Positions 1 through 64,000 of a DNA stretch of 64,000 nucleotides are shown piece by piece (position 1 is the stretch's first letter; each line of letters opens with the position of its first letter). The notes under the pieces are model-generated. The model made no database searches. It was not told the origin of the DNA and saw only the letters and a list, made by a program, of their open reading frames with translations. The stretch is from positions 1 through 64,000 of the forward strand of contig NZ_CP116942.1 of the NCBI RefSeq assembly GCF_028532485.1. Reading direction: 5' to 3'. Position numbers and translations under genes: made by a program. The stretch is from Iamia majanohamensis (GTDB lineage: Bacteria; Actinomycetota; Acidimicrobiia; Acidimicrobiales; Iamiaceae).

Positions 1-37
1 GGCCGGGCAACACGGGCCCCCGTCCCCCCTCGTGACC

Positions 38-68
38 TTGCGCCCGGCCGCGACCGCGGTGGTACGGT
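38..68 (+). promoter_or_regulatory. possible dnaA promoter
   Basis: A TTGCGC hexamer at 38-43 and TACGGT at 63-68 are separated by 19 bases, resembling actinobacterial -35/-10 elements. The spacer is longer than the usual 16-18, so this is only a candidate. Confidence 0.25.
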
Positions 69-145
69 CCGGACCTTGCCGTCGGGCGACCCAGTGCCCG
101 GCTCGCGGTGACGACGACCCGCCCCGGAGGGCGGTCCTCCCGTCG

Positions 146-178
146 TTGTCCACAGAATGTGGATTCCCGTGTGGACAA
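146..178. promoter_or_regulatory. inverted pair of consensus DnaA boxes upstream of dnaA
   Basis: TTGTCCACA (146-154) and its exact reverse complement TGTGGACAA (170-178) face each other across 15 bases, just before the dnaA coding region. Both match the actinobacterial DnaA-box consensus perfectly. DnaA binding here would repress dnaA transcription, as is known for autoregulated dnaA promoters. Their position argues that the true dnaA start lies downstream of 178. Confidence 0.8.
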
Positions 179-203
179 GGAGAAAGTGAGGGACACCCGA
201 GTC

Positions 204-1610
204 GTGGGCGATGCCGACCTTCTGTGGGGCACCTGCTGTGACCTGCTGCGCGACCAGGTGACCGACGGGGTGTGGAAGTCCACCTTCCAGGGCATCCAGC
301 CCGTCGCGGTCGACGGCGACCGCCTGGTGCTCGCGGTGCCCAGCGGCGTGGTGGCCGACCGCATCCACGGCACCTACCGGTCCCTCCTCGCCGACGCCCT
401 GGTCGAGGCCCACGGCGAGCCGGTGGAGCTCGTCGTCGAGGTCCACCCCGGCGACCCCGCCCCCGCAGCTCCCGGACCGGCCGTCGCCGAGGCCCCGGCC
501 CTCGCCCTCGACGAGGTCGACGAGCCGCCGCCGCTGCCGGCCGCGCCCGCGCCTCCCAACGGGGCCGGCCCGGCGCTGCCGGGCACGGTCGACGCCCTGT
601 ACACCTTCGAGGACTTCGTGATCGGGCAGTCCAACCGGTTCTCCTTCGCGGCCGCCCAGGCCGTGGCCGAGACCCCGGGGCGGGCCTACAACCCCCTGTT
701 CATCTACGGCGACGCGGGGCTGGGCAAGACCCACCTCCTGCAGTCGATCCGGGCCTACGTGGGCGAGAACTACCCGGGCAAGGTCGTCCGCTACGTCTCG
801 ACCGAGAGCTTCCTCAACGACTTCATCGAGTCGATCCGCCTGAAGGCCCAGGCCGACTTCAAGCGCCGGTACCGCGAGCTCGACGTCCTCCTGGTCGACG
901 ACATCCAGTTCATCGAGGGGGCGGAGCGCTTCCAGGAGGAGTTCTTCCACACCTTCAACGAGCTGCACGCCCGGCGCAGCCAGATCGTGCTGACCTCGGA
1001 CCGCTCGCCCGACGCCATCGCCACCCTCGAGCACCGCCTGCGGAGCCGGTTCAAGATGGGGCTGATCACCGACATCCAGCCGCCGGACGTCGAGACCCGC
1101 ATGGCGATCCTGCGCAAGAAGGCCGAGCGGGCCCCCATCCCGGTGCCCGACGACGTGCTGGCCTTCATCGCCACCAACATCACCGACAACATCCGGGAGC
1201 TGGAGGGCGCCCTCACCCGGGTGTCGGCCTACGCCAACCTCTACCAGCGCGAGCTGGGGGTGAGCCTGGCCGAGCAGGTGCTCTCCGACATCCTGGGCGA
1301 CAGCCAGAGCCGCACCGTCAGCCCGGCCATGATCCTGGAGAAGGTCTCCCAGCGCTACGGCTTCACCGTCGAGGAGATCACCGGCAAGAGCCGTCGCCGC
1401 CCCCTCGTCACCGCCCGCCAGGTGGCCATGTACGTCATCCGCGAGCTCACCGACCTCAGCTACCCGGCCATCGCCCGGGACTTCGGCAACCGCGACCACA
1501 CCACGGTCATGCACGCGGTGAGCAAGATCGAGGCCCTCATGGCCGAGCGCAAGGCGATCTTCCACCAGGTGCAGGCCATCGTCCAGGAGCTCAAGAAGGG
1601 CCAGGTGTGA
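204..1610 (+). CDS. dnaA: chromosomal replication initiator protein DnaA
   Basis: AAA+ ATPase that binds DnaA boxes and opens oriC. With a GTG start at 204 it has 468 residues. Domain I (LLWGTCCDLLRDQV at the N-terminus) is followed by a short Pro/Ala-rich domain II. Walker A GDAGLGKT is near residue 169 and Walker B LLVDDIQF near 232. The C-terminal helix-turn-helix carries the DnaA signature DHTTVMHA near 431. In-frame starts also exist at 108, 171 and 186. I chose 204 because a GAGGGA lies about 10 bases upstream and the DnaA-box pair sits before it, but 186 (after AAGGAG with only 3 bases spacing) is possible. It is the first gene of the dnaA-dnaN-recF-gyrBA block. Confidence 0.97.
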   Translation: MGDADLLWGTCCDLLRDQVTDGVWKSTFQGIQPVAVDGDRLVLAVPSGVVADRIHGTYRSLLADALVEAHGEPVELVVEVHPGDPAPAAPGPAVAEAPALALDEVDEPPPLPAAPAPPNGAGPALPGTVDALYTFEDFVIGQSNRFSFAAAQAVAETPGRAYNPLFIYGDAGLGKTHLLQSIRAYVGENYPGKVVRYVSTESFLNDFIESIRLKAQADFKRRYRELDVLLVDDIQFIEGAERFQEEFFHTFNELHARRSQIVLTSDRSPDAIATLEHRLRSRFKMGLITDIQPPDVETRMAILRKKAERAPIPVPDDVLAFIATNITDNIRELEGALTRVSAYANLYQRELGVSLAEQVLSDILGDSQSRTVSPAMILEKVSQRYGFTVEEITGKSRRRPLVTARQVAMYVIRELTDLSYPAIARDFGNRDHTTVMHAVSKIEALMAERKAIFHQVQAIVQELKKGQV

Positions 1611-1956
1611 CCGGTCCCGGCGCCCTCCCCGCCCCCCGCCGGGCTGTGGAGCACCGGTGGACGACCGTGTGGGCCGGCACGGGACCGGCGGTGGACGGCG
1701 TCGTGGACGACACCGCCTCCCCGTGGACGCCGGTGCGCCCATCCGCGCCCCGCAGCGCGGACCTGTGGAACGCTGGGGACGGCTGTGGACAGCGGACACC
1801 TGCGCTGACCTGGGACGATGCGAGCTGTCCAGAAGTCCACAGGCCCCACTACCCCTACGACCTGATCAGCATCCGAGGTGTGGGAGGCTGCACGCCCTCC
1901 CCCCGGGACCTCCCGGTGTCCACCACGACTGCGCCCAGAGAAGGAGACCCCCGACG
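1611..1956. other. probable oriC (dnaA-dnaN intergenic region)
   Basis: This 346-base gap holds a cluster of degenerate DnaA boxes: TGTGGAGCA 1645-1653, CGTGGACGA 1702-1710, CGTGGACGC 1722-1730, TGTGGAACG 1764-1772, TGTGGACAG 1784-1792 and, inverted, AGTCCACAG 1834-1842. The dnaA-dnaN interval is the usual actinobacterial origin. No box is a perfect consensus and I see no clear AT-rich unwinding tract; the least GC-rich part is about 1850-1885. An AAGGAG ribosome site for dnaN is at 1941-1946. Confidence 0.8.
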
Positions 1957-3045
1957 GTGAAGTTCCGGTGCGAGCGTGACGAGCTGGTCGAGGCCCTGGG
2001 CACGGCCGGTCGGGCCGTGGCCAACCGGGGTGGGGCGCTGCCCGTGCTCTCCGGGGTGCGCCTGGAGCTGGAGGGCGACGCCCTGCGGCTCACCGGCTCC
2101 GACCTCGACCTGACCATCTCGGTGGCGGCCGAGGTCGCCGGCGAGGGCGACGGCGTGGCGGTGATGCCGGCCAAGATCGCCTCCGACGTGGTCCGCTCCC
2201 TCGACCCCGGCCGGGTCGAGATCGCGGTCGACGGCGACGAGGCCCAGATCACCTCCGGGCGCTTCTCGTCGTCCATCCGCCTGCTCCCCGCCGACGAGTT
2301 CCCCCGCCTGGCCACCCCGGCCGACGACGCCGTGACCCTCGACGCCTCCGACCTGGCCTCGGCGCTGTCCCAGGTGGTGCCGGCGGCGTCGTCCGACGAC
2401 GCCCGGCCCATCCTCACCGGCGTGCTGATGGCCGCCGAGGGGGGCGGCCTGCGCCTGGTCGCCACCGACTCCTACCGCCTGGCCGTGCGCGACCTCGAGG
2501 GCAAGGCCGTCCTCGAGGAGGGCCAGAGCGTGCTGGTGCCGTCACGAGCCCTCCGCGAGCTGGTGCGGGCCCTCGGCGACGGCGAGGTCACCCTCCGCCT
2601 CGGTGAGCGGGAGGCCACCTTCGAGGTGGGCCGCACCCGCGTGACCACCCGGCTCATCGAGGGCGAGTTCCCGAACTACCGGGGCCTGATCCCCTCCAGC
2701 TACCCGAACCGCATGGCCGTGTCGCGCGAGGCCCTGGGCGACGCGGTCCGCCGCGTGCGGCTCATGGCCCGGGAGGCCACGCCCGTGCGCCTGACCATGA
2801 GCAGCGGCGGCCTCGAGCTCGACGCCGTCACCCAGGACGTGGGCCAGGCCAGCGAGGCCGTCGACGCCACCTTCGAGGGCGCCGAGCTCACCGTGGGCTT
2901 CAACCCCGAGTACCTGCTCGACGGCATCGACGTGGCCCCCGGCGACGAGGTCACCCTCGAGACCACCGACGCCAACAAGCCCGCGGTGCTCCGGGCCGCC
3001 GGCCGCGACGACTTCCTGTACCTGCTGATGCCGGTGCGCATCTGA
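1957..3045 (+). CDS. dnaN: DNA polymerase III beta subunit (sliding clamp)
   Basis: Ring-shaped processivity clamp for DNA polymerase III. The product is 362 residues, normal for the family, with the three repeated clamp folds. It starts with a typical N-terminus (MKFRCERDELVEAL) and ends with the conserved C-terminal LMPVR motif that contributes to the clamp-binding pocket. The GTG at 1957 is preceded by AAGGAG at 1941-1946. Upstream in-frame codons extend into oriC but lack homology. recF follows after 40 bases, so the two are probably co-transcribed. Confidence 0.97.
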   Translation: MKFRCERDELVEALGTAGRAVANRGGALPVLSGVRLELEGDALRLTGSDLDLTISVAAEVAGEGDGVAVMPAKIASDVVRSLDPGRVEIAVDGDEAQITSGRFSSSIRLLPADEFPRLATPADDAVTLDASDLASALSQVVPAASSDDARPILTGVLMAAEGGGLRLVATDSYRLAVRDLEGKAVLEEGQSVLVPSRALRELVRALGDGEVTLRLGEREATFEVGRTRVTTRLIEGEFPNYRGLIPSSYPNRMAVSREALGDAVRRVRLMAREATPVRLTMSSGGLELDAVTQDVGQASEAVDATFEGAELTVGFNPEYLLDGIDVAPGDEVTLETTDANKPAVLRAAGRDDFLYLLMPVRI

Positions 3046-3085
3046 CGCCGGGCCCGCGCCGGCACCCGCGCCGGCCCCACCCCTG

Positions 3086-4186
3086 ATGCACCTCGCCCGC
3101 GTCTGGCTCACCGACTTCCGGGGCTACGCCTCGGCCGAGGTCGCCCTCGACCCCGGGCTGACCGCGGTGGTGGGCGCCAACGGCCAGGGCAAGAGCAACC
3201 TGCTCGAGGCCATCGGCTGGCTGGGGGGCCTGCGCTCGTTCCGGGGCGCGCCCACCGAGGCGCTGGTCCGGGTGGGGGCGGAGCGGGCCTTCGTCCGGGG
3301 GGAGGGCGAGCGGGAGGGGCGGGCCCTGCTGGTCGAGTGCGAGATCGCCCCCGGGGGCCGGAGCCGCACCCTCGTCAACCGCCAGCCCGTGCGCCGGGCC
3401 CGCGACGGCCTCGAGTTCCTCCGGGCCGTGGTGTTCTCGCCCGACGACCTGGAGCTGGTGAAGGGCGGGCCGGGGGAGCGGCGCCGGTACCTCGACGACC
3501 TGCTGGTCGCCCTCGACCCCCGCCTCGACGCCACCCGCGCGGACCTGGACCGGATCCTGCGCCAGCGCTCCGCCCTGCTGAAGCAGTCCGGCGGTCGCCT
3601 CACCCCGGAGGTGGAGGCCACCCTCGACGTCTGGGACGCCCGGCTCACGGTTGCGGGGGAGGCCCTGGCCGACGCCCGGGCCGCGCTGGTCGACGACCTC
3701 GGCCCCGCGGTCGCCACCGCCTACCGCGACCTGGCCGGCGGTGACGAGGTCGGGCTGCGCTACGCCCCCCGGTGGCGGGAGGGCGGCCTGCTCGCCGCCC
3801 TCCACGAGGTCCGGCGCGACGAGCTGCGGCGGGGCGTGAGCCTGGTCGGCCCGCATCGCGACGAGCTCGACGTCACGCTCCAGGCCCTCCCGTCGCGCAC
3901 CCACGCCTCCCAGGGCGAGCAGCGCAGCATCGCCCTCGCCCTCCGCCTCGCCGGGGCGCGCCTGGTGGCCGCCTCCCTGGAGACCCCGCCGCTGCTGCTG
4001 CTCGACGACGTGTTCTCCGAGCTCGACCCCGACCGCTCCGAGGCCCTGCTCGGCCACCTCCCCCCGGGCCAGACGGTGGTCACCACGGCCGCCGCCCTGC
4101 CCCCGCAGGCGGTGCCGGGCCAGGTCCTGCGGGTCGCCGAGGGGCGGGTGACCCCCGCCGGCGGCGCCCCCCCGCCCCCCTCCTGA
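3086..4186 (+). CDS. recF: DNA replication and repair protein RecF
   Basis: SMC-like ATPase that helps load RecA on gapped DNA. The 366-residue product has Walker A GANGQGKS at residues 30-37, the ABC-type signature SQGEQRS near 274 and Walker B LLLLDDVFSELD near 303-314, all in family order and spacing. It lies 40 bases after dnaN and 43 before the DUF721 gene, the canonical actinobacterial order. Confidence 0.96.
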   Translation: MHLARVWLTDFRGYASAEVALDPGLTAVVGANGQGKSNLLEAIGWLGGLRSFRGAPTEALVRVGAERAFVRGEGEREGRALLVECEIAPGGRSRTLVNRQPVRRARDGLEFLRAVVFSPDDLELVKGGPGERRRYLDDLLVALDPRLDATRADLDRILRQRSALLKQSGGRLTPEVEATLDVWDARLTVAGEALADARAALVDDLGPAVATAYRDLAGGDEVGLRYAPRWREGGLLAALHEVRRDELRRGVSLVGPHRDELDVTLQALPSRTHASQGEQRSIALALRLAGARLVAASLETPPLLLLDDVFSELDPDRSEALLGHLPPGQTVVTTAAALPPQAVPGQVLRVAEGRVTPAGGAPPPPS

Positions 4187-4229
4187 GCCGGGGCCGGTCG
4201 GGGCGGGCCCGGTCCGCGAGGATGGCCCG

Positions 4230-4559
4230 GTGCCCGCGCCCCGTCGCCCCCCCTCGAGCCCCGGCGCCGGCCCGACCCCGCTGGGCGAGACCCTCGACCG
4301 CGTCCTCGCCGGCCTGGGGGCGCCCCCGGCGTCGTCGCTGGAGGTGGTGGAGCGGGCCTGGCCCGACCTGGTCGGGCCGGTGGCGGCCGACGCCCTCCGC
4401 CCCGTCGCGATCCGCGACGGGTGCCTGGTGGTGACGGCCACCGACCCGGTCTGGACCGGCCAGGCCCGGTGGCTCGAGGGGGCCGTGGTGGAGGGCCTGG
4501 CCCCCCTGCTGGGGGAGGGCGTGGTGACCTCGCTCACCGCCCGGCGCGCGCCGCGCTGA
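4230..4559 (+). CDS. DUF721 / DciA-like protein
   Basis: Small (109 aa) DUF721 protein. The conserved core runs from about residue 17 (GETLDRVLAGLG) through WPDLVGPVAA and the WTGQARWLEG stretch. DUF721 includes DciA, the ancestral loader/adaptor of the replicative helicase DnaB, and actinobacterial members sit between recF and gyrB exactly as here. A helicase-loading role is therefore inferred from family and position. The Pro-rich N-terminus looks disordered. Translation begins at a GTG; no strong ribosome site is visible. Confidence 0.85.
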   Translation: MPAPRRPPSSPGAGPTPLGETLDRVLAGLGAPPASSLEVVERAWPDLVGPVAADALRPVAIRDGCLVVTATDPVWTGQARWLEGAVVEGLAPLLGEGVVTSLTARRAPR

Positions 4560-4780
4560 GGGGCGCCGGAGCCCCCCGCCGGGGGACGTCGCCGGGGGCG
4601 GCGACGGAGCTCCAGATGCACCGGGGCGCAGGACCCCCCTGGTAGGCTGGAGCCCATCGTGAACGCCTGTCCGCATGGGTCCCGACGCCACGGGCACCCG
4701 GTCGGAGGGCGGCACTGCCGGCCCCGTCCGGCACCGCTCGTGAGCAGCACGCTCCCCCCTCACTGAGAGAGGTCGCGCCC
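4560..4780 (+). promoter_or_regulatory. gyrB leader region
   Basis: This is a 221-base gap before gyrB. A TAGGCT hexamer at 4642-4647 could be a -10 element, but no convincing -35 is seen. GAGAGAGG at 4764-4771 serves as the gyrB ribosome site. No riboswitch or other RNA structure was recognised. Confidence 0.3.
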
Positions 4781-6706
<1,926 letters not shown>

Positions 6707-6744
6707 GCCGGCCCCGCCCCGCCCGCGCCGACCCCCGAGGACCC

Positions 6745-9237
6745 ATGCCTGACGAGACCCCCCCACCCGACGAGAACGACGACGGCCAGGACCCGAACCG
6801 CACCGCGTTCGGGCTCATCGAGCCCATCGAGATCGACCAGGAGATGGAGACGTCGTTCCTCGACTACTCCATGTCGGTCATCGTCTCCCGGGCCCTGCCT
6901 GACGTGCGCGACGGCCTGAAGCCGGTGCACCGCCGGATCCTGTGGGGGATGCTCGACGTGGGCGCCCGCCCCGACCGGCCCTTCATGAAGTGCGCCCGCG
7001 TCACCGGCGACGTCATGGGCAAGTACCACCCCCACGGCGACGGCGGCATCTACGACGCCCTGGTGCGCCTGGCCCAGCCCCACTCGCTCCGCCACCCGCT
7101 GGTCCAGGGCCACGGCAACTTCGGCTCCCCCGACGACGGGCCCGCCGCGGCCCGCTACACCGAGTGCCGCCTGGCCCCGCTGGCCATGTCGATGCTGGCC
7201 GACATCGACGAGGACACCGTCGACTTCGCCGAGAACTACTCCGGCGAGTTCGACGAGCCCGCGGTGCTGCCCAGCCGCTTCCCCAACCTGCTGGTCAACG
7301 GCAGCCAGGGCATCGCGGTGGGCATGGCCACCAACATCCCGCCCCACAACCTGGGCGAGGTCATCGACGCCACCACCTACCTCATCGACAACCCCGAGTG
7401 CACCGTCGAGGAGCTGGTCAACGCCCAGATCGTGAAGGGCCCGGACTTCCCGACCGGCGGCCAGATCCTGGGGCGCCAGGGCATCCTCGACGCCCAGCTC
7501 ACCGGCCGCGGCTCCATCCGCATGCGCGCCGTGGCCGAGATCGAGGAGGGCACCCGCGGCGCCGACCGCATCGTGGTCACCGAGCTGCCCTACCAGGTCG
7601 GCCCCCGCACCGTGCTGGCCAAGATCAGCGAGCTGGTGGCGGCCAAGGAGATCGAGGGCATCTCCGATGCCAACGACGAGTCCTCCGGCGGCGACACCCG
7701 GATCGTCATCACCCTGAAGCGCGACGCCCCCGCCCTCATCGTGCTCAACAACCTCTACAAGCGGACCCCGCTGCAGACCTCCTTCGGCGTCAACACCGTC
7801 GCCCTCGTCGACGGCGTGCCCCGCACCCTCAACCTGCGCGACGCCCTGGCCCACTACCTCGACCACCAGATCGAGGTCATCACCCGCCGGTCCGAGTTCC
7901 GCCTGCGCAAGAAGCAGGAGCGGGCCCACATCGTCGAGGGGCTCATCCGGGCCCTCGACCTCATCGACGAGATCATCGCCGCCATCCGGGCCTCCGACGA
8001 CAAGGCCGCGGCCCACGAGGCCCTCGAGGCCGCACCCTTCTCCTTCAGCGAGGTGCAGGCCGAGTACATCCTCACCATGCAGCTCCACCGGCTCACCCGC
8101 CTGGGCCGGGCCGAGCTGGAGGCCGAGATGGAGGAGCTGCGGGCCGCCATCGCCGAGCTGGAGGCCATCCTCGGCGACCGCACCGTGCTGCTCGGGGTCA
8201 TCAAGGACGAGCTGGGCGAGATCCGGGGCCGGTTCGCCGACGAGCGGCGGTCCGAGATCACCTTCGACCCCGGCGAGCTCGACCTCGAGGACCTCATCGA
8301 CGACGAGGACCTCATCGTCACCATGTCGGCCAAGGGCTACGTGAAGACCGTCCCGGCCGACACCTTCCGCAGCCAGCGCCGCGGGGGGCGGGGGATCTCG
8401 GGCGCCAAGCTGCGCGACGAGGACTACATCGCCCACATCATCACCACCACGGCCCACGCCTACCTGCTGTTCTTCTCCAACCTGGGTCGGGTGTACCGCC
8501 TGAAGGCCCACGAGATCCCGATGAAGGACCGGACGGCGCGGGGCACGGCCATCGTCAACCTCCTGCCGCTCCAGCCCGACGAGCGCATCCAGGCCATCAT
8601 CGACACCCGCGACTACGAGTCGAACCAGTACCTGTTCTTCGCCACCCGCCTCGGGCAGGTCAAGAAGACCCGCTTCACCGAGTACGACTCCTCCCTCCGC
8701 GCCGGGCTCATCGCCATCAAGCTGCGCGACGACGACGAGCTGGTGCGGGTCATCCCCTGCAACGAGGACGACGACATCTTCATGGTGAGCCGGGCCGGCA
8801 TGACGGTCCGCTTCGCCCAGGACGACGTGCGGGCCATGGGCCGCTCCACCGCCGGCGTCCGGGGCATGAAGATGCGGGCCGACGACACCGTCGTGTCCTG
8901 CGACGTCGCCCGCGACGACGCCACCATCCTCCTCGTCACCGACGCCGGCTACGGCAAGCGCACCAAGCTGGAGAACTTCGCCCGCAAGAACCGGGGCATC
9001 CAGGGGGTCAAGGGCATCAAGCTCACGGCCCGCCGCGGCCACGTGGTCGCCGCCTTCATGGTGTCGCTCGACGACGAGATCTTCGTCATCGCCTCCGACG
9101 GGGTGGTGTCGCGCATGGAGGTGCGGGGCATCTCCTCCCAGGGCCGCGACGCGACCGGCGTGCGGGTCATGAACGTCGAGGGCGGGCGCACGGTGGCCGC
9201 GGTGGCCCCGGTGCTGAGCGCCGACGACGAGGACTGA
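6745..9237 (+). CDS. gyrA: DNA gyrase subunit A
   Basis: Breakage-reunion subunit of gyrase, 830 residues. The catalytic tyrosine is Tyr138 in AARYTEC. The quinolone-resistance-determining region reads [10 protein letters not shown] at 95-104. The residue matching E. coli Ser83 / M. tuberculosis Ala90 is Gly100, while the Asp87/Asp94 equivalent is kept as Asp104. The GyrA-box QRRGGRG begins the C-terminal beta-pinwheel region. An ATG at 6745 opens the gene 38 bases after gyrB. A very long open frame starts much earlier in another gene and is an artefact of GC content. Confidence 0.98.
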
Positions 9238-9315
9238 GCCGGGCCCCACCCCACGACCGGCACGGTCGGATCGCCCCCCCCGGGGGCCGCCAGCCCCCTC
9301 TCCGGAGGTCCCCCC

Positions 9316-9708
9316 GTGCCCCCCACGCCGCGTTCCCGTCGGTCGTCCGCCGGCCAGGCCACCCCACTCGTGGCCGTCGCCCTGCTCCTCGCGGCCGCCG
9401 TGGTCGTCGCTCTGGTGGCCGGCGGTGGTCGAGCCCTCGACGGGGCCCGGGCCCGCACCGCGGCCGACGCCGCCGCCCTGGCGGGTGCGGCCGAGGGCCC
9501 CGAGGCGGCCCGTCGCCTCGCTGCGGCCAACGGCGCGACGGTGGTCTCGCTCTCCCTGGAGGGTCCCGAGGTGGTCGTCGAGGTGCAGGTCGGAGGGGTC
9601 CGGGCCCGGGCCCGGGCCCGGCGCGAGGGCACCTGGTGCGGGTCCGAGCCCCGGGGAGGAGCGGGGATCTCGTACACTCGTCCTCCGTGTCCGTCGAGTC
9701 CGGGCTAG
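9316..9708 (+). CDS. small TadE/TadG-like secreted or membrane protein
   Basis: A 130-residue protein with a short basic N-terminus (RSRRSSAGQATPLVAVALLL), one hydrophobic segment at about 17-40, then RTAADAAALAGA. That arrangement is typical of TadE/TadG-type pilus-like proteins (Rv3654c-like). Such proteins are processed or anchored through the N-terminal helix. It sits between gyrA and the DUF3566 gene, overlapping the latter by 22 bases. Start is GTG at 9316. The last ~15 residues overlap the next gene's start region, so the C-terminus is less certain. Function here is unknown. Confidence 0.6.
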   Translation: MPPTPRSRRSSAGQATPLVAVALLLAAAVVVALVAGGGRALDGARARTAADAAALAGAAEGPEAARRLAAANGATVVSLSLEGPEVVVEVQVGGVRARARARREGTWCGSEPRGGAGISYTRPPCPSSPG

Positions 9709-10487
9709 GCGCCCCCGTCGAGAAGCGGGCCGGCGGCGGGGAGCCCGCCTCGGCCCCCCCCTCGCGCGAGCCGCTCATCACCCGGGCCCGGCCCCGGCGC
9801 GAGCGCCGGGCCGAGCGCCAGCGCTCCGACGCCCTGGCCGAGGCCGTGAGCCCCCCGTCCTTCCGGGGCCGCGGTGGCCGGCCCCGGCGCCAGGGCCGAC
9901 GGGTGCGGCGCGTCGTGCGGCGCATCGAGCTGTGGTCGGTGCTGAAGATCAGCCTCGTGTTCAACGTGGTGATGCTGGGCATCGCCCTCGGCTCGGTGGC
10001 CCTCCTCTGGGGCCTGGCCAACACCACCGGCCTGGTCGACGACCTGGAGGGCTTCCTGCGGGACTCGGGCTTCGAGGACTTCCGCTTCCAGGGCGACCGC
10101 ATGTTCCGCCAGGTCGCCTTCATCGGGGCCGTGGGGGCGCTCGCCTTCAGCGTGTTCACCGTGCTGGCCACCGCCCTGGTCAACCTGATCAGCGAGCTCA
10201 CCGGGGGCATCCGGGTGGTGGTCATCGAGGAGATCGTCGACCGTCGCGAGCCCCGCACCCCGCCGCCGGCGAGGGACGTGCCCGTCGCCCCGGCCCGGGA
10301 GCGGCCCCGCTCGGCCTTCCCCGAGGTCGACCCGCCCCGGCCCACCGGGCCCCGCGGCCCGTCGAGCCACCCGCCCTCGGGCGGTCCCCCGGTCGGACCG
10401 CCCACCGCCTGGCCCGGCTCCGGTCCCGCCGACCCGGCCCCGACGCCCGACCCCGAGGGCACCGGCACCACCACCGGTCCCCGCTGA
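9687..10487 (+). CDS. DUF3566 transmembrane protein
   Basis: A 266-residue protein with a basic, disordered N-terminal ~75 residues and a DUF3566 domain at about 75-180, followed by a Pro-rich tail. The domain holds two transmembrane helices (SLVFNVVMLGIALGSVALLW and FIGAVGALAFSVFTVLATAL) separated by an amphipathic loop, ending in the conserved ELTGGIRVVVIEE. DUF3566 follows gyrA in most actinobacteria (Rv0007 in M. tuberculosis); its role is unknown. GTG at 9687 is taken as start because it gives the domain a complete N-terminal region, but no strong ribosome site precedes it. Confidence 0.85.
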   Translation: MSVESGLGAPVEKRAGGGEPASAPPSREPLITRARPRRERRAERQRSDALAEAVSPPSFRGRGGRPRRQGRRVRRVVRRIELWSVLKISLVFNVVMLGIALGSVALLWGLANTTGLVDDLEGFLRDSGFEDFRFQGDRMFRQVAFIGAVGALAFSVFTVLATALVNLISELTGGIRVVVIEEIVDRREPRTPPPARDVPVAPARERPRSAFPEVDPPRPTGPRGPSSHPPSGGPPVGPPTAWPGSGPADPAPTPDPEGTGTTTGPR

Positions 10488-10546
10488 CCCTCGCCGCCCT
10501 GCACCCCGGGCCGGGACGCAGGTGGCGATCGTCGGGAGGCGACGGG

Positions 10547-10552
10547 TACAGT
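10547..10552 (+). promoter_or_regulatory. -10 element of tRNA-Ile
   Basis: TACAGT ends 10 bases before the mature tRNA 5' end, the right distance for a short leader. No clear -35 lies 17 bases upstream. Confidence 0.4.
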
Positions 10553-10562
10553 CCTCCGCTCC

Positions 10563-10636
<74 letters not shown>

Positions 10637-10739
10637 CGCAGCCCTCGCACCCGGACCCGGCGGACACCTCCTCGGACCGGGCGTCGGCCGGCACCCCGGG
10701 ACCCACCACCCGGGTCGATCCGCCCCCGCAGGAGCCCCC

Positions 10740-10877
10740 GTGACCCTTCTCCGCCGAGCCCTCGTCGCCCTGGGACTGGCCGGCCTGGTGGCCGCCTTCG
10801 TCCGCCTCCGCGGCTCGGGCGGCACCCCGCCGCAGACCGGCGGCTGGCGCGAGCTCTCCGGGCCCGAGCTCCGCTGA
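10740..10877 (+). CDS. 45-residue membrane peptide
   Basis: A short open frame with GTG start 6 bases after CAGGAG. It encodes 45 residues: basic start MTLLRRALVALGLAGLVAAF, one hydrophobic helix at about 5-20, then a Gly/Pro-rich tail ending in GGWRELSGPELR. Its TGA overlaps the ATG of the next gene as TGATG, a sign of translational coupling. Size, topology and place (near gyrA-DUF3566-tRNA-Ile) recall the DLW-39 family of tiny actinobacterial proteins, but the DLW motif is not present, so I do not assign it. Confidence 0.55.
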   Translation: MTLLRRALVALGLAGLVAAFVRLRGSGGTPPQTGGWRELSGPELR

Positions 10878-11860
10878 TGCGGGTCGCCGTCTGCGGGCTG
10901 GGCGCCGTCGGCGCCCGCGCCGCCCGCCAGCTGGCCTCCACGTCCGACGTGGAGGAGGTCGTGCTCCGCGACCCGCGCGACGACCGCCTCCACGAGGTGG
11001 CCGCCTCCCTCGGCGACGTGGCCACGGCCGAGCCCCCGTCGGTCACCGGTCCGCCCGACGCCGACGTGGTGATCCTGGCCGGGCCCCCCGGCGAGCACGG
11101 GCGCGAGGCCGCCGCCCTGGTCGAGCGGGGCACCCCGGTGGTGTCCACCTCCGACGCGGTGACCGACGTCGAGGCCCTGCTCGACCTCGGTCCCCTGGCC
11201 GAGGCGCGCAGGGTCAACGTGGTGGTGGGGGCGGCGTTCGCCCCCGGCCTCACCTGCCTTCTCGCCCGCCACGCGGCCGACGCCTTCGACCACGTCGGCG
11301 AGGTCCACGTGGCCCGGCTCGGCACCGGGGGCCCCGCCTGCGCCCACCAGCACCACCGCGCCCTGCGGGGCACGGCCATCGACTGGCGCAAGGGGGGCTG
11401 GCAGCGACGGCGGGCCGGATCGGGCCGCGAGCTGTGCTGGTTCCCGGACCCGGTGGGCGCGGCCGACTGCTACCGGGCCGGGCTGCCCGACGCGGTGCTG
11501 CTCGTCAACGCCCTCGGGGACCTCGACCGGGTGACGGCCCGGATGGCCGCGACCCGGCGCGACCGCCTCACCTCCCGCTGGCCCATGCTGCGCCGACCGC
11601 ACCCCGAGGGCACGGTCGGCGCGGTGCGCAGCGAGGTCCGGGGCCAGCGCGCCGGTGCCTGGGAGACCCTCGTCTACGGGGCCTACGACCGTCCCGGCGT
11701 GGCCGCCGGCGCAGTCGCCGCGGTGGCGGCCACCGCCCTGGTGCGCGGCGAGCTGGGGATCGCCCCGGGCGCCTCCGGCCTGGCCGCCAGCGCCGCCGCC
11801 CGCGACCTGCTGGCCGAGCTGGCCCGGCGGGGGGTCAAGGCCGCGGCCTTCACCGGCTGA
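10877..11860 (+). CDS. saccharopine-dehydrogenase-like NAD(P)-binding protein
   Basis: A 327-residue protein with an N-terminal Rossmann fold: MRVAVCGLGAVGARAARQLA has the GxGxxG pattern, followed by an acidic residue at the end of strand 2 and ADVVILAGPPGEHG. The overall pattern resembles saccharopine dehydrogenase / homospermidine-synthase-like NADP-binding proteins, so a dehydrogenase or reductase acting on an amino-acid-like or lipid substrate is likely. The substrate cannot be read from sequence. Start ATG overlaps the stop of the 45-residue peptide gene (TGATG), suggesting coupled translation. A conserved-looking WETLVYGAYDRPG segment lies in the C-terminal half. Confidence 0.7.
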   Translation: MRVAVCGLGAVGARAARQLASTSDVEEVVLRDPRDDRLHEVAASLGDVATAEPPSVTGPPDADVVILAGPPGEHGREAAALVERGTPVVSTSDAVTDVEALLDLGPLAEARRVNVVVGAAFAPGLTCLLARHAADAFDHVGEVHVARLGTGGPACAHQHHRALRGTAIDWRKGGWQRRRAGSGRELCWFPDPVGAADCYRAGLPDAVLLVNALGDLDRVTARMAATRRDRLTSRWPMLRRPHPEGTVGAVRSEVRGQRAGAWETLVYGAYDRPGVAAGAVAAVAATALVRGELGIAPGASGLAASAAARDLLAELARRGVKAAAFTG

Positions 11861-11971
11861 CCCGACGGGCGCCCCGGACCGGTCGGGCATCCGCGGGGCG
11901 GACCGCGCCGCGACGTAGGTTCGCGGCACCGGGCACGGCGTGCTGGCGTCCGAGGATGGGCCGTCTGACCC

Positions 11972-12000
11972 TTGTGAGTGGTCTTGCAGCCACATAGGGT
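11972..12000 (+). promoter_or_regulatory. possible promoter of the sigma-factor gene
   Basis: TTGTGA at 11972-11977 and TAGGGT at 11995-12000 are 17 bases apart, a good spacing for a housekeeping promoter. The start codon is 128 bases downstream, leaving a long leader in which I recognise no known riboswitch. Confidence 0.45.
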
Positions 12001-12127
12001 GGCCTATGAGGGGTGGTCACCCCGGGCTCGTGGGCCATCCGGCCCATTTCCCTCGAACCGGCTCATCAGGGTGGGTCGAGGGACCGACGGGCTCAGCGGG
12101 ATGAGACACCAAGTCATGGGAGGGGCA

Positions 12128-12961
12128 ATGCCCGCCACGTCAGAAGCCGAGGTCCACCGCCTGATCGAGGAGAACCTGCCGCTCGTGCGGCACGTGGTCT
12201 TCCAGGTCGCGGTGCACTTCCCCCGCCACGTCGACCGCGACGAGCTCGCCACCGCCGGGGCCCTCGGCCTGGTCGAGGCCGCCCGCCGCTACGACGAGTC
12301 CCGGGGCGTGCCCTTCGACCGCTTCGCCGCCCAGCGCATCCGCGGGGCCATCCTCGACGCCGTGCGCGCCGCCGACTGGGCCCCCCGCTCGGTGCGGACC
12401 CTCGCCCGCAAGCTCGAGCAGGTCGAGCAGCGCCTGGCCACCAAGCTGGGCCGCGTGCCCACCGCCGGCGAGAAGGCCGACGCCCTCGGCATGGAGCCCG
12501 ACGAGCTCCGCCGCCTCCAGGACCGCATGTTCCGCTCCGTCGTCCTGGCCCTCGAGTACGAGGTCGCCGACGAGGAGGAGGAGCTCACCCTGGTCGACGT
12601 CCTCGCCGACGACCACACCAAGGAGCCCTCCGAGGAGCTGGAGTCCCGCGAGCTGCACGCCTACCTGCGCGACGCCGTCCACCTGCTCCCCGAGCGCCAC
12701 CGCTTGGTGATCGTGGGCTACTTCCTCGAGGGCCGGAAGTCCCAGGAGCTGGCCCAGCTCCTCGGTGTCACCGAGTCCCGCATCTCCCAGCTCCGCTCCG
12801 AGGCCCTCGCCATGCTGCGCGACGGCATCGAGGCCCAGTACGAGCCGGCCTCGTCCGAGGAGCCCACCGGCCGGGTCGGCCGCCGCAAGGCGGGCTACGC
12901 CGACGCCATCGCCGGCGCCAGCGAGTGGCCCGACCGCCTGACCGCAGTGGCGCTGCACTAG
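12128..12961 (+). CDS. RNA polymerase sigma factor, FliA/WhiG type
   Basis: A 277-residue sigma-70-family protein with regions 2, 3 and 4. Region 2 begins near residue 16 (NLPLVRHVVFQVAVHFP) and contains the core-binding and -10 recognition segment (FAAQRIRGAILDAVRAADWAPRSVR). Region 3 follows (ARKLEQVEQRLATKLGRVPT). Region 4 (LPERHRLVIVGYF through VTESRISQLRSEA) is the -35 helix-turn-helix. The ALxLxEAARRYDESRG pattern and the small size match the FliA/WhiG group, which controls flagellar genes in motile bacteria and sporulation in Streptomyces. GGGAGGGG precedes the ATG. A FlgN-like gene lies nearby on the other strand, favouring a flagellar ancestry. Confidence 0.85.
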   Translation: MPATSEAEVHRLIEENLPLVRHVVFQVAVHFPRHVDRDELATAGALGLVEAARRYDESRGVPFDRFAAQRIRGAILDAVRAADWAPRSVRTLARKLEQVEQRLATKLGRVPTAGEKADALGMEPDELRRLQDRMFRSVVLALEYEVADEEEELTLVDVLADDHTKEPSEELESRELHAYLRDAVHLLPERHRLVIVGYFLEGRKSQELAQLLGVTESRISQLRSEALAMLRDGIEAQYEPASSEEPTGRVGRRKAGYADAIAGASEWPDRLTAVALH

Positions 12962-13137
12962 AGGGTTTCGTCCTCGTTCGCTCGCTGCGCTCGCTCCACT
13001 CGGACGAGCTGAGGGCGCTCGCTGCGCTCGCACCGAGGGATCCCAGCGGCGGAGGGCTCGTCCCTCGCCCCCCGCCGCTTCGTGTGGGGGAGACCCCCAC
13101 ACCCCCCCAGAGGCTGCGCCGGCCCCTCATCGTCGGC
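12962..13137. repeat. dispersed repeat, copy 1, with 9-bp hairpin
   Basis: Begins directly after the sigma-factor stop codon. It carries two direct copies of GCTCGCTGCGCTCGC, the segment CGACGAGCTGAGG-like (about 13000-13015), GGCTCGTCCCTCGC, a perfect hairpin (GTGTGGGGG 13082-13090, loop AGA, CCCCCACAC 13094-13102) and GGCTGCGCCGG. The same succession occurs at 19858-20038. The hairpin may act as a terminator between the converging sigma-factor and FlgN-like genes. The remaining gap 13138-13373 shows no gene or other structure that I can support. Confidence 0.75.
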
Positions 13138-13373
13138 GGTTGTCCGCCCGGGTCGTGGGTGGCAGGTCGCTGCGGCCCCGTGGGCGGTCGTCGGGGCCCC
13201 CTGGTGGTGATCGACTGGTCATCACGACGGGTGCTGGAGTGGTCGCCGCGCACCTGGGCACGGTCGAGGGCCTGTGCTGCGACCCCTCGGCGCGGGCGGC
13301 CTCGCAGCATGCCTGACGCCAGGGGGCGAGACGTCGGGGCGGGTCCGGCCTCGGTGGTGGGCGGGGCGTCCCC

Positions 13374-13943
13374 TCAGCGGAGGAAGGCGAGGAGGGCGGG
13401 CATGCGGAGGCGGCTCGTGGAGGTCAGCACCTCGCCCAGCATCCGCTCGATGGCGAGCGGGTCGAGGTCGGCTGCGGCCGCAGGGGCGGCGTCGGCCAGG
13501 GCCTCGGGCGCAGCCAGCCCTCCGACCGCGGCCCCCACGGGCTGGGCCGCTTGGACCAGGCGCCCGGTGCGGGCCAGGGTGGCCAGGCCGTCGCGGCAGC
13601 TCTGGGCGATGCGGTGGCTGTGCATCTCGATCTCGGCCACCACCGCGCAGAGGCCGTCGTGGTGGTCGCGCAGCATCCCGGCCCACGGCGCCGGGGCCGC
13701 GGCGGCCACGTCCCGGAGCGAGGGCGTGGCGTCACCGGTGTCGAGGCGCACGGCCCCCACCGCGGCGGCCCGGACGAGGTCGGCCTCCCGGGCCCGGTGC
13801 CGGGCCAGCTGCACGTCGTGGACGGCCCAGTCGAGGTAGCGCACCTCCAGGGCGTCGAGCACAAGCTCGAGGCCGACGAAGCGGAACCGCAGCCGCTCGA
13901 GCAGATCACGTTCGCGCTGCAGCACCTCGACCAGGTCTTCCAC
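13374..13943 (-). CDS. FlgN-like flagellar export chaperone (putative)
   Basis: A 189-residue, largely alpha-helical protein. The N-terminal half (EVLQRERDLLERLRFRFVGL and VLDALEVRYLDW) is a coiled coil of the type found in FlgN, the cytoplasmic chaperone of hook-filament junction proteins. A second helical region (DGLCAVVAEIEMHSHRIAQS) and a Leu-rich end (ERMLGEVLTSTSRLRMPALL) complete the pattern. The assignment rests on size, helical pattern and the neighbouring FliA/WhiG-type sigma gene, not on a strict motif. No other flagellar genes are in the window. It could be another helical chaperone. Confidence 0.5.
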   Translation of the reverse strand: MEDLVEVLQRERDLLERLRFRFVGLELVLDALEVRYLDWAVHDVQLARHRAREADLVRAAAVGAVRLDTGDATPSLRDVAAAAPAPWAGMLRDHHDGLCAVVAEIEMHSHRIAQSCRDGLATLARTGRLVQAAQPVGAAVGGLAAPEALADAAPAAAADLDPLAIERMLGEVLTSTSRLRMPALLAFLR

Positions 13944-14036
13944 CCGATTGTCCTCCCCGGCTCGTCCGACGGCTGGACCCCTCCATCGGCTCGCGGCCGA
14001 CGGCCTTGAGCACTCTCGGTGGCCGGACGAGGCGGA

Positions 14037-15065
14037 TCAGGGGGTGACGACGTCGGGCCCGGTCGGGGGGTCCTCGGGGACGGGCGGGGCCAGCGCCCCG
14101 GAGCGCACCGCGACCACGGCGGCGCCCACCGCGGCGCCCAGGGCGACGGCGGTGGCGGCCCGGTCGGCCCCGGCCGGCAGCGTGGTGGGCAGCACCGCGC
14201 TCCAGAGCACGGGGAGGCGGAGGGCCGCCCACCCGCCGGCGGTGGCGGCACCGGCCAGGACCGCCACCGCCCGGAGCACGCGGCCCCGCTGCATCACCGC
14301 CAGCACCCCGGCGACCAGCGCCACCGCGGGCAGGACCACGACCAGCGGGGAGGTCGTCGCCCCGGGGGGGTCGGCGGCCCGCTGGGCCACACCCGCGGCC
14401 ACGCCGACGACGCCGGCCACCAGCACCGCCAGGCCCCCGGCGGTGACCGGGTCGACGACCCGGGCGCCCAGCACGACCAGGGCGGCGAGCACGGCCGCCC
14501 CGAGCAGCCACGGCAGGGGCGAGGGGCTCCCCAGCAGCCGGTAGTCGCCCGAGACCACCACGTCGGTGCCGTCGACGGCCATGGGGACCTCCCAGGCGAC
14601 GCCCTCGGCGGTGCGGGCCCCGGCCGGGGTGCCCTGGCCCATGTAGTGGATGCGGTGGTCGTGCCAGGCCCAGCGGCCGTCGGTGGCCACCGTCTGCCAC
14701 ACCGGCTCGGCGTCGGGGTCGAAGGAGCGGTCGAGGTCGGTCCCCTGCCGGCTCTGGTTGAGGAAGGTGGCGGCCGACGCCTGGTTCTCCTGCACCGTGC
14801 CGTCGTCCTGGACGCGGATGTAGGGCTCGCCCGAGTAGCCGGGGACCTCGAGGGTGTGGCCCTCGTCCACCTCGACCTGGAGGAAGCCGTCGCCGCCCAC
14901 CACCTCGACCTCGACGCCCGGGGCCGGCGGCTCGACGGACGTGACCTCGGAGCGGTAGTCGGTCGGCCCCGGCGGGTCGGCCGCAGCCGGGAGGGCGGGC
15001 CCCAGCACGACCAGTGCGCCGAGCAGGAGCGCGGGGAGCAGCGGACGGGGACAGCGCAGGGCCAC
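14037..15065 (-). CDS. secreted N-terminus, polytopic membrane protein of unknown function
   Basis: A 342-residue protein with a clear signal peptide (PRPLLPALLLGALVVLGPAL, cleavage likely after PAAA). An extracytoplasmic domain of about 150 residues contains DYRSEVTSVEPPAPGVEVEV and WAWHDHRIHYMG. Five hydrophobic helices fill the C-terminal half. The topology, an exported beta-rich domain tethered by a helical bundle, is common among uncharacterised actinobacterial proteins. Start is GTG. I do not recognise a family with a known function. The downstream sequence to 13944 is a 93-base gap; hisN-like lies 106 bases upstream on the same strand. Confidence 0.75.
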   Translation of the reverse strand: MALRCPRPLLPALLLGALVVLGPALPAAADPPGPTDYRSEVTSVEPPAPGVEVEVVGGDGFLQVEVDEGHTLEVPGYSGEPYIRVQDDGTVQENQASAATFLNQSRQGTDLDRSFDPDAEPVWQTVATDGRWAWHDHRIHYMGQGTPAGARTAEGVAWEVPMAVDGTDVVVSGDYRLLGSPSPLPWLLGAAVLAALVVLGARVVDPVTAGGLAVLVAGVVGVAAGVAQRAADPPGATTSPLVVVLPAVALVAGVLAVMQRGRVLRAVAVLAGAATAGGWAALRLPVLWSAVLPTTLPAGADRAATAVALGAAVGAAVVAVRSGALAPPVPEDPPTGPDVVTP

Positions 15066-15171
15066 CGGTCCATGCTGGCAGCAGCGCCCCCCGGGCGGGG
15101 GATCGGCGCCCGGGGTGCGTGCTCGGGCCGGCGGGGCGCGCCGACGACGGCGGCCCCGGGCGGCCGACCGA

Positions 15172-15972
15172 CTAGGCCCGGGCCGCCCGGGCGGCGCCGC
15201 CGAGGGTGGAGAGCAGGGCGTCGTGGAGGTGGCCGTTGGAGGCCAGCCCGCTGCCGGCGCCGGGGTCGCCCTCGTCGCCGTCGAGGGAGCTGAACCGGCC
15301 CCCCGCCTCGGCCAGCACCACCGGCATCGGGGCCAGGTCGTAGAGCTCGGCGCGGGGGTCGACCATGGCGTCGACCCGGCCGGTGGCGACCAGCACGTAG
15401 CCGTAGCCGTCGCCCCAGGTCCGGATGGAGGCGCCCGAGCCCTGCACGGCGAGGATCGCCTCGTCGGACCAGGGGCCCAGCCCGCTGGTGCTGACGTAGG
15501 CGGTGGCCAGGTCGGACCCCTCGCTCACCCGGGCGGGCTCGTCGTTGCACCAGCAGCCCCGGCCCCGCCCGGCCCACACCGTCTCGCCCAGGGCGGGGAT
15601 GTTGATCACCCCGACGGCGATGCCGTGGGCGTCCTCCACGGCCAAGAGGTTGCTGTAGAGCGGCACGCCGTGGGTGAAGGCCTTGGTGCCGTCGATGGGG
15701 TCGAGGATCCAGCGCCGCCCGCTGGTGCCGGGCGTCTCGGGCTCCTCCTCCCCCAGCACCCCGTCGTCGGGGTGGCGGGCCTCCAGCTCGCGGCGGATGA
15801 GGCGCTCGGCCTCGCGGTCGGCCTGGGTGACGGGCGTGCCGTCACCCTTGCTGTCGACGGTGAGGGAGGCATCCCGGAACCAGCGCAGCGTCGCCTCCCC
15901 GGCCATCCGGGTGAGGGCGACCGCCTCGGTCACCAGGTCGGGGTCGGCGGGCGGGGGCGCGGTGGCGGGCAT
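15172..15972 (-). CDS. hisN: inositol-monophosphatase family protein, probably histidinol-phosphatase (HisN)
   Basis: A 266-residue Mg-dependent phosphatase. It has the family motifs in order: GEEEPE, the metal-binding WILDPIDGTKAF, and the C-terminal DLAPMPVVLAEAGG. The DPIDGT motif binds the Mg ions that activate water for phosphate ester hydrolysis. The FTHGVPLYSNLLAV segment after DGTKAF is typical of the HisN type (histidinol-phosphate to histidinol) found in actinobacteria, but inositol-1-phosphate or other small phosphates are possible. No other his genes are near, so the pathway assignment is from family only. Confidence 0.85.
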   Translation of the reverse strand: MPATAPPPADPDLVTEAVALTRMAGEATLRWFRDASLTVDSKGDGTPVTQADREAERLIRRELEARHPDDGVLGEEEPETPGTSGRRWILDPIDGTKAFTHGVPLYSNLLAVEDAHGIAVGVINIPALGETVWAGRGRGCWCNDEPARVSEGSDLATAYVSTSGLGPWSDEAILAVQGSGASIRTWGDGYGYVLVATGRVDAMVDPRAELYDLAPMPVVLAEAGGRFSSLDGDEGDPGAGSGLASNGHLHDALLSTLGGAARAARA

Positions 15973-16033
15973 GGCGGCATCCTCGCGCGCGCCCCCTCGG
16001 CGACCCCAGGGCGGGGGACCGCCCCGCCGCCGA

Positions 16034-17569
16034 TCAGCTGGTGACGTAGATGACGAAGGCGTACTCGTCGCTCACCCGGATGAGGTTCACCATGTCCTCG
16101 ACCGAGTTCTGGCCGCTCGAGAGGCGCCCCACCCAGGTGAAGATCTCCTCGTCGTTCGGCATGCGCCGCAGCAGGCAGCCGTAGGCCACCACCACGTGCA
16201 TCATCCAGCGCTCCTTGGCCCGGTTCTCCGGCGAGTTGCTGAACTGCACCATGACCGTGCCGCGGGAGCGCCCGCCGTCGAGCTTCTGGGTCCAGAACTG
16301 CTTGCCCGAGGCGTCGGCCGAGCGGCCCAGGACGTTCTGGTAGATCCGGTCGACGAACTGCTCGTTGGAGAGCCGGCCGTAGCGGTTCACGAACTCGGGG
16401 GACCGAGCGAAGGCGTCGGCGATGGCCGTGATGGGATAGCCGCCCCGCCGCCGACCGATCCAGTATTCGAAGCCGTCGTAGTCCGGGCGGCGGAGGAAGA
16501 ACGCCTGGTAGAGGCGGGCGACTGCGTGGGTCTTGTCGTCGCACTCCTGGGACTCGGCGAAGTACGCCATCATCGACTGCGGCGAGCGCTTGCCCGAGTT
16601 GAGCAAGCCGCCCCAGTAGCTGAGGTTGGCTGCGGTGGCTGTGCGCCCCAGGAGATCGCTGTACTGACGGCGGATCAGGGGGTCGGCCGAGGACCAGGGC
16701 TTGAAGGTCTCGGGCGGCACCTGGGGCCCCTCGCGGGCGGCCTCGGCCCGGTCGAGGGAGTACGTGGCGTTGACCGCAGCCGCGTTGTACCAGCGGGCGT
16801 TGGGCATCCGGATCTCGAAGTGGCACTGCGGCACGCTCGCCTCGGCGTTTCCGCTGTCGCCCACGTAGGCAAGGTGCTGGCCCTTCTTCACCCGCACGCC
16901 CTCGGCGATGCCGGGCCCGAAGGCCTGTGAGTACCGGTTGGCGCCGTCGTCGGTGCCGGGCGTGTCGTTGTTGATGTGGAGGTAGCAGTAGTACCAGCCG
17001 TCGTCGCCCCTCAGGTAGAGCGAGTTGCCGCTGGACCGATGGCGCAGCTCGACGATGACGCCGTTCACGCACGCCAACAGCTTCTGCATCTTGGCTGCGA
17101 TGAGGTCCTGGCCCTCATGGCGCCGGCCGCCTCCTCGGGGGGCGAGGTAGGTGTCGCTCCATTGCACCCGGCCGAGCACCGGGAACATCATGGGGCGGAC
17201 GTGGACCTCGTTCGCCGGCCGGGGGGGCAGGAAGCCGTAGTCACGGCCCTCGGGGAGGTCCGGCGCGCCCTCCATCGAGTCGGGGCCCGGCGGGGGCAGG
17301 GGCGTGGTGGTGCTGGGCGGCGCCGTGGTCGTCGTGGTGGTGCTGCCCGGCGTCGTGGTGGTCGTGGAGCCGGGGGCGGTGGTCGTCGTGCTCGACGGCG
17401 AGGTGGTGTCCGAGCTGGCGGTCTCGGCGCCGGCCGGCACCCCGCGCAGCACCAGCGCACCGGCGCCGGCACCGGCGGCCAGGAGCATGCGTCGCCGGGT
17501 GAGGGCGGGTGTCGTCTCGTCGGGGCCCGGCTCGTCGTGGACGGGGCCGCAGCAGGGATCGATGTGCAT
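16034..17569 (-). CDS. Tat-exported LytM/M23-fold protein with DUF4214 repeats
   Basis: A 511-residue protein. A twin-arginine signal (TRRRMLLAAGAGAGALVL) is followed by a Thr/Ser/Pro-rich linker and then a LytM/M23 domain at about 125-270. The zinc-ligand motif HEGQD is at 151-155, and YLHINND supplies another His. The usual HxH motif reads QCH at 248-250: the second, zinc-binding His250 is kept but the first His, normally catalytic, is Gln248. The C-terminal half has about four DUF4214-like repeats (e.g. FVDRIYQNVLGRSADASGKQ). ATG at 17569 was chosen because the Tat motif follows within 30 residues; an open frame continues upstream to 17734. It may be a regulatory, non-hydrolytic LytM protein. 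Confidence 0.8.
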   Translation of the reverse strand: MHIDPCCGPVHDEPGPDETTPALTRRRMLLAAGAGAGALVLRGVPAGAETASSDTTSPSSTTTTAPGSTTTTTPGSTTTTTTAPPSTTTPLPPPGPDSMEGAPDLPEGRDYGFLPPRPANEVHVRPMMFPVLGRVQWSDTYLAPRGGGRRHEGQDLIAAKMQKLLACVNGVIVELRHRSSGNSLYLRGDDGWYYCYLHINNDTPGTDDGANRYSQAFGPGIAEGVRVKKGQHLAYVGDSGNAEASVPQCHFEIRMPNARWYNAAAVNATYSLDRAEAAREGPQVPPETFKPWSSADPLIRRQYSDLLGRTATAANLSYWGGLLNSGKRSPQSMMAYFAESQECDDKTHAVARLYQAFFLRRPDYDGFEYWIGRRRGGYPITAIADAFARSPEFVNRYGRLSNEQFVDRIYQNVLGRSADASGKQFWTQKLDGGRSRGTVMVQFSNSPENRAKERWMMHVVVAYGCLLRRMPNDEEIFTWVGRLSSGQNSVEDMVNLIRVSDEYAFVIYVTS

Positions 17570-17793
17570 CGTCGCGTGCCTTGTGGTCTCGAGGGGAAGA
17601 GGGACGTCGGCCGGGCCCGCGCCCTCGACCCCGCTGCGCTGAGGGGTGGTGCGACGAGGGCGAGCCGGCTGTGTTGCGGTCATGTTACGACCCATCGGGT
17701 GGGCTTGGGAAGTCCGAAAGGGCCGGAGGACCATGCCCGCAACCGGCTCTCACCCGTTCTCGATCGGCCGGTCTCCAGTAGGGTTGAGGATCC

Positions 17794-18255
17794 ATGACGA
17801 CGGCGCCCCCGACCTCGGCCTCCGCCCCGGAGCTGGACCTCGAGGTCGAGCGGCGCCTCGACGGCGAGGGCCAGCGCTACACCCCCAACCGGCGGGCCGT
17901 CATCCGCATCCTCGCCGAGGCCGAGCGGCCCCTCACCACCGCCGAGGTCGTCGACCGGGGCGACGGCCTGCCCCAGAGCTCGGTGTACCGCAACCTCGGG
18001 GTGCTGGAGGCGGCCGGCGCCGTCCGGCGCATCGCCGGCGGCGACGAGTTCACCCGCTTCGAGCTGGCCGAGGACCTCGCCGGGCACCACCACCACCTCA
18101 TCTGCACCGACTGCGGCTCGGTCGCCGACTTCACCGTGCCCCCCACCGTCGAGCGGGGCCTGGAGGCGGCCCTCCACGAGGTGGCGGCCGCCGCCGGCTT
18201 CACCGCCGACGACCACCGCCTCGACCTCGTCGGTCGCTGCGCGAGCTGCTCGTAG
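17794..18255 (+). CDS. Fur-family metal-dependent transcriptional regulator
   Basis: A 153-residue Fur/Zur-type repressor. The winged helix spans about residues 25-85 (RYTPNRRAVIRILAEAERPL, then QSSVYRNLGVLEAAG). The metal site region GHHHHLICTDCG and a second CASC at the C-terminus form the structural zinc site. Which metal is sensed cannot be decided from sequence; the HHHH stretch and two CxxC pairs fit both Fur and Zur. The stop codon abuts the start of prfC (TAGATG), so the two genes are probably co-transcribed. A TAGGGT at 17779-17784 lies only 9 bases before the start codon and may be a -10 element giving a near-leaderless mRNA. Confidence 0.9.
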   Translation: MTTAPPTSASAPELDLEVERRLDGEGQRYTPNRRAVIRILAEAERPLTTAEVVDRGDGLPQSSVYRNLGVLEAAGAVRRIAGGDEFTRFELAEDLAGHHHHLICTDCGSVADFTVPPTVERGLEAALHEVAAAAGFTADDHRLDLVGRCASCS

Positions 18256-19857
18256 ATGTCCGCCCCCGAGGGCGGTGAGGCCACCACCGAGGCCGCCCGC
18301 CGCCGCACCTTCGCCATCATCAGCCACCCCGACGCGGGCAAGACCACCCTCACCGAGAAGTTCCTCCTCTACGGCGGGGCCCTCACCACGGGGGCCGGCG
18401 CGGTCAAGGCCCGCGAGGGCCGTCGGGCGGTGACCTCGGACTGGATGGAGATGGAGCGCCAGCGCGGCATCTCCATCACCAGCACCGTGCTGCAGTTCCC
18501 CTACCGCGACCACGTGGTGAACCTGCTCGACACCCCGGGCCACCGCGACTTCTCCGAGGACACCTACCGCGTGCTGGCCGCGGCCGATGCCGCGGTGATG
18601 GTGCTCGACGCGGCCAAGGGCATCGAGCCCCAGACCCTGAAGCTCTTCGAGGTGTGCCGGGAGCGGGGCCTGCCCCTGCTCACCTTCATCAACAAGTGGG
18701 ACCGGCCCGGGCGCGACCCCCTCGAGGTCATCGACGAGGTCGAGCAGCGGATCGGCGTGGTGCCCACCCCGCTCACCTGGCCCGTGGGCCTGGCCGGTGA
18801 CTTCCGAGGGGTGGTCGACCGCCGCACCGGCGACTACGTCCGCTTCACCCGCGTGGCCCGGGGCGCCACCGAGGCCCCCGAGGAGGTCCTCGACGCGGCC
18901 GGCGCGGCCGACGCCGAGGGCGAGGCCTGGACCCGGGCGGCCGACGAGCTGTCGCTGCTCGACGAGGTGGGCGCCAGCCACGACGACGAGCTGTTCCGGG
19001 CGGGGGAGACGTCACCCACCTTCTTCGGCTCGGCCCTCACCAACTTCGGCGTGCGCCTGCTGCTCGACGCGGTGGTCGACCTGGCCCCGTCGCCGACCCC
19101 CCGGCTCGACGAGGCGGGCAAGGAGCGTCCCCTCGATGCCCCCTTCTCCGGGCTGGTGTTCAAGGTCCAGTCGAACATGGACCGGGCCCACCGCGACCGC
19201 ATCGCCTACCTGCGGGTCTGCTCGGGCCGCTTCGAGCGGGGGATGGTCGTCACCCACGCCCGGACCCACAAGCCCTTCGCCACCAAGTACGCCCACTCAG
19301 TCTTCGGCCAGGAGCGCGAGACCGTCGAGGTGGCCTGGCCCGGCGACGTGGTGGGGTTGGTCAACGCCACCGAGGTGCGGGTGGGCGACACCCTGTACCT
19401 CGACGAGCACGTGGCCTACCCCGAGATCCCCAGCTTCGCGCCCGAGCAGTTCTCGGTGGTGCGGGTGCGCGACACCGGCAAGGCCAAGCAGTTCCGCAAG
19501 GGGGTCACCCAGCTCGACGAGGAGGGCGTGGTCCAGGTGCTGCGCGACCTCGACATGGGCGACCAGGCGCCGGTGCTCGCCGCCGTCGGCCCCATGCAGT
19601 TCGAGGTCGCGGTGCACCGCCTGGAGACCGAGTTCGGCGCCCCGGTGGAGCTGAGCCCCACCTCCTACACCGTTGCCCGGGTCACCGACGAGGCCAGCAC
19701 CACCCCGCTGCGCGGCATGCGCGGCGTCACCGTGCTGGAGCGGGCCGACGGCACCCGACTGGCCCTGTTCGAGAGCCGCTTCTGGCTCGACCGCGTCCTC
19801 GCCGACCAGCCCGACCTCACCCTCGACCCCCTCGTGGGGAACGCGATGGTCGGGTAG
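18256..19857 (+). CDS. prfC: peptide chain release factor 3
   Basis: Translational GTPase that recycles RF1/RF2 from the ribosome. The product is 533 residues, the usual RF3 length. G1 DAGKTTLTEKF, the RF3-specific SDWMEMERQRGISITS switch, G3 DTPGHRDFSEDTYR and G4 NKWDRPGRD are all intact. Domains II and III follow (MDRAHRDRIAYLRVCSGRF, MQFEVAVHRLETEFGAP). ATG directly follows the stop of the Fur-family gene with no gap. It is the last gene before the repeat and IS region. Confidence 0.95.
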   Translation: MSAPEGGEATTEAARRRTFAIISHPDAGKTTLTEKFLLYGGALTTGAGAVKAREGRRAVTSDWMEMERQRGISITSTVLQFPYRDHVVNLLDTPGHRDFSEDTYRVLAAADAAVMVLDAAKGIEPQTLKLFEVCRERGLPLLTFINKWDRPGRDPLEVIDEVEQRIGVVPTPLTWPVGLAGDFRGVVDRRTGDYVRFTRVARGATEAPEEVLDAAGAADAEGEAWTRAADELSLLDEVGASHDDELFRAGETSPTFFGSALTNFGVRLLLDAVVDLAPSPTPRLDEAGKERPLDAPFSGLVFKVQSNMDRAHRDRIAYLRVCSGRFERGMVVTHARTHKPFATKYAHSVFGQERETVEVAWPGDVVGLVNATEVRVGDTLYLDEHVAYPEIPSFAPEQFSVVRVRDTGKAKQFRKGVTQLDEEGVVQVLRDLDMGDQAPVLAAVGPMQFEVAVHRLETEFGAPVELSPTSYTVARVTDEASTTPLRGMRGVTVLERADGTRLALFESRFWLDRVLADQPDLTLDPLVGNAMVG

Positions 19858-20038
19858 GGCCTTCGTCGTCGTTCGCTCGCTGGCGCTCGCTCCACTCCGA
19901 CGAGCTGAGGGTGGTCGCTGCGCTCCCGCCGACTGATCCCGGCGGGTGGCGGCTCGTCCCTCGCAGCCACCCCGCCTCCTCCGGGGGAGACCCCCGGACC
20001 CCCGGCGGCTGCGCCGGCTCATGCCTCCTCGGAAGGCC
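19858..20038. repeat. dispersed repeat, copy 2, with covarying hairpin
   Basis: Starts right after the prfC stop codon and matches the repeat at 12962-13137 along its length: TCGTTCGCTCGCTG, CGCTCGCTCCACTC, CGACGAGCTGAGG, GGCTCGTCCCTCGC, hairpin, GGCTGCGCCGGC. Here the hairpin is TCCGGGGG (19980-19987), loop AGA, CCCCCGGA (19991-19998). The outer pairs differ from copy 1 on both arms, so pairing is kept. The rest of the gap, to 20190, holds only the 41-base tandem repeat. Confidence 0.75.
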
Positions 20039-20079
20039 CTCGCCCCCTCGGTGGTCGCCGTTCCCTGCGGGCCTGGCGT

Positions 20080-20161
20080 TCGGGTGGTGCGGGATCGGCT
20101 GGGCGGTGCGGGCCTCGCGCTCGGGTGGTGCGGGATCGGCTGGGCGTCGCAGGCCTCGCGC
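20080..20161. repeat. 41-bp tandem duplication
   Basis: Two adjacent 41-base units (20080-20120 and 20121-20161) begin TCGGGTGGTGCGGGATCGGC and differ at three bases. They lie between the dispersed repeat and the left end of the IS630-like element and contain no gene. Confidence 0.8.
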
Positions 20162-20256
20162 TCCCGTGGTCGCGCGGGCGCGGTGGGCTAGTGACCTGAG
20201 TCGTTGATCCGCGCGCAGTAGGTGGCGAGGCTGTCGAGGATTGAAGCGCCCCGGGT

Positions 20257-21216
20257 TCAGTGGAGGGCTGGTTGTCCCGACTCCGGGTGGGGTCGGGGGT
20301 GGTGACGGTAGTAGTCGGCTTCGTGTTCGGTCGGGGGGATGTGGCCGATGGCGCTGTGGAGGCGGATCTCGTTGAACCAGTGGACCCAGTTGAGGGTGGC
20401 GAGCTCGAGGTCCTCGACGCCTCGCCAGGGGCCTTCGTGGTGCACGCACTCGGTCTTGTAGAGCCCGATGGTGGACTCGGCCATGGCGTTGTCGTAGCTG
20501 TCGCCGACGGTGCCGATGGAGGCCACTGCCCCGGCGGCTGCGATGCGGTCGGCGTAGCGGATGGAGGTGTACTGGGATCCGGCGTCGCTGTGGTGGACGA
20601 GGCCGTCGACGAGCTGGTCGGCCTGGGCCCTGGTCCACAGGGCCATCTCCAACGCGTCGAGGGGCAGCTCGGTGGGCATCGCTGCGGCGGTGCGCCAGCC
20701 GACGATCCGCCGCGAGAACACGTCGGTCACGAACGCGGTGAACACGGTGCCTGCCCAGGTGGCGATGTAGGTGAAGTCGACGACCCACAGCTGGTTCGGG
20801 CGGCGGCGGGTGAAGTTCCGTCGGACCAGGTCCGGCGGGCGAGCCGCGCCTGGATCGGGCCGGGTGGTCACGAACGCCTTGCCCCGGCGCGCGCCTCGCA
20901 GCCCATCGGCGGCCATCAGCCGTTCGATCTGGCACCGGGGCACCGGACCGAGGTCGGGGTGCTCACCTCGGGCGGTCTCTCGCTGGAGCTGGTGGAAGAC
21001 CTTGCGCGCCCCATACAGGCCCCGGCCGATCTTCGGGTCGCCGTGGATCCGCCGGATGTGGGCCAAGACCGCCTCATCACGGATGGATCGGGCCGAGCGG
21101 GGCCGGGTCTTGGTCGCGTAGTAGGTGCTCGGGGCGATCCCCACGCCGTGCTCGCAGAGCACGCGGCAGATCGGCTCGACCCCGAAGCGGTCCCGGTGTT
21201 CGTCGATGAAGGCCAC
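20257..21216 (-). CDS. IS3-family transposase OrfB (DDE integrase domain)
   Basis: A 319-residue catalytic subunit. It begins FIDEHRDRFGVEPICRVL, typical of IS3 OrfB, with an HTH_21-type region and an rve integrase core. The DDE triad can be placed at VVDFTYIATW, HHSDAGSQY and DNAMAESTIGLYKTE. The GTG start overlaps the last base of the OrfA stop (TAGTG), so translation could be coupled. In most IS3 elements the active protein is an OrfAB frameshift fusion; I see no A-rich slippery site in this GC-rich overlap. The frame is intact. Confidence 0.95.
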   Translation of the reverse strand: MAFIDEHRDRFGVEPICRVLCEHGVGIAPSTYYATKTRPRSARSIRDEAVLAHIRRIHGDPKIGRGLYGARKVFHQLQRETARGEHPDLGPVPRCQIERLMAADGLRGARRGKAFVTTRPDPGAARPPDLVRRNFTRRRPNQLWVVDFTYIATWAGTVFTAFVTDVFSRRIVGWRTAAAMPTELPLDALEMALWTRAQADQLVDGLVHHSDAGSQYTSIRYADRIAAAGAVASIGTVGDSYDNAMAESTIGLYKTECVHHEGPWRGVEDLELATLNWVHWFNEIRLHSAIGHIPPTEHEADYYRHHPRPHPESGQPALH

Positions 21217-21542
21217 TACCAGGGCAGTCGCGGGTCGAGCTCCCGCGCGAAGAACGAGGACGCCGCCAAGAGGATCTCATTGGCTCGCTTGAGCTCGCGG
21301 ACCTCGGCCTCGAGCTCACGCACCCGGGCCGCCTCCGACGTGGTCGTCCCTGGCCGACGGCCGTCGTCGATCTCGGCCTGCTTGGCCCAGGTCCTCAGCG
21401 TGTCGGGGTTGACCCCCACCCGGGGCCCGATCCGCTGCACCGCTGCGTTCAACGACAGCTTCTCGTCCTGCTCCCGGGCCTCGAGCACGAGCCTGATCGC
21501 CCGTTCCCTCAGCTCATCCGGGTACTTCCTCGGTGCTGGCAT
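21216..21542 (-). CDS. IS3-family transposase OrfA (HTH protein)
   Basis: A 108-residue DNA-binding subunit starting MPAPRKYPDELRERAIRLV, with a helix-turn-helix (LNAAVQRIGPRVGVNPDTLR, then W) and a C-terminal leucine-zipper-like segment (RVRELEAEVRELKRANEIL) for OrfA-OrfAB association. The ATG at 21542 matches the family start; an upstream in-frame start at 21575 would lie within the terminal-repeat region. It overlaps OrfB by one base. Confidence 0.93.
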   Translation of the reverse strand: MPAPRKYPDELRERAIRLVLEAREQDEKLSLNAAVQRIGPRVGVNPDTLRTWAKQAEIDDGRRPGTTTSEAARVRELEAEVRELKRANEILLAASSFFARELDPRLPW

Positions 21543-21590
21543 GACTCCACCTTTCCGTGGGATCGATGCCTCCACAAGACCCGGGGCGCT

Positions 21591-22634
21591 TCAGATCTCG
21601 TCGGCGGTCTTGTGCCAGACGAAGGGCTTGGGGTCGTCGTTCCAGCTGGTGATCCAGGTGCGGATCGATGCGGTCAGCTCTCGGACCGAGCGGTGGGTGC
21701 CTCGGCGGAGCCACTTGTTGGTGAGCTCGGCGAACCAGCGCTCGACGAGGTTGAGCCACGAGCTGTAGGTCGGGGTGAAGTGCAGGTGGAACCTGGGGTG
21801 GCGGATGAGCCAGCGCTGGATCGACGGGGTCTTGTGGGTGGACTGGTTGTCCAACACGATGTGCACGTCGAGGTCGTCCGGGACGGTGCGGTCGATGAGG
21901 TTCAAGAACCGCCGGAACTCCTCAGAGCGATGCCTCGGGGTCAGATCGGCGATGACGTTGCCGGAGGCGACGTCGAGGGCGGCGTAGAGGTTGGTGGTCC
22001 CGTTGCGGACGTAGTCGTGGGTGCGCCGCTCGGGGGTACCGGGGATCAACGGCAACACCGGTGCGGTCCGGTCGAGGGCTTGGACTTGGGTCTTCTCATC
22101 GACGCAGAGCACCACCGCGGCATCAGGCGGGTTGAGGTAGAGGCCGACGACGTCGCGGACCTTGTCGATGAACTGCGGGTCCGGTGACAGCTTGAACTCA
22201 TCGACCAGATGCGGTTTGAGACCGAAGGCCCGCCAGATCCGCGACACCGCAGACTGCGACATCCCGGTCGCTGCGGCCATCGACCGCGTCGACCAGTGCG
22301 TCGCGTTCGCCGGGGTCTCCTCGAGGGTCTTGACGATCACCCGCTCCACATCGTCGTCGGTGATCGTGCGGGGCTTGCCCGGCCGCGGGTCGTCATGGAG
22401 CCCGTCCAGGCCGTGCTCGGCGAAGCGGCCGCGCCACTTGCTCACCGTCCCCCGGCCACAACCGAGCCGATCGGCGATGTCGATCGTGTTCTCACCGTCA
22501 GCTGCGGCGAGCACGATCCGGCACCGCAACGCCAAGGCCTGCGAACTCTTCGGGCGGCGGGCCCAGCGTTCCAAGGTCTCCCGGTCCTCGGCGGTCAACA
22601 CGACCTCTGCTCGGCGTCCCATGGCTGCCTCCAT
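21591..22634 (-). CDS. IS630-family transposase, C-terminus cut off by IS3 insertion
   Basis: A 347-residue transposase with N-terminal helix-turn-helix domains (ADRLGCGRGTVSKWRGRFAE) and a DDE core: CVDEKTQVQALDR, IVLDNQSTHKT and SSWLNLVERWFAELT carry the acidic triad. It ends HKTADEI followed by a TGA contributed by the terminal repeat of the inserted IS3. Splicing the flanks shows that 16 residues (LDSLATYCARINDSGH) were lost; these lie at 20239-20190. The catalytic triad is complete, so activity may be reduced rather than abolished. Confidence 0.93.
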   Translation of the reverse strand: MEAAMGRRAEVVLTAEDRETLERWARRPKSSQALALRCRIVLAAADGENTIDIADRLGCGRGTVSKWRGRFAEHGLDGLHDDPRPGKPRTITDDDVERVIVKTLEETPANATHWSTRSMAAATGMSQSAVSRIWRAFGLKPHLVDEFKLSPDPQFIDKVRDVVGLYLNPPDAAVVLCVDEKTQVQALDRTAPVLPLIPGTPERRTHDYVRNGTTNLYAALDVASGNVIADLTPRHRSEEFRRFLNLIDRTVPDDLDVHIVLDNQSTHKTPSIQRWLIRHPRFHLHFTPTYSSWLNLVERWFAELTNKWLRRGTHRSVRELTASIRTWITSWNDDPKPFVWHKTADEI

Positions 22635-22711
22635 CGTCGTCGCTCAACGACGAAGTTCGCGACCAGAACCGGACCTCCTGCCACCTTTTGGAGAACTAAC
22701 GACTCAGGTCA

Positions 22712-23245
22712 CTAGGGGGCCTCGCTGGCCGGGGGTGGGGGAGCGGGAGGGGTGGGGTCCTCCATGGCGTCGAGGCGGGTGCTCAGGGTCTCCAGGGCGT
22801 CGGTGACCCGGTCGACGGCGTCGCGCAGGTCGCCGGTGGTCACCACGTCGGCCAGGGCGATGCGCACCGAGGCCAGCTCCCGGGCCAGGTACTCGGTGTC
22901 GGCCTGGGTGCGCTCGTTCACGTCGCGGTCGATCTCGGCCTGGCGGCGGTCCCGGTCGTCCTGGCGGTTCTGGGCCAGGAGGATGAGCGGGGCGGCGTAG
23001 GCGGCCTGGGTCGAGAAGGCCAGGTTCAGCAGTATGAACGGGTACGGGTCCCAGCGCAGCGCCACCGCGAAGGTGTTGAGGGTGATCCAGAAGACCACCA
23101 GCACGGTCTGGCCCACGAGGAACCGGCCGGTGCCGAGGAACCGGGCGATGGCCTCGGCCAGGCGGCCGAACGCCTCCGGGTCGTACGTGCCGCTCCACTC
23201 CAGCCGGCGCCGGGGGCGCGACAGGTCGGTGCTGCGCCGGGCCAC
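22712..23245 (-). CDS. DUF1003 membrane protein
   Basis: A 177-residue DUF1003 protein. Two transmembrane helices (QTVLVVFWITLNTFAVALRW and PFILLNLAFSTQAAYAAPLI) enclose the conserved DPYPF motif. A long charged coiled coil follows (DDRDRRQAEIDRDVNERTQA and onward). The family pairs with MgtE-N/CBS proteins in actinobacteria (Rv1231c-Rv1232c order), and here the MgtE-N gene ends one base before this GTG start, so the two form an operon. Function is unknown; a role with its partner in divalent-metal handling is conjecture. Its TAG stop coincides with the IS630 target site. Confidence 0.9.
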   Translation of the reverse strand: MARRSTDLSRPRRRLEWSGTYDPEAFGRLAEAIARFLGTGRFLVGQTVLVVFWITLNTFAVALRWDPYPFILLNLAFSTQAAYAAPLILLAQNRQDDRDRRQAEIDRDVNERTQADTEYLARELASVRIALADVVTTGDLRDAVDRVTDALETLSTRLDAMEDPTPPAPPPPASEAP

Positions 23246-23246
23246 C

Positions 23247-24467
23247 TCAGCCCCCCTCGCCGGTCAGGTGGGGCCGGCGCCGGCGGCGCCAGCCGGGGGG
23301 CAGCACGTGGTCGAGGACGTCGTCCACGGTGACCGCCCCCACCAGGCGGTGGGCGGCGTCGCACACCGGCACGGCCAGGGCGTCGTAGGCGGCCAGGCGC
23401 TCCGCCACGTCGCGGAGCGGGAGCTCGGGCGGGACCGGCTCGGGGTCGGCGTGGGCGCACTCCTCCAACCGGGTCGCCGGGGGCTCGCGGAGGAGGCGCT
23501 GGAAGGGCACGCTGCCGATGAAGCGGCCCGTCGGCGTCGAGGTCGGCGGCTGCACGACGAACACCTGGGCCGCCAGCTCCATGGGCCGGTCGGGGTCGCG
23601 CACGGTGGCCAGGGCCTCGGCCACCGTCGCCGAGCCCCGCAGGACGATGGGCTCGGGGGTCATCAGCCCGCCCGCGGTGTCCTCGGCGTAGGCGAGGAGG
23701 CGGCGCAGCGGGGTCGAGTCCTCCGGCGGCATGGCCTCGAGGAGCCGTTGGCGCTCGGCTTCGCTCATCTCGCCCAGGAGGTCGACGGCGTCGTCGGGCT
23801 CCATCTCCTCCAGCACGTGGGCGGCCCGCTCCAGGTCGAGGCCGGAGAGGAGGCCGATCTGCTCGTCCTCGGGGAGCTCCTCGAGCAGGTCGGCCAGGCG
23901 GTCGTCCTCCATCAGCTCGGCCAAGCGCCGCCGCTTGGCCGGGGGCAGGGCCCGGATCCGCTCGGCCACGTCGGACTGGTGCATGCCGCGCAGCTCGGCC
24001 ACCTCGGCGTACTCCGGGCCGGTGTCGAAGTGGGCGGCCACGTCGCCCCACTCGACGACCTCGGTGCGGCGGCGGCGCAGCGGGCCCCGCCCGCCGAGGG
24101 CCACCGCGACCACGAACCAGAACCCGGTGCGGGCGGACTCCTCCATGGCCACGTCGACGATGAAGGCGTCGCCCACCTTGGTGCCGTGGATGTCGCCCAG
24201 CACCAGCTTCTCGCCGCCCCGCTGGCTGAAGGGCTGCACGTCGATGGTGCCCGAGCGCAACCGCACGCCGGAGGCCTCGATGGAGCCGAGGCGGGCCTCG
24301 TTCACGAAGATGCGCCGGCGCTGGACCGTCGCCACCAGCCCGAGCACGCGGGCCGGCTCGGCCCCGGCGGGCACCACGACCACGTCGTCGACGCGGCCCA
24401 GCGGGTGCCCGTCGGCGTCGAGCAGCGGGAGCCGCGCCACGCGGGAGACGAAGATCGGACCGGGCAC
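23247..24467 (-). CDS. MgtE N-terminal domain / CBS domain protein
   Basis: A 406-residue soluble protein. The first ~150 residues hold two PRC-barrel-like segments (LPLLDADGHPLGRVDDVVVV and KLVLGDIHGTKVGDAFIVDV). Next comes an MgtE-N superhelical domain (about 160-265, with repeated ADLLEELPEDEQ / AAHVLEEMEPDDAVDLLGEM patterns) and a CBS pair at about 270-390. Those domains sense Mg in true MgtE channels, but the transmembrane pore is missing, so this is a sensor or regulator rather than a transporter. It is co-oriented and one base from the DUF1003 gene. GTG start. Confidence 0.88.
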   Translation of the reverse strand: MPGPIFVSRVARLPLLDADGHPLGRVDDVVVVPAGAEPARVLGLVATVQRRRIFVNEARLGSIEASGVRLRSGTIDVQPFSQRGGEKLVLGDIHGTKVGDAFIVDVAMEESARTGFWFVVAVALGGRGPLRRRRTEVVEWGDVAAHFDTGPEYAEVAELRGMHQSDVAERIRALPPAKRRRLAELMEDDRLADLLEELPEDEQIGLLSGLDLERAAHVLEEMEPDDAVDLLGEMSEAERQRLLEAMPPEDSTPLRRLLAYAEDTAGGLMTPEPIVLRGSATVAEALATVRDPDRPMELAAQVFVVQPPTSTPTGRFIGSVPFQRLLREPPATRLEECAHADPEPVPPELPLRDVAERLAAYDALAVPVCDAAHRLVGAVTVDDVLDHVLPPGWRRRRRPHLTGEGG

Positions 24468-24533
24468 GCGGGCACGCTACCGCCCGTCCCTGCCGGGGTC
24501 GTCGCCCACCCGGCCCCCCTCCGGGGGGCGCCG

Positions 24534-27500
24534 TCAGCGCGAGTCGCGGTTGTCGGAGTCCTCGCCGTCGTGGCTGCTGGTGTCGAAGCCGCCGTGCTCG
24601 AGGTTGCGCATCAGCAGCTCGAAGAAGGCGTCGGCCGCGACGGGCGGGGAGAACCAGTAGCCCTGGCCCAGGTCGCACCCGATGCCCTTGAGGGCCGACA
24701 GCTGGTTGGGGTGCTCGATGCCCTCGGCCGTGGTGTGCACGCCGAGGCGGCCGCCGAGGGCGACGATGGCCTCGAGCACGGGGGTGGGCTGGTCGTCGGT
24801 GATGCCCCCGACGAAGCTGCGGTCGACCTTCAGGATGTCGACGGGCAGGTCGTCGACGTAGCGCAGCGACGAGTAGCCGACGCCGAAGTCGTCGAGGGCG
24901 ATCTGCACCCCCAGCTCCTTCAGGGCGGTGAGCCGGCTGCGGTCGGTCTCCATGTGGTCGATGATCACCGTCTCGGTGATCTCCAGGGTGAGGGTGGAGG
25001 GGTCGAGGCCGAACTGGTCGACCGCGTCGCGCACCGACTGCACGATGCTGGCCTGCTCCAGCTGGCGCACCGAGAGGTTGACGCTCATGGAGAGGGCGGC
25101 GTCGGGCGGGAGGGTGAGCTGCCAGGTGCGGAGCTGCTGGCACGCCTCCTCCAGGACCCACTGCCCCAGCTGCACGATGAGGCCGGTCTCCTCGGCGATG
25201 CCGATGAAGGCGTCGGGGGCCAGGCGGCCCCGCCGGGGGTGGTCCCAGCGGACGAGCGCCTCCGCCCCGGTGATGCGGCCGGTCTGGAGCGACACGACGG
25301 GCTGGTACATGAGCGCCAGCTGCCCGGAGGTGATGGCCCGGGCCAGGTCGGCCTTGAGCTCGAGGCGCTCGAAGGCGCTCACGTGCATGGCCTCCTCGAA
25401 CAGCTCGACGCGGTCCTTGCCCCGCTCCTTGGCCAGGTACATGGCCATGTCGGCGTTGCGCAGCACGACCTCGGCGGTGGTGCCCTCGGCGCCCACCGCG
25501 GCGATGCCGATGGAGGCCGTGACCACGATCTCCCAGCCGTTGATGTCGAAGGGCGTGCGGAGGTCGTGCAGCAGGCGCAGGGCGACCCCCACCGGGCCCA
25601 GGTCGTCGTTGGTGGGGCGCACGAACACGGCGAACTCGTCGCCGCCCAGGCGGGCGGGGGTGGCCTCGGTGGGCAGGCCCGCCTGCAGCCGTGACGCCAC
25701 CGCGACGAGCAGCTCGTCGCCCACGGCGTGGCCCAGGCTGTCGTTGACGGTCTTGAAGTCGTCGAGGTCGATGAACAGCACGCAGGCGTTGGCCTCGCCG
25801 TCGGAGGCGCTGGCCTCCACCAGCTCGGTGAAGTGGGTGCGGTTGGCCAGGCCGGTGAGGGCGTCGTGGTGGGCCTGGTGGCGGAGCGTGGACTCCAGCT
25901 GCTTGCGCACCGTGATGTCGCGCGCGTTGAGCACGATGCCGTGGATGGCGGGGTCGTGGCGCAGGTCGCTGACGGTCACGTCGAGGGTGCGGCGGGTGCC
26001 GTCGAGGGCCACCGCGGTGAGCTCGATGCTCGGTGCCGGCGACGGGCCGCCGGTCTCCCGCAGGACCTCGAGGAGGGTCTCCTGGGCGCTGTCGCGCTGG
26101 TCGCCGGCGATGATGGCCGACGCCGGCGTGTCGAGCAGCTGCTCGGGCCGGTAGCCGAGGAGCTCGGTGATGGCGGGCGAGACGTAGGTGAAGCGACCCC
26201 AGTCGTCGATGACCGCGACGACGTCGCTCACGTTCTGCACCAGGGCCCGGAAGCGGGCCTCGCTGCGGAACAGGCGCAGCTCGGCGTCCTTGCGGTCGCT
26301 GATCTCCCGGCAGTTGAGCACCACGCCCTCGATCTCGGGGTCGTCGTGGAGGTCGCGGGCGGCCAGCTCGAACCACCGGGGGCTGCCGTCGACGTGGTGC
26401 AGGCGGACCTCGACGGGTCGCCCGAAGGTGGAGGAGTCGGCCTCGGCGAGCAGGTCGGACATGAGCCCCCGGTCCTCGGGGTGGGGGAGCAGCAGGATCG
26501 ACTCGCCGACCAGGGAGACCTCCTCGCGCCCGAGGAGCCGGCGGCTGGCCGCGCTCACGAAGGAGATGTGGCCGTCGGTGCGCACCACCACCACCAGGTC
26601 CGAGGAGTTCTCGACCAGGGCGCGGAAGCGGCGCTCGCTGCGGTTGCGCTGGAGGGCCTCGGAGAGCGCCGCGCTCTCCAGGGCCAGGCCGGTGGTGGTG
26701 GCCAGGGCGTCGAGGGCGTGGCGGACGACGAGGGCGAGGGGCTCCCGGGTGGTGATCACCAGGACCTCGCCGTCGGTGCGACGGCTGCTCAGGGCCACCA
26801 CGTAGGACCACACCTCCTCCTCGGCGTGGGCGGCCACGTCGAGGGGGGCGCCCTCGTGCTCGACCGAGCGGCTGCCCTCGGGGCCCTCGGCCGGAAGCCA
26901 GGCGGCGGTGTCGGACAGGGGGGCCCGGCGGGCCAGGGCCTCGCGCGAGCGCCACCCGGTGGAGGCGGTCACGGCCAGGTGGTCGTCCTCGTGGGCCAGC
27001 ACCGACACCCGGGCCGAGCCGCCCGGCCCGCCGATGAGGCGCACCGAGGCGGCGAGGGTGGCCTGGAGCATGGCGTGGCGGTCGGGGGCCACGGCCAGGT
27101 CGGCGTTGGCCTGGCGGAGGGCCTGCTCCTGGGCCGTGGCCCGCTCCTGGCGGCGGACCAGGTGCACGAGGCGGGCGAGGACGAGCATCGACATCAGCAC
27201 CGAGCTGGTGGCCGCCACCTCGAGGGTCGGCTCCCGGTCCATCGCCACCTGGACGGCGACCAGCAGGGGGTTGATCAGCAGGGCGCCGACCAGGAGGGAG
27301 ATGCGCTTCTTGGTGAGGGGGACGTCGAAGCGGGCCGGGGCCTCGGTGATGCGGGGGAGGTCGGGGTGCAGGGCGGCGGCGCCGAAGAGGACGAAGATGA
27401 ACGGCGAGACCAGCTGGGCCGCGGCGCTCTCCTGGCTGTCGACCGCGCCGATGGTGACCAGCACGTCCTGGATGAAGATGAGGATGATCGAGCCGGCCAG

Positions 27501-28070
27501 CAGGCGGTAGCAGATGGTGCGCGACCCGGGCCCCACGGCCAGCCGGGTGATCATCGCCAGCAGGATCGTGGTGAGGATGGCGTAGGTGGCGTTGAGCGCC
27601 CGGTCCGGGGCGGGGATCGCCGTGTCGGTCACGTGGGGCCACAGCAGGGTGGTCCACACCACCGTGGCCGCCCCCACCGCCACGATGGAGCCGTCGATGA
27701 TCGCAGCCCGGTCGCGGTCGGGGGAGCGGAGGTGGCCGAGGAGCACGCTGCCCGCGATGAGCAGGAGGTAGCCGCAGACGACGATGGCGTCGGCCGGGGA
27801 CGGGAAGGGGCGGTCGACGCCGGCGAGGCCGGCGTGGACGGCCCGGGCGATGCCGCCGGAGAGGAAGGCGATGGCCGCGCCGACGAACATGACCCACGCC
27901 CGCCGGGAGGCGCCCGAGCTGGCCCGGACGGTCAGCAGGCCGATGACGACCGAGGACCAGCCGACCAGCTGGATGTCCGCGGCGATGAGCGCCTCGGAGC
28001 CGCTGAGCGCCGCGAGGGCGGAGAGGGCACCACCGACCACGAGGAAGGCTCGCCATCGGTGTCGTCGCAT
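24534..28070 (-). CDS. membrane-bound PAS-GGDEF-EAL cyclic-di-GMP enzyme
   Basis: A protein of about 1178 residues. The first ~310 residues contain eight or so hydrophobic helices forming a membrane sensor. A GAF-like region and two PAS domains (FRALVENSSDLVVVVRTDG and FRALVQNVSDVVAVIDDWG) follow, then GGDEF and EAL. The synthase motif RLGGDEF is intact, but the inhibitory RxxD site is absent (PTEA in its place). The EAL domain keeps EALVRW, DDFGVGYSSL and KVDRSFV, so hydrolysis is plausible. Both making and degrading c-di-GMP are possible. I favour ATG 28070, preceded by AGGAGG; another ATG is at 28082. It is divergent from the gene at 28217. Confidence 0.9.
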   Translation of the reverse strand: MRRHRWRAFLVVGGALSALAALSGSEALIAADIQLVGWSSVVIGLLTVRASSGASRRAWVMFVGAAIAFLSGGIARAVHAGLAGVDRPFPSPADAIVVCGYLLLIAGSVLLGHLRSPDRDRAAIIDGSIVAVGAATVVWTTLLWPHVTDTAIPAPDRALNATYAILTTILLAMITRLAVGPGSRTICYRLLAGSIILIFIQDVLVTIGAVDSQESAAAQLVSPFIFVLFGAAALHPDLPRITEAPARFDVPLTKKRISLLVGALLINPLLVAVQVAMDREPTLEVAATSSVLMSMLVLARLVHLVRRQERATAQEQALRQANADLAVAPDRHAMLQATLAASVRLIGGPGGSARVSVLAHEDDHLAVTASTGWRSREALARRAPLSDTAAWLPAEGPEGSRSVEHEGAPLDVAAHAEEEVWSYVVALSSRRTDGEVLVITTREPLALVVRHALDALATTTGLALESAALSEALQRNRSERRFRALVENSSDLVVVVRTDGHISFVSAASRRLLGREEVSLVGESILLLPHPEDRGLMSDLLAEADSSTFGRPVEVRLHHVDGSPRWFELAARDLHDDPEIEGVVLNCREISDRKDAELRLFRSEARFRALVQNVSDVVAVIDDWGRFTYVSPAITELLGYRPEQLLDTPASAIIAGDQRDSAQETLLEVLRETGGPSPAPSIELTAVALDGTRRTLDVTVSDLRHDPAIHGIVLNARDITVRKQLESTLRHQAHHDALTGLANRTHFTELVEASASDGEANACVLFIDLDDFKTVNDSLGHAVGDELLVAVASRLQAGLPTEATPARLGGDEFAVFVRPTNDDLGPVGVALRLLHDLRTPFDINGWEIVVTASIGIAAVGAEGTTAEVVLRNADMAMYLAKERGKDRVELFEEAMHVSAFERLELKADLARAITSGQLALMYQPVVSLQTGRITGAEALVRWDHPRRGRLAPDAFIGIAEETGLIVQLGQWVLEEACQQLRTWQLTLPPDAALSMSVNLSVRQLEQASIVQSVRDAVDQFGLDPSTLTLEITETVIIDHMETDRSRLTALKELGVQIALDDFGVGYSSLRYVDDLPVDILKVDRSFVGGITDDQPTPVLEAIVALGGRLGVHTTAEGIEHPNQLSALKGIGCDLGQGYWFSPPVAADAFFELLMRNLEHGGFDTSSHDGEDSDNRDSR

Positions 28071-28216
28071 GGCCCTCCTCATCGGCCGCCTCTCGGGCGA
28101 CAGTAGGGGTCGCTGCGCATCGCGCCCGGCATTTCTCGGCCGGGAGGGCCCCCAGGGCGCCCGAGCGCGACGCGGAGTGACGCGGTAGCCTCTCTCCGTC
28201 CTAGCAAGGGGGTCCC

Positions 28217-28708
28217 ATGGCGGTCGTGTCCGAGGAGAAGCACCCGACCGCCCGCGGCGGCTCCCGGCGCCAGAAGCTCGAGATCACCTGGGTGGTCGGC
28301 GTCGTGCTGTTCACCCTGGCCCGCTTCGGCGCCGCGTGGGGTGCCCTCGCCGACCAGGACCGCTGGGTGGTCTGGGTCTTCGGCGTCATCGACCTCGGCA
28401 CCGCCGTGCCCTACGCGGTGGGCACGGCCCGCCTGGTGATGGGCCTGGTCGACCAGCACCTCCAGAGCGCGGTGCGCTGGGGCCTGGTGGCCGGCGTCTC
28501 CTTCCTCGCCCCCTACCTGTGGCTGGGCTGGGCGGGCCGCGACGGCAGCTTCCCCACCGTCGTCTACGTCGTCGTCGCCCTCTGCCTGGTCTGCTTCGGG
28601 GCCAACGCGGTGCTGAGCGTGCGGCGCAAGGTGCGCGAGGCCCGGGCGGCCGAGGTGGCGCCCCCCGACCCCCTGCCCCGGGCCGCGTCCCGCTCGGTCG
28701 TGCCCTAG
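28217..28708 (+). CDS. small integral membrane protein of unknown function
   Basis: A 163-residue protein with four predicted helices: TWVVGVVLFTLARFGAAWGA, WVVWVFGVIDLGTAVPYAVG, WGLVAGVSFLAPYLWLGWAG and TVVYVVVALCLVCFGANAVL, then a basic tail (RRKVREAR). No domain of known function is recognised. AAGGGGG precedes the ATG. Its TAG and the stop of the converging acyltransferase-like gene share the palindrome CTAG (28705-28708), so the two genes overlap tail to tail by four bases. Confidence 0.75.
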   Translation: MAVVSEEKHPTARGGSRRQKLEITWVVGVVLFTLARFGAAWGALADQDRWVVWVFGVIDLGTAVPYAVGTARLVMGLVDQHLQSAVRWGLVAGVSFLAPYLWLGWAGRDGSFPTVVYVVVALCLVCFGANAVLSVRRKVREARAAEVAPPDPLPRAASRSVVP

Positions 28709-29499
28709 CCCCGGCCGGAGGCCGACGCGGGGCCGGCCTCGGTGCGCGTGGCCGCCCCGACCGGGGGCATCGACCAGGCCTCGGCCTCGTCGTCGGTCAT
28801 GGCCTCGAGGGTCCAGGCCCAGAAGTCGGGGTTGCTGGCGGCCATGGGCCGGTAGTGGTGCCCGTCGAGGGGCAGCCCGGCCGGCACCGGGACCCCGCCC
28901 ATGTACTCGCGAGCCACGCCGATGACGGTGAACGGCAGGTGGTAGGTCTCGACGAACACGTCGAGCAGCCACTGGTCGATGAGCGCCACGACCGCCGACG
29001 CCCCCCGCTGGAGGGCATCGAGCCAGCCGGCCCGGTAGAGGTGCTCGATGACGCCGGTGCTGCGGACGTCGGTGCGGACGGTGAGCGACGACAGCTCGCA
29101 GACCGGGTCGGGGTCGCGGAAGTCGGTGCGGGTGAACTTGCCCACCGGCAGCTCGTCGTAGGGCCCGAGGATGGTGCGGACCACGCCCACCGGCTCGTCG
29201 TCGCCGTCGAAGACGGCGTGGAAGCGGGACCGGTCGTCCCAGCGGGCCAGCTCCTCGACCCGGCGCCGGGGCGACTCCTCGCAGTAGCCCACCTGGCGGT
29301 AGATGTCGTAGACGAAGGCCTCCAGCTGGACCCACCGGTCGCCGCCGGTGACCAGCTCGAGGCGGTGGTCGGGGAGCAAGGCGGCCGGGCGTCCGCTCGG
29401 CACCCGGTGCACGGTCGCCCCGGTCGTCTCCCGCAGATCGATGATCTCGTCCCCCGGGTCCGGGCCCGGGGAGGGGTCGGGGTTCCCGCTCTGGCTCAA
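28705..29499 (-). CDS. GNAT-fold acyltransferase, autoinducer-synthase/FeeM-like
   Basis: A 264-residue protein whose central ~170 residues resemble the GNAT fold of LuxI-type autoinducer synthases and FeeM N-acyl amino acid synthases. YDIYRQVGYC, FDGDDEPVGVVRTILGPYDE, the conserved CELSSLTV strand, LIDQWLLDVFVETYHLPFTV and IGVAREYMGG are in family order. Such enzymes move an acyl chain from acyl-carrier protein or acyl-CoA to an amino-acid-like acceptor. Substrate and any signalling role are inferred. It appears to start at TTG (29499) with GGAAGG 8 bases upstream; no ATG or GTG fits better. It lies between two c-di-GMP genes on the same strand. Confidence 0.6.
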   Translation of the reverse strand: MSQSGNPDPSPGPDPGDEIIDLRETTGATVHRVPSGRPAALLPDHRLELVTGGDRWVQLEAFVYDIYRQVGYCEESPRRRVEELARWDDRSRFHAVFDGDDEPVGVVRTILGPYDELPVGKFTRTDFRDPDPVCELSSLTVRTDVRSTGVIEHLYRAGWLDALQRGASAVVALIDQWLLDVFVETYHLPFTVIGVAREYMGGVPVPAGLPLDGHHYRPMAASNPDFWAWTLEAMTDDEAEAWSMPPVGAATRTEAGPASASGRG

Positions 29500-29617
29500 T
29501 GGAGGCGCCTTCCTGGGCGGTGGGCGTCACGCCCGACGGCGTCACCGACGGTAGGGAGCGCGACCGCGACGAGCGCGGATGGTCGGCCCGCTCGCACCCC
29601 CGGCCCCGCGGTGGTGC

Positions 29618-32377
29618 TCAGGTGGCGGGCGGCAGGGCCAGGGCCTCGACCGGCGACGGGACGCCGAAGAGGTGGCCCTGGGCGTGGGTGCAGCCCAGCT
29701 GGGCCAGGATCTCCATCTGGGACTGCTCCTCGATCCCCTCGGCGATGACGTCGAGGCCCAGGGCCCGGCCCACGGCGACCACGGCCTCCACCACGGCCCG
29801 TCCCCCCGGCTCCCGCAGGCGTCGGCCGATGGACGGGTCGATCTTCAGGAAGTGGACGGGCAGGGACCGCAGGTGGGCGAGCGAGGTGCTGCCCGTGCCG
29901 AAGTCGTCGATGCCCAGCCGGATGCCGAGGGCGGCGAGGGTGCGGAGCCGGTCGAGGGCGGCACCGTCGGCCATGAGCAGGGCCGGCTCGGGCACCTCGA
30001 GGTGGATGCGGTCGGCCCGCAGGTGGGTGGCGGTGAGGGTGGCGCTCACCCGCTCGAGCAGCGTGTCGCTCTGGAGCTCGGCCCCGCTCAGGTTGAGGAA
30101 GGCGCTGAGCGGACCCACCCCGGCGTCGTCCCACTCCTCCATCTGGCCCAGGACCTGGTCGAGCACCCAGCCGGCCAGGTCGATCAGCAGCTCGGGGTCG
30201 TTGACGCCGTCGAGCACGCGCCCGGGCGGCGCCGTGCCCGACACCGGGTCGTGCACCCGGAGCAGGGCCTCGGTGCCCATGGCCCGCCCGGTGCGCAGGT
30301 CGACCACGGGCTGGTGGTGCAGGCGCAGCCCGTCGGTGTCGAGGGCGAGGCGGAGCGCCCCCGGGCCGGGGGCGGCGCCGCCGCCGGCGGGCGTGGCCAC
30401 CGTGACCTCGTGGCGGTCGCGCCCGGAGGACTTGGCCCGGTACATGGCCAGGTCGGCGTCGCGGAGGAGGGCGTCGGCGGTGGTGTGCTCGGCGCCGGCG
30501 AGGACCACGCCGACCGAGGCGGTGACGGTGATGGTGTGGGACCCGATGGTGACCGGCTCGGCCACGGCCCGGCGCACCTTCCCGGCCAGGGCGTCGGCGC
30601 CGTCCTCGTCGGCCACCCGCGCCGCGAGGATGACGAACTCGTCGCCCCCCAGCCGCACCACGGTGTCGTCGCCGCGGACGACGTGGCGGAGCCGGCGGGC
30701 CACCTCGACGAGCAGGTCGTCGCCGACCTCGTGGCCGTGGGTGTCGTTGATCCACTTGAAGTGGTCGAGGTCGATGAACATGAGCGCCACCGGCGACTGG
30801 TGGCGGTGGTCGACGGCCCGCTCCAGGCGCTCGCGGAGCAGGAGCCGGTTGCCCAGCCCGGTGAGCGGGTCGTGGAGGGTCTGGTGGAGCAGCTTCTCCT
30901 CGGTGTCGCGCTGGGCCGTGATGTCGTTGACCTGGGCGATGGCGAAGGGGCTGGAGTGGTCGGTGGAGGTGACGGCGGCGACGGCCAGCTCGACCACGCC
31001 CTCGCTGCCGTCCCGGCGCCGCAGGCGGCACTCGACCCGGGCCCGGCCGCCGAGGGCGATCTCGGTCAGCACCCCCTCGAGGAGGGGGTGGTCCTCCGGC
31101 GGGGCCAGGTCCGAGAGGCGCACCGGGTCGGCGTCGACCGCCCCCAGGTCGAGCAGGGCCCGCAGCTCGGAGTTGGCCTCGCGGACGGTGCCGTCCTGCT
31201 CGATCACGGCCATCGGCGTGGGGGCGTGGATGAAGGCCGAGCGCAGGGCGTCGACGGTGTCGCGCTCCTGGGTCTCGGCCCGCAGGCGGTCGGTGACGTC
31301 GTGGACCTCGACGTCGGCCTCGGCGGGCCGGCCCGCCACCCGGACCGCGTCGACCTGGACCCGGGCCCGCCAGGTGGGGGCCGGGTCGCCGAGGCGGCGG
31401 GCCTCCGCCGGCACCTCGTCGTCGGCGCCCACCGGAGTGGTGCGCACGCGCACCTCGTGCTCGAAGCCGCCCAGGTCGCCGTGGAGGGCGGCCTGGAGCA
31501 GCGCCTCGAGGGGCAGCCGGTCACCATCGTCGACGAGGGACGCGAGGGGGCGGCCCACCAGCTGCTCCGGGGTGGTGTGCAGGACCATGGCCAGCGCTGG
31601 GTTGGCCGCGGTGATGGCCCCGTCGGCGTCGACCCGGGCCCGGCCGGCCGGGGCCTGCTGGAAGGCGGTGGTGGCCCGGTGCGCGGCCCGGGCCAGGTCG
31701 CCCGCCCCGGCGTGGAGCTCGGTGAGCAGCAGGAGGCGCCCGTGGTCGGTGGGGGGCGGGTCGCTGATCGAGGTGGGGTCCGGGACCAGGTCGAGCCCGG
31801 TGACGGTCGCCCACCGGTCGGGGCCACCGTCGCCGGGGCGGAGGCGCACGCCGTCGGCGGTGTCGGCCACCCGGCGGGCCACGGCCAGGACCCGGCCGTG
31901 GTCCTCCTCGGCCACCGCCACGAGCAGGCCCTCGGCGGCCAGGCGGCGCGCCGGGACCCCGGTCATCTCGGTGAGGGCGGGTGACACCGAGGAGGTGGTG
32001 CCGTCGGGGTCGATGCTGCACGCGGCGACGCCAGCCAGGCTGGCTCGGCGCCCGTCGGGCAGCACCGCGACCAGGTCGTCGCCGGGGTGGGCGTCGAGGC
32101 GCTCGCCCGCGCCCCGGACCAGGACCTCGACGTGGGCGGGGTCGCCCCGGACCGTGAGCAGGGCGTGGCCCCCGGCGGGCAGGGGCAGGGCGATCTGGGC
32201 GTCGACGGGGCGGGAGAGGTCGCCCACCAGGGCCCGCACCGGCGGCTGCGCGGCCGGGGGCAGGTGGGCCATGCCCACGATGGCCTCGTCCTCGCCGTCG
32301 GCCTGGTCGGTGCGGGCCAGGGTGTGGGCCCGGCACACCACCCAGCGACCGTCCCAGAGGCCCGCCGCGGTGCTCAC
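29618..32377 (-). CDS. soluble PAS-GGDEF-EAL cyclic-di-GMP enzyme
   Basis: A protein of about 919 residues with no transmembrane helices. Several PAS-like segments (e.g. RARVDADGAITAANPALAMV and FIHAPTPMAVIEQDGTVREA) precede GGDEF and EAL. RLGGDEF is intact and an RxxD inhibitory site (RGDD) lies nine residues before GG, so product inhibition is expected. EAL retains TEALLR, the Asn in FLNLSG, IDDFGTG and KIDPS, although the usual TE pair reads PE (LEVPEPALL). GTG 32377 after GGGAG is preferred; another GTG is at 32413. Differences from the paralogue at 24.5 kb suggest distinct roles. Confidence 0.88.
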   Translation of the reverse strand: MSTAAGLWDGRWVVCRAHTLARTDQADGEDEAIVGMAHLPPAAQPPVRALVGDLSRPVDAQIALPLPAGGHALLTVRGDPAHVEVLVRGAGERLDAHPGDDLVAVLPDGRRASLAGVAACSIDPDGTTSSVSPALTEMTGVPARRLAAEGLLVAVAEEDHGRVLAVARRVADTADGVRLRPGDGGPDRWATVTGLDLVPDPTSISDPPPTDHGRLLLLTELHAGAGDLARAAHRATTAFQQAPAGRARVDADGAITAANPALAMVLHTTPEQLVGRPLASLVDDGDRLPLEALLQAALHGDLGGFEHEVRVRTTPVGADDEVPAEARRLGDPAPTWRARVQVDAVRVAGRPAEADVEVHDVTDRLRAETQERDTVDALRSAFIHAPTPMAVIEQDGTVREANSELRALLDLGAVDADPVRLSDLAPPEDHPLLEGVLTEIALGGRARVECRLRRRDGSEGVVELAVAAVTSTDHSSPFAIAQVNDITAQRDTEEKLLHQTLHDPLTGLGNRLLLRERLERAVDHRHQSPVALMFIDLDHFKWINDTHGHEVGDDLLVEVARRLRHVVRGDDTVVRLGGDEFVILAARVADEDGADALAGKVRRAVAEPVTIGSHTITVTASVGVVLAGAEHTTADALLRDADLAMYRAKSSGRDRHEVTVATPAGGGAAPGPGALRLALDTDGLRLHHQPVVDLRTGRAMGTEALLRVHDPVSGTAPPGRVLDGVNDPELLIDLAGWVLDQVLGQMEEWDDAGVGPLSAFLNLSGAELQSDTLLERVSATLTATHLRADRIHLEVPEPALLMADGAALDRLRTLAALGIRLGIDDFGTGSTSLAHLRSLPVHFLKIDPSIGRRLREPGGRAVVEAVVAVGRALGLDVIAEGIEEQSQMEILAQLGCTHAQGHLFGVPSPVEALALPPAT

Positions 32378-32498
32378 CGGTGCTCCCGTGGTGTCATGCT
32401 GGCCCTTCCCCACCGTGGGCCGAGGCTACGGCGCGGCGCCGGCGCAGCAGCGGATCGGCGGGGGGCGGACAGGACGTGGAGCACAGGAGTGGTGAGAG

Positions 32499-32927
32499 GT
32501 GGCAGAGCCCGGAGGACGGCCGAGCGACGACACTGACCGGTCTGCCCATCCTGGCACATCCCAACACCCTCCGTATTCAGAGTACGTCTTCCACCTCTCT
32601 CCGTGGTCGGTGTGGGAGGCGGCCCGCGAGGGGCCGATCCTGGTGCCCGAGCGGTTCGCCGAGGAGGGCTTCGTCCACCTCACGATCGGCCTCGACCGCC
32701 TGCTGGTGCCGGCCAACGCCTACTACTCCGGCGACCCGCGACCCCACGTGGCCCTCACCGTCGCCGTCGACCGCCTCACCGACGAGGTCCGCTTCGACGT
32801 CGACCCGCCGATCTACCCCCACCTCTACGGCCCCCTCCCCGTGGATGCGGTGACCGAGGTCCGTCGGGCCCGGCGCGCCCCCGACGGCACCTTCACCGGC
32901 TGGGACCCCCCGGAGGCGACCGCCTGA
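32499..32927 (+). CDS. DUF952 family protein
   Basis: A 142-residue protein with a DUF952 domain from about residue 28: YVFHLSPWSVWEAA, EEGFVHLTIG, ANAYYSGD, YPHLYGPLPVDAV and a final DGTF. These match the family pattern, in which HLYGPL and the GFVH strand are the most conserved. DUF952 is structurally related to glutathione-S-transferase-like or ADP-ribosyl folds in databases, but its function is unknown. GTG start with AGGAG nine bases upstream. It is divergent from the c-di-GMP gene. Confidence 0.85.
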   Translation: MAEPGGRPSDDTDRSAHPGTSQHPPYSEYVFHLSPWSVWEAAREGPILVPERFAEEGFVHLTIGLDRLLVPANAYYSGDPRPHVALTVAVDRLTDEVRFDVDPPIYPHLYGPLPVDAVTEVRRARRAPDGTFTGWDPPEATA

Positions 32928-33117
32928 CCGGTCGGGACATGGAGGTGCTGGCTGGAGGCTCGGGGGCGAGGTCCGGCCCGCAGGGCGGGACCAGGGCACC
33001 GGGCCCCAGGCACGTCGGCGGGGCCGGCCCCAAACACTGATCGGCCGAATCCGAGACGCCGGCTGCACGGTGGATGCGGTGGATCTCGGTGTGTCACCAC
33101 GCCGATCTCCCCTGGAT

Positions 33118-33747
33118 CTAGCTGCCCTCGCGACAGGCAGCGGGATCGCCGGGAAGACCGAGGCACTCCGTCGGCGCTCTCACCGATGTGCGGTCACAAC
33201 CCGCGGCCTCCGACAGTGGGACGGCATGGTCCTCCAGCTCGGCTCGAGCGGCCTCTGGGCCCTGCAGCTGGTACCGATCCCCCAAGCAGTCGAACCGAAC
33301 AGCGACGGTGCCGTCGCCGAGTCGACCGACGAGCACCGTCCCGTTCTCGGCGACAGAAGCGGACGAAGGCGATTGGAGGCCTCGTCGCGGGTCCGCGGGC
33401 CTCGCCTCGTCGATCTCGGAGATCGAGAGCTCGACACCCACATCCGACTCCAGTGAGTAGCGAACGTCGGACGGGCCGACCACGTCACAGCATCCCTGAG
33501 CGTCGGTCGCCCTGACGAGCTCCACGAGCTCGTTGCTCGGCCCCTCCGGCGTCGAACCGGTCGACTCCGTCGTGCCGTTGCCACCAACGGTGGATGCGGA
33601 GGATGTGGGTGCGGAAGATGTCGCTCCGCCACCCTCTTCGTCCGATGTCCCCGAACATCCGCCCAGGATCAGCGCGATGAGGAACGTACTCGTCGCCACG
33701 CCCCATCGGGCCAGCCGACGTGGCGAGGAGCCCCGCGTGATCAACAT
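33118..33747 (-). CDS. putative lipoprotein
   Basis: A 209-residue protein with a lipoprotein signal: basic RGSSPRRLARW, hydrophobic core and lipobox LGGC, then a Ser/Thr/Gly-rich linker. The mature part contains four further cysteines (GCCDVV, FDCLGD, GCDRTS, ECLGLPGDPAAC), perhaps in disulfides. No family is recognised. ATG at 33747 follows GGAGGG by nine bases. Codon use and GC content look lower than in the neighbours, hinting at later acquisition. The gap 32928-33117 upstream of its stop has no gene. Confidence 0.65.
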   Translation of the reverse strand: MLITRGSSPRRLARWGVATSTFLIALILGGCSGTSDEEGGGATSSAPTSSASTVGGNGTTESTGSTPEGPSNELVELVRATDAQGCCDVVGPSDVRYSLESDVGVELSISEIDEARPADPRRGLQSPSSASVAENGTVLVGRLGDGTVAVRFDCLGDRYQLQGPEAARAELEDHAVPLSEAAGCDRTSVRAPTECLGLPGDPAACREGS

Positions 33748-34136
33748 GTCTTGACTGCCCTCCACGCTCGCGCCCTATCCCGTGCTGTGAGCCGAGCCGA
33801 CCACCCGGCAGCGTCCCCGGGAGCAAGGGCAACGATCACCCACGGATGTGCGCCCGCCCCGTCATCGACCGTAGAGGGACATCTGTCACAAGGCAACCGC
33901 TCTACCTGCCGATCGGCGCCGTCCCGTCGTCGCCCCCTGGGCCCAGGACGGCGGTACCCTCGCCGCCCGATCGACCCAACCACTGACGCGGCTCACAGGC
34001 GCGCCTCGCCTCGACCGGGGCCCGGCTGAACCGCCTGCGAAGGGCCGGTTGACGGCCGCAACGGACCGGGAGCCGCACTCGGCCGCCCGGTAGTCTCAGA
34101 TCTCCGGGGTTTTCACCCAGGTGGTCTACAACACCC
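33748..34136. other. gene-free region before tRNA-Ala
   Basis: A 389-base gap between the lipoprotein gene (leftward) and tRNA-Ala. A TAGTCT at 34091-34096 could be a -10 element for the tRNA with a ~40-base leader, but no matching -35 is seen. I find no open frame with a plausible ribosome site and no repeat. Confidence 0.4.
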
Positions 34137-34213
34137 GGGGACGTAGCTCAGCTGGCTAGAGCACCTGCTTTGCAAGCAGGGGGTCGTGGGTTCGAGTCCC
34201 ATCGTCTCCACCA
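34137..34213 (+). tRNA. tRNA-Ala(TGC)
   Basis: Full cloverleaf with acceptor GGGGACG (34137-34143) pairing CGTCTCC (34203-34209, one G-U), D-arm AGCTCAGCTGGCTAGAGC, anticodon loop TTTGCAA (TGC) and T-loop GGTTCGAGTCC. The 3' CCA is encoded at 34211-34213. In many actinobacteria this gene directly follows tRNA-Ile(GAT); here it is 23.5 kb away. Confidence 0.97.
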
Positions 34214-34421
34214 CATCCGCAGGGATCCAGGCGGGTGAGGAGCGGAGGAGGACGCGGGTCTCCGCGCGAGGTGGCCCCGGGTGACCGCGGCCGGCTGACG
34301 TCCACCCCCGACCGGCGGATCCGCTGCCGAGGTGCGGTCGGCGGACCACACCTCAACCCGACGGCCGGTCCTGCCGACGGAGGGCGCACGCGCCGAGGGG
34401 CGCGAGGAGGAGCGAGGACCC

Positions 34422-36671
34422 GTGGCGGACCAGGCGAGCAGCACCCACCAGATGGCACCACGCCGGTCGCGCCGGGTGGGGTGGGCGGTCGCCCTGCTCG
34501 TCCTCGTCGCGTCGGTGGCGGTGGCCGGCGGCGCCTCGGTGGCCCCGGCCGGGGCGGAGCCCGCAGTGGCGTGGGAGGACACCTCGCCCGACGGCCAGCC
34601 CCGCACCGGCGACGCCGACCCCGACGACACGCTCACCGTGCACCTGGGCCTCCGCCACGTCGACACCGTCGGCCTGGAGGCCGCCGCGAGGGCGGTCAGC
34701 GACCCTGCGTCGTCGCGGTACGGCCAGCACCTCTCGCTGTCCGAGGTGGCCTCCGGCTTCGGCGCCCCACCCCACGAGGCCGCCGCGGTGGTCGCCGCCC
34801 TCGCCGCCGAGGGGATCGAGGCGAGGGTGGGCGCGACCGGCACCCAGGTCGTGGCGCCCATGACGGTCGGCCAGGCGTCGACCTTCTTCGCCACCACCTG
34901 GGGCACCTACGGCACCGGCGACGACGCCACCGAGCTGCCCGACACCGCCCCCACGCTGCCGGCGGGCCTGGCCGAGGTCGTGTCCCTGGTGACCGGGCTG
35001 GTCCCCGACCCGGCCGTGGCGGCGGCCGGGGCCGCACCCGCCGCGGGGCGGGCGGGGCCGCCGACCCTCCCGGTGTTCGGGGGCGGGGCGCCGTTCCGCA
35101 CCGGTGTGGCCGAGGGCTGCCCCGAAGGAACCGGCGCGGCCGAGCTGGCGGTCGGCTCCGGCCAGTACGTGGGGCTCTTCCCGAACCAGCTGGCCGACGC
35201 CTACGGGCTCTCCACCCTGCGCGACGCCGGCATCGACGGCGCCGGGGTACGGGCCGCGGTGGTCGGCTTCGGTGCGCCGTCGTCGGCCGACCTCGGCGTG
35301 TTCGCCGACTGCCTCGGCCTCGACACCTCGGCGGTGCACGTCGAGGCCGATCCCGGCACCGACACCTACGACGGCAACGCCCTCGAGGCCACGCTCGACG
35401 TGCAGACCCTCCTCGCCGCGGCGCCCGGCCTCGACCGCCTCGACGTCTACGCCCTCGAGCAGGGCCAGGACGTGGCCACCTTCGTCGACCTGCTCGAGGC
35501 CCCGCTCGCCGCGGCGGCCGCCGGCCGGCCCCTGCCCCACCTGGTGTCGGTGTCCTACGGCCTGTGCGAGCCGGCGTGGGTGGGCGACCCTGCGGCCCTC
35601 CTCGTCGAGCAGGTCCTGGCCGGCGCGGCCCTCGCCGGTGTCGGCTACCAGATCGCCTCGGGCGACAACGGCTCGAGCGACTGCGTGGAGGGCACCGGCG
35701 CGACCGACATCGCCGTCGACTACCCGGCGGCCTCGGAGTGGACCACCGCGGTGGGCGGCACCAACCTGGGCCTCGACGCCGGCAACGCCATCGCCAGCCA
35801 GGGCGTCTGGAACGACGACGTCTACCCCGACGGGCTCGGGGCGGCCTACCCCGACTCCGGGGGAGGCGGGGGCCGCAGCATCGCCATCTCCCGGCCGGCC
35901 CACCAGCGGGGACCAGGCGTGCCCGCCGGCGGGACCCGCCTGGTGCCCGACATCGCCCTCTTCGCCGACCCCTGGCCCGGCTACGCCATCTACTGCATCG
36001 CGGCCTGCCCCGTCGCCGCCGGGGCCACCACCGGCTGGCAGAACGTGGGCGGCACCAGCGCCTCCACCCCGCTCACCACCGGTGCCCTGGCCCTGGTGAC
36101 CGAGCACCTCACCCGGGCCCGGGGCACCGGTGGCGACGCCGTCCGCCTGGGCCTGGTGTCCCCCGTGCTCTGGGAGCTGGGTCGCCAGGGCAGCGACGTG
36201 CTGCGCGACGTCACCATCGGCGACAACGACGTCGCCGGGGTGGGCTGCTGCGCCGCCGGCCCCGGCTTCGACCTGGCCTCGGGCTGGGGCTCCCTCGACG
36301 CCGGCCATCTGGCCGCCGCCCTCGGCCCGGTGCCGGTGGACCTCACTGCGTCCGTGGGCACATCCGGCGCCGACGGCCGGGCCCCGGTCCGCCTCGATGC
36401 GCAGGCCGCCCCGTCGGCGGGGAGGGTGACGACGTGGACGTGGTCGGTCGACGGCGCCGAGGTGGCGACCACCGACGCCGGCACCCTCGACCTCGCCCTC
36501 CCGGTCGGGCCGCACGAGGTGGAGGTGCGGGTCCGCACCGACCTGGCCGCCGAGGGGGTCGCAGCCACCGGGGTCGACGTGACGGCCGCCCCCGGCCCCG
36601 GCGGCGGGGTCGGGCCGACGACGGCGACGCCGGCGCAGCCCGTCCGCGCCGCGGCCCGCTTCACCGGCTGA
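34422..36671 (+). CDS. secreted sedolisin (S53) serine-carboxyl peptidase
   Basis: A 749-residue secreted protease. Signal peptide (RVGWAVALLVLVASVAVAGG), then a pro-kumamolisin activation domain (about 60-200: LGLRHVDTV, SSRYGQHLS, FFATTWGTY) and the S53 catalytic domain. The catalytic residues are visible: Glu322 and Asp326 in ALEATLD, oxyanion Asp415 in SGDNGSS and Ser546 in GGTSAST. The calcium site is near DVTIGDN and GFDLASGWGSLD. A PKD-like domain forms the C-terminus. The enzyme would digest proteins at acidic pH outside the cell. GTG 34422 after a GGAGGAGCGAGGA stretch. Confidence 0.93.
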   Translation: MADQASSTHQMAPRRSRRVGWAVALLVLVASVAVAGGASVAPAGAEPAVAWEDTSPDGQPRTGDADPDDTLTVHLGLRHVDTVGLEAAARAVSDPASSRYGQHLSLSEVASGFGAPPHEAAAVVAALAAEGIEARVGATGTQVVAPMTVGQASTFFATTWGTYGTGDDATELPDTAPTLPAGLAEVVSLVTGLVPDPAVAAAGAAPAAGRAGPPTLPVFGGGAPFRTGVAEGCPEGTGAAELAVGSGQYVGLFPNQLADAYGLSTLRDAGIDGAGVRAAVVGFGAPSSADLGVFADCLGLDTSAVHVEADPGTDTYDGNALEATLDVQTLLAAAPGLDRLDVYALEQGQDVATFVDLLEAPLAAAAAGRPLPHLVSVSYGLCEPAWVGDPAALLVEQVLAGAALAGVGYQIASGDNGSSDCVEGTGATDIAVDYPAASEWTTAVGGTNLGLDAGNAIASQGVWNDDVYPDGLGAAYPDSGGGGGRSIAISRPAHQRGPGVPAGGTRLVPDIALFADPWPGYAIYCIAACPVAAGATTGWQNVGGTSASTPLTTGALALVTEHLTRARGTGGDAVRLGLVSPVLWELGRQGSDVLRDVTIGDNDVAGVGCCAAGPGFDLASGWGSLDAGHLAAALGPVPVDLTASVGTSGADGRAPVRLDAQAAPSAGRVTTWTWSVDGAEVATTDAGTLDLALPVGPHEVEVRVRTDLAAEGVAATGVDVTAAPGPGGGVGPTTATPAQPVRAAARFTG

Positions 36672-36688
36672 GCACCCTCACCTCACGG

Positions 36689-36736
36689 AACCAGAGACCA
36701 GACGCGTGGTCCTGGCGACGCGTCTGGTCGCTGGTT
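36689..36736. terminator. bidirectional hairpin terminator
   Basis: Inverted repeat with 19-base arms (36689-36707 and 36718-36736) and one mismatch, loop of 10 bases. Arms begin AACCAGAGACCAG and end CTGGTCGCTGGTT. It lies between the converging sedolisin and hydrolase genes. There is no T-run, as is usual in this high-GC genome. Confidence 0.8.
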
Positions 36737-36753
36737 CGCCGGGTGGGTCCGGG

Positions 36754-38265
36754 CTACCAGCGGCCGGCGTACTCGCGGGAGCGGAAGACCATGGCCGCCA
36801 GCGAGGTCAGCGACGTGCCGGACTGGAGGCGGGGGACCCACGCGTCGATGTCGGCCTGGGCCGGTGGGCGGCGGAGCATCGAGCCCCACACCTCGCCGAC
36901 CTTGACCGGGGCGTAGCGGACCCAGCGGGCCTCGGCCGAGTCGGCGAAGTGCAGCAGCACCGCGCCCCGGCTCATCCCGCCCTGCAGGCGGTCGACCCAG
37001 CGCTGGCGGGACGCGTCCGAGGGGGTCCGGCCGAGGGTCCGCTCCACGGCGCGGTCGACGAACTGCTCGTCGGTGAGCGACGCCCCGCCGGTGAAGCCCA
37101 GCGAGGCGGCGATGTCGTCGCCCAGCTGCGTCGCGGTGATGCGCCCGGTGCGCAGCTGCCAGGCCCGGTAGGCGTAGGCCTGGGCGCTCGGCATGGTGCC
37201 CAGGCCGCCGAGGTAGAGCCGCAGCATGCGCCCGACGTGGACGTCGAGCTCGTTGGTCGAGAGGAGCTCGGCCAGCACGTCGGGTCCCCCGGTGCCCCAG
37301 GTCCCGATGCGGGCCGACCACCAGCGCTCCTCGTCGTAGGACGGCGCCCGGCCGAGGACGTCGCCCACCGAGCGGTGCACGGCCCGGGCGGCCGACGGGT
37401 GGGGCCCGGCGGTGGCCGCGGCCCAGTCGGCCACCACCCCGGAGATGGTGTCCACCGCCGCGATGCCCTGGGCCTCGGTGGCCCAGCCGTCGGAGAGCAC
37501 GGTGAGGGCGTACGCCCCCCGGCCCGGCCGCTCGACGACGCCGGAGGTGTTGGTGCGCCAGCGGCAGCACTGCGAGGTGAAGAAGCCGTTCTTCATCGGC
37601 ACCCGCCAGCTGCTGGGCACGCCGTTGGTGATGCCCCACCGCTGCGAGGGGGTGACGTCGAGCAGGTAGGCCCGGGCCCGCATCCGGGACGCGGCGGTGT
37701 AGGTGCCGCCCAGGCCCCAGATCAGCCGCCGCAGCACCGTGTTGCGGTCGCGGGCGGTGGTGAGGGTCAGGCCCCAGGGCGAGGCCTGGGTGGTGGCGGT
37801 CAGGCCCAGGGCACGGTCGACGCCGCGCATCCCGCTGACCCCGCCGAGGGAGCGCCACAGGGCGCTGGCCGTCGGGTCGTCGGAGTAGCGGATCATGGGC
37901 ACCACCTGGGAGTGCTCCCACGCGGTGAGGCCGCGGCCCTGCTGCTGGGCCCGCAGGACGACGCCGGCCAGGATCTCGGCCTTCAGAACGCTGGCGGTGG
38001 TGATGCGGACGTCGGGCCGGAACAGGTACTCGCAGCCGGTGACGCTGTCGAAGAGGGCGGCGGTGAAGCGCTTGCCCGGCCAGCGTCGGGCCACCTCCGC
38101 GGCGAACCCGGCGGTGAAGGGGTTCTCCGTGCAGGCGGCGCGGGGCTCGGCCTGGCGGGCGGGCCGCGGTGCCGCCGTGGGCGCGTCGGCCCCGGCCGGG
38201 CCCGCCGCCACCACGGTGAGGACCAGCACGGTCGCCGCCGTGAGGGTCGCCAGCCGTCGCGCCAT
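36754..38265 (-). CDS. secreted beta-lactamase-fold serine hydrolase with DUF4214 repeats
   Basis: A 503-residue exported protein with signal peptide (ATLTAATVLVLTVVAAGPAG). Residues ~45-290 form a class-A beta-lactamase/transpeptidase-like domain with SVLK at 92-95 carrying the nucleophile Ser92 and Lys95. The later boxes are altered: the SDN motif reads SDD and KTG reads KNG. The C-terminal ~200 residues are DUF4214-like repeats (FVDRAVERTLGRTPSDASRQ and similar), as in the LytM protein at 16 kb. A wall-directed hydrolase or amidase-like function is likely; a true resistance beta-lactamase is doubtful. Confidence 0.82.
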   Translation of the reverse strand: MARRLATLTAATVLVLTVVAAGPAGADAPTAAPRPARQAEPRAACTENPFTAGFAAEVARRWPGKRFTAALFDSVTGCEYLFRPDVRITTASVLKAEILAGVVLRAQQQGRGLTAWEHSQVVPMIRYSDDPTASALWRSLGGVSGMRGVDRALGLTATTQASPWGLTLTTARDRNTVLRRLIWGLGGTYTAASRMRARAYLLDVTPSQRWGITNGVPSSWRVPMKNGFFTSQCCRWRTNTSGVVERPGRGAYALTVLSDGWATEAQGIAAVDTISGVVADWAAATAGPHPSAARAVHRSVGDVLGRAPSYDEERWWSARIGTWGTGGPDVLAELLSTNELDVHVGRMLRLYLGGLGTMPSAQAYAYRAWQLRTGRITATQLGDDIAASLGFTGGASLTDEQFVDRAVERTLGRTPSDASRQRWVDRLQGGMSRGAVLLHFADSAEARWVRYAPVKVGEVWGSMLRRPPAQADIDAWVPRLQSGTSLTSLAAMVFRSREYAGRW

Positions 38266-38303
38266 GTGTCGTCACCGTACCGGGCGGCGCCGGGGCGCTG
38301 CCC

Positions 38304-39782
38304 CTAGAGCTCGTGGCCGCCCTGGTGGGCGGCGATGTGGCGGGCCGCCTCGCTCCAGGTGGTGGGCCCGTAGGTCCGGGCCGGGGGCAGCGTCGCCCGG
38401 ATCTGCTCCACTTGGGCCGCGTCGACCGTGCAGGTGCTGTCGGGCACGGTGATGTCGTAGAGCTCGGCCGAGGTGAGCCCGAACACCTTGCGCTTGGTGG
38501 CGTCGGTCAGCTCCGGGTAGCCGTGGCGCTCCTGCAGCTCGGGGGCGATCTGGAAGGTGCGGAAGGCCTGGATCTGGTCCTGGGGCGTCCCGAACCAGAT
38601 CGAGTCGGTCCCCCACACCACCCGGTCCTCGCCGACGTGGGTGAGCAGCTTGCCCAGGACGTGGGCCGCGGCCGTGGGGTCGCGCATCAGGAACCACCAG
38701 GTGCCGCCCAGCTCGGCGTAGACGTTCTCGTTGGGCCCGATGCCGGCGTCCTGCAGGGAGCGGATGAGGCGGTCGACGCCCTGGGGGTCGGGGTCGGCGG
38801 GGTCGTAGGGACCCACCCCGCCGGCGCCGGGCTCGAAGCCCGAGTGGTACACGACGAAGGAGATGTCGGTGTTGCGGGCCGCGGCGGGGCCGATGTCGAC
38901 CGGCGAGGCCAGCTCCGGCGACGACCCCACGATCGACGAGATGCCCTTGTGGGTGCAGATGATGGGCGGGCCCACCTCCCGCACGTGGTCGATGAAGCGC
39001 TGGCCGATCTGGGGGCGGGCCGGGTCGTGGTCGTCGAAGTAGAAGTGATCGTCGACCGGGGTCATCGTGTAGATCTTCCAGGCCGCCACCGGGTAGCGCT
39101 CCCGCACGTCGGTCATGGCCGCCAGGGCCGGCTCGATCGGCCCGCGGTGCGGGTAGGCCCCGCCGTGGATCAGCACCCGCCCGTCGCAGCCCAGCCGGGT
39201 GGCCACGTCGACGGCGTGGACCATGGCCGCGGGGTCGAGGGCGTCGGCGACGAGGGCGGGCAGGGCCGAGAGGATCGACATGGTCGTGTCGGAGCGGACG
39301 TAGAGCTCGCGGAAGTAGGCGTCGACGGTGAAGCAGGTGCGGGGGTCGCCGTCCTCGACCCCGGCCGGGCAGGCGGCCTGGGGGAAGGCCGAGGTCCACT
39401 CCCCGCCGGCCTGGCCCAGGTCCTGGTCGACGTAGTGGGTCTGCACGTCGAAGATGAACTCGTCGCCGCCCAGCTCCTCGAGGGCCCGGTCGCGGTCGAG
39501 GGTGGACTCGGTCGACACGTCGAAGGTGCCGCCCGGCTCCTCGCCCCGGCTCTGGGCCTCCTCCTTGGAGCAGGCCGAGAGCATGAGGAACGTGGCCGCC
39601 GCGCCGGTGGCGCCGGCCAGGAAGCGGCGCCGGGAGATGCCGAGGCGGCGAGCGTTGTCGTCGGCCAGGCGGTGGGTGCGCCGGATGGCCTCGGCCACCG
39701 TGGGGGTGTGGGGGACGGGCAGGAACTCGCCGTTGGAGACCGGCCCCAGCTTGACCGGCAGCGTCTCGTCGTCGCGCGCCAC
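38304..39782 (-). CDS. Tat-exported amidohydrolase (amidohydrolase-2 type)
   Basis: A 492-residue metal-dependent hydrolase with a TIM-barrel fold. The N-terminus has a twin-arginine signal (SRRRFLAGATGAAATFLMLS) ending in a lipobox-like LSAC, so it may be a Tat lipoprotein. Barrel motifs include FDVQTHYVD, LIHGGAYPHRG, PIICTHKG, VVYHSGFEPG, YAELGGTW and the metal/catalytic WGTDSIWFG. The family contains decarboxylases and lactonases; the substrate is unknown. GTG at 39782 has GGAGG four bases upstream and is preferred over an ATG at 39824. It neighbours the catabolic block. Confidence 0.85.
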   Translation of the reverse strand: MARDDETLPVKLGPVSNGEFLPVPHTPTVAEAIRRTHRLADDNARRLGISRRRFLAGATGAAATFLMLSACSKEEAQSRGEEPGGTFDVSTESTLDRDRALEELGGDEFIFDVQTHYVDQDLGQAGGEWTSAFPQAACPAGVEDGDPRTCFTVDAYFRELYVRSDTTMSILSALPALVADALDPAAMVHAVDVATRLGCDGRVLIHGGAYPHRGPIEPALAAMTDVRERYPVAAWKIYTMTPVDDHFYFDDHDPARPQIGQRFIDHVREVGPPIICTHKGISSIVGSSPELASPVDIGPAAARNTDISFVVYHSGFEPGAGGVGPYDPADPDPQGVDRLIRSLQDAGIGPNENVYAELGGTWWFLMRDPTAAAHVLGKLLTHVGEDRVVWGTDSIWFGTPQDQIQAFRTFQIAPELQERHGYPELTDATKRKVFGLTSAELYDITVPDSTCTVDAAQVEQIRATLPPARTYGPTTWSEAARHIAAHQGGHEL

Positions 39783-39860
39783 GGGACCTCCGACCGTCGG
39801 CCACTCCCTGCACCCATGATGCACCTTGCGTCCCGGCCCCGCCCGGCGCCCTCACCGCCC

Positions 39861-39984
39861 GTTCCTGCGACGCTGAGCCGGCAGGACCGCTGGCGCGCGT
39901 CGCAGGTTCGTGGGAGTCCGGTGGGCTGCCGGTTCCTGCGACGCCGAGCCGGCAGGACCGCTGACCACCGTCGCAGGTCGTGGG
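39861..39984. repeat. paired hairpin repeat (family A)
   Basis: Two near-identical units of 53-54 bases (39861-39914, 39932-39984) separated by 17 bases. Each has perfect 9-bp arms CCTGCGACG and CGTCGCAGG around a 25-base loop, with loop core GAGCCGGCAGGACCGCTG conserved. TCCTGC in the left arm can instead pair with GCAGGA in the loop, so two folds compete. It lies just after the stop side of the reductase-like gene (stop at 39986). Confidence 0.8.
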
Positions 39985-39985
39985 G

Positions 39986-41041
39986 TCAGCGGCGTGGGGG
40001 GACGGTGGCGGAGTAGACGGGGAGGTCGAGCATCGTCTTCACGCCCGGGTCGGCCGCCACCACGTGGGGGATGGCGTTGACCACGTGCATGGCGGTGGCC
40101 AGGCAGCCGGCGTGGTTGTGGTCGCCCTTGTCCGAGGAGAGGCCCAGCTCCAGCTGCAGGTGGGGCTCGCCCTCGACGAGGATCCGGTACCCCGCGCCCT
40201 GGGGCCAGTCGGGCGCGTCGTCGTCGCGCAGCCGGGTGACGTGCTCGACGACGACCCGCTCCTCGCCCCCGGCGATGCCCACGATCTCGAAGCGCATGGC
40301 CGAGATGGTGCCGGCCTCGACGGTGCCGGAGGCGATCTCGATGTCCTCCGGGGCGGTGATGACCTCGTGGCGCTCGACGACCTCGTCGAGCTCGAGGCCG
40401 ATGGCTGCCGCCACGAGCTCGAGCACCGGGCCCCACGCCAGGGCGGTGGACCCCTGGGCCAGGAGCAGCGAGTGGCTGGGATCGGGCTTCCCGAAGCCCA
40501 TGATCTCGAACATGGTGAACGGGTTGTCCCAGGTGGCGTAGTTGACGATCTCCATCATCCGCACCGTGCGCACCTCCTTGCAGAGGGCCAGGGCGTGGAC
40601 GGTGATGCCGGCGTTGCCGAAGCCGGGGTCGATGCCCGAGGTGTAGAAGCTGCTGCCGCCCTCCTGGCAGGCGGCCTCGAGGCGGTCGTAGACGCCCTCG
40701 CCCGCGGCCTTCGGGTAGAGCAGGGGCACGAACGAGGTGTTCACCACGTCCTTGCCGGCGGCGAGCATGCGGCACAGGTCGTCGACCACCGCGTCGGGCC
40801 GGATGTCGGAGCTGGCGGTGTAGCAGATGGCCTGGGCGTCGGAGGCGAGGAGGGCCTCGGCGTCCTGGGTCGCGCTGACCCCGAGGGCGGGGCCGCCGCA
40901 GAGGTCGCCGACGTCGCGGCCGGCCTTCTCGTCGGAGTGGACCCACAGCCCGGCCAGCTCCAGGTCGGGGTGGGCGGCGATGGCGGGGGCGGCGTGGATG
41001 CCCACGGTGCCCGTCGCCCACTGGATCACGCGGATGGCCAT
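39986..41041 (-). CDS. dihydrodipicolinate-reductase-like NAD(P)H-dependent protein
   Basis: A 351-residue protein with an N-terminal Rossmann fold (RVIQWATGTVGIHAAPAIAA, GxxG pattern), LAGLWVHS, and the SSDIRPDAVVDDL and VVNTSFVPLLYP segments seen in the DapB-N-like family now called NAD(P)H-dependent amine-dehydrogenase-like. The C-terminal half contains the conserved GIDPGFGNAGI and WDNPFTMFEIMGFG. Members occur in mycobacterial and Acidimicrobiia catabolic clusters; the substrate is unknown. ATG 41041 is chosen because upstream in-frame codons run through the KstR-type operator. It is divergent from the LLM oxidoreductase. Confidence 0.8.
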   Translation of the reverse strand: MAIRVIQWATGTVGIHAAPAIAAHPDLELAGLWVHSDEKAGRDVGDLCGGPALGVSATQDAEALLASDAQAICYTASSDIRPDAVVDDLCRMLAAGKDVVNTSFVPLLYPKAAGEGVYDRLEAACQEGGSSFYTSGIDPGFGNAGITVHALALCKEVRTVRMMEIVNYATWDNPFTMFEIMGFGKPDPSHSLLLAQGSTALAWGPVLELVAAAIGLELDEVVERHEVITAPEDIEIASGTVEAGTISAMRFEIVGIAGGEERVVVEHVTRLRDDDAPDWPQGAGYRILVEGEPHLQLELGLSSDKGDHNHAGCLATAMHVVNAIPHVVAADPGVKTMLDLPVYSATVPPRR

Positions 41042-41084
41042 GGAGTCGTCCTCTCGTCGTCGCCGCGCCCGCCTCGGGCGCGTG

Positions 41085-41098
41085 TAGAACACGTTCTA
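41085..41098. promoter_or_regulatory. KstR-type operator in a divergent promoter
   Basis: TAGAACACGTTCTA is a perfect palindrome around AC and matches the mycobacterial KstR pattern TnnAACnnGTTnnA at every fixed position. It lies in the 101-base gap between the two divergent genes, 43 bases upstream of one start codon and 44 from the other. KstR is the TetR repressor of cholesterol and lipid catabolism genes. Confidence 0.7.
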
Positions 41099-41142
41099 GT
41101 TCGTGCCCCGTCGCCCCGCTGGGCGGGCCAGACTCTGCGGCC

Positions 41143-42078
41143 ATGGCCCACCCCCGACGCTTCCGCTTCGCCACCGAGGTCCACCAGCCGTTCCCCGGCA
41201 TGGGCTGGCTCGACACCGCCCGGGAGGTCGAGGCGCTCGGCTACTCGACGGTGTTCGTCCCCGACCACCTCGACGAGGGCCCCGGCCCCATCGCCGCCCT
41301 GGCCGCCTTCGCCTCGGTCACCACCACCCTGAACGTCGGCGCCCTGGTGCTCGACTGCGACTTCCGCCACCCGGCGGTGCTGGCCCGCGAGCTGGCCACC
41401 GTCGACGCCCTGTCCGAGGGGCGCCTCGAGGTCGGCCTGGGCGCGGGGTGGAAGGCCCTCGACTACGAGCGCTCCGGCATCCCCATGGACCGCCCTGGAG
41501 TGCGGGTCAGCCGCCTCATCGAGCACGCCGCGGTGCTGCGGGGCCTCTGGGGCGAGGGCCCCTTCTCCTTCGCCGGCGACCACTACACGATCACCGACAT
41601 GGACGGGACGCCCGCCCCCCACCGGCCCGGCGGCCCGCCGATCCTGGTCGGCGGCGGCGCGCCCCGACTGCTGCGCTGGGCCGGGTCGGCCGCCGACATC
41701 GTGGGGGTCAACGCCTCCATCCACTCCGGGGAGATCGACCAGGACGCAGCCGACGACGCCATGGCCGAGCGCATCGACGAGAAGGTCGGCTGGGTGCGCG
41801 AGGGGGCGGGCGACCGCTTCGCCGACCTCGAGCTCAACGCCTGGCTGGCCGCGGCCGAGATCTCCGAGGACCCCACGCTGCCGGGCGCCATGGCCGAGCT
41901 GTTCGGCACCGACGAGGCCTCGTTCCGGGCCAGCCCCCTCGCCCTGGTCGGCGCCCCGGGCGAGGTGGCCGAGGCCCTCCACGCGCGGCGCGAGCGGTGG
42001 GGCTACTCGTACCACGTGATCCCCGCCGACAAGGCCCACGACTTCGCCCCCACGGTGGCCGCCCTCACCGGCACCTGA
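41143..42078 (+). CDS. LLM-class F420- or FMN-dependent oxidoreductase
   Basis: A 311-residue (beta/alpha)8-barrel flavin enzyme of the luciferase-like monooxygenase family. Family elements include AREVEALGYSTVFVPDHL, LNVGALVLDCDFRHP, ALSEGRLEVGLGAGW, the GGPPILVGGGAPRLLR segment (phosphate binding) and a C-terminal GYSYHVIP. Actinobacterial members of this subgroup usually use coenzyme F420, but cofactor and substrate cannot be proved from the sequence. Divergent from the reductase-like gene, sharing the KstR-type operator. An 18-base C tract and a paired hairpin repeat follow its stop. Confidence 0.88.
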   Translation: MAHPRRFRFATEVHQPFPGMGWLDTAREVEALGYSTVFVPDHLDEGPGPIAALAAFASVTTTLNVGALVLDCDFRHPAVLARELATVDALSEGRLEVGLGAGWKALDYERSGIPMDRPGVRVSRLIEHAAVLRGLWGEGPFSFAGDHYTITDMDGTPAPHRPGGPPILVGGGAPRLLRWAGSAADIVGVNASIHSGEIDQDAADDAMAERIDEKVGWVREGAGDRFADLELNAWLAAAEISEDPTLPGAMAELFGTDEASFRASPLALVGAPGEVAEALHARRERWGYSYHVIPADKAHDFAPTVAALTGT

Positions 42079-42082
42079 CCGT

Positions 42083-42100
42083 CCCCCCCCCCCCCCCCCC
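42083..42100. repeat. 18-base C homopolymer
   Basis: A run of 18 cytosines four bases after the LLM gene stop, outside any coding region. Long homopolymers are error-prone, so the exact length needs read support. Confidence 0.9.
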
Positions 42101-42102
42101 GG

Positions 42103-42214
42103 GAAGTGGCACGCGATCACGACGAGATGTGGGGCCGAACGTGTGCCAGTACGCCGTTATCACCGAAGTGGCACGCGATCACGACGGGATGTGGGCGCGA
42201 ACGCGTGCCAGTAC
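42103..42214. repeat. paired hairpin repeat (family B)
   Basis: Two 50-base units (42103-42152 and 42165-42214) with four differences, separated by 12 bases. Each has 9-base arms TGGCACGCG and CGCGTGCCA (unit 1 has CGTGTGCCA, keeping a G-U pair) around a 24-base loop. They start GAAGTGGCACGCGATCACGA. Same architecture as family A at 39.9 kb but unrelated in sequence. Confidence 0.8.
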
Positions 42215-42303
42215 GAGGGGGAGGGGGTGGTGCCCTTCGCGAGGCGGGATGGATCGGGCGGCGAGGTCGCAGGGACCGAGCCGTCGGGCCGGGGGTCGGG
42301 GTG

Positions 42304-42981
42304 TCAGGTGTCGCGGCGGTTGCCCCGGGCGGGGAAGCCGCCGCCGGCGCGCAGCACGCTGGCCAGGTCGAGCAGGTTCCAGGTCATGAAGCCGGTGTTG
42401 CGCCGGGTGAAGTCGTTCTCGGGGCCGCCCGAGCCCTCGTCGAGGTACGACGGCCCCGGTCCCACCTCGCCGATCCAGCCCGCGTCGGCCTGGGGCGGGA
42501 TGGTGTAGCCGATGTGCTGGAGGGCGTAGAGCACGCTCATCGACACGTGCTTCACGCCGTCCTCGTTGCCGGTGACGAGGCAGCCGCCGACCCGGCCGTA
42601 GTACACGGACTGGCCCCACTCGTTGAGCTCGGCCGACGACGCGTAGAGGCGCTCCACGACCTGGGTGCAGATCGACGACTTCTCGCCCAGCCAGATGGGG
42701 CTGCACACGACGAGGATGTCGGCGGCCAGCACCTTCTCCTGGATGGCGGGCCAGTCGTCGACCTCCCACCCGTGCTCGGTCATGTCGGGCTGCACGCCCG
42801 AGGCCACGTCGTGGTCGACCACGCGCACCAGCTCGACCTCCACGCCCTGGTCCCGCATGATGTCCATGGAGCGGGCGGCCAGCCCCTCGGTGTTCGACAC
42901 CTCGGGGGAGCGCTTCAGCGTGCAGCTGAGGAACAGGGCCCGCAGGCCGGCGACGTCGGGGGCGGCGGGGGTGTCGGGCAT
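42304..42981 (-). CDS. NAD(P)H-dependent FMN reductase / flavodoxin-fold protein
   Basis: A 225-residue flavodoxin-fold protein. ALFLSCTLKRSPEVSNTEGL is the FMN phosphate-binding loop, followed by DILVVCSPIWLGEKSSICTQ (second FMN contact) and CLVTGNEDGVKH (third). The family reduces flavins or quinones with NAD(P)H. Next to an LLM flavoenzyme and a lipid catabolism set it could supply reduced flavin, but this is inference. ATG 42981 has GGAG seven bases upstream; an in-frame ATG-like start at 43020 is less likely. Confidence 0.85.
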   Translation of the reverse strand: MPDTPAAPDVAGLRALFLSCTLKRSPEVSNTEGLAARSMDIMRDQGVEVELVRVVDHDVASGVQPDMTEHGWEVDDWPAIQEKVLAADILVVCSPIWLGEKSSICTQVVERLYASSAELNEWGQSVYYGRVGGCLVTGNEDGVKHVSMSVLYALQHIGYTIPPQADAGWIGEVGPGPSYLDEGSGGPENDFTRRNTGFMTWNLLDLASVLRAGGGFPARGNRRDT

Positions 42982-43101
42982 GGGAGGGCTCCGGCGGTTC
43001 GGGGGCGTGGTCGGCGGCACGGTACCGGCGCGCCCCGCACCCCGCCTCGGCCCGGGTGGGAGACGTCACCGTCTCGTGATGTCGGCGGCGCCCGGCCCCG
43101 C

Positions 43102-43878
43102 TCAGAAGGCCGAGTAGCCCCCGTCGAGCAGGAGGGTGTCGGCGGTGTGGAAGGCGCTGGCCGGGCTGGCCAGGTACACGGCGACGGCCCCGAAGTCGTC
43201 GGGCCGGCCCCACCGGCCGACGGGCATGCGGGGCAGCACCCGGTCGCGGAAGCGGTCCCAGGTGAGCACGCCCTCGGCCATGGGCGTCATCGTCCAGCCC
43301 GGCAGCACGGCGTTGGCCCGGATGCCCTGCGGGGCCAGCTCGATGGCGATGGAGCGGACCATGGAGATGAGGGCGCCCTTGGAGGCCGAGTAGGACTGGC
43401 CCCGGGGCTGGCCGTGCAGGGCGGCCAGGCTGGCGATGGCGATCAGGCTGCCGCCGTCGCCCTGGGCGACCATGGGCCGGGCGCCCTCGCGCAGGGTGAG
43501 GAAGGCGCCCTCCAGGTTGGTGCGCTGGACCCGGCGGAACTCCTCCAGCGAGGTGTCGAGGAACCGGGTGCCGCCCCCGCCCACCCCGGCGTTGGCGATG
43601 CAGGTGTCGACCCGGCCCAGCTCCTCCACGGTGCGGGCCATGGCGCCCGCCACCGCGTCCTCGTCGGTGACGTCGACCGAGATGCCCAGGGTGCGCACCC
43701 CGGCGGCAGCCAGCTCCTCGGCCGCGGCGGCGACGGGCTCGGGGCGTCGGCCCCACACGCAGACGTCGCTGCCCGCCGCGGCGAGGGCCCGGGCCATGGC
43801 CAGGCCGATGCCCGAGCCGCCCCCGGTGACGACCGCGACCTGGCCGGTCAGGTCGAAGGGGGAGGCGTCGGGAGGCAC
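43102..43878 (-). CDS. short-chain dehydrogenase/reductase
   Basis: A 258-residue classical SDR. NAD(P)-binding VTGGGSGIGLAMARAL, the NAG motif in CIANAGVGG, catalytic Ser in IAIASLAAL and YSASK (Tyr/Lys) are all present, with PGWTMTPMA after the active site. The enzyme would oxidise or reduce a hydroxyl/keto group. Substrate unknown; in this cluster a hydroxyacyl-CoA or hydroxysteroid is plausible. GTG start 10 bases after the acyl-CoA ligase stop, so the two are co-transcribed. Confidence 0.9.
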   Translation of the reverse strand: MPPDASPFDLTGQVAVVTGGGSGIGLAMARALAAAGSDVCVWGRRPEPVAAAAEELAAAGVRTLGISVDVTDEDAVAGAMARTVEELGRVDTCIANAGVGGGGTRFLDTSLEEFRRVQRTNLEGAFLTLREGARPMVAQGDGGSLIAIASLAALHGQPRGQSYSASKGALISMVRSIAIELAPQGIRANAVLPGWTMTPMAEGVLTWDRFRDRVLPRMPVGRWGRPDDFGAVAVYLASPASAFHTADTLLLDGGYSAF

Positions 43879-43888
43879 GGCGGTGGGA

Positions 43889-45676
43889 TCAGCCGTAGAA
43901 GGCCTCGATCTCCTCGGCGAAGCGCTGGTGGATGCCCCGGCGCTTGAGCTTGGAGGTGGGGGTGAGCATCTCGGAGTCCGGGAGCCACTCCTCGCCCAGG
44001 ATCTTGACCTTCTTCACCTTCTCGGCGTTGTTGAACCCGGCCATGGCCTCGGCCAGGCCGGCCTCCACCTCGGCGACCACGTCGGGGTGCTCGGCCAGCT
44101 CGGTCATCGACAGGTCGCCGAGGCCGTGGCGGGCGGCCCAGGCCGGGGCCTCGTCGGGGTCGAGCACCACCAGGGCGGCCACGAACGGGCGCCGGTCGCC
44201 GATGGCGCAGGCCTGGCCCACCAGCGGGATCGACTTGAGCTCGGCCTCCAGGTTGGCCGGGCTGATGTTCTTGCCGCCGGCGGTGATGATCAGCTCCTTC
44301 TTGCGGTCGACCACGCGGAAGTAGCCGTCGTCGTCGACCTCGCCGATGTCGCCGGAGTGGAGCCAGCCGTCGTCGTCGAGGGCCTCGGCGGTCTTCTCGG
44401 GCTCGTCGAGGTAGCCGGAGAAGACCAGGCCGCCGCGGCAGATGATCTCGCCGTCGTCGGCCAGGGCGACCTCGAGGCCGGGCACGCCGGGGCCCACGCT
44501 GCCGGGCTTGATGCGGTAGGGCGCCCAGCACATGGGGCCGGTGTTCTCGCTCATGCCGTAGATCTCCGACATGGGGACGCCGATGGCCCGGTACCAGGTG
44601 AGCAGGTCGGGCGGGATGGGGGCCGCGCCCGAGATGGCCACCTCCAGGGCGTCGAGGCCGAGCAGCTCGCGCACCCCGGCGAAGGCCACCGAGTCGAGGA
44701 ACTCGTAGGTCTGCTCCTCCTCGGTGGAGGCCTCACCCCAGGCCATCTTGAGGGCGATGGGCCCGCCGGCCTCGACCGCCTCGCGGAACTTCGGGCCCTT
44801 CTCCTCGTCGGCGTCGAGGGCGGCCATGACGCGGGAGTGGATCTTCTCCCACACCCGGGGCACCCCGAACATGATCTGGGGCCGGACCTCGCGGGCGTAG
44901 TCGGCCACCTGGCCCGGGTCGGGGCAGGTGGTGACCTCGTAGCCCATGGTCAGCAGGGAGTAGTGCGAGGTGACCCGCTCGGCGATGTGGGCCATGGGCA
45001 GGTACGACACCAGGCGCTTGCCGGTCATGTCGTCCATGCCGAACGCCTGGCGCAGCGACTCGGCGGTCCAGGTGACGTTGTGGTGGGTGAGCATCACGCC
45101 CTTGGGCGGCCCGGTGGTGCCCGAGGTGTAGATGATCGTGAGCAGGTCCTCGGGCTCGGCGATGGCCGCGGCCTCGTCGAGGTCGACGGGGTCGTGGGCG
45201 ACGAGCTGGTCCCAGGTGACCTCGGCGTCGGTGCCCTCGGCGTCGATGACCGCCAGGGTGGCCAGCTCGGGCAGGGCCTCCCGGTCGAAGCGGGAGGAGA
45301 ACTCGGCGTCCTCGGCCACGCCGAAGGTGGCCCCGCAGTGGCCGACCAGGTAGGTGACCTGGTCGCGCGACGACGAGTTGTAGATGGAGATGGCGGTGGC
45401 GCCGCAGAGCATGGCGGCCAGGTCGAGGACGTGGAACTCGGGCCGGTTGCGCACCATGAGCACGACCCGGTCGCCCTTGCCCACCCCGGCGGCGCGCATG
45501 CCGGCCGCGGCCCGGCAGGCGAGGTCGGCCAGCTCGGCGAAGGTCCACGACCCCCACCCGTCGCCGTCGCGCCACCGGAGGGCGGTGCGGTCACCGATCC
45601 GCGCCACGGTCTCGGCGAAGAGGCGGGGGACGGTCTGGCCCTCGACGATGGCGTCGAGGTCGGCGCTGGTGGGCAT
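43889..45676 (-). CDS. long-chain acyl-CoA ligase (AMP-binding)
   Basis: A 595-residue adenylate-forming enzyme that activates a fatty or other carboxylic acid to its CoA thioester. The P-loop YTSGTTGPPKGVMLTH is near residue 180, SEIYGMSENTGP is the A5-type motif, and DDDGWLHSGDIGEVDDDGYF with the hinge RKKELIITAGGKNISP close the active site. This type (FadD15/FadD-like) is common in lipid-degrading actinobacteria. ATG 45676 follows GGGAG. The gene diverges from the thiolase across a palindromic operator. Confidence 0.92.
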   Translation of the reverse strand: MPTSADLDAIVEGQTVPRLFAETVARIGDRTALRWRDGDGWGSWTFAELADLACRAAAGMRAAGVGKGDRVVLMVRNRPEFHVLDLAAMLCGATAISIYNSSSRDQVTYLVGHCGATFGVAEDAEFSSRFDREALPELATLAVIDAEGTDAEVTWDQLVAHDPVDLDEAAAIAEPEDLLTIIYTSGTTGPPKGVMLTHHNVTWTAESLRQAFGMDDMTGKRLVSYLPMAHIAERVTSHYSLLTMGYEVTTCPDPGQVADYAREVRPQIMFGVPRVWEKIHSRVMAALDADEEKGPKFREAVEAGGPIALKMAWGEASTEEEQTYEFLDSVAFAGVRELLGLDALEVAISGAAPIPPDLLTWYRAIGVPMSEIYGMSENTGPMCWAPYRIKPGSVGPGVPGLEVALADDGEIICRGGLVFSGYLDEPEKTAEALDDDGWLHSGDIGEVDDDGYFRVVDRKKELIITAGGKNISPANLEAELKSIPLVGQACAIGDRRPFVAALVVLDPDEAPAWAARHGLGDLSMTELAEHPDVVAEVEAGLAEAMAGFNNAEKVKKVKILGEEWLPDSEMLTPTSKLKRRGIHQRFAEEIEAFYG

Positions 45677-45799
45677 GGGGTCTCCCTGTGTGGTGGCCCT
45701 GCTCGGAGGCCCCAATGGGTAGCAGACCGGGGCGGGGTCTGGTCCCGTCGGACGGGTGGAGCAGGGTTGCGGAGGCGCCGAGCGGGTCGGCAGACTCTT

Positions 45800-45811
45800 G
45801 ACCGAGCGGTC
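45800..45811. promoter_or_regulatory. TetR-type palindromic operator, candidate
   Basis: GACCGAGCGGTC is a palindrome with two central bases (GACCG-AG-CGGTC), preceded by TT. This half-site type is common for TetR regulators of fatty-acid and CoA-ester catabolism in actinobacteria and Thermus. It lies between the divergent ligase and thiolase genes, 75 bases before the thiolase start codon. Confidence 0.5.
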
Positions 45812-45885
45812 TAGAGCCGCCCGGTCGGGCCACCAGGTCCGGCCCCGACCCGGTCGACGGACCGGACCCCACCCCGAGGTGACCC

Positions 45886-47094
45886 ATGCCCACCGCAGTG
45901 ATCGTCGATGCCGTCCGGACCCCCGGCGGCAAGCGCAACGGCAAGCTCTCCGGGTGGCACCCGGCCGACCTCCTGGCCGAGGTCCTGAAGGCCACCGCCT
46001 CGCGCAACGACCTCGACCCCGCCGTCGTCGAGGACGTGATCACCGGCTGCGTCATGCAGGTCGGCAACCAGAGCCTCAACATCGGCCGCAACGCGGTGCT
46101 CGCCGCGGGCTGGCCCGAGACCGTCCCCGCCACCACCGTCGACCGCCAGTGCGGCTCGTCGCAGCAGGCCGTCCACTTCGCGGCCCAGGGCGTCATGGCC
46201 GGGGCCTACGACGTGGTCGTGGCCGCCGGCGTCGAGGTCATGTCCACCACCCCGATGGGCGCCTCGGTCACCCCCGGCTCCTTCCCCTTCGGCCCCGAGG
46301 CCTTCGCCCGCTACGCCGACTCGGAGCACTTCGGCTTCAAGGGCCTCATCCCCCAGGGCGTGTCGGCCGAGGTCATCGCCGACCGCTGGGGCCTCACCCG
46401 TGACGACCTCGACCGCTTCGGCCTGCGCAGCCAGCAGAACGCGGCCCGGGCCCGCGACGAGGGCCGGTTCGACAACGAGATCGTGTCGGTCGCGGCCAAG
46501 CCCCGCGACAAGGAGACCGGCGAGCTCATCGAGACCGATGAGGTGGTGTCGGCCGACGAGGGCATCCGCGACTCGTCGATGGAGAGCCTGGGCAAGCTGA
46601 AGCCGGCCTTCGTGCCCGAGGACCAGGGCGGCAAGGTCACCGCCGCCAACAGCTCGCAGATCACCGACGGCGCCTCGGCCGTGCTCATCATGAGCGAGGA
46701 GAAGGCCAAGGAGCTCGGCCTCACCCCCCGGGCCCGGTTCCACACCTTCGCCCTGGCCGGTGTCGACCCCGTCACCATGCTGACCGGCCCGATCCCCTCC
46801 ACCCAGAAGGCGCTGGAGCGCTCGGGCCTGTCCATCGACGACATCGACCTGTTCGAGATCAACGAGGCCTTCGCCTCGGTCGTCCTCGCCTGGCAGAAGG
46901 AGCTGGGCGCCGACATCGACAAGGTCAACGTCAACGGCGGCGCCATCGCCCTGGGCCACCCCCTCGGCGCCTCCGGCGCCAAGCTGATGGCCACCCTCGT
47001 CAACGAGATGGAGCGCACCGGCGCCCGCTACGGCCTCCAGAGCATGTGCGAGGGCGGCGGCCTGGCCAACGCCACCATCATCGAGCGCGTCTAG
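45886..47094 (+). CDS. acetyl-CoA acetyltransferase (thiolase)
   Basis: A 402-residue thiolase that splits 3-ketoacyl-CoA with CoA, or condenses two acyl-CoAs. The nucleophile is Cys89 in DRQCGSSQQ; NVNGGAIALGHPLGASG supplies the His, and the C-terminal CEGGGLANATI the second Cys. It resembles FadA-type thiolases of beta-oxidation and, in its LTGPIPSTQKALERSGL region, lipid/steroid-catabolic members, but substrate range is not decided by sequence. GAGGTGACCC precedes the ATG. A strong hairpin follows the stop. Confidence 0.92.
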   Translation: MPTAVIVDAVRTPGGKRNGKLSGWHPADLLAEVLKATASRNDLDPAVVEDVITGCVMQVGNQSLNIGRNAVLAAGWPETVPATTVDRQCGSSQQAVHFAAQGVMAGAYDVVVAAGVEVMSTTPMGASVTPGSFPFGPEAFARYADSEHFGFKGLIPQGVSAEVIADRWGLTRDDLDRFGLRSQQNAARARDEGRFDNEIVSVAAKPRDKETGELIETDEVVSADEGIRDSSMESLGKLKPAFVPEDQGGKVTAANSSQITDGASAVLIMSEEKAKELGLTPRARFHTFALAGVDPVTMLTGPIPSTQKALERSGLSIDDIDLFEINEAFASVVLAWQKELGADIDKVNVNGGAIALGHPLGASGAKLMATLVNEMERTGARYGLQSMCEGGGLANATIIERV

Positions 47095-47114
47095 GGCACC
47101 GAGCACCCTTGTGG

Positions 47115-47142
47115 ACCGTGGGGGCCGATCGGCCCCCACGGT
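47115..47142 (+). terminator. thiolase terminator hairpin
   Basis: A perfect 28-base palindrome beginning ACCGTGGGGGCC with central GATC, 20 bases after the thiolase stop. Outer GAGCACC (47101-47107) and GGTGCTC (47145-47151) can extend the stem. Confidence 0.85.
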
Positions 47143-47144
47143 TC

Positions 47145-47210
47145 GGTGCTCGCTCTGGCTGCGCTCGCTGGCGCTCGCTCCGCTGCTGCGCTCCGCTTCC
47201 GGGGACGCCG
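47145..47210. repeat. partial relative of the GCTCGCTGCGCTCGC repeat
   Basis: GCTGCGCTCGCTGGCGCTCGC (start region 47158 onward, quoted in part) resembles the 5' part of the repeats at 12962 and 19858, again after a + strand gene. The hairpin and downstream parts are missing, so membership is uncertain. The gap to 47372 has no other gene. Confidence 0.4.
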
Positions 47211-47372
47211 ACCGGCCTCCTGACATCCAGGCGCCCACCTCACAGGGGTGGGGGCGCCCGTCCTTGTTCGTTCCATCGGTCGGGGCGCCCTCGTCCTCGT
47301 CGGGCGCGCCGCTGCGTGACCTGCCTCCCGACGGGCCGGGGTGGGCACCTGGCTCGTAGGCTTGGGGGGGTC

Positions 47373-47627
47373 ATGTGGTTCTTGCGGCTTGCTCTGGCTC
47401 TTGCGTTCGCGCTGATCCTCGTGCGGATCGGGGTGGCGCTGCTGGCTGGGTTCACCCGGCCCACGCCGGAGCCGCCGCCCGCCGGTGAGCTGCGCAAGGT
47501 GAAGCTCGTCTACAGGTGCTCGGTGTGCGGCACCGAGGTGCGCATGACCGCGGCGGTCGACGAGGACCCGGAGCCGCCCCGCCACTGCATGGACGAGATG
47601 GACCTGCAGGCCCCGGTCGACATCTAG
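47373..47627 (+). CDS. small membrane-anchored zinc-ribbon-like protein
   Basis: An 84-residue protein: N-terminal helix (WFLRLALALAFALILVRIGV), Pro-rich linker, then YRCSVCGTEVRM and RHCMDEM. CxxC plus HCxxxM suggests a half zinc-ribbon or other metal knuckle on the cytoplasmic side. Small proteins with this layout are widespread in Acidimicrobiia-like genomes, but the function is unknown. The ATG follows a run of seven G at 47364-47370. A 9-bp hairpin lies 26 bases after the stop. Confidence 0.7.
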   Translation: MWFLRLALALAFALILVRIGVALLAGFTRPTPEPPPAGELRKVKLVYRCSVCGTEVRMTAAVDEDPEPPRHCMDEMDLQAPVDI

Positions 47628-47652
47628 GCGACAGGTCGGGGGCCACCCGCAG

Positions 47653-47678
47653 GGGTTGTCCCCAGGTGTGGACAACCC
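47653..47678. terminator. hairpin containing DnaA-box-like sequences
   Basis: GGGTTGTCC (47653-47661) and GGACAACCC (47670-47678) form a 9-bp perfect stem with an 8-base loop, 26 bases after the preceding stop codon. The right arm is part of TGTGGACAA (47667-47675), a perfect DnaA box; the left contains TTGTCCCCA, one mismatch from the inverted box. A second small hairpin, CTCCCCG/CGGGGAG, follows at 47702-47720. Confidence 0.55.
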
Positions 47679-47840
47679 TGGGGAGGGTCACACCCGTGTA
47701 ACTCCCCGTCCACCGGGGAGACGGCTGCCGGCCACGGTGCAAGGGGCCCCGCCCGGGTGCGCCACGGGCCGTTCCCGCCCAGGTCAGACGGAGTCCAGTT
47801 CGACCCGACCGGTCAGATCGGCGTCAGGTGCGGCGCAGTG

Positions 47841-48449
47841 TCAGCGGTACTGGGTGGCGGCCAGGATGCCGCCGAGGATGCAGGCCAGGCCGACGCCCAG
47901 GGAGAGGGGCCGGCCCTCCCACAGCACGTAGGTGAGGAAGATCACGAGCATGCCCGCCCCGAGCAGGGCGAACATGACCACCGGCACCCACGTGGGGCTC
48001 TCCAGCTGGGACCGGGGGATGGGCGCGGTGTAGCGGCTGGACTCGTCGGCCGCCTCCGCCGCCTTCCTGGGGTTGCCGCTGCGGGCTGCGCTGCTGCGGG
48101 CCACCTTGGGGTCGACGGCGCCGCCGGTGCGCTTCGAGGGCCGGGGCACCTTCTTGGTCCTGGTCGTGGCCGCCGCCTCGCGCCGGGCCTTGGCGCCGGT
48201 GGGGTCGTCGGCGCGGGCGGTGCCCATCGGGGCGGCCTTGCCCCGGCGCCGGGCCTTGGTGCCGGTGGGGTCGTCGGGGGTGGCGGTGCCCGCCTCGCGG
48301 TCCATGCGCGCCTTGGTGGCGGCCCGCCGGGCCTCCACGTCGGCCTTCGGGTCCGGGCGGCTCGCGGCCTTGGAGCTGGACCCGGTCCCGGCGTCGTCGT
48401 CGGCGGCCTCGGGATCCGCGCCCACGTCGTCGGTGTCGGGATCGGCCAT
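47841..48449 (-). CDS. crgA: cell division protein CrgA
   Basis: A 202-residue protein with the CrgA domain at its C-terminus: ESPTWVPVVMFALLGAGMLV, then SLGVGLACILGGILAATQYR, two membrane helices with the conserved SPxWVP entry and the terminal Gly-rich helix. CrgA recruits or times septal peptidoglycan synthesis in actinobacteria. The N-terminal ~130 residues are a long Lys/Arg/Ala/Asp-rich disordered extension, far longer than the ~90-residue family norm. Its place next to trpG and the pknB block is the standard actinobacterial order (Rv0011c-Rv0013-Rv0014c). Confidence 0.9.
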   Translation of the reverse strand: MADPDTDDVGADPEAADDDAGTGSSSKAASRPDPKADVEARRAATKARMDREAGTATPDDPTGTKARRRGKAAPMGTARADDPTGAKARREAAATTRTKKVPRPSKRTGGAVDPKVARSSAARSGNPRKAAEAADESSRYTAPIPRSQLESPTWVPVVMFALLGAGMLVIFLTYVLWEGRPLSLGVGLACILGGILAATQYR

Positions 48450-48546
48450 GTGCGGAGGATAGGTGATGCACCGGGCCGCGCCGCTGTCGGCGGGGCCGCC
48501 GGGAACGCGGGCCGGGTCCGGCCCGGGGCCCGCCTATCCTCCCGCC

Positions 48547-49134
48547 ATGGCGCCCCGCATCCTGGTCGTCGACAACTACGACTCCTTCGTCTACAACCTC
48601 GTCCAGTACCTGGGGGAGCTCGGGGCCGAGCCCGATGTCGTCCGCAACGACGAGGTCTCCGCCGACGAGGCCCTGGCCCGGGGGGGCGACGCAGTGCTCA
48701 TCTCGCCCGGCCCGGGGACGCCCGACGACGCCGGGATCTCGAACGCGCTGGTCGCGGCCTGCGCCGAGCGGGGCGTCCCGCTGCTCGGCGTGTGCCTCGG
48801 CCTCCAGTGCATCGGCGAGGTGTTCGGGGGCGAGGTGGTGCGGGCCCCGCAGGTGATGCACGGCAAGACGTCGCTGGTGTCGCACTCGGGGCAGGGCGTG
48901 TTCGCAGGCCTGCCCGACCCCCTGGAGGCCACCCGCTACCACTCGCTGGTGGTCGACCGGGCGTCGGTGCCGTCGGTGCTCGAGGTCACCGCCGAGAGCG
49001 ACGACGGGCTGGTGATGGGGCTCCGCCACCGCGACGCGCCGGTGGAGGGGGTGCAGTTCCACCCCGAGTCGATCCTGTCGGTGGGCGGCCACGACCTGCT
49101 GCGCACGTTCCTGTCCTCCGCCGTCCCTGCCTAG
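48547..49134 (+). CDS. trpG: anthranilate/para-aminobenzoate synthase glutamine amidotransferase
   Basis: A 195-residue class-I glutamine amidotransferase. [18 protein letters not shown] starts the domain; [12 protein letters not shown] is the oxyanion region; GVCLGLQ carries the nucleophile Cys; FHPESILS carries the His and Glu. It supplies ammonia to chorismate for anthranilate (tryptophan) or aminodeoxychorismate (folate); the paired synthase subunit is not in the window. Actinobacterial orthologues at this locus are called TrpG or PabA. ATG 48547 fits the family start. Confidence 0.92.
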
Positions 49135-49171
49135 CGACGGCGACCCCGCCCGGCCCGGGCCGGGCGGCCGC

Positions 49172-50770
49172 TCAGGCCCCGGGCAGGGGCTTGTGCCGGG
49201 CCCACCTCCACCACTGCGAGGTGGACCGGCCCACGCCGATCTTCTTGACGAACCCGCGCTTGGCCAGGTCGTCCGCGATCCGCAGCGACGAGTACTGCAG
49301 CCCGAGGAAGGTGTCGACGCCGGCGAAGTAGGCGCCCAGGGTCATGCTGCCCATGGCGTAGGCGGTGCCCACCCCGCTCTGGGTGCCCCGGATCTCGAAG
49401 TGGCGCTCCACGTCGAGGCGCCCCAGGGGGTTGAGCTGGGCCCCGCTGTGGTCGAGCAGGTCGGCGAACAGGCGGTGCTCCCGGATGTTCGCCTCCAGGC
49501 CGGTGGCGTCGATGATGAAGTGGGCGGGCACCTCGAGGATGCTCCCGTCCTTGGCCTGGACCCGGGTGACGATGGTGCCGTCGTCGCCCGGCACCACCGT
49601 GTCGACGGTGCCGATGTAGGTGCGGTACCAGCCCTCGCGCCGGCCCCGGGCCAGCTGCTCCTTCCAGTCCTTGCGCGCCGGTGTGGTGGTGCCAGCCAGA
49701 CGCTTGTAGAACTCGGCCCGCTGCTCGCCTTCGAGCTTCTCGAACTTGCGCTTGTTGGCGCCGCCCCAGGCCGACTTGGGCCAGTTGAAGCCCTGGTAGA
49801 TCCAGCCGTTGCGGGCCACCCGGCGCTCGAAGATCGACCGGCCGAAGCTCTCGGTCCGGTAGGTGCGGAACAGGTGCAGGATCTGGGTCTGGAGCCCGTA
49901 CGCGTCGCGGTCGTCGATCAGGCGCTGGAGCACGCGGGAGGCGACGATGCCGTTGCCCCGGATCATGACCAGGCCGGGGCGGCGCTTGAGCTCCTCGTAG
50001 ACGTGCTCGTGGGGCTCGTAGGAGTTCACGACCCGCACGTAGTCGTCGTAGGTGCTGCGGTACTGCTGCAGGTCGGGGAGGAAGGCCACGCCCGGGTAGC
50101 CCACGCACAGGTGGACGTAGGTGGACCGGAACGCCACCCGCTTGGTCGTGGTGGTGCCGGCCGGCGGGGTGAGGATGGTGAAGTAGCCGCCCCCGTAGCG
50201 GCGGCGGGTCATGCGCACCTGGCCCTGGGAGACCATGCCCCAGTAGCCGATGCGGGCCGCCTCGCGCTCCATGGACTCGAACACCTGGCCCGCCCGGGGC
50301 GTCCAGTAGTCGTTGAGGATGGGCTCGGTGAGGACGTTGGCCACCGGGGCGATGGTCTTGTCGGTCCACGCCTCGCGGAAGGCGTAGGACGGGAAGCCCC
50401 AGATGTTGTCGGGCATCGACTGCGAGTCGGACCGCAGCCGCTCGCCCCGGGGGATCTGCGACATGCGCGTGAGGTACTCGTAGGTCTGCCACGGCACGTC
50501 GAGGTTGGTGAGGATCCGCATCTGGTTGGCGGGCATGCCGGCGATGCGGAGGAAGTCGGCGAGGATGAAGCTCCCGATGCCGCCGCCCACCGACACCAGG
50601 GGGACGTCGTAGACCGGGATGCCGGCGTCCGCCAGCATCTGGTCGGTCCAGATGTCGGTGGCGATGAGCGCGTCGTTGAGGTCGCCGGGCTCGCCCTGCC
50701 CCGACGGGTCGGGCACCGCCTCGGCGAGCGTCGAGCTGTTGATGCTGATGGTGGAGCCGTGGTCGGTCAC
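49172..50770 (-). CDS. FAD/NAD(P)-binding flavoprotein-like protein of unknown function
   Basis: A 532-residue protein with flavoprotein hallmarks. VPLVSVGGGIGSFILADFLR (near residue 57) and LVMIRGNGIVASRVLQRLI (near 265) are two glycine-rich dinucleotide-binding motifs, and FIIDATGLEANI has the ATG motif typical of FAD/NAD(P) oxidoreductases. Aromatic-rich segments (WDNIWG-like NIWGFPSYAFREAW, GWIYQGFNWPKSAWGG) are unusual. No substrate can be named. GTG start with GAGGGGG upstream. It lies between trpG and the DM13 gene, where mycobacteria have no such gene. Confidence 0.7.
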   Translation of the reverse strand: MTDHGSTISINSSTLAEAVPDPSGQGEPGDLNDALIATDIWTDQMLADAGIPVYDVPLVSVGGGIGSFILADFLRIAGMPANQMRILTNLDVPWQTYEYLTRMSQIPRGERLRSDSQSMPDNIWGFPSYAFREAWTDKTIAPVANVLTEPILNDYWTPRAGQVFESMEREAARIGYWGMVSQGQVRMTRRRYGGGYFTILTPPAGTTTTKRVAFRSTYVHLCVGYPGVAFLPDLQQYRSTYDDYVRVVNSYEPHEHVYEELKRRPGLVMIRGNGIVASRVLQRLIDDRDAYGLQTQILHLFRTYRTESFGRSIFERRVARNGWIYQGFNWPKSAWGGANKRKFEKLEGEQRAEFYKRLAGTTTPARKDWKEQLARGRREGWYRTYIGTVDTVVPGDDGTIVTRVQAKDGSILEVPAHFIIDATGLEANIREHRLFADLLDHSGAQLNPLGRLDVERHFEIRGTQSGVGTAYAMGSMTLGAYFAGVDTFLGLQYSSLRIADDLAKRGFVKKIGVGRSTSQWWRWARHKPLPGA

Positions 50771-50900
50771 GACCGGGCCCCCTCGTCGGTGCGCTGCGGG
50801 CTGCGGAGCCTGGCCATGGACCCTCCCGGGAGATGTGTGTCCGTGTGCCGCCCGGCGGGACCGGGGCGGGGCGAGGTTAGACGGGTGCCGAGCGGCGGGG

Positions 50901-51500
50901 TCACGCCACCGCCGCCTCGGTGAAGGTGGAGTCGAACCGCTTGCACCACACCGCCACCGTGGTCACCGACGCCGGGTCGACCTCGGGGGGCAGCTCGTAG
51001 TTCTGCGCCCCGACGTTGCCCTTGAGCTCGCCCAGCTCGATGCGCTCCTCGCCCACGTAGACGACGGCGAAGAGGTCGGGGCCGTTGTCGGTCGAGAAGT
51101 CGTCCTCGAAGCGGACGAAGGTCTGGTTGCCGTCGGTGAGGAGGGTGGCGCTCCCCTCGCCGGGGTGGTCGACGTCCTCGAAGGCGCCGGTGGCGACGGT
51201 GGTGACCGCGGGGGCGTCGGCCGGGGCGGTGGAGGCGGGCGCCCCGGGCTCCCCGCCGGCCGGGTCGGCGGCGGGCTCGGCCCCGGCGGTGGCGCCGGAG
51301 TCGAAGGTGGGCCCGGCCTCGGAGACCTCGTCGTCGGTGAAGAGGGTCTGGACGCCGAAGACGCCGAAGGCGAGGACGGCCACCACCGCGACCACGACGA
51401 CCGCACCGGCCATGACCCAGGGGGTGCGGCTGCGGCGGGGCCGGGCGACCGAGGTCGACGGGGGCGGGGGAGGGGCTCCGGGGGGGACGGCGGTGGACAC
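50901..51500 (-). CDS. membrane-anchored DM13-domain protein
   Basis: A 199-residue protein with a Pro-rich cytoplasmic start, one transmembrane helix (WVMAGAVVVVAVVAVLAFGV), a Pro/Ala-rich linker and a C-terminal DM13 domain. The domain shows GAFEDVDHPGEGSATLL, FSTDNGPDLFAVVYV, LGELKGNVGAQNYELP and the conserved Cys in AVWCKRF. DM13 is proposed to be a redox (cytochrome b561-DOMON associated) domain with an essential Cys. GTG 51500 follows GGAG; a longer frame to 51602 would need a TTG start. Confidence 0.85.
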   Translation of the reverse strand: MSTAVPPGAPPPPPSTSVARPRRSRTPWVMAGAVVVVAVVAVLAFGVFGVQTLFTDDEVSEAGPTFDSGATAGAEPAADPAGGEPGAPASTAPADAPAVTTVATGAFEDVDHPGEGSATLLTDGNQTFVRFEDDFSTDNGPDLFAVVYVGEERIELGELKGNVGAQNYELPPEVDPASVTTVAVWCKRFDSTFTEAAVA

Positions 51501-51605
51501 GGTGGGCTCCGGTGGCGGGGACGGTGGGGTGGAGGTGAGGGTACGGACGTCCGCCGGTGCGGGGTAGGGGGGCGGCCCCCCGGGGAGGGGCCACCCGGGC
51601 AAGGG

Positions 51606-53036
51606 TCAGTCGGTCGTGGTCGCGAGCGGTTCGGGCTCGGGCTCGTCGGGGGTCGGCACCCTCTTGATGGTGGCGTCGAACAGCGGTCCGGTCATGGCCG
51701 TGGTCACCAGGGCCACGACCACCCCGCCCAGCTGGAGCAGCGGGCTGATGGCCCCGGCGTTGACGGCCACCAGGGCGGCCACCAGCACCAGCAGTCCCCG
51801 GCAGTTGAGGAGCACGCCCAGCACGGTGCCCTCGGCCCAGCTGAGCCCGCCCAGGCGGGCGAACACGGCGCCGCCCACCAGCTTGCCGACCACCGCGGCC
51901 ACGAGGAGGGCGGCGATGCCGGGCAGGGCGGCGACGGACAGCTTGGTGAAGTCGGTGGCCAGGCCGCTGAAGGCGAGGAAGATGGGCAGCAGCACGATGG
52001 CGGTGAGGTCGCCGATCTTGCCCGACATCTCCCGCCAGATCTCCTTGCGGGGCTCGGGGATCACCAGGCCGGCCATGAACCCGCCCACGATCACGTTGAT
52101 GCCGATGCGGTCGGCGACGTAGCCGGACGCCACGGCCACCCCGATGAAGATGGCGAACATGTCCGGGGTGATGGTCCCGGCCCGCTCGTACACCCGCCCC
52201 AGCGGGGCGAGCAGGCGCTTGACCACCAGGAGCATGAGGGCGAGGTAGACGGCGGTGATCACCCACACCCGGCCGATGTCGATGACGTCCTTCTCCTTGG
52301 CCACCCCGTCGGCGGTGGCGATGATCAGGAACATCAGGACCGTCACGACGCCGGCGGAGGCCACGCCGATGGCCCCCATGGGGCTGGTGGTGAGGCCCTT
52401 CTCCTGGAGGATGCGGGCCATCACGGGGAAGGCGCTCACGGTGAGCATGGCCCCGACGAAGAGGGTGAACCCGAGCCGGTTGGGGGCGGTGGGGCCGCCG
52501 AAGTCGGGGACGAAGTCGGCCTTCCAGAGGATCGGGCTGATGGCGAAGGCGAGCAGCACCGGCACGACCACGACGCCGATCGACACCAGGCCGATGCCCT
52601 TCTCCTTGCCCCGCAGCGAGCGGGCGTTGACCTCGATGCCGACGAGGAACATGAAGAAGATGAGGGCGATCTGGCCCAGGATCCCGAGCGTGCCCCGGGC
52701 CTGGGCCGGGAACAGGCACGACGACACGCTGGCCACGAAGGGCGAGCCGTCGGGGTTGGTGGCCGGGTTGGTCAGGTCGCAGTGCAGGAACTCGGGCGGG
52801 TTCGACAGCTTGAACAGCGTGGGTCCGAGCAGCGAGGGCCCGAGCAGGACGCCGGCGACGATCTCGCCGACGACGGCGGGCTGGCCGACCTTGCGGGCCA
52901 CCGCGCCGCACAGGCGCGCCGCGACGAGGATGAGCACCACGTCGAGGAGGACGAAGGCGACCACGATCCCCGGCGCCGCCCCCGACGGGGTGAACGGGGT
53001 GGGCGGCATCTGGGCGAACGTTCCGACGGTGAGCAC
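51606..53036 (-). CDS. CPA2-type cation/proton antiporter
   Basis: A membrane protein of about 476 residues with 11-13 helices, of the Na+/H+ exchanger / KefB family. VGEIVAGVLLGPSLLGP, ALIFFMFLVGIEVNARSL, RLGFTLFVGAMLTVSAFPVM, INVIVGGFMAGLVIPEP and LLNCRGLLVLVAALVAVN match family positions. No TrkA-N domain is attached. Likely K+ or Na+ exchange for protons at the plasma membrane. GTG 53036 is preferred because AGGAGGT lies ten bases upstream; a longer frame begins at 53084. The gap to pknB (132 bases) contains no gene. Confidence 0.88.
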   Translation of the reverse strand: MLTVGTFAQMPPTPFTPSGAAPGIVVAFVLLDVVLILVAARLCGAVARKVGQPAVVGEIVAGVLLGPSLLGPTLFKLSNPPEFLHCDLTNPATNPDGSPFVASVSSCLFPAQARGTLGILGQIALIFFMFLVGIEVNARSLRGKEKGIGLVSIGVVVVPVLLAFAISPILWKADFVPDFGGPTAPNRLGFTLFVGAMLTVSAFPVMARILQEKGLTTSPMGAIGVASAGVVTVLMFLIIATADGVAKEKDVIDIGRVWVITAVYLALMLLVVKRLLAPLGRVYERAGTITPDMFAIFIGVAVASGYVADRIGINVIVGGFMAGLVIPEPRKEIWREMSGKIGDLTAIVLLPIFLAFSGLATDFTKLSVAALPGIAALLVAAVVGKLVGGAVFARLGGLSWAEGTVLGVLLNCRGLLVLVAALVAVNAGAISPLLQLGGVVVALVTTAMTGPLFDATIKRVPTPDEPEPEPLATTTD

Positions 53037-53168
53037 GGTCCGGCAGACCTCCTGTCCGCCGGAACCGCCCGACGGCGGTGGCACAGTAGACCTGCCCCGG
53101 GCCGGGTGGGAGGGGACCGGTGGGGGGTCCCCTCTCCGGTCGTGGGCGTCACCGCGAGGTGCGGTCGC

Positions 53169-54935
53169 TCAGGGGCCGGGGGTGGTCGTGGTGGTGGTCG
53201 TCGTCGTGGTCGTGGTGGTGGTCGTGGTCGTCGTGGTCGTGGTCGTCGTGGTGGTGGGCGGCGACGTGGTGGTCGGCGCCTCGGTGGTGGTGGGGGCCTC
53301 GGTCGTCGGCGGCGAGGTGGTCGGCGGCGAGGTCGACGGGGGCGACGTGCTCGGCGGGGCGGTGGTGGGCGGCGGCCCGCTCGAGACGATGAGCTGGATG
53401 GTGGTGTCGACGGGCTGCTGGGTGCCCCCGGCCGGGCTCTGGCGGATCACGTCGCCCTCGGGCACCAGCTCGTCGTCGCGCAGCTCGGGCACGACGTTGG
53501 TGAAGCCGGCCTCGGTGAGCAGGAGGGTGGCCTCCTCGACCGGCAGGCCCTCGACCTCGGGCAGCTCGGCCTGCTCGGCTGCGGGGGGCCCGGTGGAGAT
53601 GACCAGCCGGACGGTGCTGCCCTCCTCGGCGTCCTCGCCCGCCCCCGGGTCCTGGCTGATCACCTCGTCGAGGGGCACCGTGGGGCTGGACTGCCGGGCC
53701 GTCTTGTCCACGTCGAAGCCGGCGTCGATGAGGATCAGCTCGGCCGCCTGCACCGTCTCCCCGGTGACGTCGGGGACCTCGACGCCCGTCTCGTCCTGGC
53801 CGATGCCGAGCACCGAGGCGAAGGCGAACAGCAGCCCGCCCAGCACCGCGAGGGCGACCAGGAGCAGCAGGACGAACCAGCCGGTGCGGGACCGGCGCGT
53901 CTCGGGCTGGTCCGGGTCGCCCTCGCCGTCGGTCTCGCCGGGGGGGCGCCCCGGCGGCACCGGGGGGCCGGTCCCGGTGCGCGACGCTGCTGCGGCCCCG
54001 GCCCCGGCCGCGGCGCCTGCGCCGACCCCGGCGATGGCCGGGCCCACCGTGGTGGCGTCGCCCGCGGCCGCCCGGGGCGCGGGGCCGGCCGCTCGCACCC
54101 GCTGGCCCTCGGCGAAGCGCCGCAGGTCGGCGCGGAGGGCATCCGCGTCGCGGTAGCGGTCCTCGGGCGCCTTGGAGAGCAGCCGCATGGTGATGGCCTC
54201 GTAGGCCTCCGGCACCTCGGGGTGCTGGTCCCGCAGGGGCGTCGGCGCCTCCTGCACGTGCTTGTAGGCCACCGCGATCGGGCTGTCGGCCACGAACGGC
54301 GGCTTGCCGTGGGCCATCTCGTACATGACGATCCCCAGCGAGTAGAGGTCGCTGCGGCCGCTCACGTCGTGGCCCTGGGCCTGCTCGGGCGAGAAGTAGG
54401 TGGCCGTGCCCATCACCGAGCCGGTCTGGGTGAGGTTGTCCTCGGCCGAGGCGGTCATGGCCCGGGCGATGCCGAAGTCGGCCACCTTCACGTGCCCGGC
54501 GTTGGTGATCATGATGTTGCCGGGCTTGATGTCGCGGTGGACCACGCCGTTGGTGTGGGCGAAGCCGAGGGCGGCGGCCACGTCGGCGACGATGCCGGCC
54601 GCCGTCTTGGCCGGCGGGGTGCCCTGGGTGCGGAGGATCTCCGACAGGCTGCGCCCGTCGATGAACTCCATGACGATGTAGTAGGTGCCGCCCTCCTGGC
54701 CCCAGTCGTAGACGCCCACGATGTTGGGGTGGTTCAGGTTGGCCGCGGCCTGGGCCTCCCGGCGGAAGCGGGCCACGAAGGCGGGGTCGCTGGCGAACTC
54801 CGGGAACAGCACCTTGACCGCCACCGGCCGGGCCAGGAGCAGGTCCTTGGCCAGGAACACGTCGGCCATGCCGCCGCGCGCGATGCGCCGCTGGACCTCG
54901 TAGCGTCCGTTGTAGGTGGTGGTGTCGTCACTCAT
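53169..54935 (-). CDS. pknB: PASTA-domain Ser/Thr protein kinase
   Basis: A 588-residue membrane kinase. The cytosolic kinase has the Gly loop RGGMADVF, Lys41 in VAVKV, HRDIKPGN, DFGIARA and the SPEQAQG segment. A long linker leads to one transmembrane helix (GWFVLLLLVALAVLGGLLFA) and two PASTA domains (VEVPDVTGETVQAAELIL, ELPEVEGLPVEEATLLL), which bind muropeptides. It ends with a Pro/Thr-rich tail and 25 consecutive Thr (codons 53181-53255). M. tuberculosis PknB has four PASTA domains. No pknA gene is found in the cluster. Confidence 0.95.
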   Translation of the reverse strand: MSDDTTTYNGRYEVQRRIARGGMADVFLAKDLLLARPVAVKVLFPEFASDPAFVARFRREAQAAANLNHPNIVGVYDWGQEGGTYYIVMEFIDGRSLSEILRTQGTPPAKTAAGIVADVAAALGFAHTNGVVHRDIKPGNIMITNAGHVKVADFGIARAMTASAEDNLTQTGSVMGTATYFSPEQAQGHDVSGRSDLYSLGIVMYEMAHGKPPFVADSPIAVAYKHVQEAPTPLRDQHPEVPEAYEAITMRLLSKAPEDRYRDADALRADLRRFAEGQRVRAAGPAPRAAAGDATTVGPAIAGVGAGAAAGAGAAAASRTGTGPPVPPGRPPGETDGEGDPDQPETRRSRTGWFVLLLLVALAVLGGLLFAFASVLGIGQDETGVEVPDVTGETVQAAELILIDAGFDVDKTARQSSPTVPLDEVISQDPGAGEDAEEGSTVRLVISTGPPAAEQAELPEVEGLPVEEATLLLTEAGFTNVVPELRDDELVPEGDVIRQSPAGGTQQPVDTTIQLIVSSGPPPTTAPPSTSPPSTSPPTTSPPTTEAPTTTEAPTTTSPPTTTTTTTTTTTTTTTTTTTTTTTTTPGP

Positions 54936-55083
54936 GGTGCAGCCGTGGTGGTGCGGCGGGGGTCCCGCCCGACCGGGCGGGTGGGCGCGCCGAGGCGCCG
55001 ACGGGCCGGTCCCCCCTGACCTGGCACCCGCTGCCCTCCGGCACGGCTCCCAACCCTACGGGGTGCCCACCGGTCGCCGGAGG

Positions 55084-56565
55084 TCACTGGCCGCCCCGGG
55101 CGGCGAGGACGGCCTCCATGACGGCGCGGGCGATGGGCGCCGCGACCCGGCCGCCGGTCTGCTCGCTCGCCCCGTCCTGGCCCTCGACGATCACGGCCAC
55201 CGCGACCTCGGGGGGCTGGCCGGGCGGGCCGGCGAAGCCGAGGATCCAGGCGTGGGAGCGGGGCGGGTCGGTGCCCAGCTGGGCCGTGCCGGTCTTGCCC
55301 CCGACCTCCAGGCCCGGGATCTGGAGCCCCTCGGCGGTGCCGCCCGGCTGGGCCACCTCGACCATGCCCCGGCGGATGACGTCGGCCGTCTCCGCGCTGG
55401 TGGCCCGCGTCCACTCGGAGGGGGCGAAGGTGGAGACCACCTCGCCCTCCTCGTCGGTGACCCGGTCCATCACGTGCGGGGTGGGGACCGAGCCGCCGTT
55501 GACGATCCCCGCGGTGACCAGGGCCATCTGCAGCGGGCTGGCGCTGACGTCGCCCTGGCCGATGGACGCCCGGGCGAGGGGCCCGTTGCCCTCGTCGTCG
55601 GGGAACTCGGTGGGGAACTGGCTGGTGGCCGGGGCGGGGAGGTCGACGGGGGGCTCGGCGTTGAAGCCGTAGGCCTCGGCCCCGGCGATCATCCGCTCCG
55701 GGCCCAGGTCGACGCCCATCTGGGCGAAGGACCAGTTGCAGGACTCCCGGAGGATCTCGAAGAGCGTGCCGCCACAGGACGAGCCGCCGAAGTTGCGCAG
55801 GTCCTGGTCGGTGAAGTCCACGTCGAAGCCGGACTGCACCGGGTAGTCGGGCGAGTCCTGGGTGACGATGCCGGCCTCCACCGCGGTCGAGGCGGTCACC
55901 ACCTTGAACGTGGAGCCCGGGAAGAAGATGTCCTGGTAGGCCCGGAACAGGAGGGGGTTCTCGGGGTCGGCGTCGAGGACGGTCTTGATGTCGGTGGCCT
56001 CGGTGTCGTTGCTCGACAGCGGGTTGGGGTCGTAGCTGGGGAAGCTGACCATGGCGTCGACGGCCCCGGTGCGGGGGTCGAGGGCCACCACCGAGCCCTC
56101 CCGGTCGCCGAGCAGCTCGGTGGCGATCTGCTGCACGTCCCGGCGCAGCGTGAGGTGGACGTTGCCCACGTTCTCCCGGTCGACGAAGAGGTCCGAGAGG
56201 TTGCCGAAGCGGAGCTCGGGGGTGGTGCCCGACAGCTCGTTGCCGTAGGAGCGCTCCACCCCGGTGGCGCCCAGGATGGCGCTGTAGTAGCCGGTGACGG
56301 GCCCGAACAGCGCCCCCTCCGGGTAGATGCGGCGGTACCGGAACTGCGAGCGCTCCTCGACGGAGAAGGCGAGCACCGACCCGTCGGCGGCGAGGATCTG
56401 GCCGCGGGGCCGGGCGAACTCCCGGGTCTGCTCCCGGGTGTTGTCGGGCCGTTCGTTGAGGCGCTCGGCCCCGAAGAACTGGATGTAGTTGACCTGCGCG
56501 AAGAGCAGGCCGAAGCACACCACCAGGGCGATGCCCAGCTTCTTGATCTGGCGGTCCATGCCCAT
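55084..56565 (-). CDS. pbpA: class B penicillin-binding protein PbpA
   Basis: A 493-residue peptidoglycan transpeptidase. One N-terminal membrane anchor (IKKLGIALVVCFGLLFAQVN), a PBP dimerisation region (RPRGQILAADGSVLAFS) and the transpeptidase domain with STFK near residue 217, SCN (ESCNWSFAQM) and KTGTAQ near 424. It works with the RodA polymerase during wall elongation. ATG 56565 overlaps the rodA stop by one base (TGATG), so the pair is translationally coupled. Confidence 0.96.
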   Translation of the reverse strand: MGMDRQIKKLGIALVVCFGLLFAQVNYIQFFGAERLNERPDNTREQTREFARPRGQILAADGSVLAFSVEERSQFRYRRIYPEGALFGPVTGYYSAILGATGVERSYGNELSGTTPELRFGNLSDLFVDRENVGNVHLTLRRDVQQIATELLGDREGSVVALDPRTGAVDAMVSFPSYDPNPLSSNDTEATDIKTVLDADPENPLLFRAYQDIFFPGSTFKVVTASTAVEAGIVTQDSPDYPVQSGFDVDFTDQDLRNFGGSSCGGTLFEILRESCNWSFAQMGVDLGPERMIAGAEAYGFNAEPPVDLPAPATSQFPTEFPDDEGNGPLARASIGQGDVSASPLQMALVTAGIVNGGSVPTPHVMDRVTDEEGEVVSTFAPSEWTRATSAETADVIRRGMVEVAQPGGTAEGLQIPGLEVGGKTGTAQLGTDPPRSHAWILGFAGPPGQPPEVAVAVIVEGQDGASEQTGGRVAAPIARAVMEAVLAARGGQ

Positions 56566-57926
56566 CAGCCGGCCCCGGCGAGGGCGCCGACCCGACGGGC
56601 CTTGCGCTGGCGGCGCTGGTGGGCGTCGTCGGACAGGCGGACGAGCAGGGCCAGCAGCACGTAGTTGGCCACCACCGAGGTGCCCCCGTAGGAGACGAAC
56701 GGGAGGGCGACGCCGGTGAGGGGCAGCAGGCGGGTGACGCCGCCGAGGATGATGAGCGTCTGGACGCCGAGGAGGGTGGTGAGCCCGGTGGCCAGCAGCT
56801 TCTCGAAGGCACCCTCCTGGCTGGCCGCGATGCGGAGCCCGGTGCCGACGAGGAGGACGAAGGCGGCGATGACGGCGGCGCTGCCGATGAGGCCCAGCTC
56901 CTCGCCGATCACCGCGAAGATGAAGTCGTTCTGGGCCTCGGGGAGGCGTCCGTCGCAGGCCCCCTGGGCGGGGTCGCACCCCGGCGGGGCTCCGCTGAGG
57001 CCCAGGCCCAGGCCCTGGCCGGCCACCCCGCCGTCGGCCAGGGCGTACCAGCCCTGGATGATCTGGTAGCCCCCGCCGAGCGGGTCGGCCCACGGGTTGA
57101 TCCAGTTGGTGACCCGGTCCTGGACGTGGCTGAAGAGCGTCCACGACGCGAACGCGGCCAGGGCGAACGAGCCCGCCCCCACCAGCAGGTAGCCGGCCCG
57201 ACCGGTGGCCACCCAGAGCAGGACGATGAACAGGGCGAAGAAGAGCAGGGCGGTGCCGAGGTCGCGCTCGGCGGTGATGACCACCACGGCGATGCCCCAG
57301 GCGACCAGCACCGGGCCCAGGTGCTTGGGGTCGGGGAGGATGGGCCGGCGCCGGGGCCAGGACGCGAGGGCCAGCAGCTCGCGCTTCTCCACCAGGTAGG
57401 CGGCGAAGAAGAGGGCGAGGAAGAGCTTGGCGAACTCGCCGGGCTGGAACTGGGCGGGCCCGAGCCGGATCCAGATGCGGGCCCCGTTGATGGTCTGGCC
57501 CAGCACGGGCACGAGCGGCACCATCACCAGCCCGACGCCGACGAACAGCGCGATGTAGCGGTAGCGCTCCAGGTCGCGGGGTCGGCGCACCACGGCGAGG
57601 GTCACCACGAAGGCGACCAGGCCGAGGAAGATCCAGCCCGCCTGCTTGGCGGCCAGGTCCTCGCGCAGGCGGGCGATGAAGACGTAGCCGACGCCGTTGA
57701 GCAGGACCGCGAGGGGCAGGAGGGTGCCGTCGGCACCCGGCGCCAGCTTGCGGATGGCGATGTGGGCCCCGGCGAAGAGGACCAGCACCAGCACGAGGAA
57801 CGGACCGATGTCGGCCGGGACCGACGCGGTCCGGCCCAGGGTGGCCACGACGTAGGCGCCGGCCACCACCGCACCGGCCAGCAGGAGCATGACCAGCTCG
57901 CCCCGTCGGCGCATGCGCTCGATCAC
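56565..57926 (-). CDS. rodA: peptidoglycan glycosyltransferase RodA (SEDS family)
   Basis: A 453-residue SEDS protein with about twelve membrane helices. The signature segments are RIWIRLGPAQFQPGEFAKLFLAL (quoted here only in part: QFQPGEFAKLF), the large outer loop with AQNDFIFAVIGEELGLIG and the terminal VALPFVSYGGTSV. It polymerises lipid II into glycan strands. The GTG at 57926 gives the whole family length; ATG 57914 is possible. It is co-transcribed with pstP (82 bases upstream) and overlaps pbpA. Confidence 0.96.
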   Translation of the reverse strand: MIERMRRRGELVMLLLAGAVVAGAYVVATLGRTASVPADIGPFLVLVLVLFAGAHIAIRKLAPGADGTLLPLAVLLNGVGYVFIARLREDLAAKQAGWIFLGLVAFVVTLAVVRRPRDLERYRYIALFVGVGLVMVPLVPVLGQTINGARIWIRLGPAQFQPGEFAKLFLALFFAAYLVEKRELLALASWPRRRPILPDPKHLGPVLVAWGIAVVVITAERDLGTALLFFALFIVLLWVATGRAGYLLVGAGSFALAAFASWTLFSHVQDRVTNWINPWADPLGGGYQIIQGWYALADGGVAGQGLGLGLSGAPPGCDPAQGACDGRLPEAQNDFIFAVIGEELGLIGSAAVIAAFVLLVGTGLRIAASQEGAFEKLLATGLTTLLGVQTLIILGGVTRLLPLTGVALPFVSYGGTSVVANYVLLALLVRLSDDAHQRRQRKARRVGALAGAG

Positions 57927-58008
57927 GGGGCACCACCCGACGGCCGGCCCCGGCGGGGGGCGGGGGCCGGGCGTCCCGGGGCCGCGAGGGGCGCGCCCGA
58001 GGGCCGGG

Positions 58009-59598
58009 TCACGGGCCCTCGGTGGTCGTCGTCGGGGACGTGGTGGTGCTGGCGCCGGGGCGCGTGGTCGTGGTGGGCGCCTCGGTGGTGGTCGTGGTGG
58101 GCGCCTCCTCCTCGTCGGCCCGCTGCTCGGCCGAGGTCTGCAGGGTGTTGACCTGGGTGCGGGCGTCCTGGAGGGAGTCGAACTCGGGCTCGGCCTCGAC
58201 CTCGGCGCGCTCGTCGGCGGTGAGGTCCTCGATCGCCACCCCCGAGGCCTCCTCCAGCGACGGGTCGAACACGAGGAACCCGCCGGGCTGGCCCCGGTAG
58301 ATCTGGACCTCGCCGTCCTGGGCCGTGAGGAAGTAGGTGCGGCCCGCGTACCAGGACCCGGCCAGGTAGGCCCCGCCCAGCACCAGGGCGAGCACGACCA
58401 CCGCGCCGAGGGCGGTGAGGACCCAGTGCCGGCCCCCGGCGCTGTCGAGGTCGGCGAACACGTCCTCGGTGGTCCGGCCGAACGGAAGGTCGTCGGGGTC
58501 GGTGCTGCTGTCGGGGGCGTCGTCGGCGTCCGGGTAGGTGGCACCCGACGCGCCGGCCACGACGGGGGCGGCGAAGGCCTCGGTCACGTCGTCGCCCGCG
58601 GCGGGGGCGGTCGCCGCGTCCGGGTCGGGCTCGGTGACCGGCGGGGGCGCCGCGGGGAGGCCCGCGGGCGGGGTGGGGTCGCCGTCGGCGACGGCCGGGT
58701 CCCCCTGGGTGGCGGGCGTCTCGACCGTGGCGGTCGTCGGGGCCGCGCCGTCGGGCCCCTCCCCGTCGCCGAGCGGTGGCAGGGTCGGGTCCTCGCCCGC
58801 CTCGGCCCGGGCCGCAGCGGCGGAGGCCGCGGCGGCGGCCGCCGCCTCACGGGCCCGCACCGCCCGTCCGCCGTCGTCGGTGACGTCGACGACGACGCAG
58901 GTGATGTTGTCGCGCCCGCCGCCCTCGTTGGCCAGGCGCACCAGCTCGGCCGCAGCCGCGTCGGGGTCCTCGACGGAGCGCAGCACGTCGATGATGACCG
59001 GCCGCTCGACCTCGTTGAACAGGCCGTCGCTGCAGAGCAGGAAGCGGTCACCCACGAAGGGCATGACCGAGTCGGTGTCGACCTGGACGGCCTCGTCGAT
59101 GCCGAGGGCCCGGGTGAGGATGTTGCGCTGCGGGTGGACCGCGGCCTCCTCCTCGCTCAGCTGCCCGCCCCGGCGCAGGTCCTCGACCAGGCTGTGGTCC
59201 TGGCTGAGCTGGTTCAGCTCGTCGTCGCGCAGGAGGTAGACGCGCGAGTCGCCCACGTTGACCCAGGCCACCTCCTCCTCGTCGGCCTCCTGGTTCACCA
59301 GGGCGATGGCCACCAGGGTGGTGCCCATCCCCCGGAGCTCGTCATCGTCGGCGGCCCGGGCGAAGATGCGCCGGTTGGCCTCCTTCACCGCCTCGACCAG
59401 GGTGTCGACGGTCGGCTCGGTGATGACGGCCTCGAGGGTCTCGACGGCGATGGCCGAGGCCACCTCGCCACCCTGGTGGCCGCCCATGCCGTCGGCCACC
59501 GCGAACACCGAGGTGCTCTCCACCACCAGCTTGGAGTCCTGGTTGTTGGACCGGATCTGGCCCACGTCGCTGGCCGCGCCGGCCCGGAAGGTGGTCAC
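58009..59598 (-). CDS. pstP: PP2C-type Ser/Thr phosphatase PstP
   Basis: A 529-residue membrane phosphatase that opposes PknB. The PP2C domain (1-~235) has RSNNQDS, the metal-binding FAVADGMGGHQGGEVAS, VNVGDSRVYLL, RNILTRALG, LLCSDGLFNEV and GGGRDNITCVVVD. A long Ala/Pro-rich linker is followed by one membrane helix (WVLTALGAVVVLALVLGGAY) and an external domain ending in a Thr-rich tail (TTTTTEAPTTTT). GTG start. It lies 49 bases after the fhaB stop codon. Confidence 0.95.
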   Translation of the reverse strand: MTTFRAGAASDVGQIRSNNQDSKLVVESTSVFAVADGMGGHQGGEVASAIAVETLEAVITEPTVDTLVEAVKEANRRIFARAADDDELRGMGTTLVAIALVNQEADEEEVAWVNVGDSRVYLLRDDELNQLSQDHSLVEDLRRGGQLSEEEAAVHPQRNILTRALGIDEAVQVDTDSVMPFVGDRFLLCSDGLFNEVERPVIIDVLRSVEDPDAAAAELVRLANEGGGRDNITCVVVDVTDDGGRAVRAREAAAAAAASAAAARAEAGEDPTLPPLGDGEGPDGAAPTTATVETPATQGDPAVADGDPTPPAGLPAAPPPVTEPDPDAATAPAAGDDVTEAFAAPVVAGASGATYPDADDAPDSSTDPDDLPFGRTTEDVFADLDSAGGRHWVLTALGAVVVLALVLGGAYLAGSWYAGRTYFLTAQDGEVQIYRGQPGGFLVFDPSLEEASGVAIEDLTADERAEVEAEPEFDSLQDARTQVNTLQTSAEQRADEEEAPTTTTTEAPTTTTRPGASTTTSPTTTTEGP

Positions 59599-59647
59599 GA
59601 TCGGCCCGCCGCGCCCGCGGGGTCCCCGGAGGGAGGGGTGGTGGTGG

Positions 59648-60124
59648 TCATCCGAGCTCCATGACGGTGTGGCCGATCTGGACGAGGTCGCCGCGGCGCA
59701 CCGCGGTGGCCGTCGTGACCTTCGCCCGGTTGACGAAGGTGCCGTTGGTCGAGCCCAGGTCCTCGACCCAGGTCTGGCCGTCCCGGCTGTAGATGCGGGC
59801 GTGGATCTGGGAGGCGAAGGTGTCCTCGGGGATGGCCACGTGGCAGCCCGACGCCCGGCCGACGGTCATCTCGTCGACGAGGGGGATGACCCGGCCCCTC
59901 TGGTCCTCGGGCTCGACCACGGTGAGCTGGGTGGGGACCTTGCGACCCCGCTTCCTGGTCTTGGCCGCAGTGGGCGCGGCCCCCCCGCCCCCGCTGCCCC
60001 CGGCGCGCTCCAGGGCGGGCGGCGGGTTGATCTCCAGCCACACGGCCCGCAGGACGCGGAAGAAGAACAGGTAGAGCAGCGCGAGCACGCAGAGCTTGAG
60101 GATGGTCAGGAGCGCCTCGGACAT
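59648..60124 (-). CDS. fhaB: FHA-domain protein FhaB/FipA type
   Basis: A 158-residue protein with one N-terminal membrane helix (LTILKLCVLALLYLFFFRVL) and a C-terminal FHA domain: MTVGRASGCHVAI, TFASQIHARIY, VEDLGSTNGTFVNR. FHA domains bind phosphothreonine, here probably on substrates of PknB. The membrane anchor matches FhaB/FipA, which links the kinase to cell division and elongation. It precedes pstP in the operon fhaA-fhaB-pstP-rodA-pbpA-pknB. Confidence 0.95.
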   Translation of the reverse strand: MSEALLTILKLCVLALLYLFFFRVLRAVWLEINPPPALERAGGSGGGGAAPTAAKTRKRGRKVPTQLTVVEPEDQRGRVIPLVDEMTVGRASGCHVAIPEDTFASQIHARIYSRDGQTWVEDLGSTNGTFVNRAKVTTATAVRRGDLVQIGHTVMELG

Positions 60125-60232
60125 GACGCTGCGGAGGTTACCGGTCGCCCCCGGGCCGGGATGGTCCGCCCCGGTGGGGGTGCGCTCCCCGGTCCCGGTG
60201 CCGACCGGGGCCCCCGCACCCGGCGGGGGCGG

Positions 60233-60889
60233 TCAGCTGGCCTCGAACCAGATGTGGGTGTTGCCGAAGCTGATCTCGTTGCCGTCCTCGAGGGGGTGGA
60301 TCGAGATCCGAGCCCCGTTGACCCGGGACCCGTTGGTGGAGCCCAGGTCGACCAGCACCCACCCGGCCCCGGCGGGGCGGATCTCGGCGTGGTTGCGGCT
60401 GACGTTGGGGTCCGAGAGGACGATGGTGGACTCGGCCCGCCGGCCGATGGTGATGACGTCCTCGCCGAGGGGGATGCGGTCGCCGGTGGGGAGCACGAGC
60501 GACCCGGCCCCGGCGCCGCCGTGGCCCTCGCGCAGGCGGGCCCGCACCTGGCAGGTGCCGGTGCGCACGCCCCCGGCCTCCAGCACCACCGCCACCGGGC
60601 CGAGGAAGGAGTAGCCCTCGTCGCGGGCGTGCTCGCGGGCCGCGTCGGCCAGCTCGCGGGTGAGGCTGTCGGCGATCTCCTCGAAGCTGGCCCGGTCCTC
60701 CTCGCTCAGGACCACGGTGAAGTCGTTGGGGACGACGGTGCGGCCCCGGACGTCGATGGAGCGGCCGATGTCCATCTCCCGGGTGAGGCGTCGGCCGATC
60801 TCCACGGGTCGCAGCCCGGAGCGGAACACGCGGGAGAACGTGCCCTCGACGGCCTGCTCCAGACGGCGCTCGAAGCCCTTGAGGCTCAT
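60233..60889 (-). CDS. fhaA: FhaA: DUF3662 and FHA domain protein
   Basis: A 218-residue protein. The N-terminal DUF3662 domain starts MSLKGFERRLEQAVEGTFSR and contains LRPVEIGRRLTREMD; the C-terminal FHA domain has ITIGRRAESTIVLSDPNVSR, HAEIRPAG and VDLGSTNGSRVNG. It is much shorter than M. tuberculosis FhaA (527 aa) because the disordered linker between the domains is almost absent. FhaA is known to bind phosphorylated MviN and PknB. It is the first gene of the six-gene minus-strand block. Confidence 0.95.
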   Translation of the reverse strand: MSLKGFERRLEQAVEGTFSRVFRSGLRPVEIGRRLTREMDIGRSIDVRGRTVVPNDFTVVLSEEDRASFEEIADSLTRELADAAREHARDEGYSFLGPVAVVLEAGGVRTGTCQVRARLREGHGGAGAGSLVLPTGDRIPLGEDVITIGRRAESTIVLSDPNVSRNHAEIRPAGAGWVLVDLGSTNGSRVNGARISIHPLEDGNEISFGNTHIWFEAS

Positions 60890-61055
60890 CGGCGTCGGGG
60901 CGCCCGCGTGCGGCGGTCGGAGGTCGTCGTCGCGGTGGTGGCCTGTCGCACGGGCCCGACGATACCTGCGGGTGCCTGGTGTCCCGGGTCCCCAGCCGCC
61001 CTCCCGGCGGTGCGGCCGGGGCCGGCGGGCCGGGGCCAGCGACGATGATGGGCCG

Positions 61056-62366
61056 GTGCAGCCCTGGGCCCCGCCCCCGCCCGCCCCCCCTCCGCCGCGG
61101 GCCGGCGAGGCGCCGGCGCCGGTGGCCGAGTCCGAGCGGCGGCCCATGGTCGACGTGCTGCGCGCCGTGGCCCTGCTCGGCGTGGTGGTGGTCAACGTGG
61201 CCGCCTACCGGCGGGGCGTGGGCCCCAACCTGGCCGCCGCCGGGGGCCGGGTGGGCGGCGGCGTCGACCCGCTGACGGTCACCCTGTCGGCCCTGGCCGA
61301 GGGGCGCTTCTACCCCCTCTTCTCGTTCCTCTTCGGCTGGGGCTTGGCCGTCCAGGACGCCCGGGCCCGGGCGCGGGGCCGCTCGGTCGTCGGGCCCTGG
61401 CTCCGGCGCTGCGGCGTGCTGCTCGTGCTGGGCGCGGCCCACGCCCTGCTGCTCTTCGACGGCGACATCCTCACCACCTACGCGGTGCTCGGCGTGGGCC
61501 TGCTGCTGGTCCGGCCCCTCCGACCGGGGTGGCTGGCGGCCCTGGGCGCCACCCTCGTGGTCCTCCAGGGCCTGTTCACCACCGGCCTGGTCACCCTGGC
61601 CACCGCCTTCTCGGACCCCGAGGGCCTCGGGGTCACCCGGCTGCGCTCCGACGTGCTCGCCGACCTGGCCGCCGATGCCCGCACCTACGGCGGTGGCAGC
61701 TTCGGCGACGTGCTCGCCCTCCGGGCCGGGCACCTGGCCACCGACTACCCCCTCGGGCTGCTCACCGTGGGCGGCACCGTGGCCGGGATGATGTGCCTGG
61801 GCATGGCCGCGGCCCGGGTGGGCTGGGTCGACCCCGGCCGCTGGCCCGGGTGGCTGCACCGGGCCATGGTCCCGCTCTGGGTGGTGGGCCTGGCCCTGTC
61901 GGTGCCGGCCGCCTGGCTGGTGGGCGACACCGCCCTGGGCACCCTCGACGTCGGCCGGGCCGCGCTCTCGTGGGCGCTGTACTCGCTGCTCGGGCCGGCC
62001 GTGGCCCTGGCCTGGGCCGGGGCCGTCCTCCGGGCCGGGGAGGTGCCGGCCCTCCGCCGCGCCCTCGGGCTCCTCGCCCCCGCGGGCCGAATGACCCTCA
62101 CCCTCTACCTGTCGCAGTCGCTGCTCGCCTCCTTCGCCTTCAACGGCTACGGCCTCGACCTGGGCGACCGCCTCGGCATCGGCGCCGCCGTGGCCCTCTC
62201 GGTCGGCATCTGGCTCGTGCAGGTGGTGCTGGCCACCCTGTGGCTCAAGGCCTTCACCATGGGCCCGGTCGAGGCCCTGGCCCGGGCCGCGGCCTACCTG
62301 CGCTGGCCGTCGGTCCGTCGCCGGGCCGAGCCATCTCCCTTGGCGGCCGTGCCGGGCGGCCGCTAG
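61056..62366 (+). CDS. DUF418 family membrane protein
   Basis: A 436-residue protein with about nine membrane helices. After a Pro-rich start come MVDVLRAVALLGVVVVNVAA and LAEGRFYPLFSFLFGWGLAV, typical of the DUF418/YeiB family. The DUF418 domain itself is C-terminal (LLAPAGRMTLTLYLSQSLLA and following). Members have been proposed as acyl or lipid-related transporters/transferases; the function is not known. GTG start. The end of the gene overlaps the promoter of tRNA-Leu. Confidence 0.85.
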   Translation: MQPWAPPPPAPPPPRAGEAPAPVAESERRPMVDVLRAVALLGVVVVNVAAYRRGVGPNLAAAGGRVGGGVDPLTVTLSALAEGRFYPLFSFLFGWGLAVQDARARARGRSVVGPWLRRCGVLLVLGAAHALLLFDGDILTTYAVLGVGLLLVRPLRPGWLAALGATLVVLQGLFTTGLVTLATAFSDPEGLGVTRLRSDVLADLAADARTYGGGSFGDVLALRAGHLATDYPLGLLTVGGTVAGMMCLGMAAARVGWVDPGRWPGWLHRAMVPLWVVGLALSVPAAWLVGDTALGTLDVGRAALSWALYSLLGPAVALAWAGAVLRAGEVPALRRALGLLAPAGRMTLTLYLSQSLLASFAFNGYGLDLGDRLGIGAAVALSVGIWLVQVVLATLWLKAFTMGPVEALARAAAYLRWPSVRRRAEPSPLAAVPGGR

Positions 62367-62369
62367 GTT
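62340..62369 (+). promoter_or_regulatory. tRNA-Leu promoter
   Basis: TTGGCG (62340-62345) and TAGGTT (62364-62369) are 18 bases apart and end 14 bases before the tRNA. The -35 lies within the last codons of the DUF418 gene. Confidence 0.6.
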
Positions 62370-62383
62370 CTGGCGTCCCACTC

Positions 62384-62470
<87 letters not shown>

Positions 62471-62485
62471 GAAGGTCCACGTTGG

Positions 62486-62513
62486 AACCCTCGGCGATCT
62501 TCTGCCGAGGGTT
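62486..62513 (+). terminator. tRNA-Leu terminator
   Basis: AACCCTCGGC (62486-62495) and GCCGAGGGTT (62504-62513) form a perfect 10-bp stem with an 8-base loop, followed by CTTCG, 15 bases after the tRNA. The gap to 62765 contains no other feature. Confidence 0.85.
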
Positions 62514-62765
62514 CTTCGCATCCGGGCTCTCTCCCACGGGAGCGGGCCCCTGGGTGCTCGAGCGGCAGCCGAGCTCGGTTCTGCTCTGCGTCCTGAGGGT
62601 TCGCGTCTGTCGGTGGCGGCTGCGTCTCGACCCGCTAGGGCCTGGGCGAGCCTGTGGTCATCGGCCCCTCGTTGCGCGGCTCGAACGCATTCGACGACCT
62701 CCGGGTCCAGAAGCTCTGCGTAGGATGCCAGTAGAGGGTGATGTTCACCGGAAGGAACTTGGTTC

Positions 62766-63281
62766 GTGGTGGAGTCGGTACCGATGAGATCGATGGACGA
62801 ACTGATCGACCTGATGAAAAGCACCGAACGGCAATACATATCACTTGCCGACAACCCAGTCCCGGGTCTTGCGGTCAACATCCGCTCGGTCAGGGATGAG
62901 CTGCCGCATGTGGAGGGCATGGCCCTGCCAGGTGATCTCAAGAAGTTCTGGTCGGCCTGGAGCTCTGTGACTCTGTTTGAAGATGGCGATTATGGTCAGT
63001 GGGGTCTTCACTTCTTCTCGGTCGCCGACAGCCGACGGACGACTGAGCGCGAGCGGTCTGATCGACCCTCCGACTTCCTCAGCAGTGACTTGGTCTTGGC
63101 CGAGTTCCTTGGCGACCTGGAACTGTTGGTGATGGACCGTTCTGGGACCTCCGAGAAGATGCTCATAGCACTACCCCTCGAGTCCAGAGCTCACTGGCCT
63201 GTGGTCGGGGATAGCCTGACGGACTTCCTCAATCGGTATGTTGGGTCCCTAGGAAGGAAGATTTGGGAAAGCTCGGGGTAG
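62766..63281 (+). CDS. SUKH (SMI1/KNR4) family protein
   Basis: A 171-residue protein with SUKH-fold elements: LPGDLKKFWSAWSSVTLFED, YGQWGLHFF, DLVLAEFLGDLELLVMD, MLIALPLESRAHWPV and a closing FLNRYVGSLGRKIWE. Bacterial members are mostly immunity proteins of polymorphic toxin or contact-dependent inhibition systems; some are orphan. GTG with GGAAGGA nine bases upstream. The gene is clearly lower in GC than its neighbours and sits just after a tRNA, which fits horizontal acquisition. No toxin gene is next to it within the window. Confidence 0.8.
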   Translation: MVESVPMRSMDELIDLMKSTERQYISLADNPVPGLAVNIRSVRDELPHVEGMALPGDLKKFWSAWSSVTLFEDGDYGQWGLHFFSVADSRRTTERERSDRPSDFLSSDLVLAEFLGDLELLVMDRSGTSEKMLIALPLESRAHWPVVGDSLTDFLNRYVGSLGRKIWESSG

Positions 63282-63611
63282 GCCAGTGCCAAACCCGTCC
63301 AGGTACATCGCCGATCAGCCCTCGAGCCACCTAGGCGATGTGCAGGAGGCAGGGCACCCGCATCCCATCGAAGGTGCCTCCCGTCGCCAATGTCGATGTC
63401 GCCAGCACTCCGCTGCACCCAAGCCGATGTTCGACTCGGCCGTCTGCTCCCTGCGCTCCCGCGACCTCTCGATGTTCCGCCTCGCACACCCTGGGATCGG
63501 GCAGTGAACGCTGACCTCGCCGCTGAGTGCGGAGCTTCTTGGTGGGAGGCCCTCTGACGCCGCCCACGAGCCCACACTCTGCATCGCCTGGGTGGATCGG
63601 CACGTCTCCTG
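63282..63611. other. gene-free or degraded region
   Basis: A 330-base stretch with short open frames on both strands, none with a convincing ribosome site or family resemblance. It may be decayed accessory DNA. Confidence 0.4.
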
Positions 63612-63815
63612 CTAGGTGATGCGGACGACCATGAGCAGTGTCAGGCCCGCAAGCAGGCTCGGTGGCCCGACCCACATGCCCAGCCGTCGCAGCGAACGCC
63701 ACTGGAGATCACCGATGCTTCCAGATGGCGGGCTCCGGTAGGCGAACTCGCCGAAGAACCAGAGGCTGCAGAAGCAAAGACCGAGGACGAGTAGGAACTT
63801 GGTTGCTGTGTACAC
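63612..63815 (-). CDS. 67-residue membrane protein
   Basis: A small protein with two hydrophobic helices, FLLVLGLCFCSLWFFGEFAY and VGPPSLLAGLTLLMVVRI, joined by a polar loop (RSPPSGSIGDLQWRSLRRLG). This hairpin topology and a regular hydrophobic pattern suggest a real gene, but no family is recognised. It is an orphan in the low-GC stretch after tRNA-Leu. Confidence 0.5.
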   Translation of the reverse strand: MYTATKFLLVLGLCFCSLWFFGEFAYRSPPSGSIGDLQWRSLRRLGMWVGPPSLLAGLTLLMVVRIT

Positions 63816-63873
63816 CTGACCCTCGCTCTCTGGCCGTACCCCACGTCCAGCAGATCAGATCTCGGCCGGGCGG

Positions 63874-64000
63874 TCAGGGCCCGCCCTCGGGAGCCGAGAC
63901 GAGGCGGTAGCCCATCCCGGGCTCGGTGGTGAAGTGGCGCGGGCGTGAGGGGTCGACCTCGACCTTGCGGCGCAGGTTCGCCATGTGGACCCGCAGGTAG
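63874..64000 (-). CDS. response regulator C-terminus, KdpE/OmpR type (partial)
   Basis: Only the last 42 codons are in the window. YLRVHMANLRRKVEVDPSRP and HFTTEPGMGYRLV are the recognition-helix end and wing of an OmpR/PhoB winged helix, with closest pattern to KdpE, regulator of the Kdp potassium pump. The receiver domain lies beyond the window edge. Confidence 0.8.
   Translation of the reverse strand, partial: YLRVHMANLRRKVEVDPSRPRHFTTEPGMGYRLVSAPEGGP

Follow-up and report, generated by a model that had tools for sequence, protein, structure and literature searches.

The window analysed here comprises the first 64 kb of the single 4.58-Mb contig (C1 of genome G000, completeness 99.44%) of Iamia majanohamensis. 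It holds a perfect palindrome in the divergent promoter between the genes of a DapB-like reductase and an F420-dependent LLM-class oxidoreductase (Table 1), the edges of the palindrome lying 43 bp from the ATG of the former (start 41041, to the left) and 44 bp from that of the latter (start 41143, to the right). Both arms are identical to those of TAGAAC(N2)GTTCTA, the 14-bp palindrome reported for the M. tuberculosis kstR promoter and also in mycobacteria and Nocardia farcinica (available text of PMC1995591), and the initial annotation of a perfect KstR-type operator in this promoter is therefore upheld. The site is the sole match to TnnAACnnGTTnnA in the window, where 0.03 would be expected, and gives the one window match of the degenerate motif TNNAACNNGTTNNA, which was matched at least once in 3 of 100 shuffles. 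Pfam and NCBIfam matches agree with the naming of the two flanking genes. The LLM protein scored 282.7 bits on TIGR03621 (cut-off 213.15), and the reductase has a DapB_N match (5e-4) under the Pfam cut-off. The ligase, SDR and thiolase genes that had been noted nearby are present at 43.1–47.1 kb. They lie 2–6 kb away with no second motif match in the window to indicate membership, and a local ligase/SDR/thiolase cluster under the window operator was dropped.

Table 1. Positions of the putative operator, its gene pair, the two repressors and the genes linked to operators elsewhere on contig C1.
Feature	Site	Gene coordinates	Strand	Basis
Putative KstR-type operator TAGAACACGTTCTA, perfect 14-bp palindrome, divergent promoter	41085–41098		none	
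DapB-like / 2,4-diaminopentanoate dehydrogenase-type reductase		39986–41041	-	Pfam DAP_DH_C 4.8e-18
F420-dependent LLM-class oxidoreductase		41143–42078	+	Pfam Bac_luciferase 1.1e-38; NCBIfam TIGR03621
KstR-family TetR repressor A		3505173–3505778 (model match 3505188–3505733)	-	NF033703 155.5 bits, full length
KstR-family TetR repressor B		3534434–3534976 (model match)	+	NF033703 139.9 bits, full length
ABC ATPase	1028796			
Amidohydrolase	2816032 (near-match)			
Protein without Pfam match	2880735			
LLM protein behind site	2886123 (imperfect)			
SDR and LLM protein	2929482 (near-match)			
P450-like protein and patatin	3410894			P450-like protein below cut-offs
Rv3520c-family LLM oxidoreductase	3483126 (one mismatch)			475 bits, cut-off 335
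KshA-like Rieske protein, divergent	3483126 (one mismatch)			KshA_C 3.8e-37; best PDB hits KshA 3e-38
Two ChsH2-OB proteins, then lipid-transfer protein, thiolase-domain protein, SDR	3490628			
FadD4-like ligase	3500331			513 bits, cut-off 850
fadE-kstR(A) and wax ester synthase	3507025			
Rv3169-family protein and APH-family protein	3513004			
Acyl-CoA synthetase and second ChsH2-OB/PRK07937 set	3541749			PRK07798 752 bits, cut-off 543
Branched-chain-amino-acid-type ABC importer run	3555427	3549788–3555310		
Another acyl-CoA synthetase	3556244			PRK07798 729 bits
Crotonase and acetoacetate-decarboxylase-like protein	3559259			Crotonase, PRK07799 374 bits, cut-off 316
Branched-chain-amino-acid-type ABC importer run led by two acyl-CoA dehydrogenase genes	3569431	3560103–3569401		
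LLM-like protein, third PRK07798 behind it, CaiB-type CoA transferase	3573343			LLM-like protein below all cut-offs
Double acyl-CoA dehydrogenase	3581267			Weak IpdE2 similarity, 136 of 450 bits

Across the genome the arm-complete word AGAACNNGTTCT occurred exactly 18 times and its reversed control not once, whereas 0.40 occurrences are predicted at the base composition shared by the window and the island described below (Poisson p 7e-24). For 17 of the 18 sites the nearest gene start was 10–117 bp away. By our own gene calls, made with a simple in-house caller that missed some genes (e.g. the LLM-class gene of G133), 16 sites are intergenic, one (3500331) runs over the 3' end of the gene before it and lies 24 bp ahead of the next start, and one (4094880) falls inside a coding sequence among closely packed small genes. 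Thirteen sites are clustered in a 92-kb island at 3.490–3.582 Mb, and outward extension of the palindrome across the sites reads about AC(T/G)AGAAC-RY-GTTCT(A/C)GT. The arm-complete word replaced the degenerate motif TNNAACNNGTTNNA for genome-wide counting. The latter matched 14 places (reversed control, 3) and was dropped as a test at this scale, four of the weakest sites not being at promoters (three inside coding sequences, one without a called gene within 2 kb). When one mismatch was allowed, 73 places were found against 46 for controls, so that near-matches are mostly background and carry little weight alone; they were noted, not counted. Seven such sites with intact AAC/GTT cores were present in the stretches fetched. 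Five of them (2816032, 2929482, 3483126, 3493302 and 3555524) lie 12–214 bp ahead of gene starts, 2816032 and 3493302 overlapping the end of a neighbouring gene, and the other two (2887405 and 4093789) are not promoter-like.

The TetR_N profile gave 51 matches in the genome, and the search for a KstR homologue yielded two, repressors A and B, the next listed match of this genome on NF033703 being 51 bits. The best solved-structure match of A and B is M. tuberculosis KstR (1.5e-30 and 3.1e-27), followed by 3bjb, a probable TetR regulator (5e-27 and 8e-22), with the next at 3e-8 and 3e-10. The helix-turn-helix of A, GGYDAVQMR..VALGTIYRYFSSKDHLL, shows few changes from GGYEAVQMR..VAVGTLYRYFPSKVHLL of M. 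tuberculosis KstR, and B carries VALATIYRNF where A has VALGTIYRYF. By full-length similarity and a KstR-like helix-turn-helix, both are KstR-type TetR proteins in the broad sense. The NF033703 cut-off of 280 bits was reached by neither of them, nor by any of the 148 genomes of the order among the best 20 or fewer candidates per genome. A midpoint-rooted tree was built from 116 of 122 rows after removal of identical sequences, with several long branches uncertain. A grouped weakly (92/55) with G046, G005, G095, G101, G133 and two rows from named MAGs, while B fell in a starred clade (100/96) with Aquihabitans sp. G128 (Iamiaceae), two MAG rows, G133, G140, G091, G061 and G058. Neither belongs to the Nocardiaceae KstR clade. 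The Nocardiaceae and other actinobacterial rows stand together elsewhere, the nearest Acidimicrobiales to them being family f19 (G140, G019, G072 and G108) with a Microthrixaceae MAG (100/97). Given scores below the cut-off and a place outside the Nocardiaceae clade, A and B are regarded as KstR-family paralogues and not as strict KstR; they probably work like KstR nonetheless.

An operator lies ahead of both repressor transcription units. Gene A is preceded by an acyl-CoA dehydrogenase-like gene (fadE) that overlaps it by a few bases and has the operator 3507025 in its promoter. Tandem operators at 3530633 and 3530681, 48 bp apart, head a gene run ending in kstR(B), which is preceded by three genes, the first and third of them acyl-CoA dehydrogenase-like. 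The position of these sites is consistent with autoregulation.

Further operators stand at the promoters of many lipid genes (Table 1), in line with the lipid part of the regulon first proposed. At 3490628 the lipid-transfer protein matched PRK07937 with 543 bits (cut-off 419) and the thiolase-domain protein PRK08313 with 693 bits (cut-off 514). The crotonase at 3559259 scored 351 bits on the EchA19 model, under its cut-off of 400, and the KshA-like Rieske protein 66 of 600 bits on the 4beta-methylsterol monooxygenase model. A second KshA_C-domain protein (3580338–3581213) adjoins the operator at 3581267, with no Rieske match in the called gene. Five LLM-class genes lie at or behind exact or near-match operators (41143, 2885132, 2930293, 3482026 and 3572162, the last below all cut-offs). 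In M. tuberculosis, Rv0940c and Rv0953c are LLM oxidoreductases and Rv3526 is kshA, and the PRK models matched by the targets correspond to Ltp3/Ltp4 and FadD17/19. The operator-linked genes resemble the side-chain block of the mycobacterial KstR regulon, and they would suit a pathway that activates branched side chains and shortens them.

A general fatty or branched-chain acid regulon, in which the two repressors respond to ordinary or methyl-branched acyl-CoAs rather than to sterol derivatives, would account for the two branched-chain-amino-acid-type ABC importer operons and the ABC ATPase behind operators, as well as for the linked wax ester synthase and CaiB-type CoA transferase. It is less easily reconciled with the lipid-transfer thiolase-, ChsH2-, EchA19-, Rv3520c- and KshA-like genes that are also operator-linked, because ltp2-4, echA19 and the motifs at Rv3520c/Rv3521 and Rv3525c/Rv3526 are part of the mycobacterial KstR regulon as given in the available text of PMC1995591; we consider it possible but rather unlikely. 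The same source assigns fadE26-29, fadE34, fadD17, fadD19, mce4, hsaC and hsaD to the M. tuberculosis regulon and places further motifs at Rv3515c/Rv3516, Rv0940c and Rv0953c.

Enzymes of steroid ring degradation were sought in the same genome. The best HsaD match reached 82 bits over part of the model only, whereas the full model gave 267–345 bits in six of the 148 order genomes, five of them with KstR (best 15 or fewer candidates per genome). At that level HsaD was missing from 43 of the 48 KstR-bearing genomes, four of which have weaker long hits of 109–114 bits among the same number of candidates. The HsaC-type domain BphC_D1 gave a weak match at 4470033 (32.9 bits, Pfam cut-off 27) against 57.8–73.5 bits in all six HsaD-bearing genomes; among the 11 chosen genomes searched it was not found in G133, G101, G095 and G046. 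HsaC and HsaD lie within about 250 bp of each other in four genomes, 5 kb apart in G140 and on separate contigs in G069. These six genomes serve as positive controls for the HsaD and HsaC-domain searches, and relative genomes may be incomplete. Neighbouring HsaC/HsaD-type genes were located on C141 of G091, C43 of G124, C13 of G061 and C22 of G119, with the G140 pair on its C1; in G119 no candidate reached 105 bits on the KstR model. The genome under study has two full-length FAD_binding_2 proteins only, one L-aspartate oxidase-like and one succinate/fumarate dehydrogenase-like, so neither is a KstD candidate. Its one mce operon, at 2304–2310 kb, has no exact operator of the kind expected for an mce4 importer under KstR; a one-mismatch word lies at 2301906, 2.3 kb before it.

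These results bear on whether the operators mark a classical KstR regulon, with full cholesterol catabolism by the 9,10-seco pathway and ring enzymes too diverged to recognise. The KshA-like Rieske protein behind the near-match 3483126 and the second KshA_C protein would suit such a pathway, as would the CoA ligase, EchA19-like, lipid-transfer thiolase-like and ChsH2-like genes; set against the HsaD and BphC_D1 scores of the six control genomes and the want of a KstD candidate, it appears improbable. With the HsaC, HsaD and KstD partners undetected in this genome, the pathway under its control is probably a side-chain (ring-sparing) or non-classical one and not the standard 9,10-seco route. 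Of the original proposal of a KstR-like regulon for steroid or lipid breakdown, the steroid part thus finds only half its support, in the genes of side-chain type, whereas the searches turned up no HsaD, no KstD and no strong HsaC-type domain.

The association between operator and repressor was then followed in relatives. Among 80 KstR loci from named records, 30 were assigned to Acidimicrobiales by title and similarity, an assignment that includes L114 and L120 despite titles from other phyla and leaves likely Acidimicrobiales (e.g. L136) among the other 50. Exact AGAACNNGTTCT sites numbered 57 in 44 loci and reversed controls none, with 18 sites in 12 of the 30 assigned loci and 39 in 32 of the 50 others. 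The other 18 assigned loci have no exact site in the flanks fetched, and the link between operator and KstR is therefore not valid for every KstR-like clade; in some of these the operator may be a different word or stand elsewhere. The distance from the operator to the matched part of the kstR gene that follows it is about 100–275 bp in Nocardia, Rhodococcus and Dietzia. In L107, L108, L109, L111, L113 and L114 it lies 1.2–1.3 kb before kstR, ahead of a fadE relative, and in Aquihabitans sp. G128 tandem operators 46 bp apart precede a first gene that is 87% identical to that of the present genome.

Gene content behind the operators also recurs. Fifty relative loci were compared (the 30 assigned loci and 20 more), with best hits of at least 40% identity over 60% of the query, for which 7 of 48 operator-first genes had none, and with the one-mismatch target 3493302 left out of the list for the present genome. 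Of 41 operator-first genes in relatives, 27 had a best hit here that was itself operator-first; for other genes the proportion was 45 of 155 (p 2e-5). The 27 agreeing pairs involve 11 of the 29 operator-first genes of this genome and are non-independent, seven of them being the fadE before kstR(A).

On the scale of the order, 48 of 148 genomes have a gene scoring 105 bits or higher on the KstR model, and 16 of the 48 have two such genes (best 20 or fewer candidates per genome). The pattern TNGAACNNGTTCNA proved too loose for use across the order and gave way to AGAACNNGTTCT. Motif excess was compared in 145 genomes, 48 with and 97 without KstR, the intermediate scorers G127, G025 and G141 being left out. 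The mean number of AGAACNNGTTCT sites was 6.8 (controls 2.3) in genomes with KstR and 3.7 (controls 3.1) in those without, and the excess was greater with KstR (one-sided Mann–Whitney p 5e-6, uncorrected for relatedness). Were the palindrome a chance occurrence or the site of an unrelated regulator, a motif excess of at least 5 in 15 of the 97 genomes without a KstR hit and the 18 assigned loci lacking a nearby exact site would be unsurprising. Such a reading has to contend with 18 sites against no controls, 17 of them at promoter positions, with a site ahead of both repressor transcription units and with the recurrence of operator–gene pairs, and is very improbable. An excess of at least 6 without KstR of at least 105 bits was seen in G024, G100, G105, G050, G042, G134, G098, G092, G082, G057, G052 and G040, perhaps through missed repressors or another regulator.

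The explanation we favour, and hold to be likely, is a KstR-type regulon in which A and/or B would act on the palindrome, be lifted by a side-chain CoA thioester and thereby derepress lipid genes. What the sequence shows directly are the operators and where they lie, the two repressors and the families of the linked genes; binding, repression, ligand and substrate are deduced from these as follows. One or both repressors would bind AGAACnnGTTCT as dimers beside the promoter and block transcription, and the block would be lifted by a CoA thioester that arises when a sterol-like (branched isoprenoid) side chain begins to be broken down. The derepressed genes would then provide ABC import, activation through CoA ligases, beta-oxidation through acyl-CoA dehydrogenases and EchA19- and ChsH2-like proteins, and cleavage by lipid-transfer thiolase-like proteins. 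Redox steps may fall to the F420-type LLM oxidoreductases, the P450-like protein, the KshA-like Rieske protein and the SDR/ADH enzymes.

The ligand of KstR is a CoA thioester of the steroid side chain. The present system shares the palindrome TAGAACnnGTTCTA with mycobacterial KstR (Rv3574/MSMEG_6042) and with Nocardia and Rhodococcus. Its repressors belong to the same TetR family as mycobacterial KstR and have a helix-turn-helix much like it, and here too a repressor gene, under its own operator, adjoins an acyl-CoA dehydrogenase gene. Acyl-CoA dehydrogenases, CoA ligases, EchA19, lipid-transfer thiolases and Rv3520c are targets in common. The number of sites is also similar, the 18 exact sites here comparing with 16 further motif instances in M. 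tuberculosis and 31 in M. smegmatis (available text of PMC1995591), where dimeric DNA binding and repression have been reported for mycobacterial KstR. In contrast to the divergent arrangement described there for mycobacteria, fadE here is upstream of kstR(A) in the same orientation. The present regulon further differs in having two repressor paralogues outside the Nocardiaceae KstR clade, in the absence from our searches of HsaC, HsaD and KstD and of an exact operator at the mce operon, and in having operators ahead of ABC importer genes and of several LLM oxidoreductase genes. KstR2, the second TetR regulator of cholesterol catabolism, has HIP-CoA as effector and a different word as operator. 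It resembles the present repressors as a TetR repressor of lipid/steroid acyl-CoA metabolism. Unlike them, it governs the genes for HIP, the last two rings (PMC5380842, available text).

The regulon would be one of the Acidimicrobiales, probably of the Iamiaceae. More tentatively, many Acidimicrobiales might use a KstR-type switch on ring-sparing shortening of sterol, hopanoid or isoprenoid side chains, with F420 LLM oxidoreductases and branched-chain-amino-acid-type ABC importers, while HsaC/HsaD ring cleavage would be confined to some lineages and the ancestral task of KstR would be side-chain sensing and not ring catabolism; this is a conjecture that we hold possible without favouring it. 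KstR is familiar chiefly as the switch for cholesterol in mycobacteria and rhodococci. A KstR-type regulon with many members and paired repressors, in an order represented largely by MAGs, points to an older and more widespread switch. Separation of a side-chain regulon from the ring-cleavage pathway, the two being usually seen together, makes what KstR evolved to sense testable, and the operators offer handles for finding the substrates of unassigned F420-dependent oxidoreductases and ABC importers. No open-access paper was found with both KstR and Acidimicrobi-, an absence made weak by the open-access scope, and none of the open-access matches listed paired KstR with Iamia, Microthrix, Aquihabitans or Ilumatobacter. 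The available main-text portions of PMC4810484 and PMC5790920 hold no word beginning Acidimicrob.

At the window locus, a repressor dimer on the palindrome would most likely shut both divergent promoters, the DapB-like reductase and the LLM oxidoreductase forming an outlying divergent pair of the regulon. Orthologues of the DapB-like gene (at least 72% identity) are present in seven other genomes of the order. In G133, of the same family and another genus, the orthologue is 81% identical and CTAGAACAGGTTCTAG begins 41 bp upstream of it (58 bp in the window genome), in a promoter otherwise unlike that of the window; its divergent neighbour is an LLM-class gene 28% identical to the window's (1.4e-18). 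The other six have no site within 330 bp upstream, and the DapB-like/operator/LLM arrangement thus has two observed occurrences, both inside the family and none outside it. An 18-C run at 42083–42100 lies directly 3' of the LLM gene, followed by an intergenic repeat with inverted ends (TGGCACGC...GTGCCA) at 42107–42148 and 42169–42210, the starts 62 bp apart, of which three similar copies occur in locus L068 (at 2867, 3929 and 3991). Another intergenic repeat with inverted ends (CCTGCGACG...CGTCGCAGG) is found at 39864–39906 and 39935–39977, its starts 71 bp apart.
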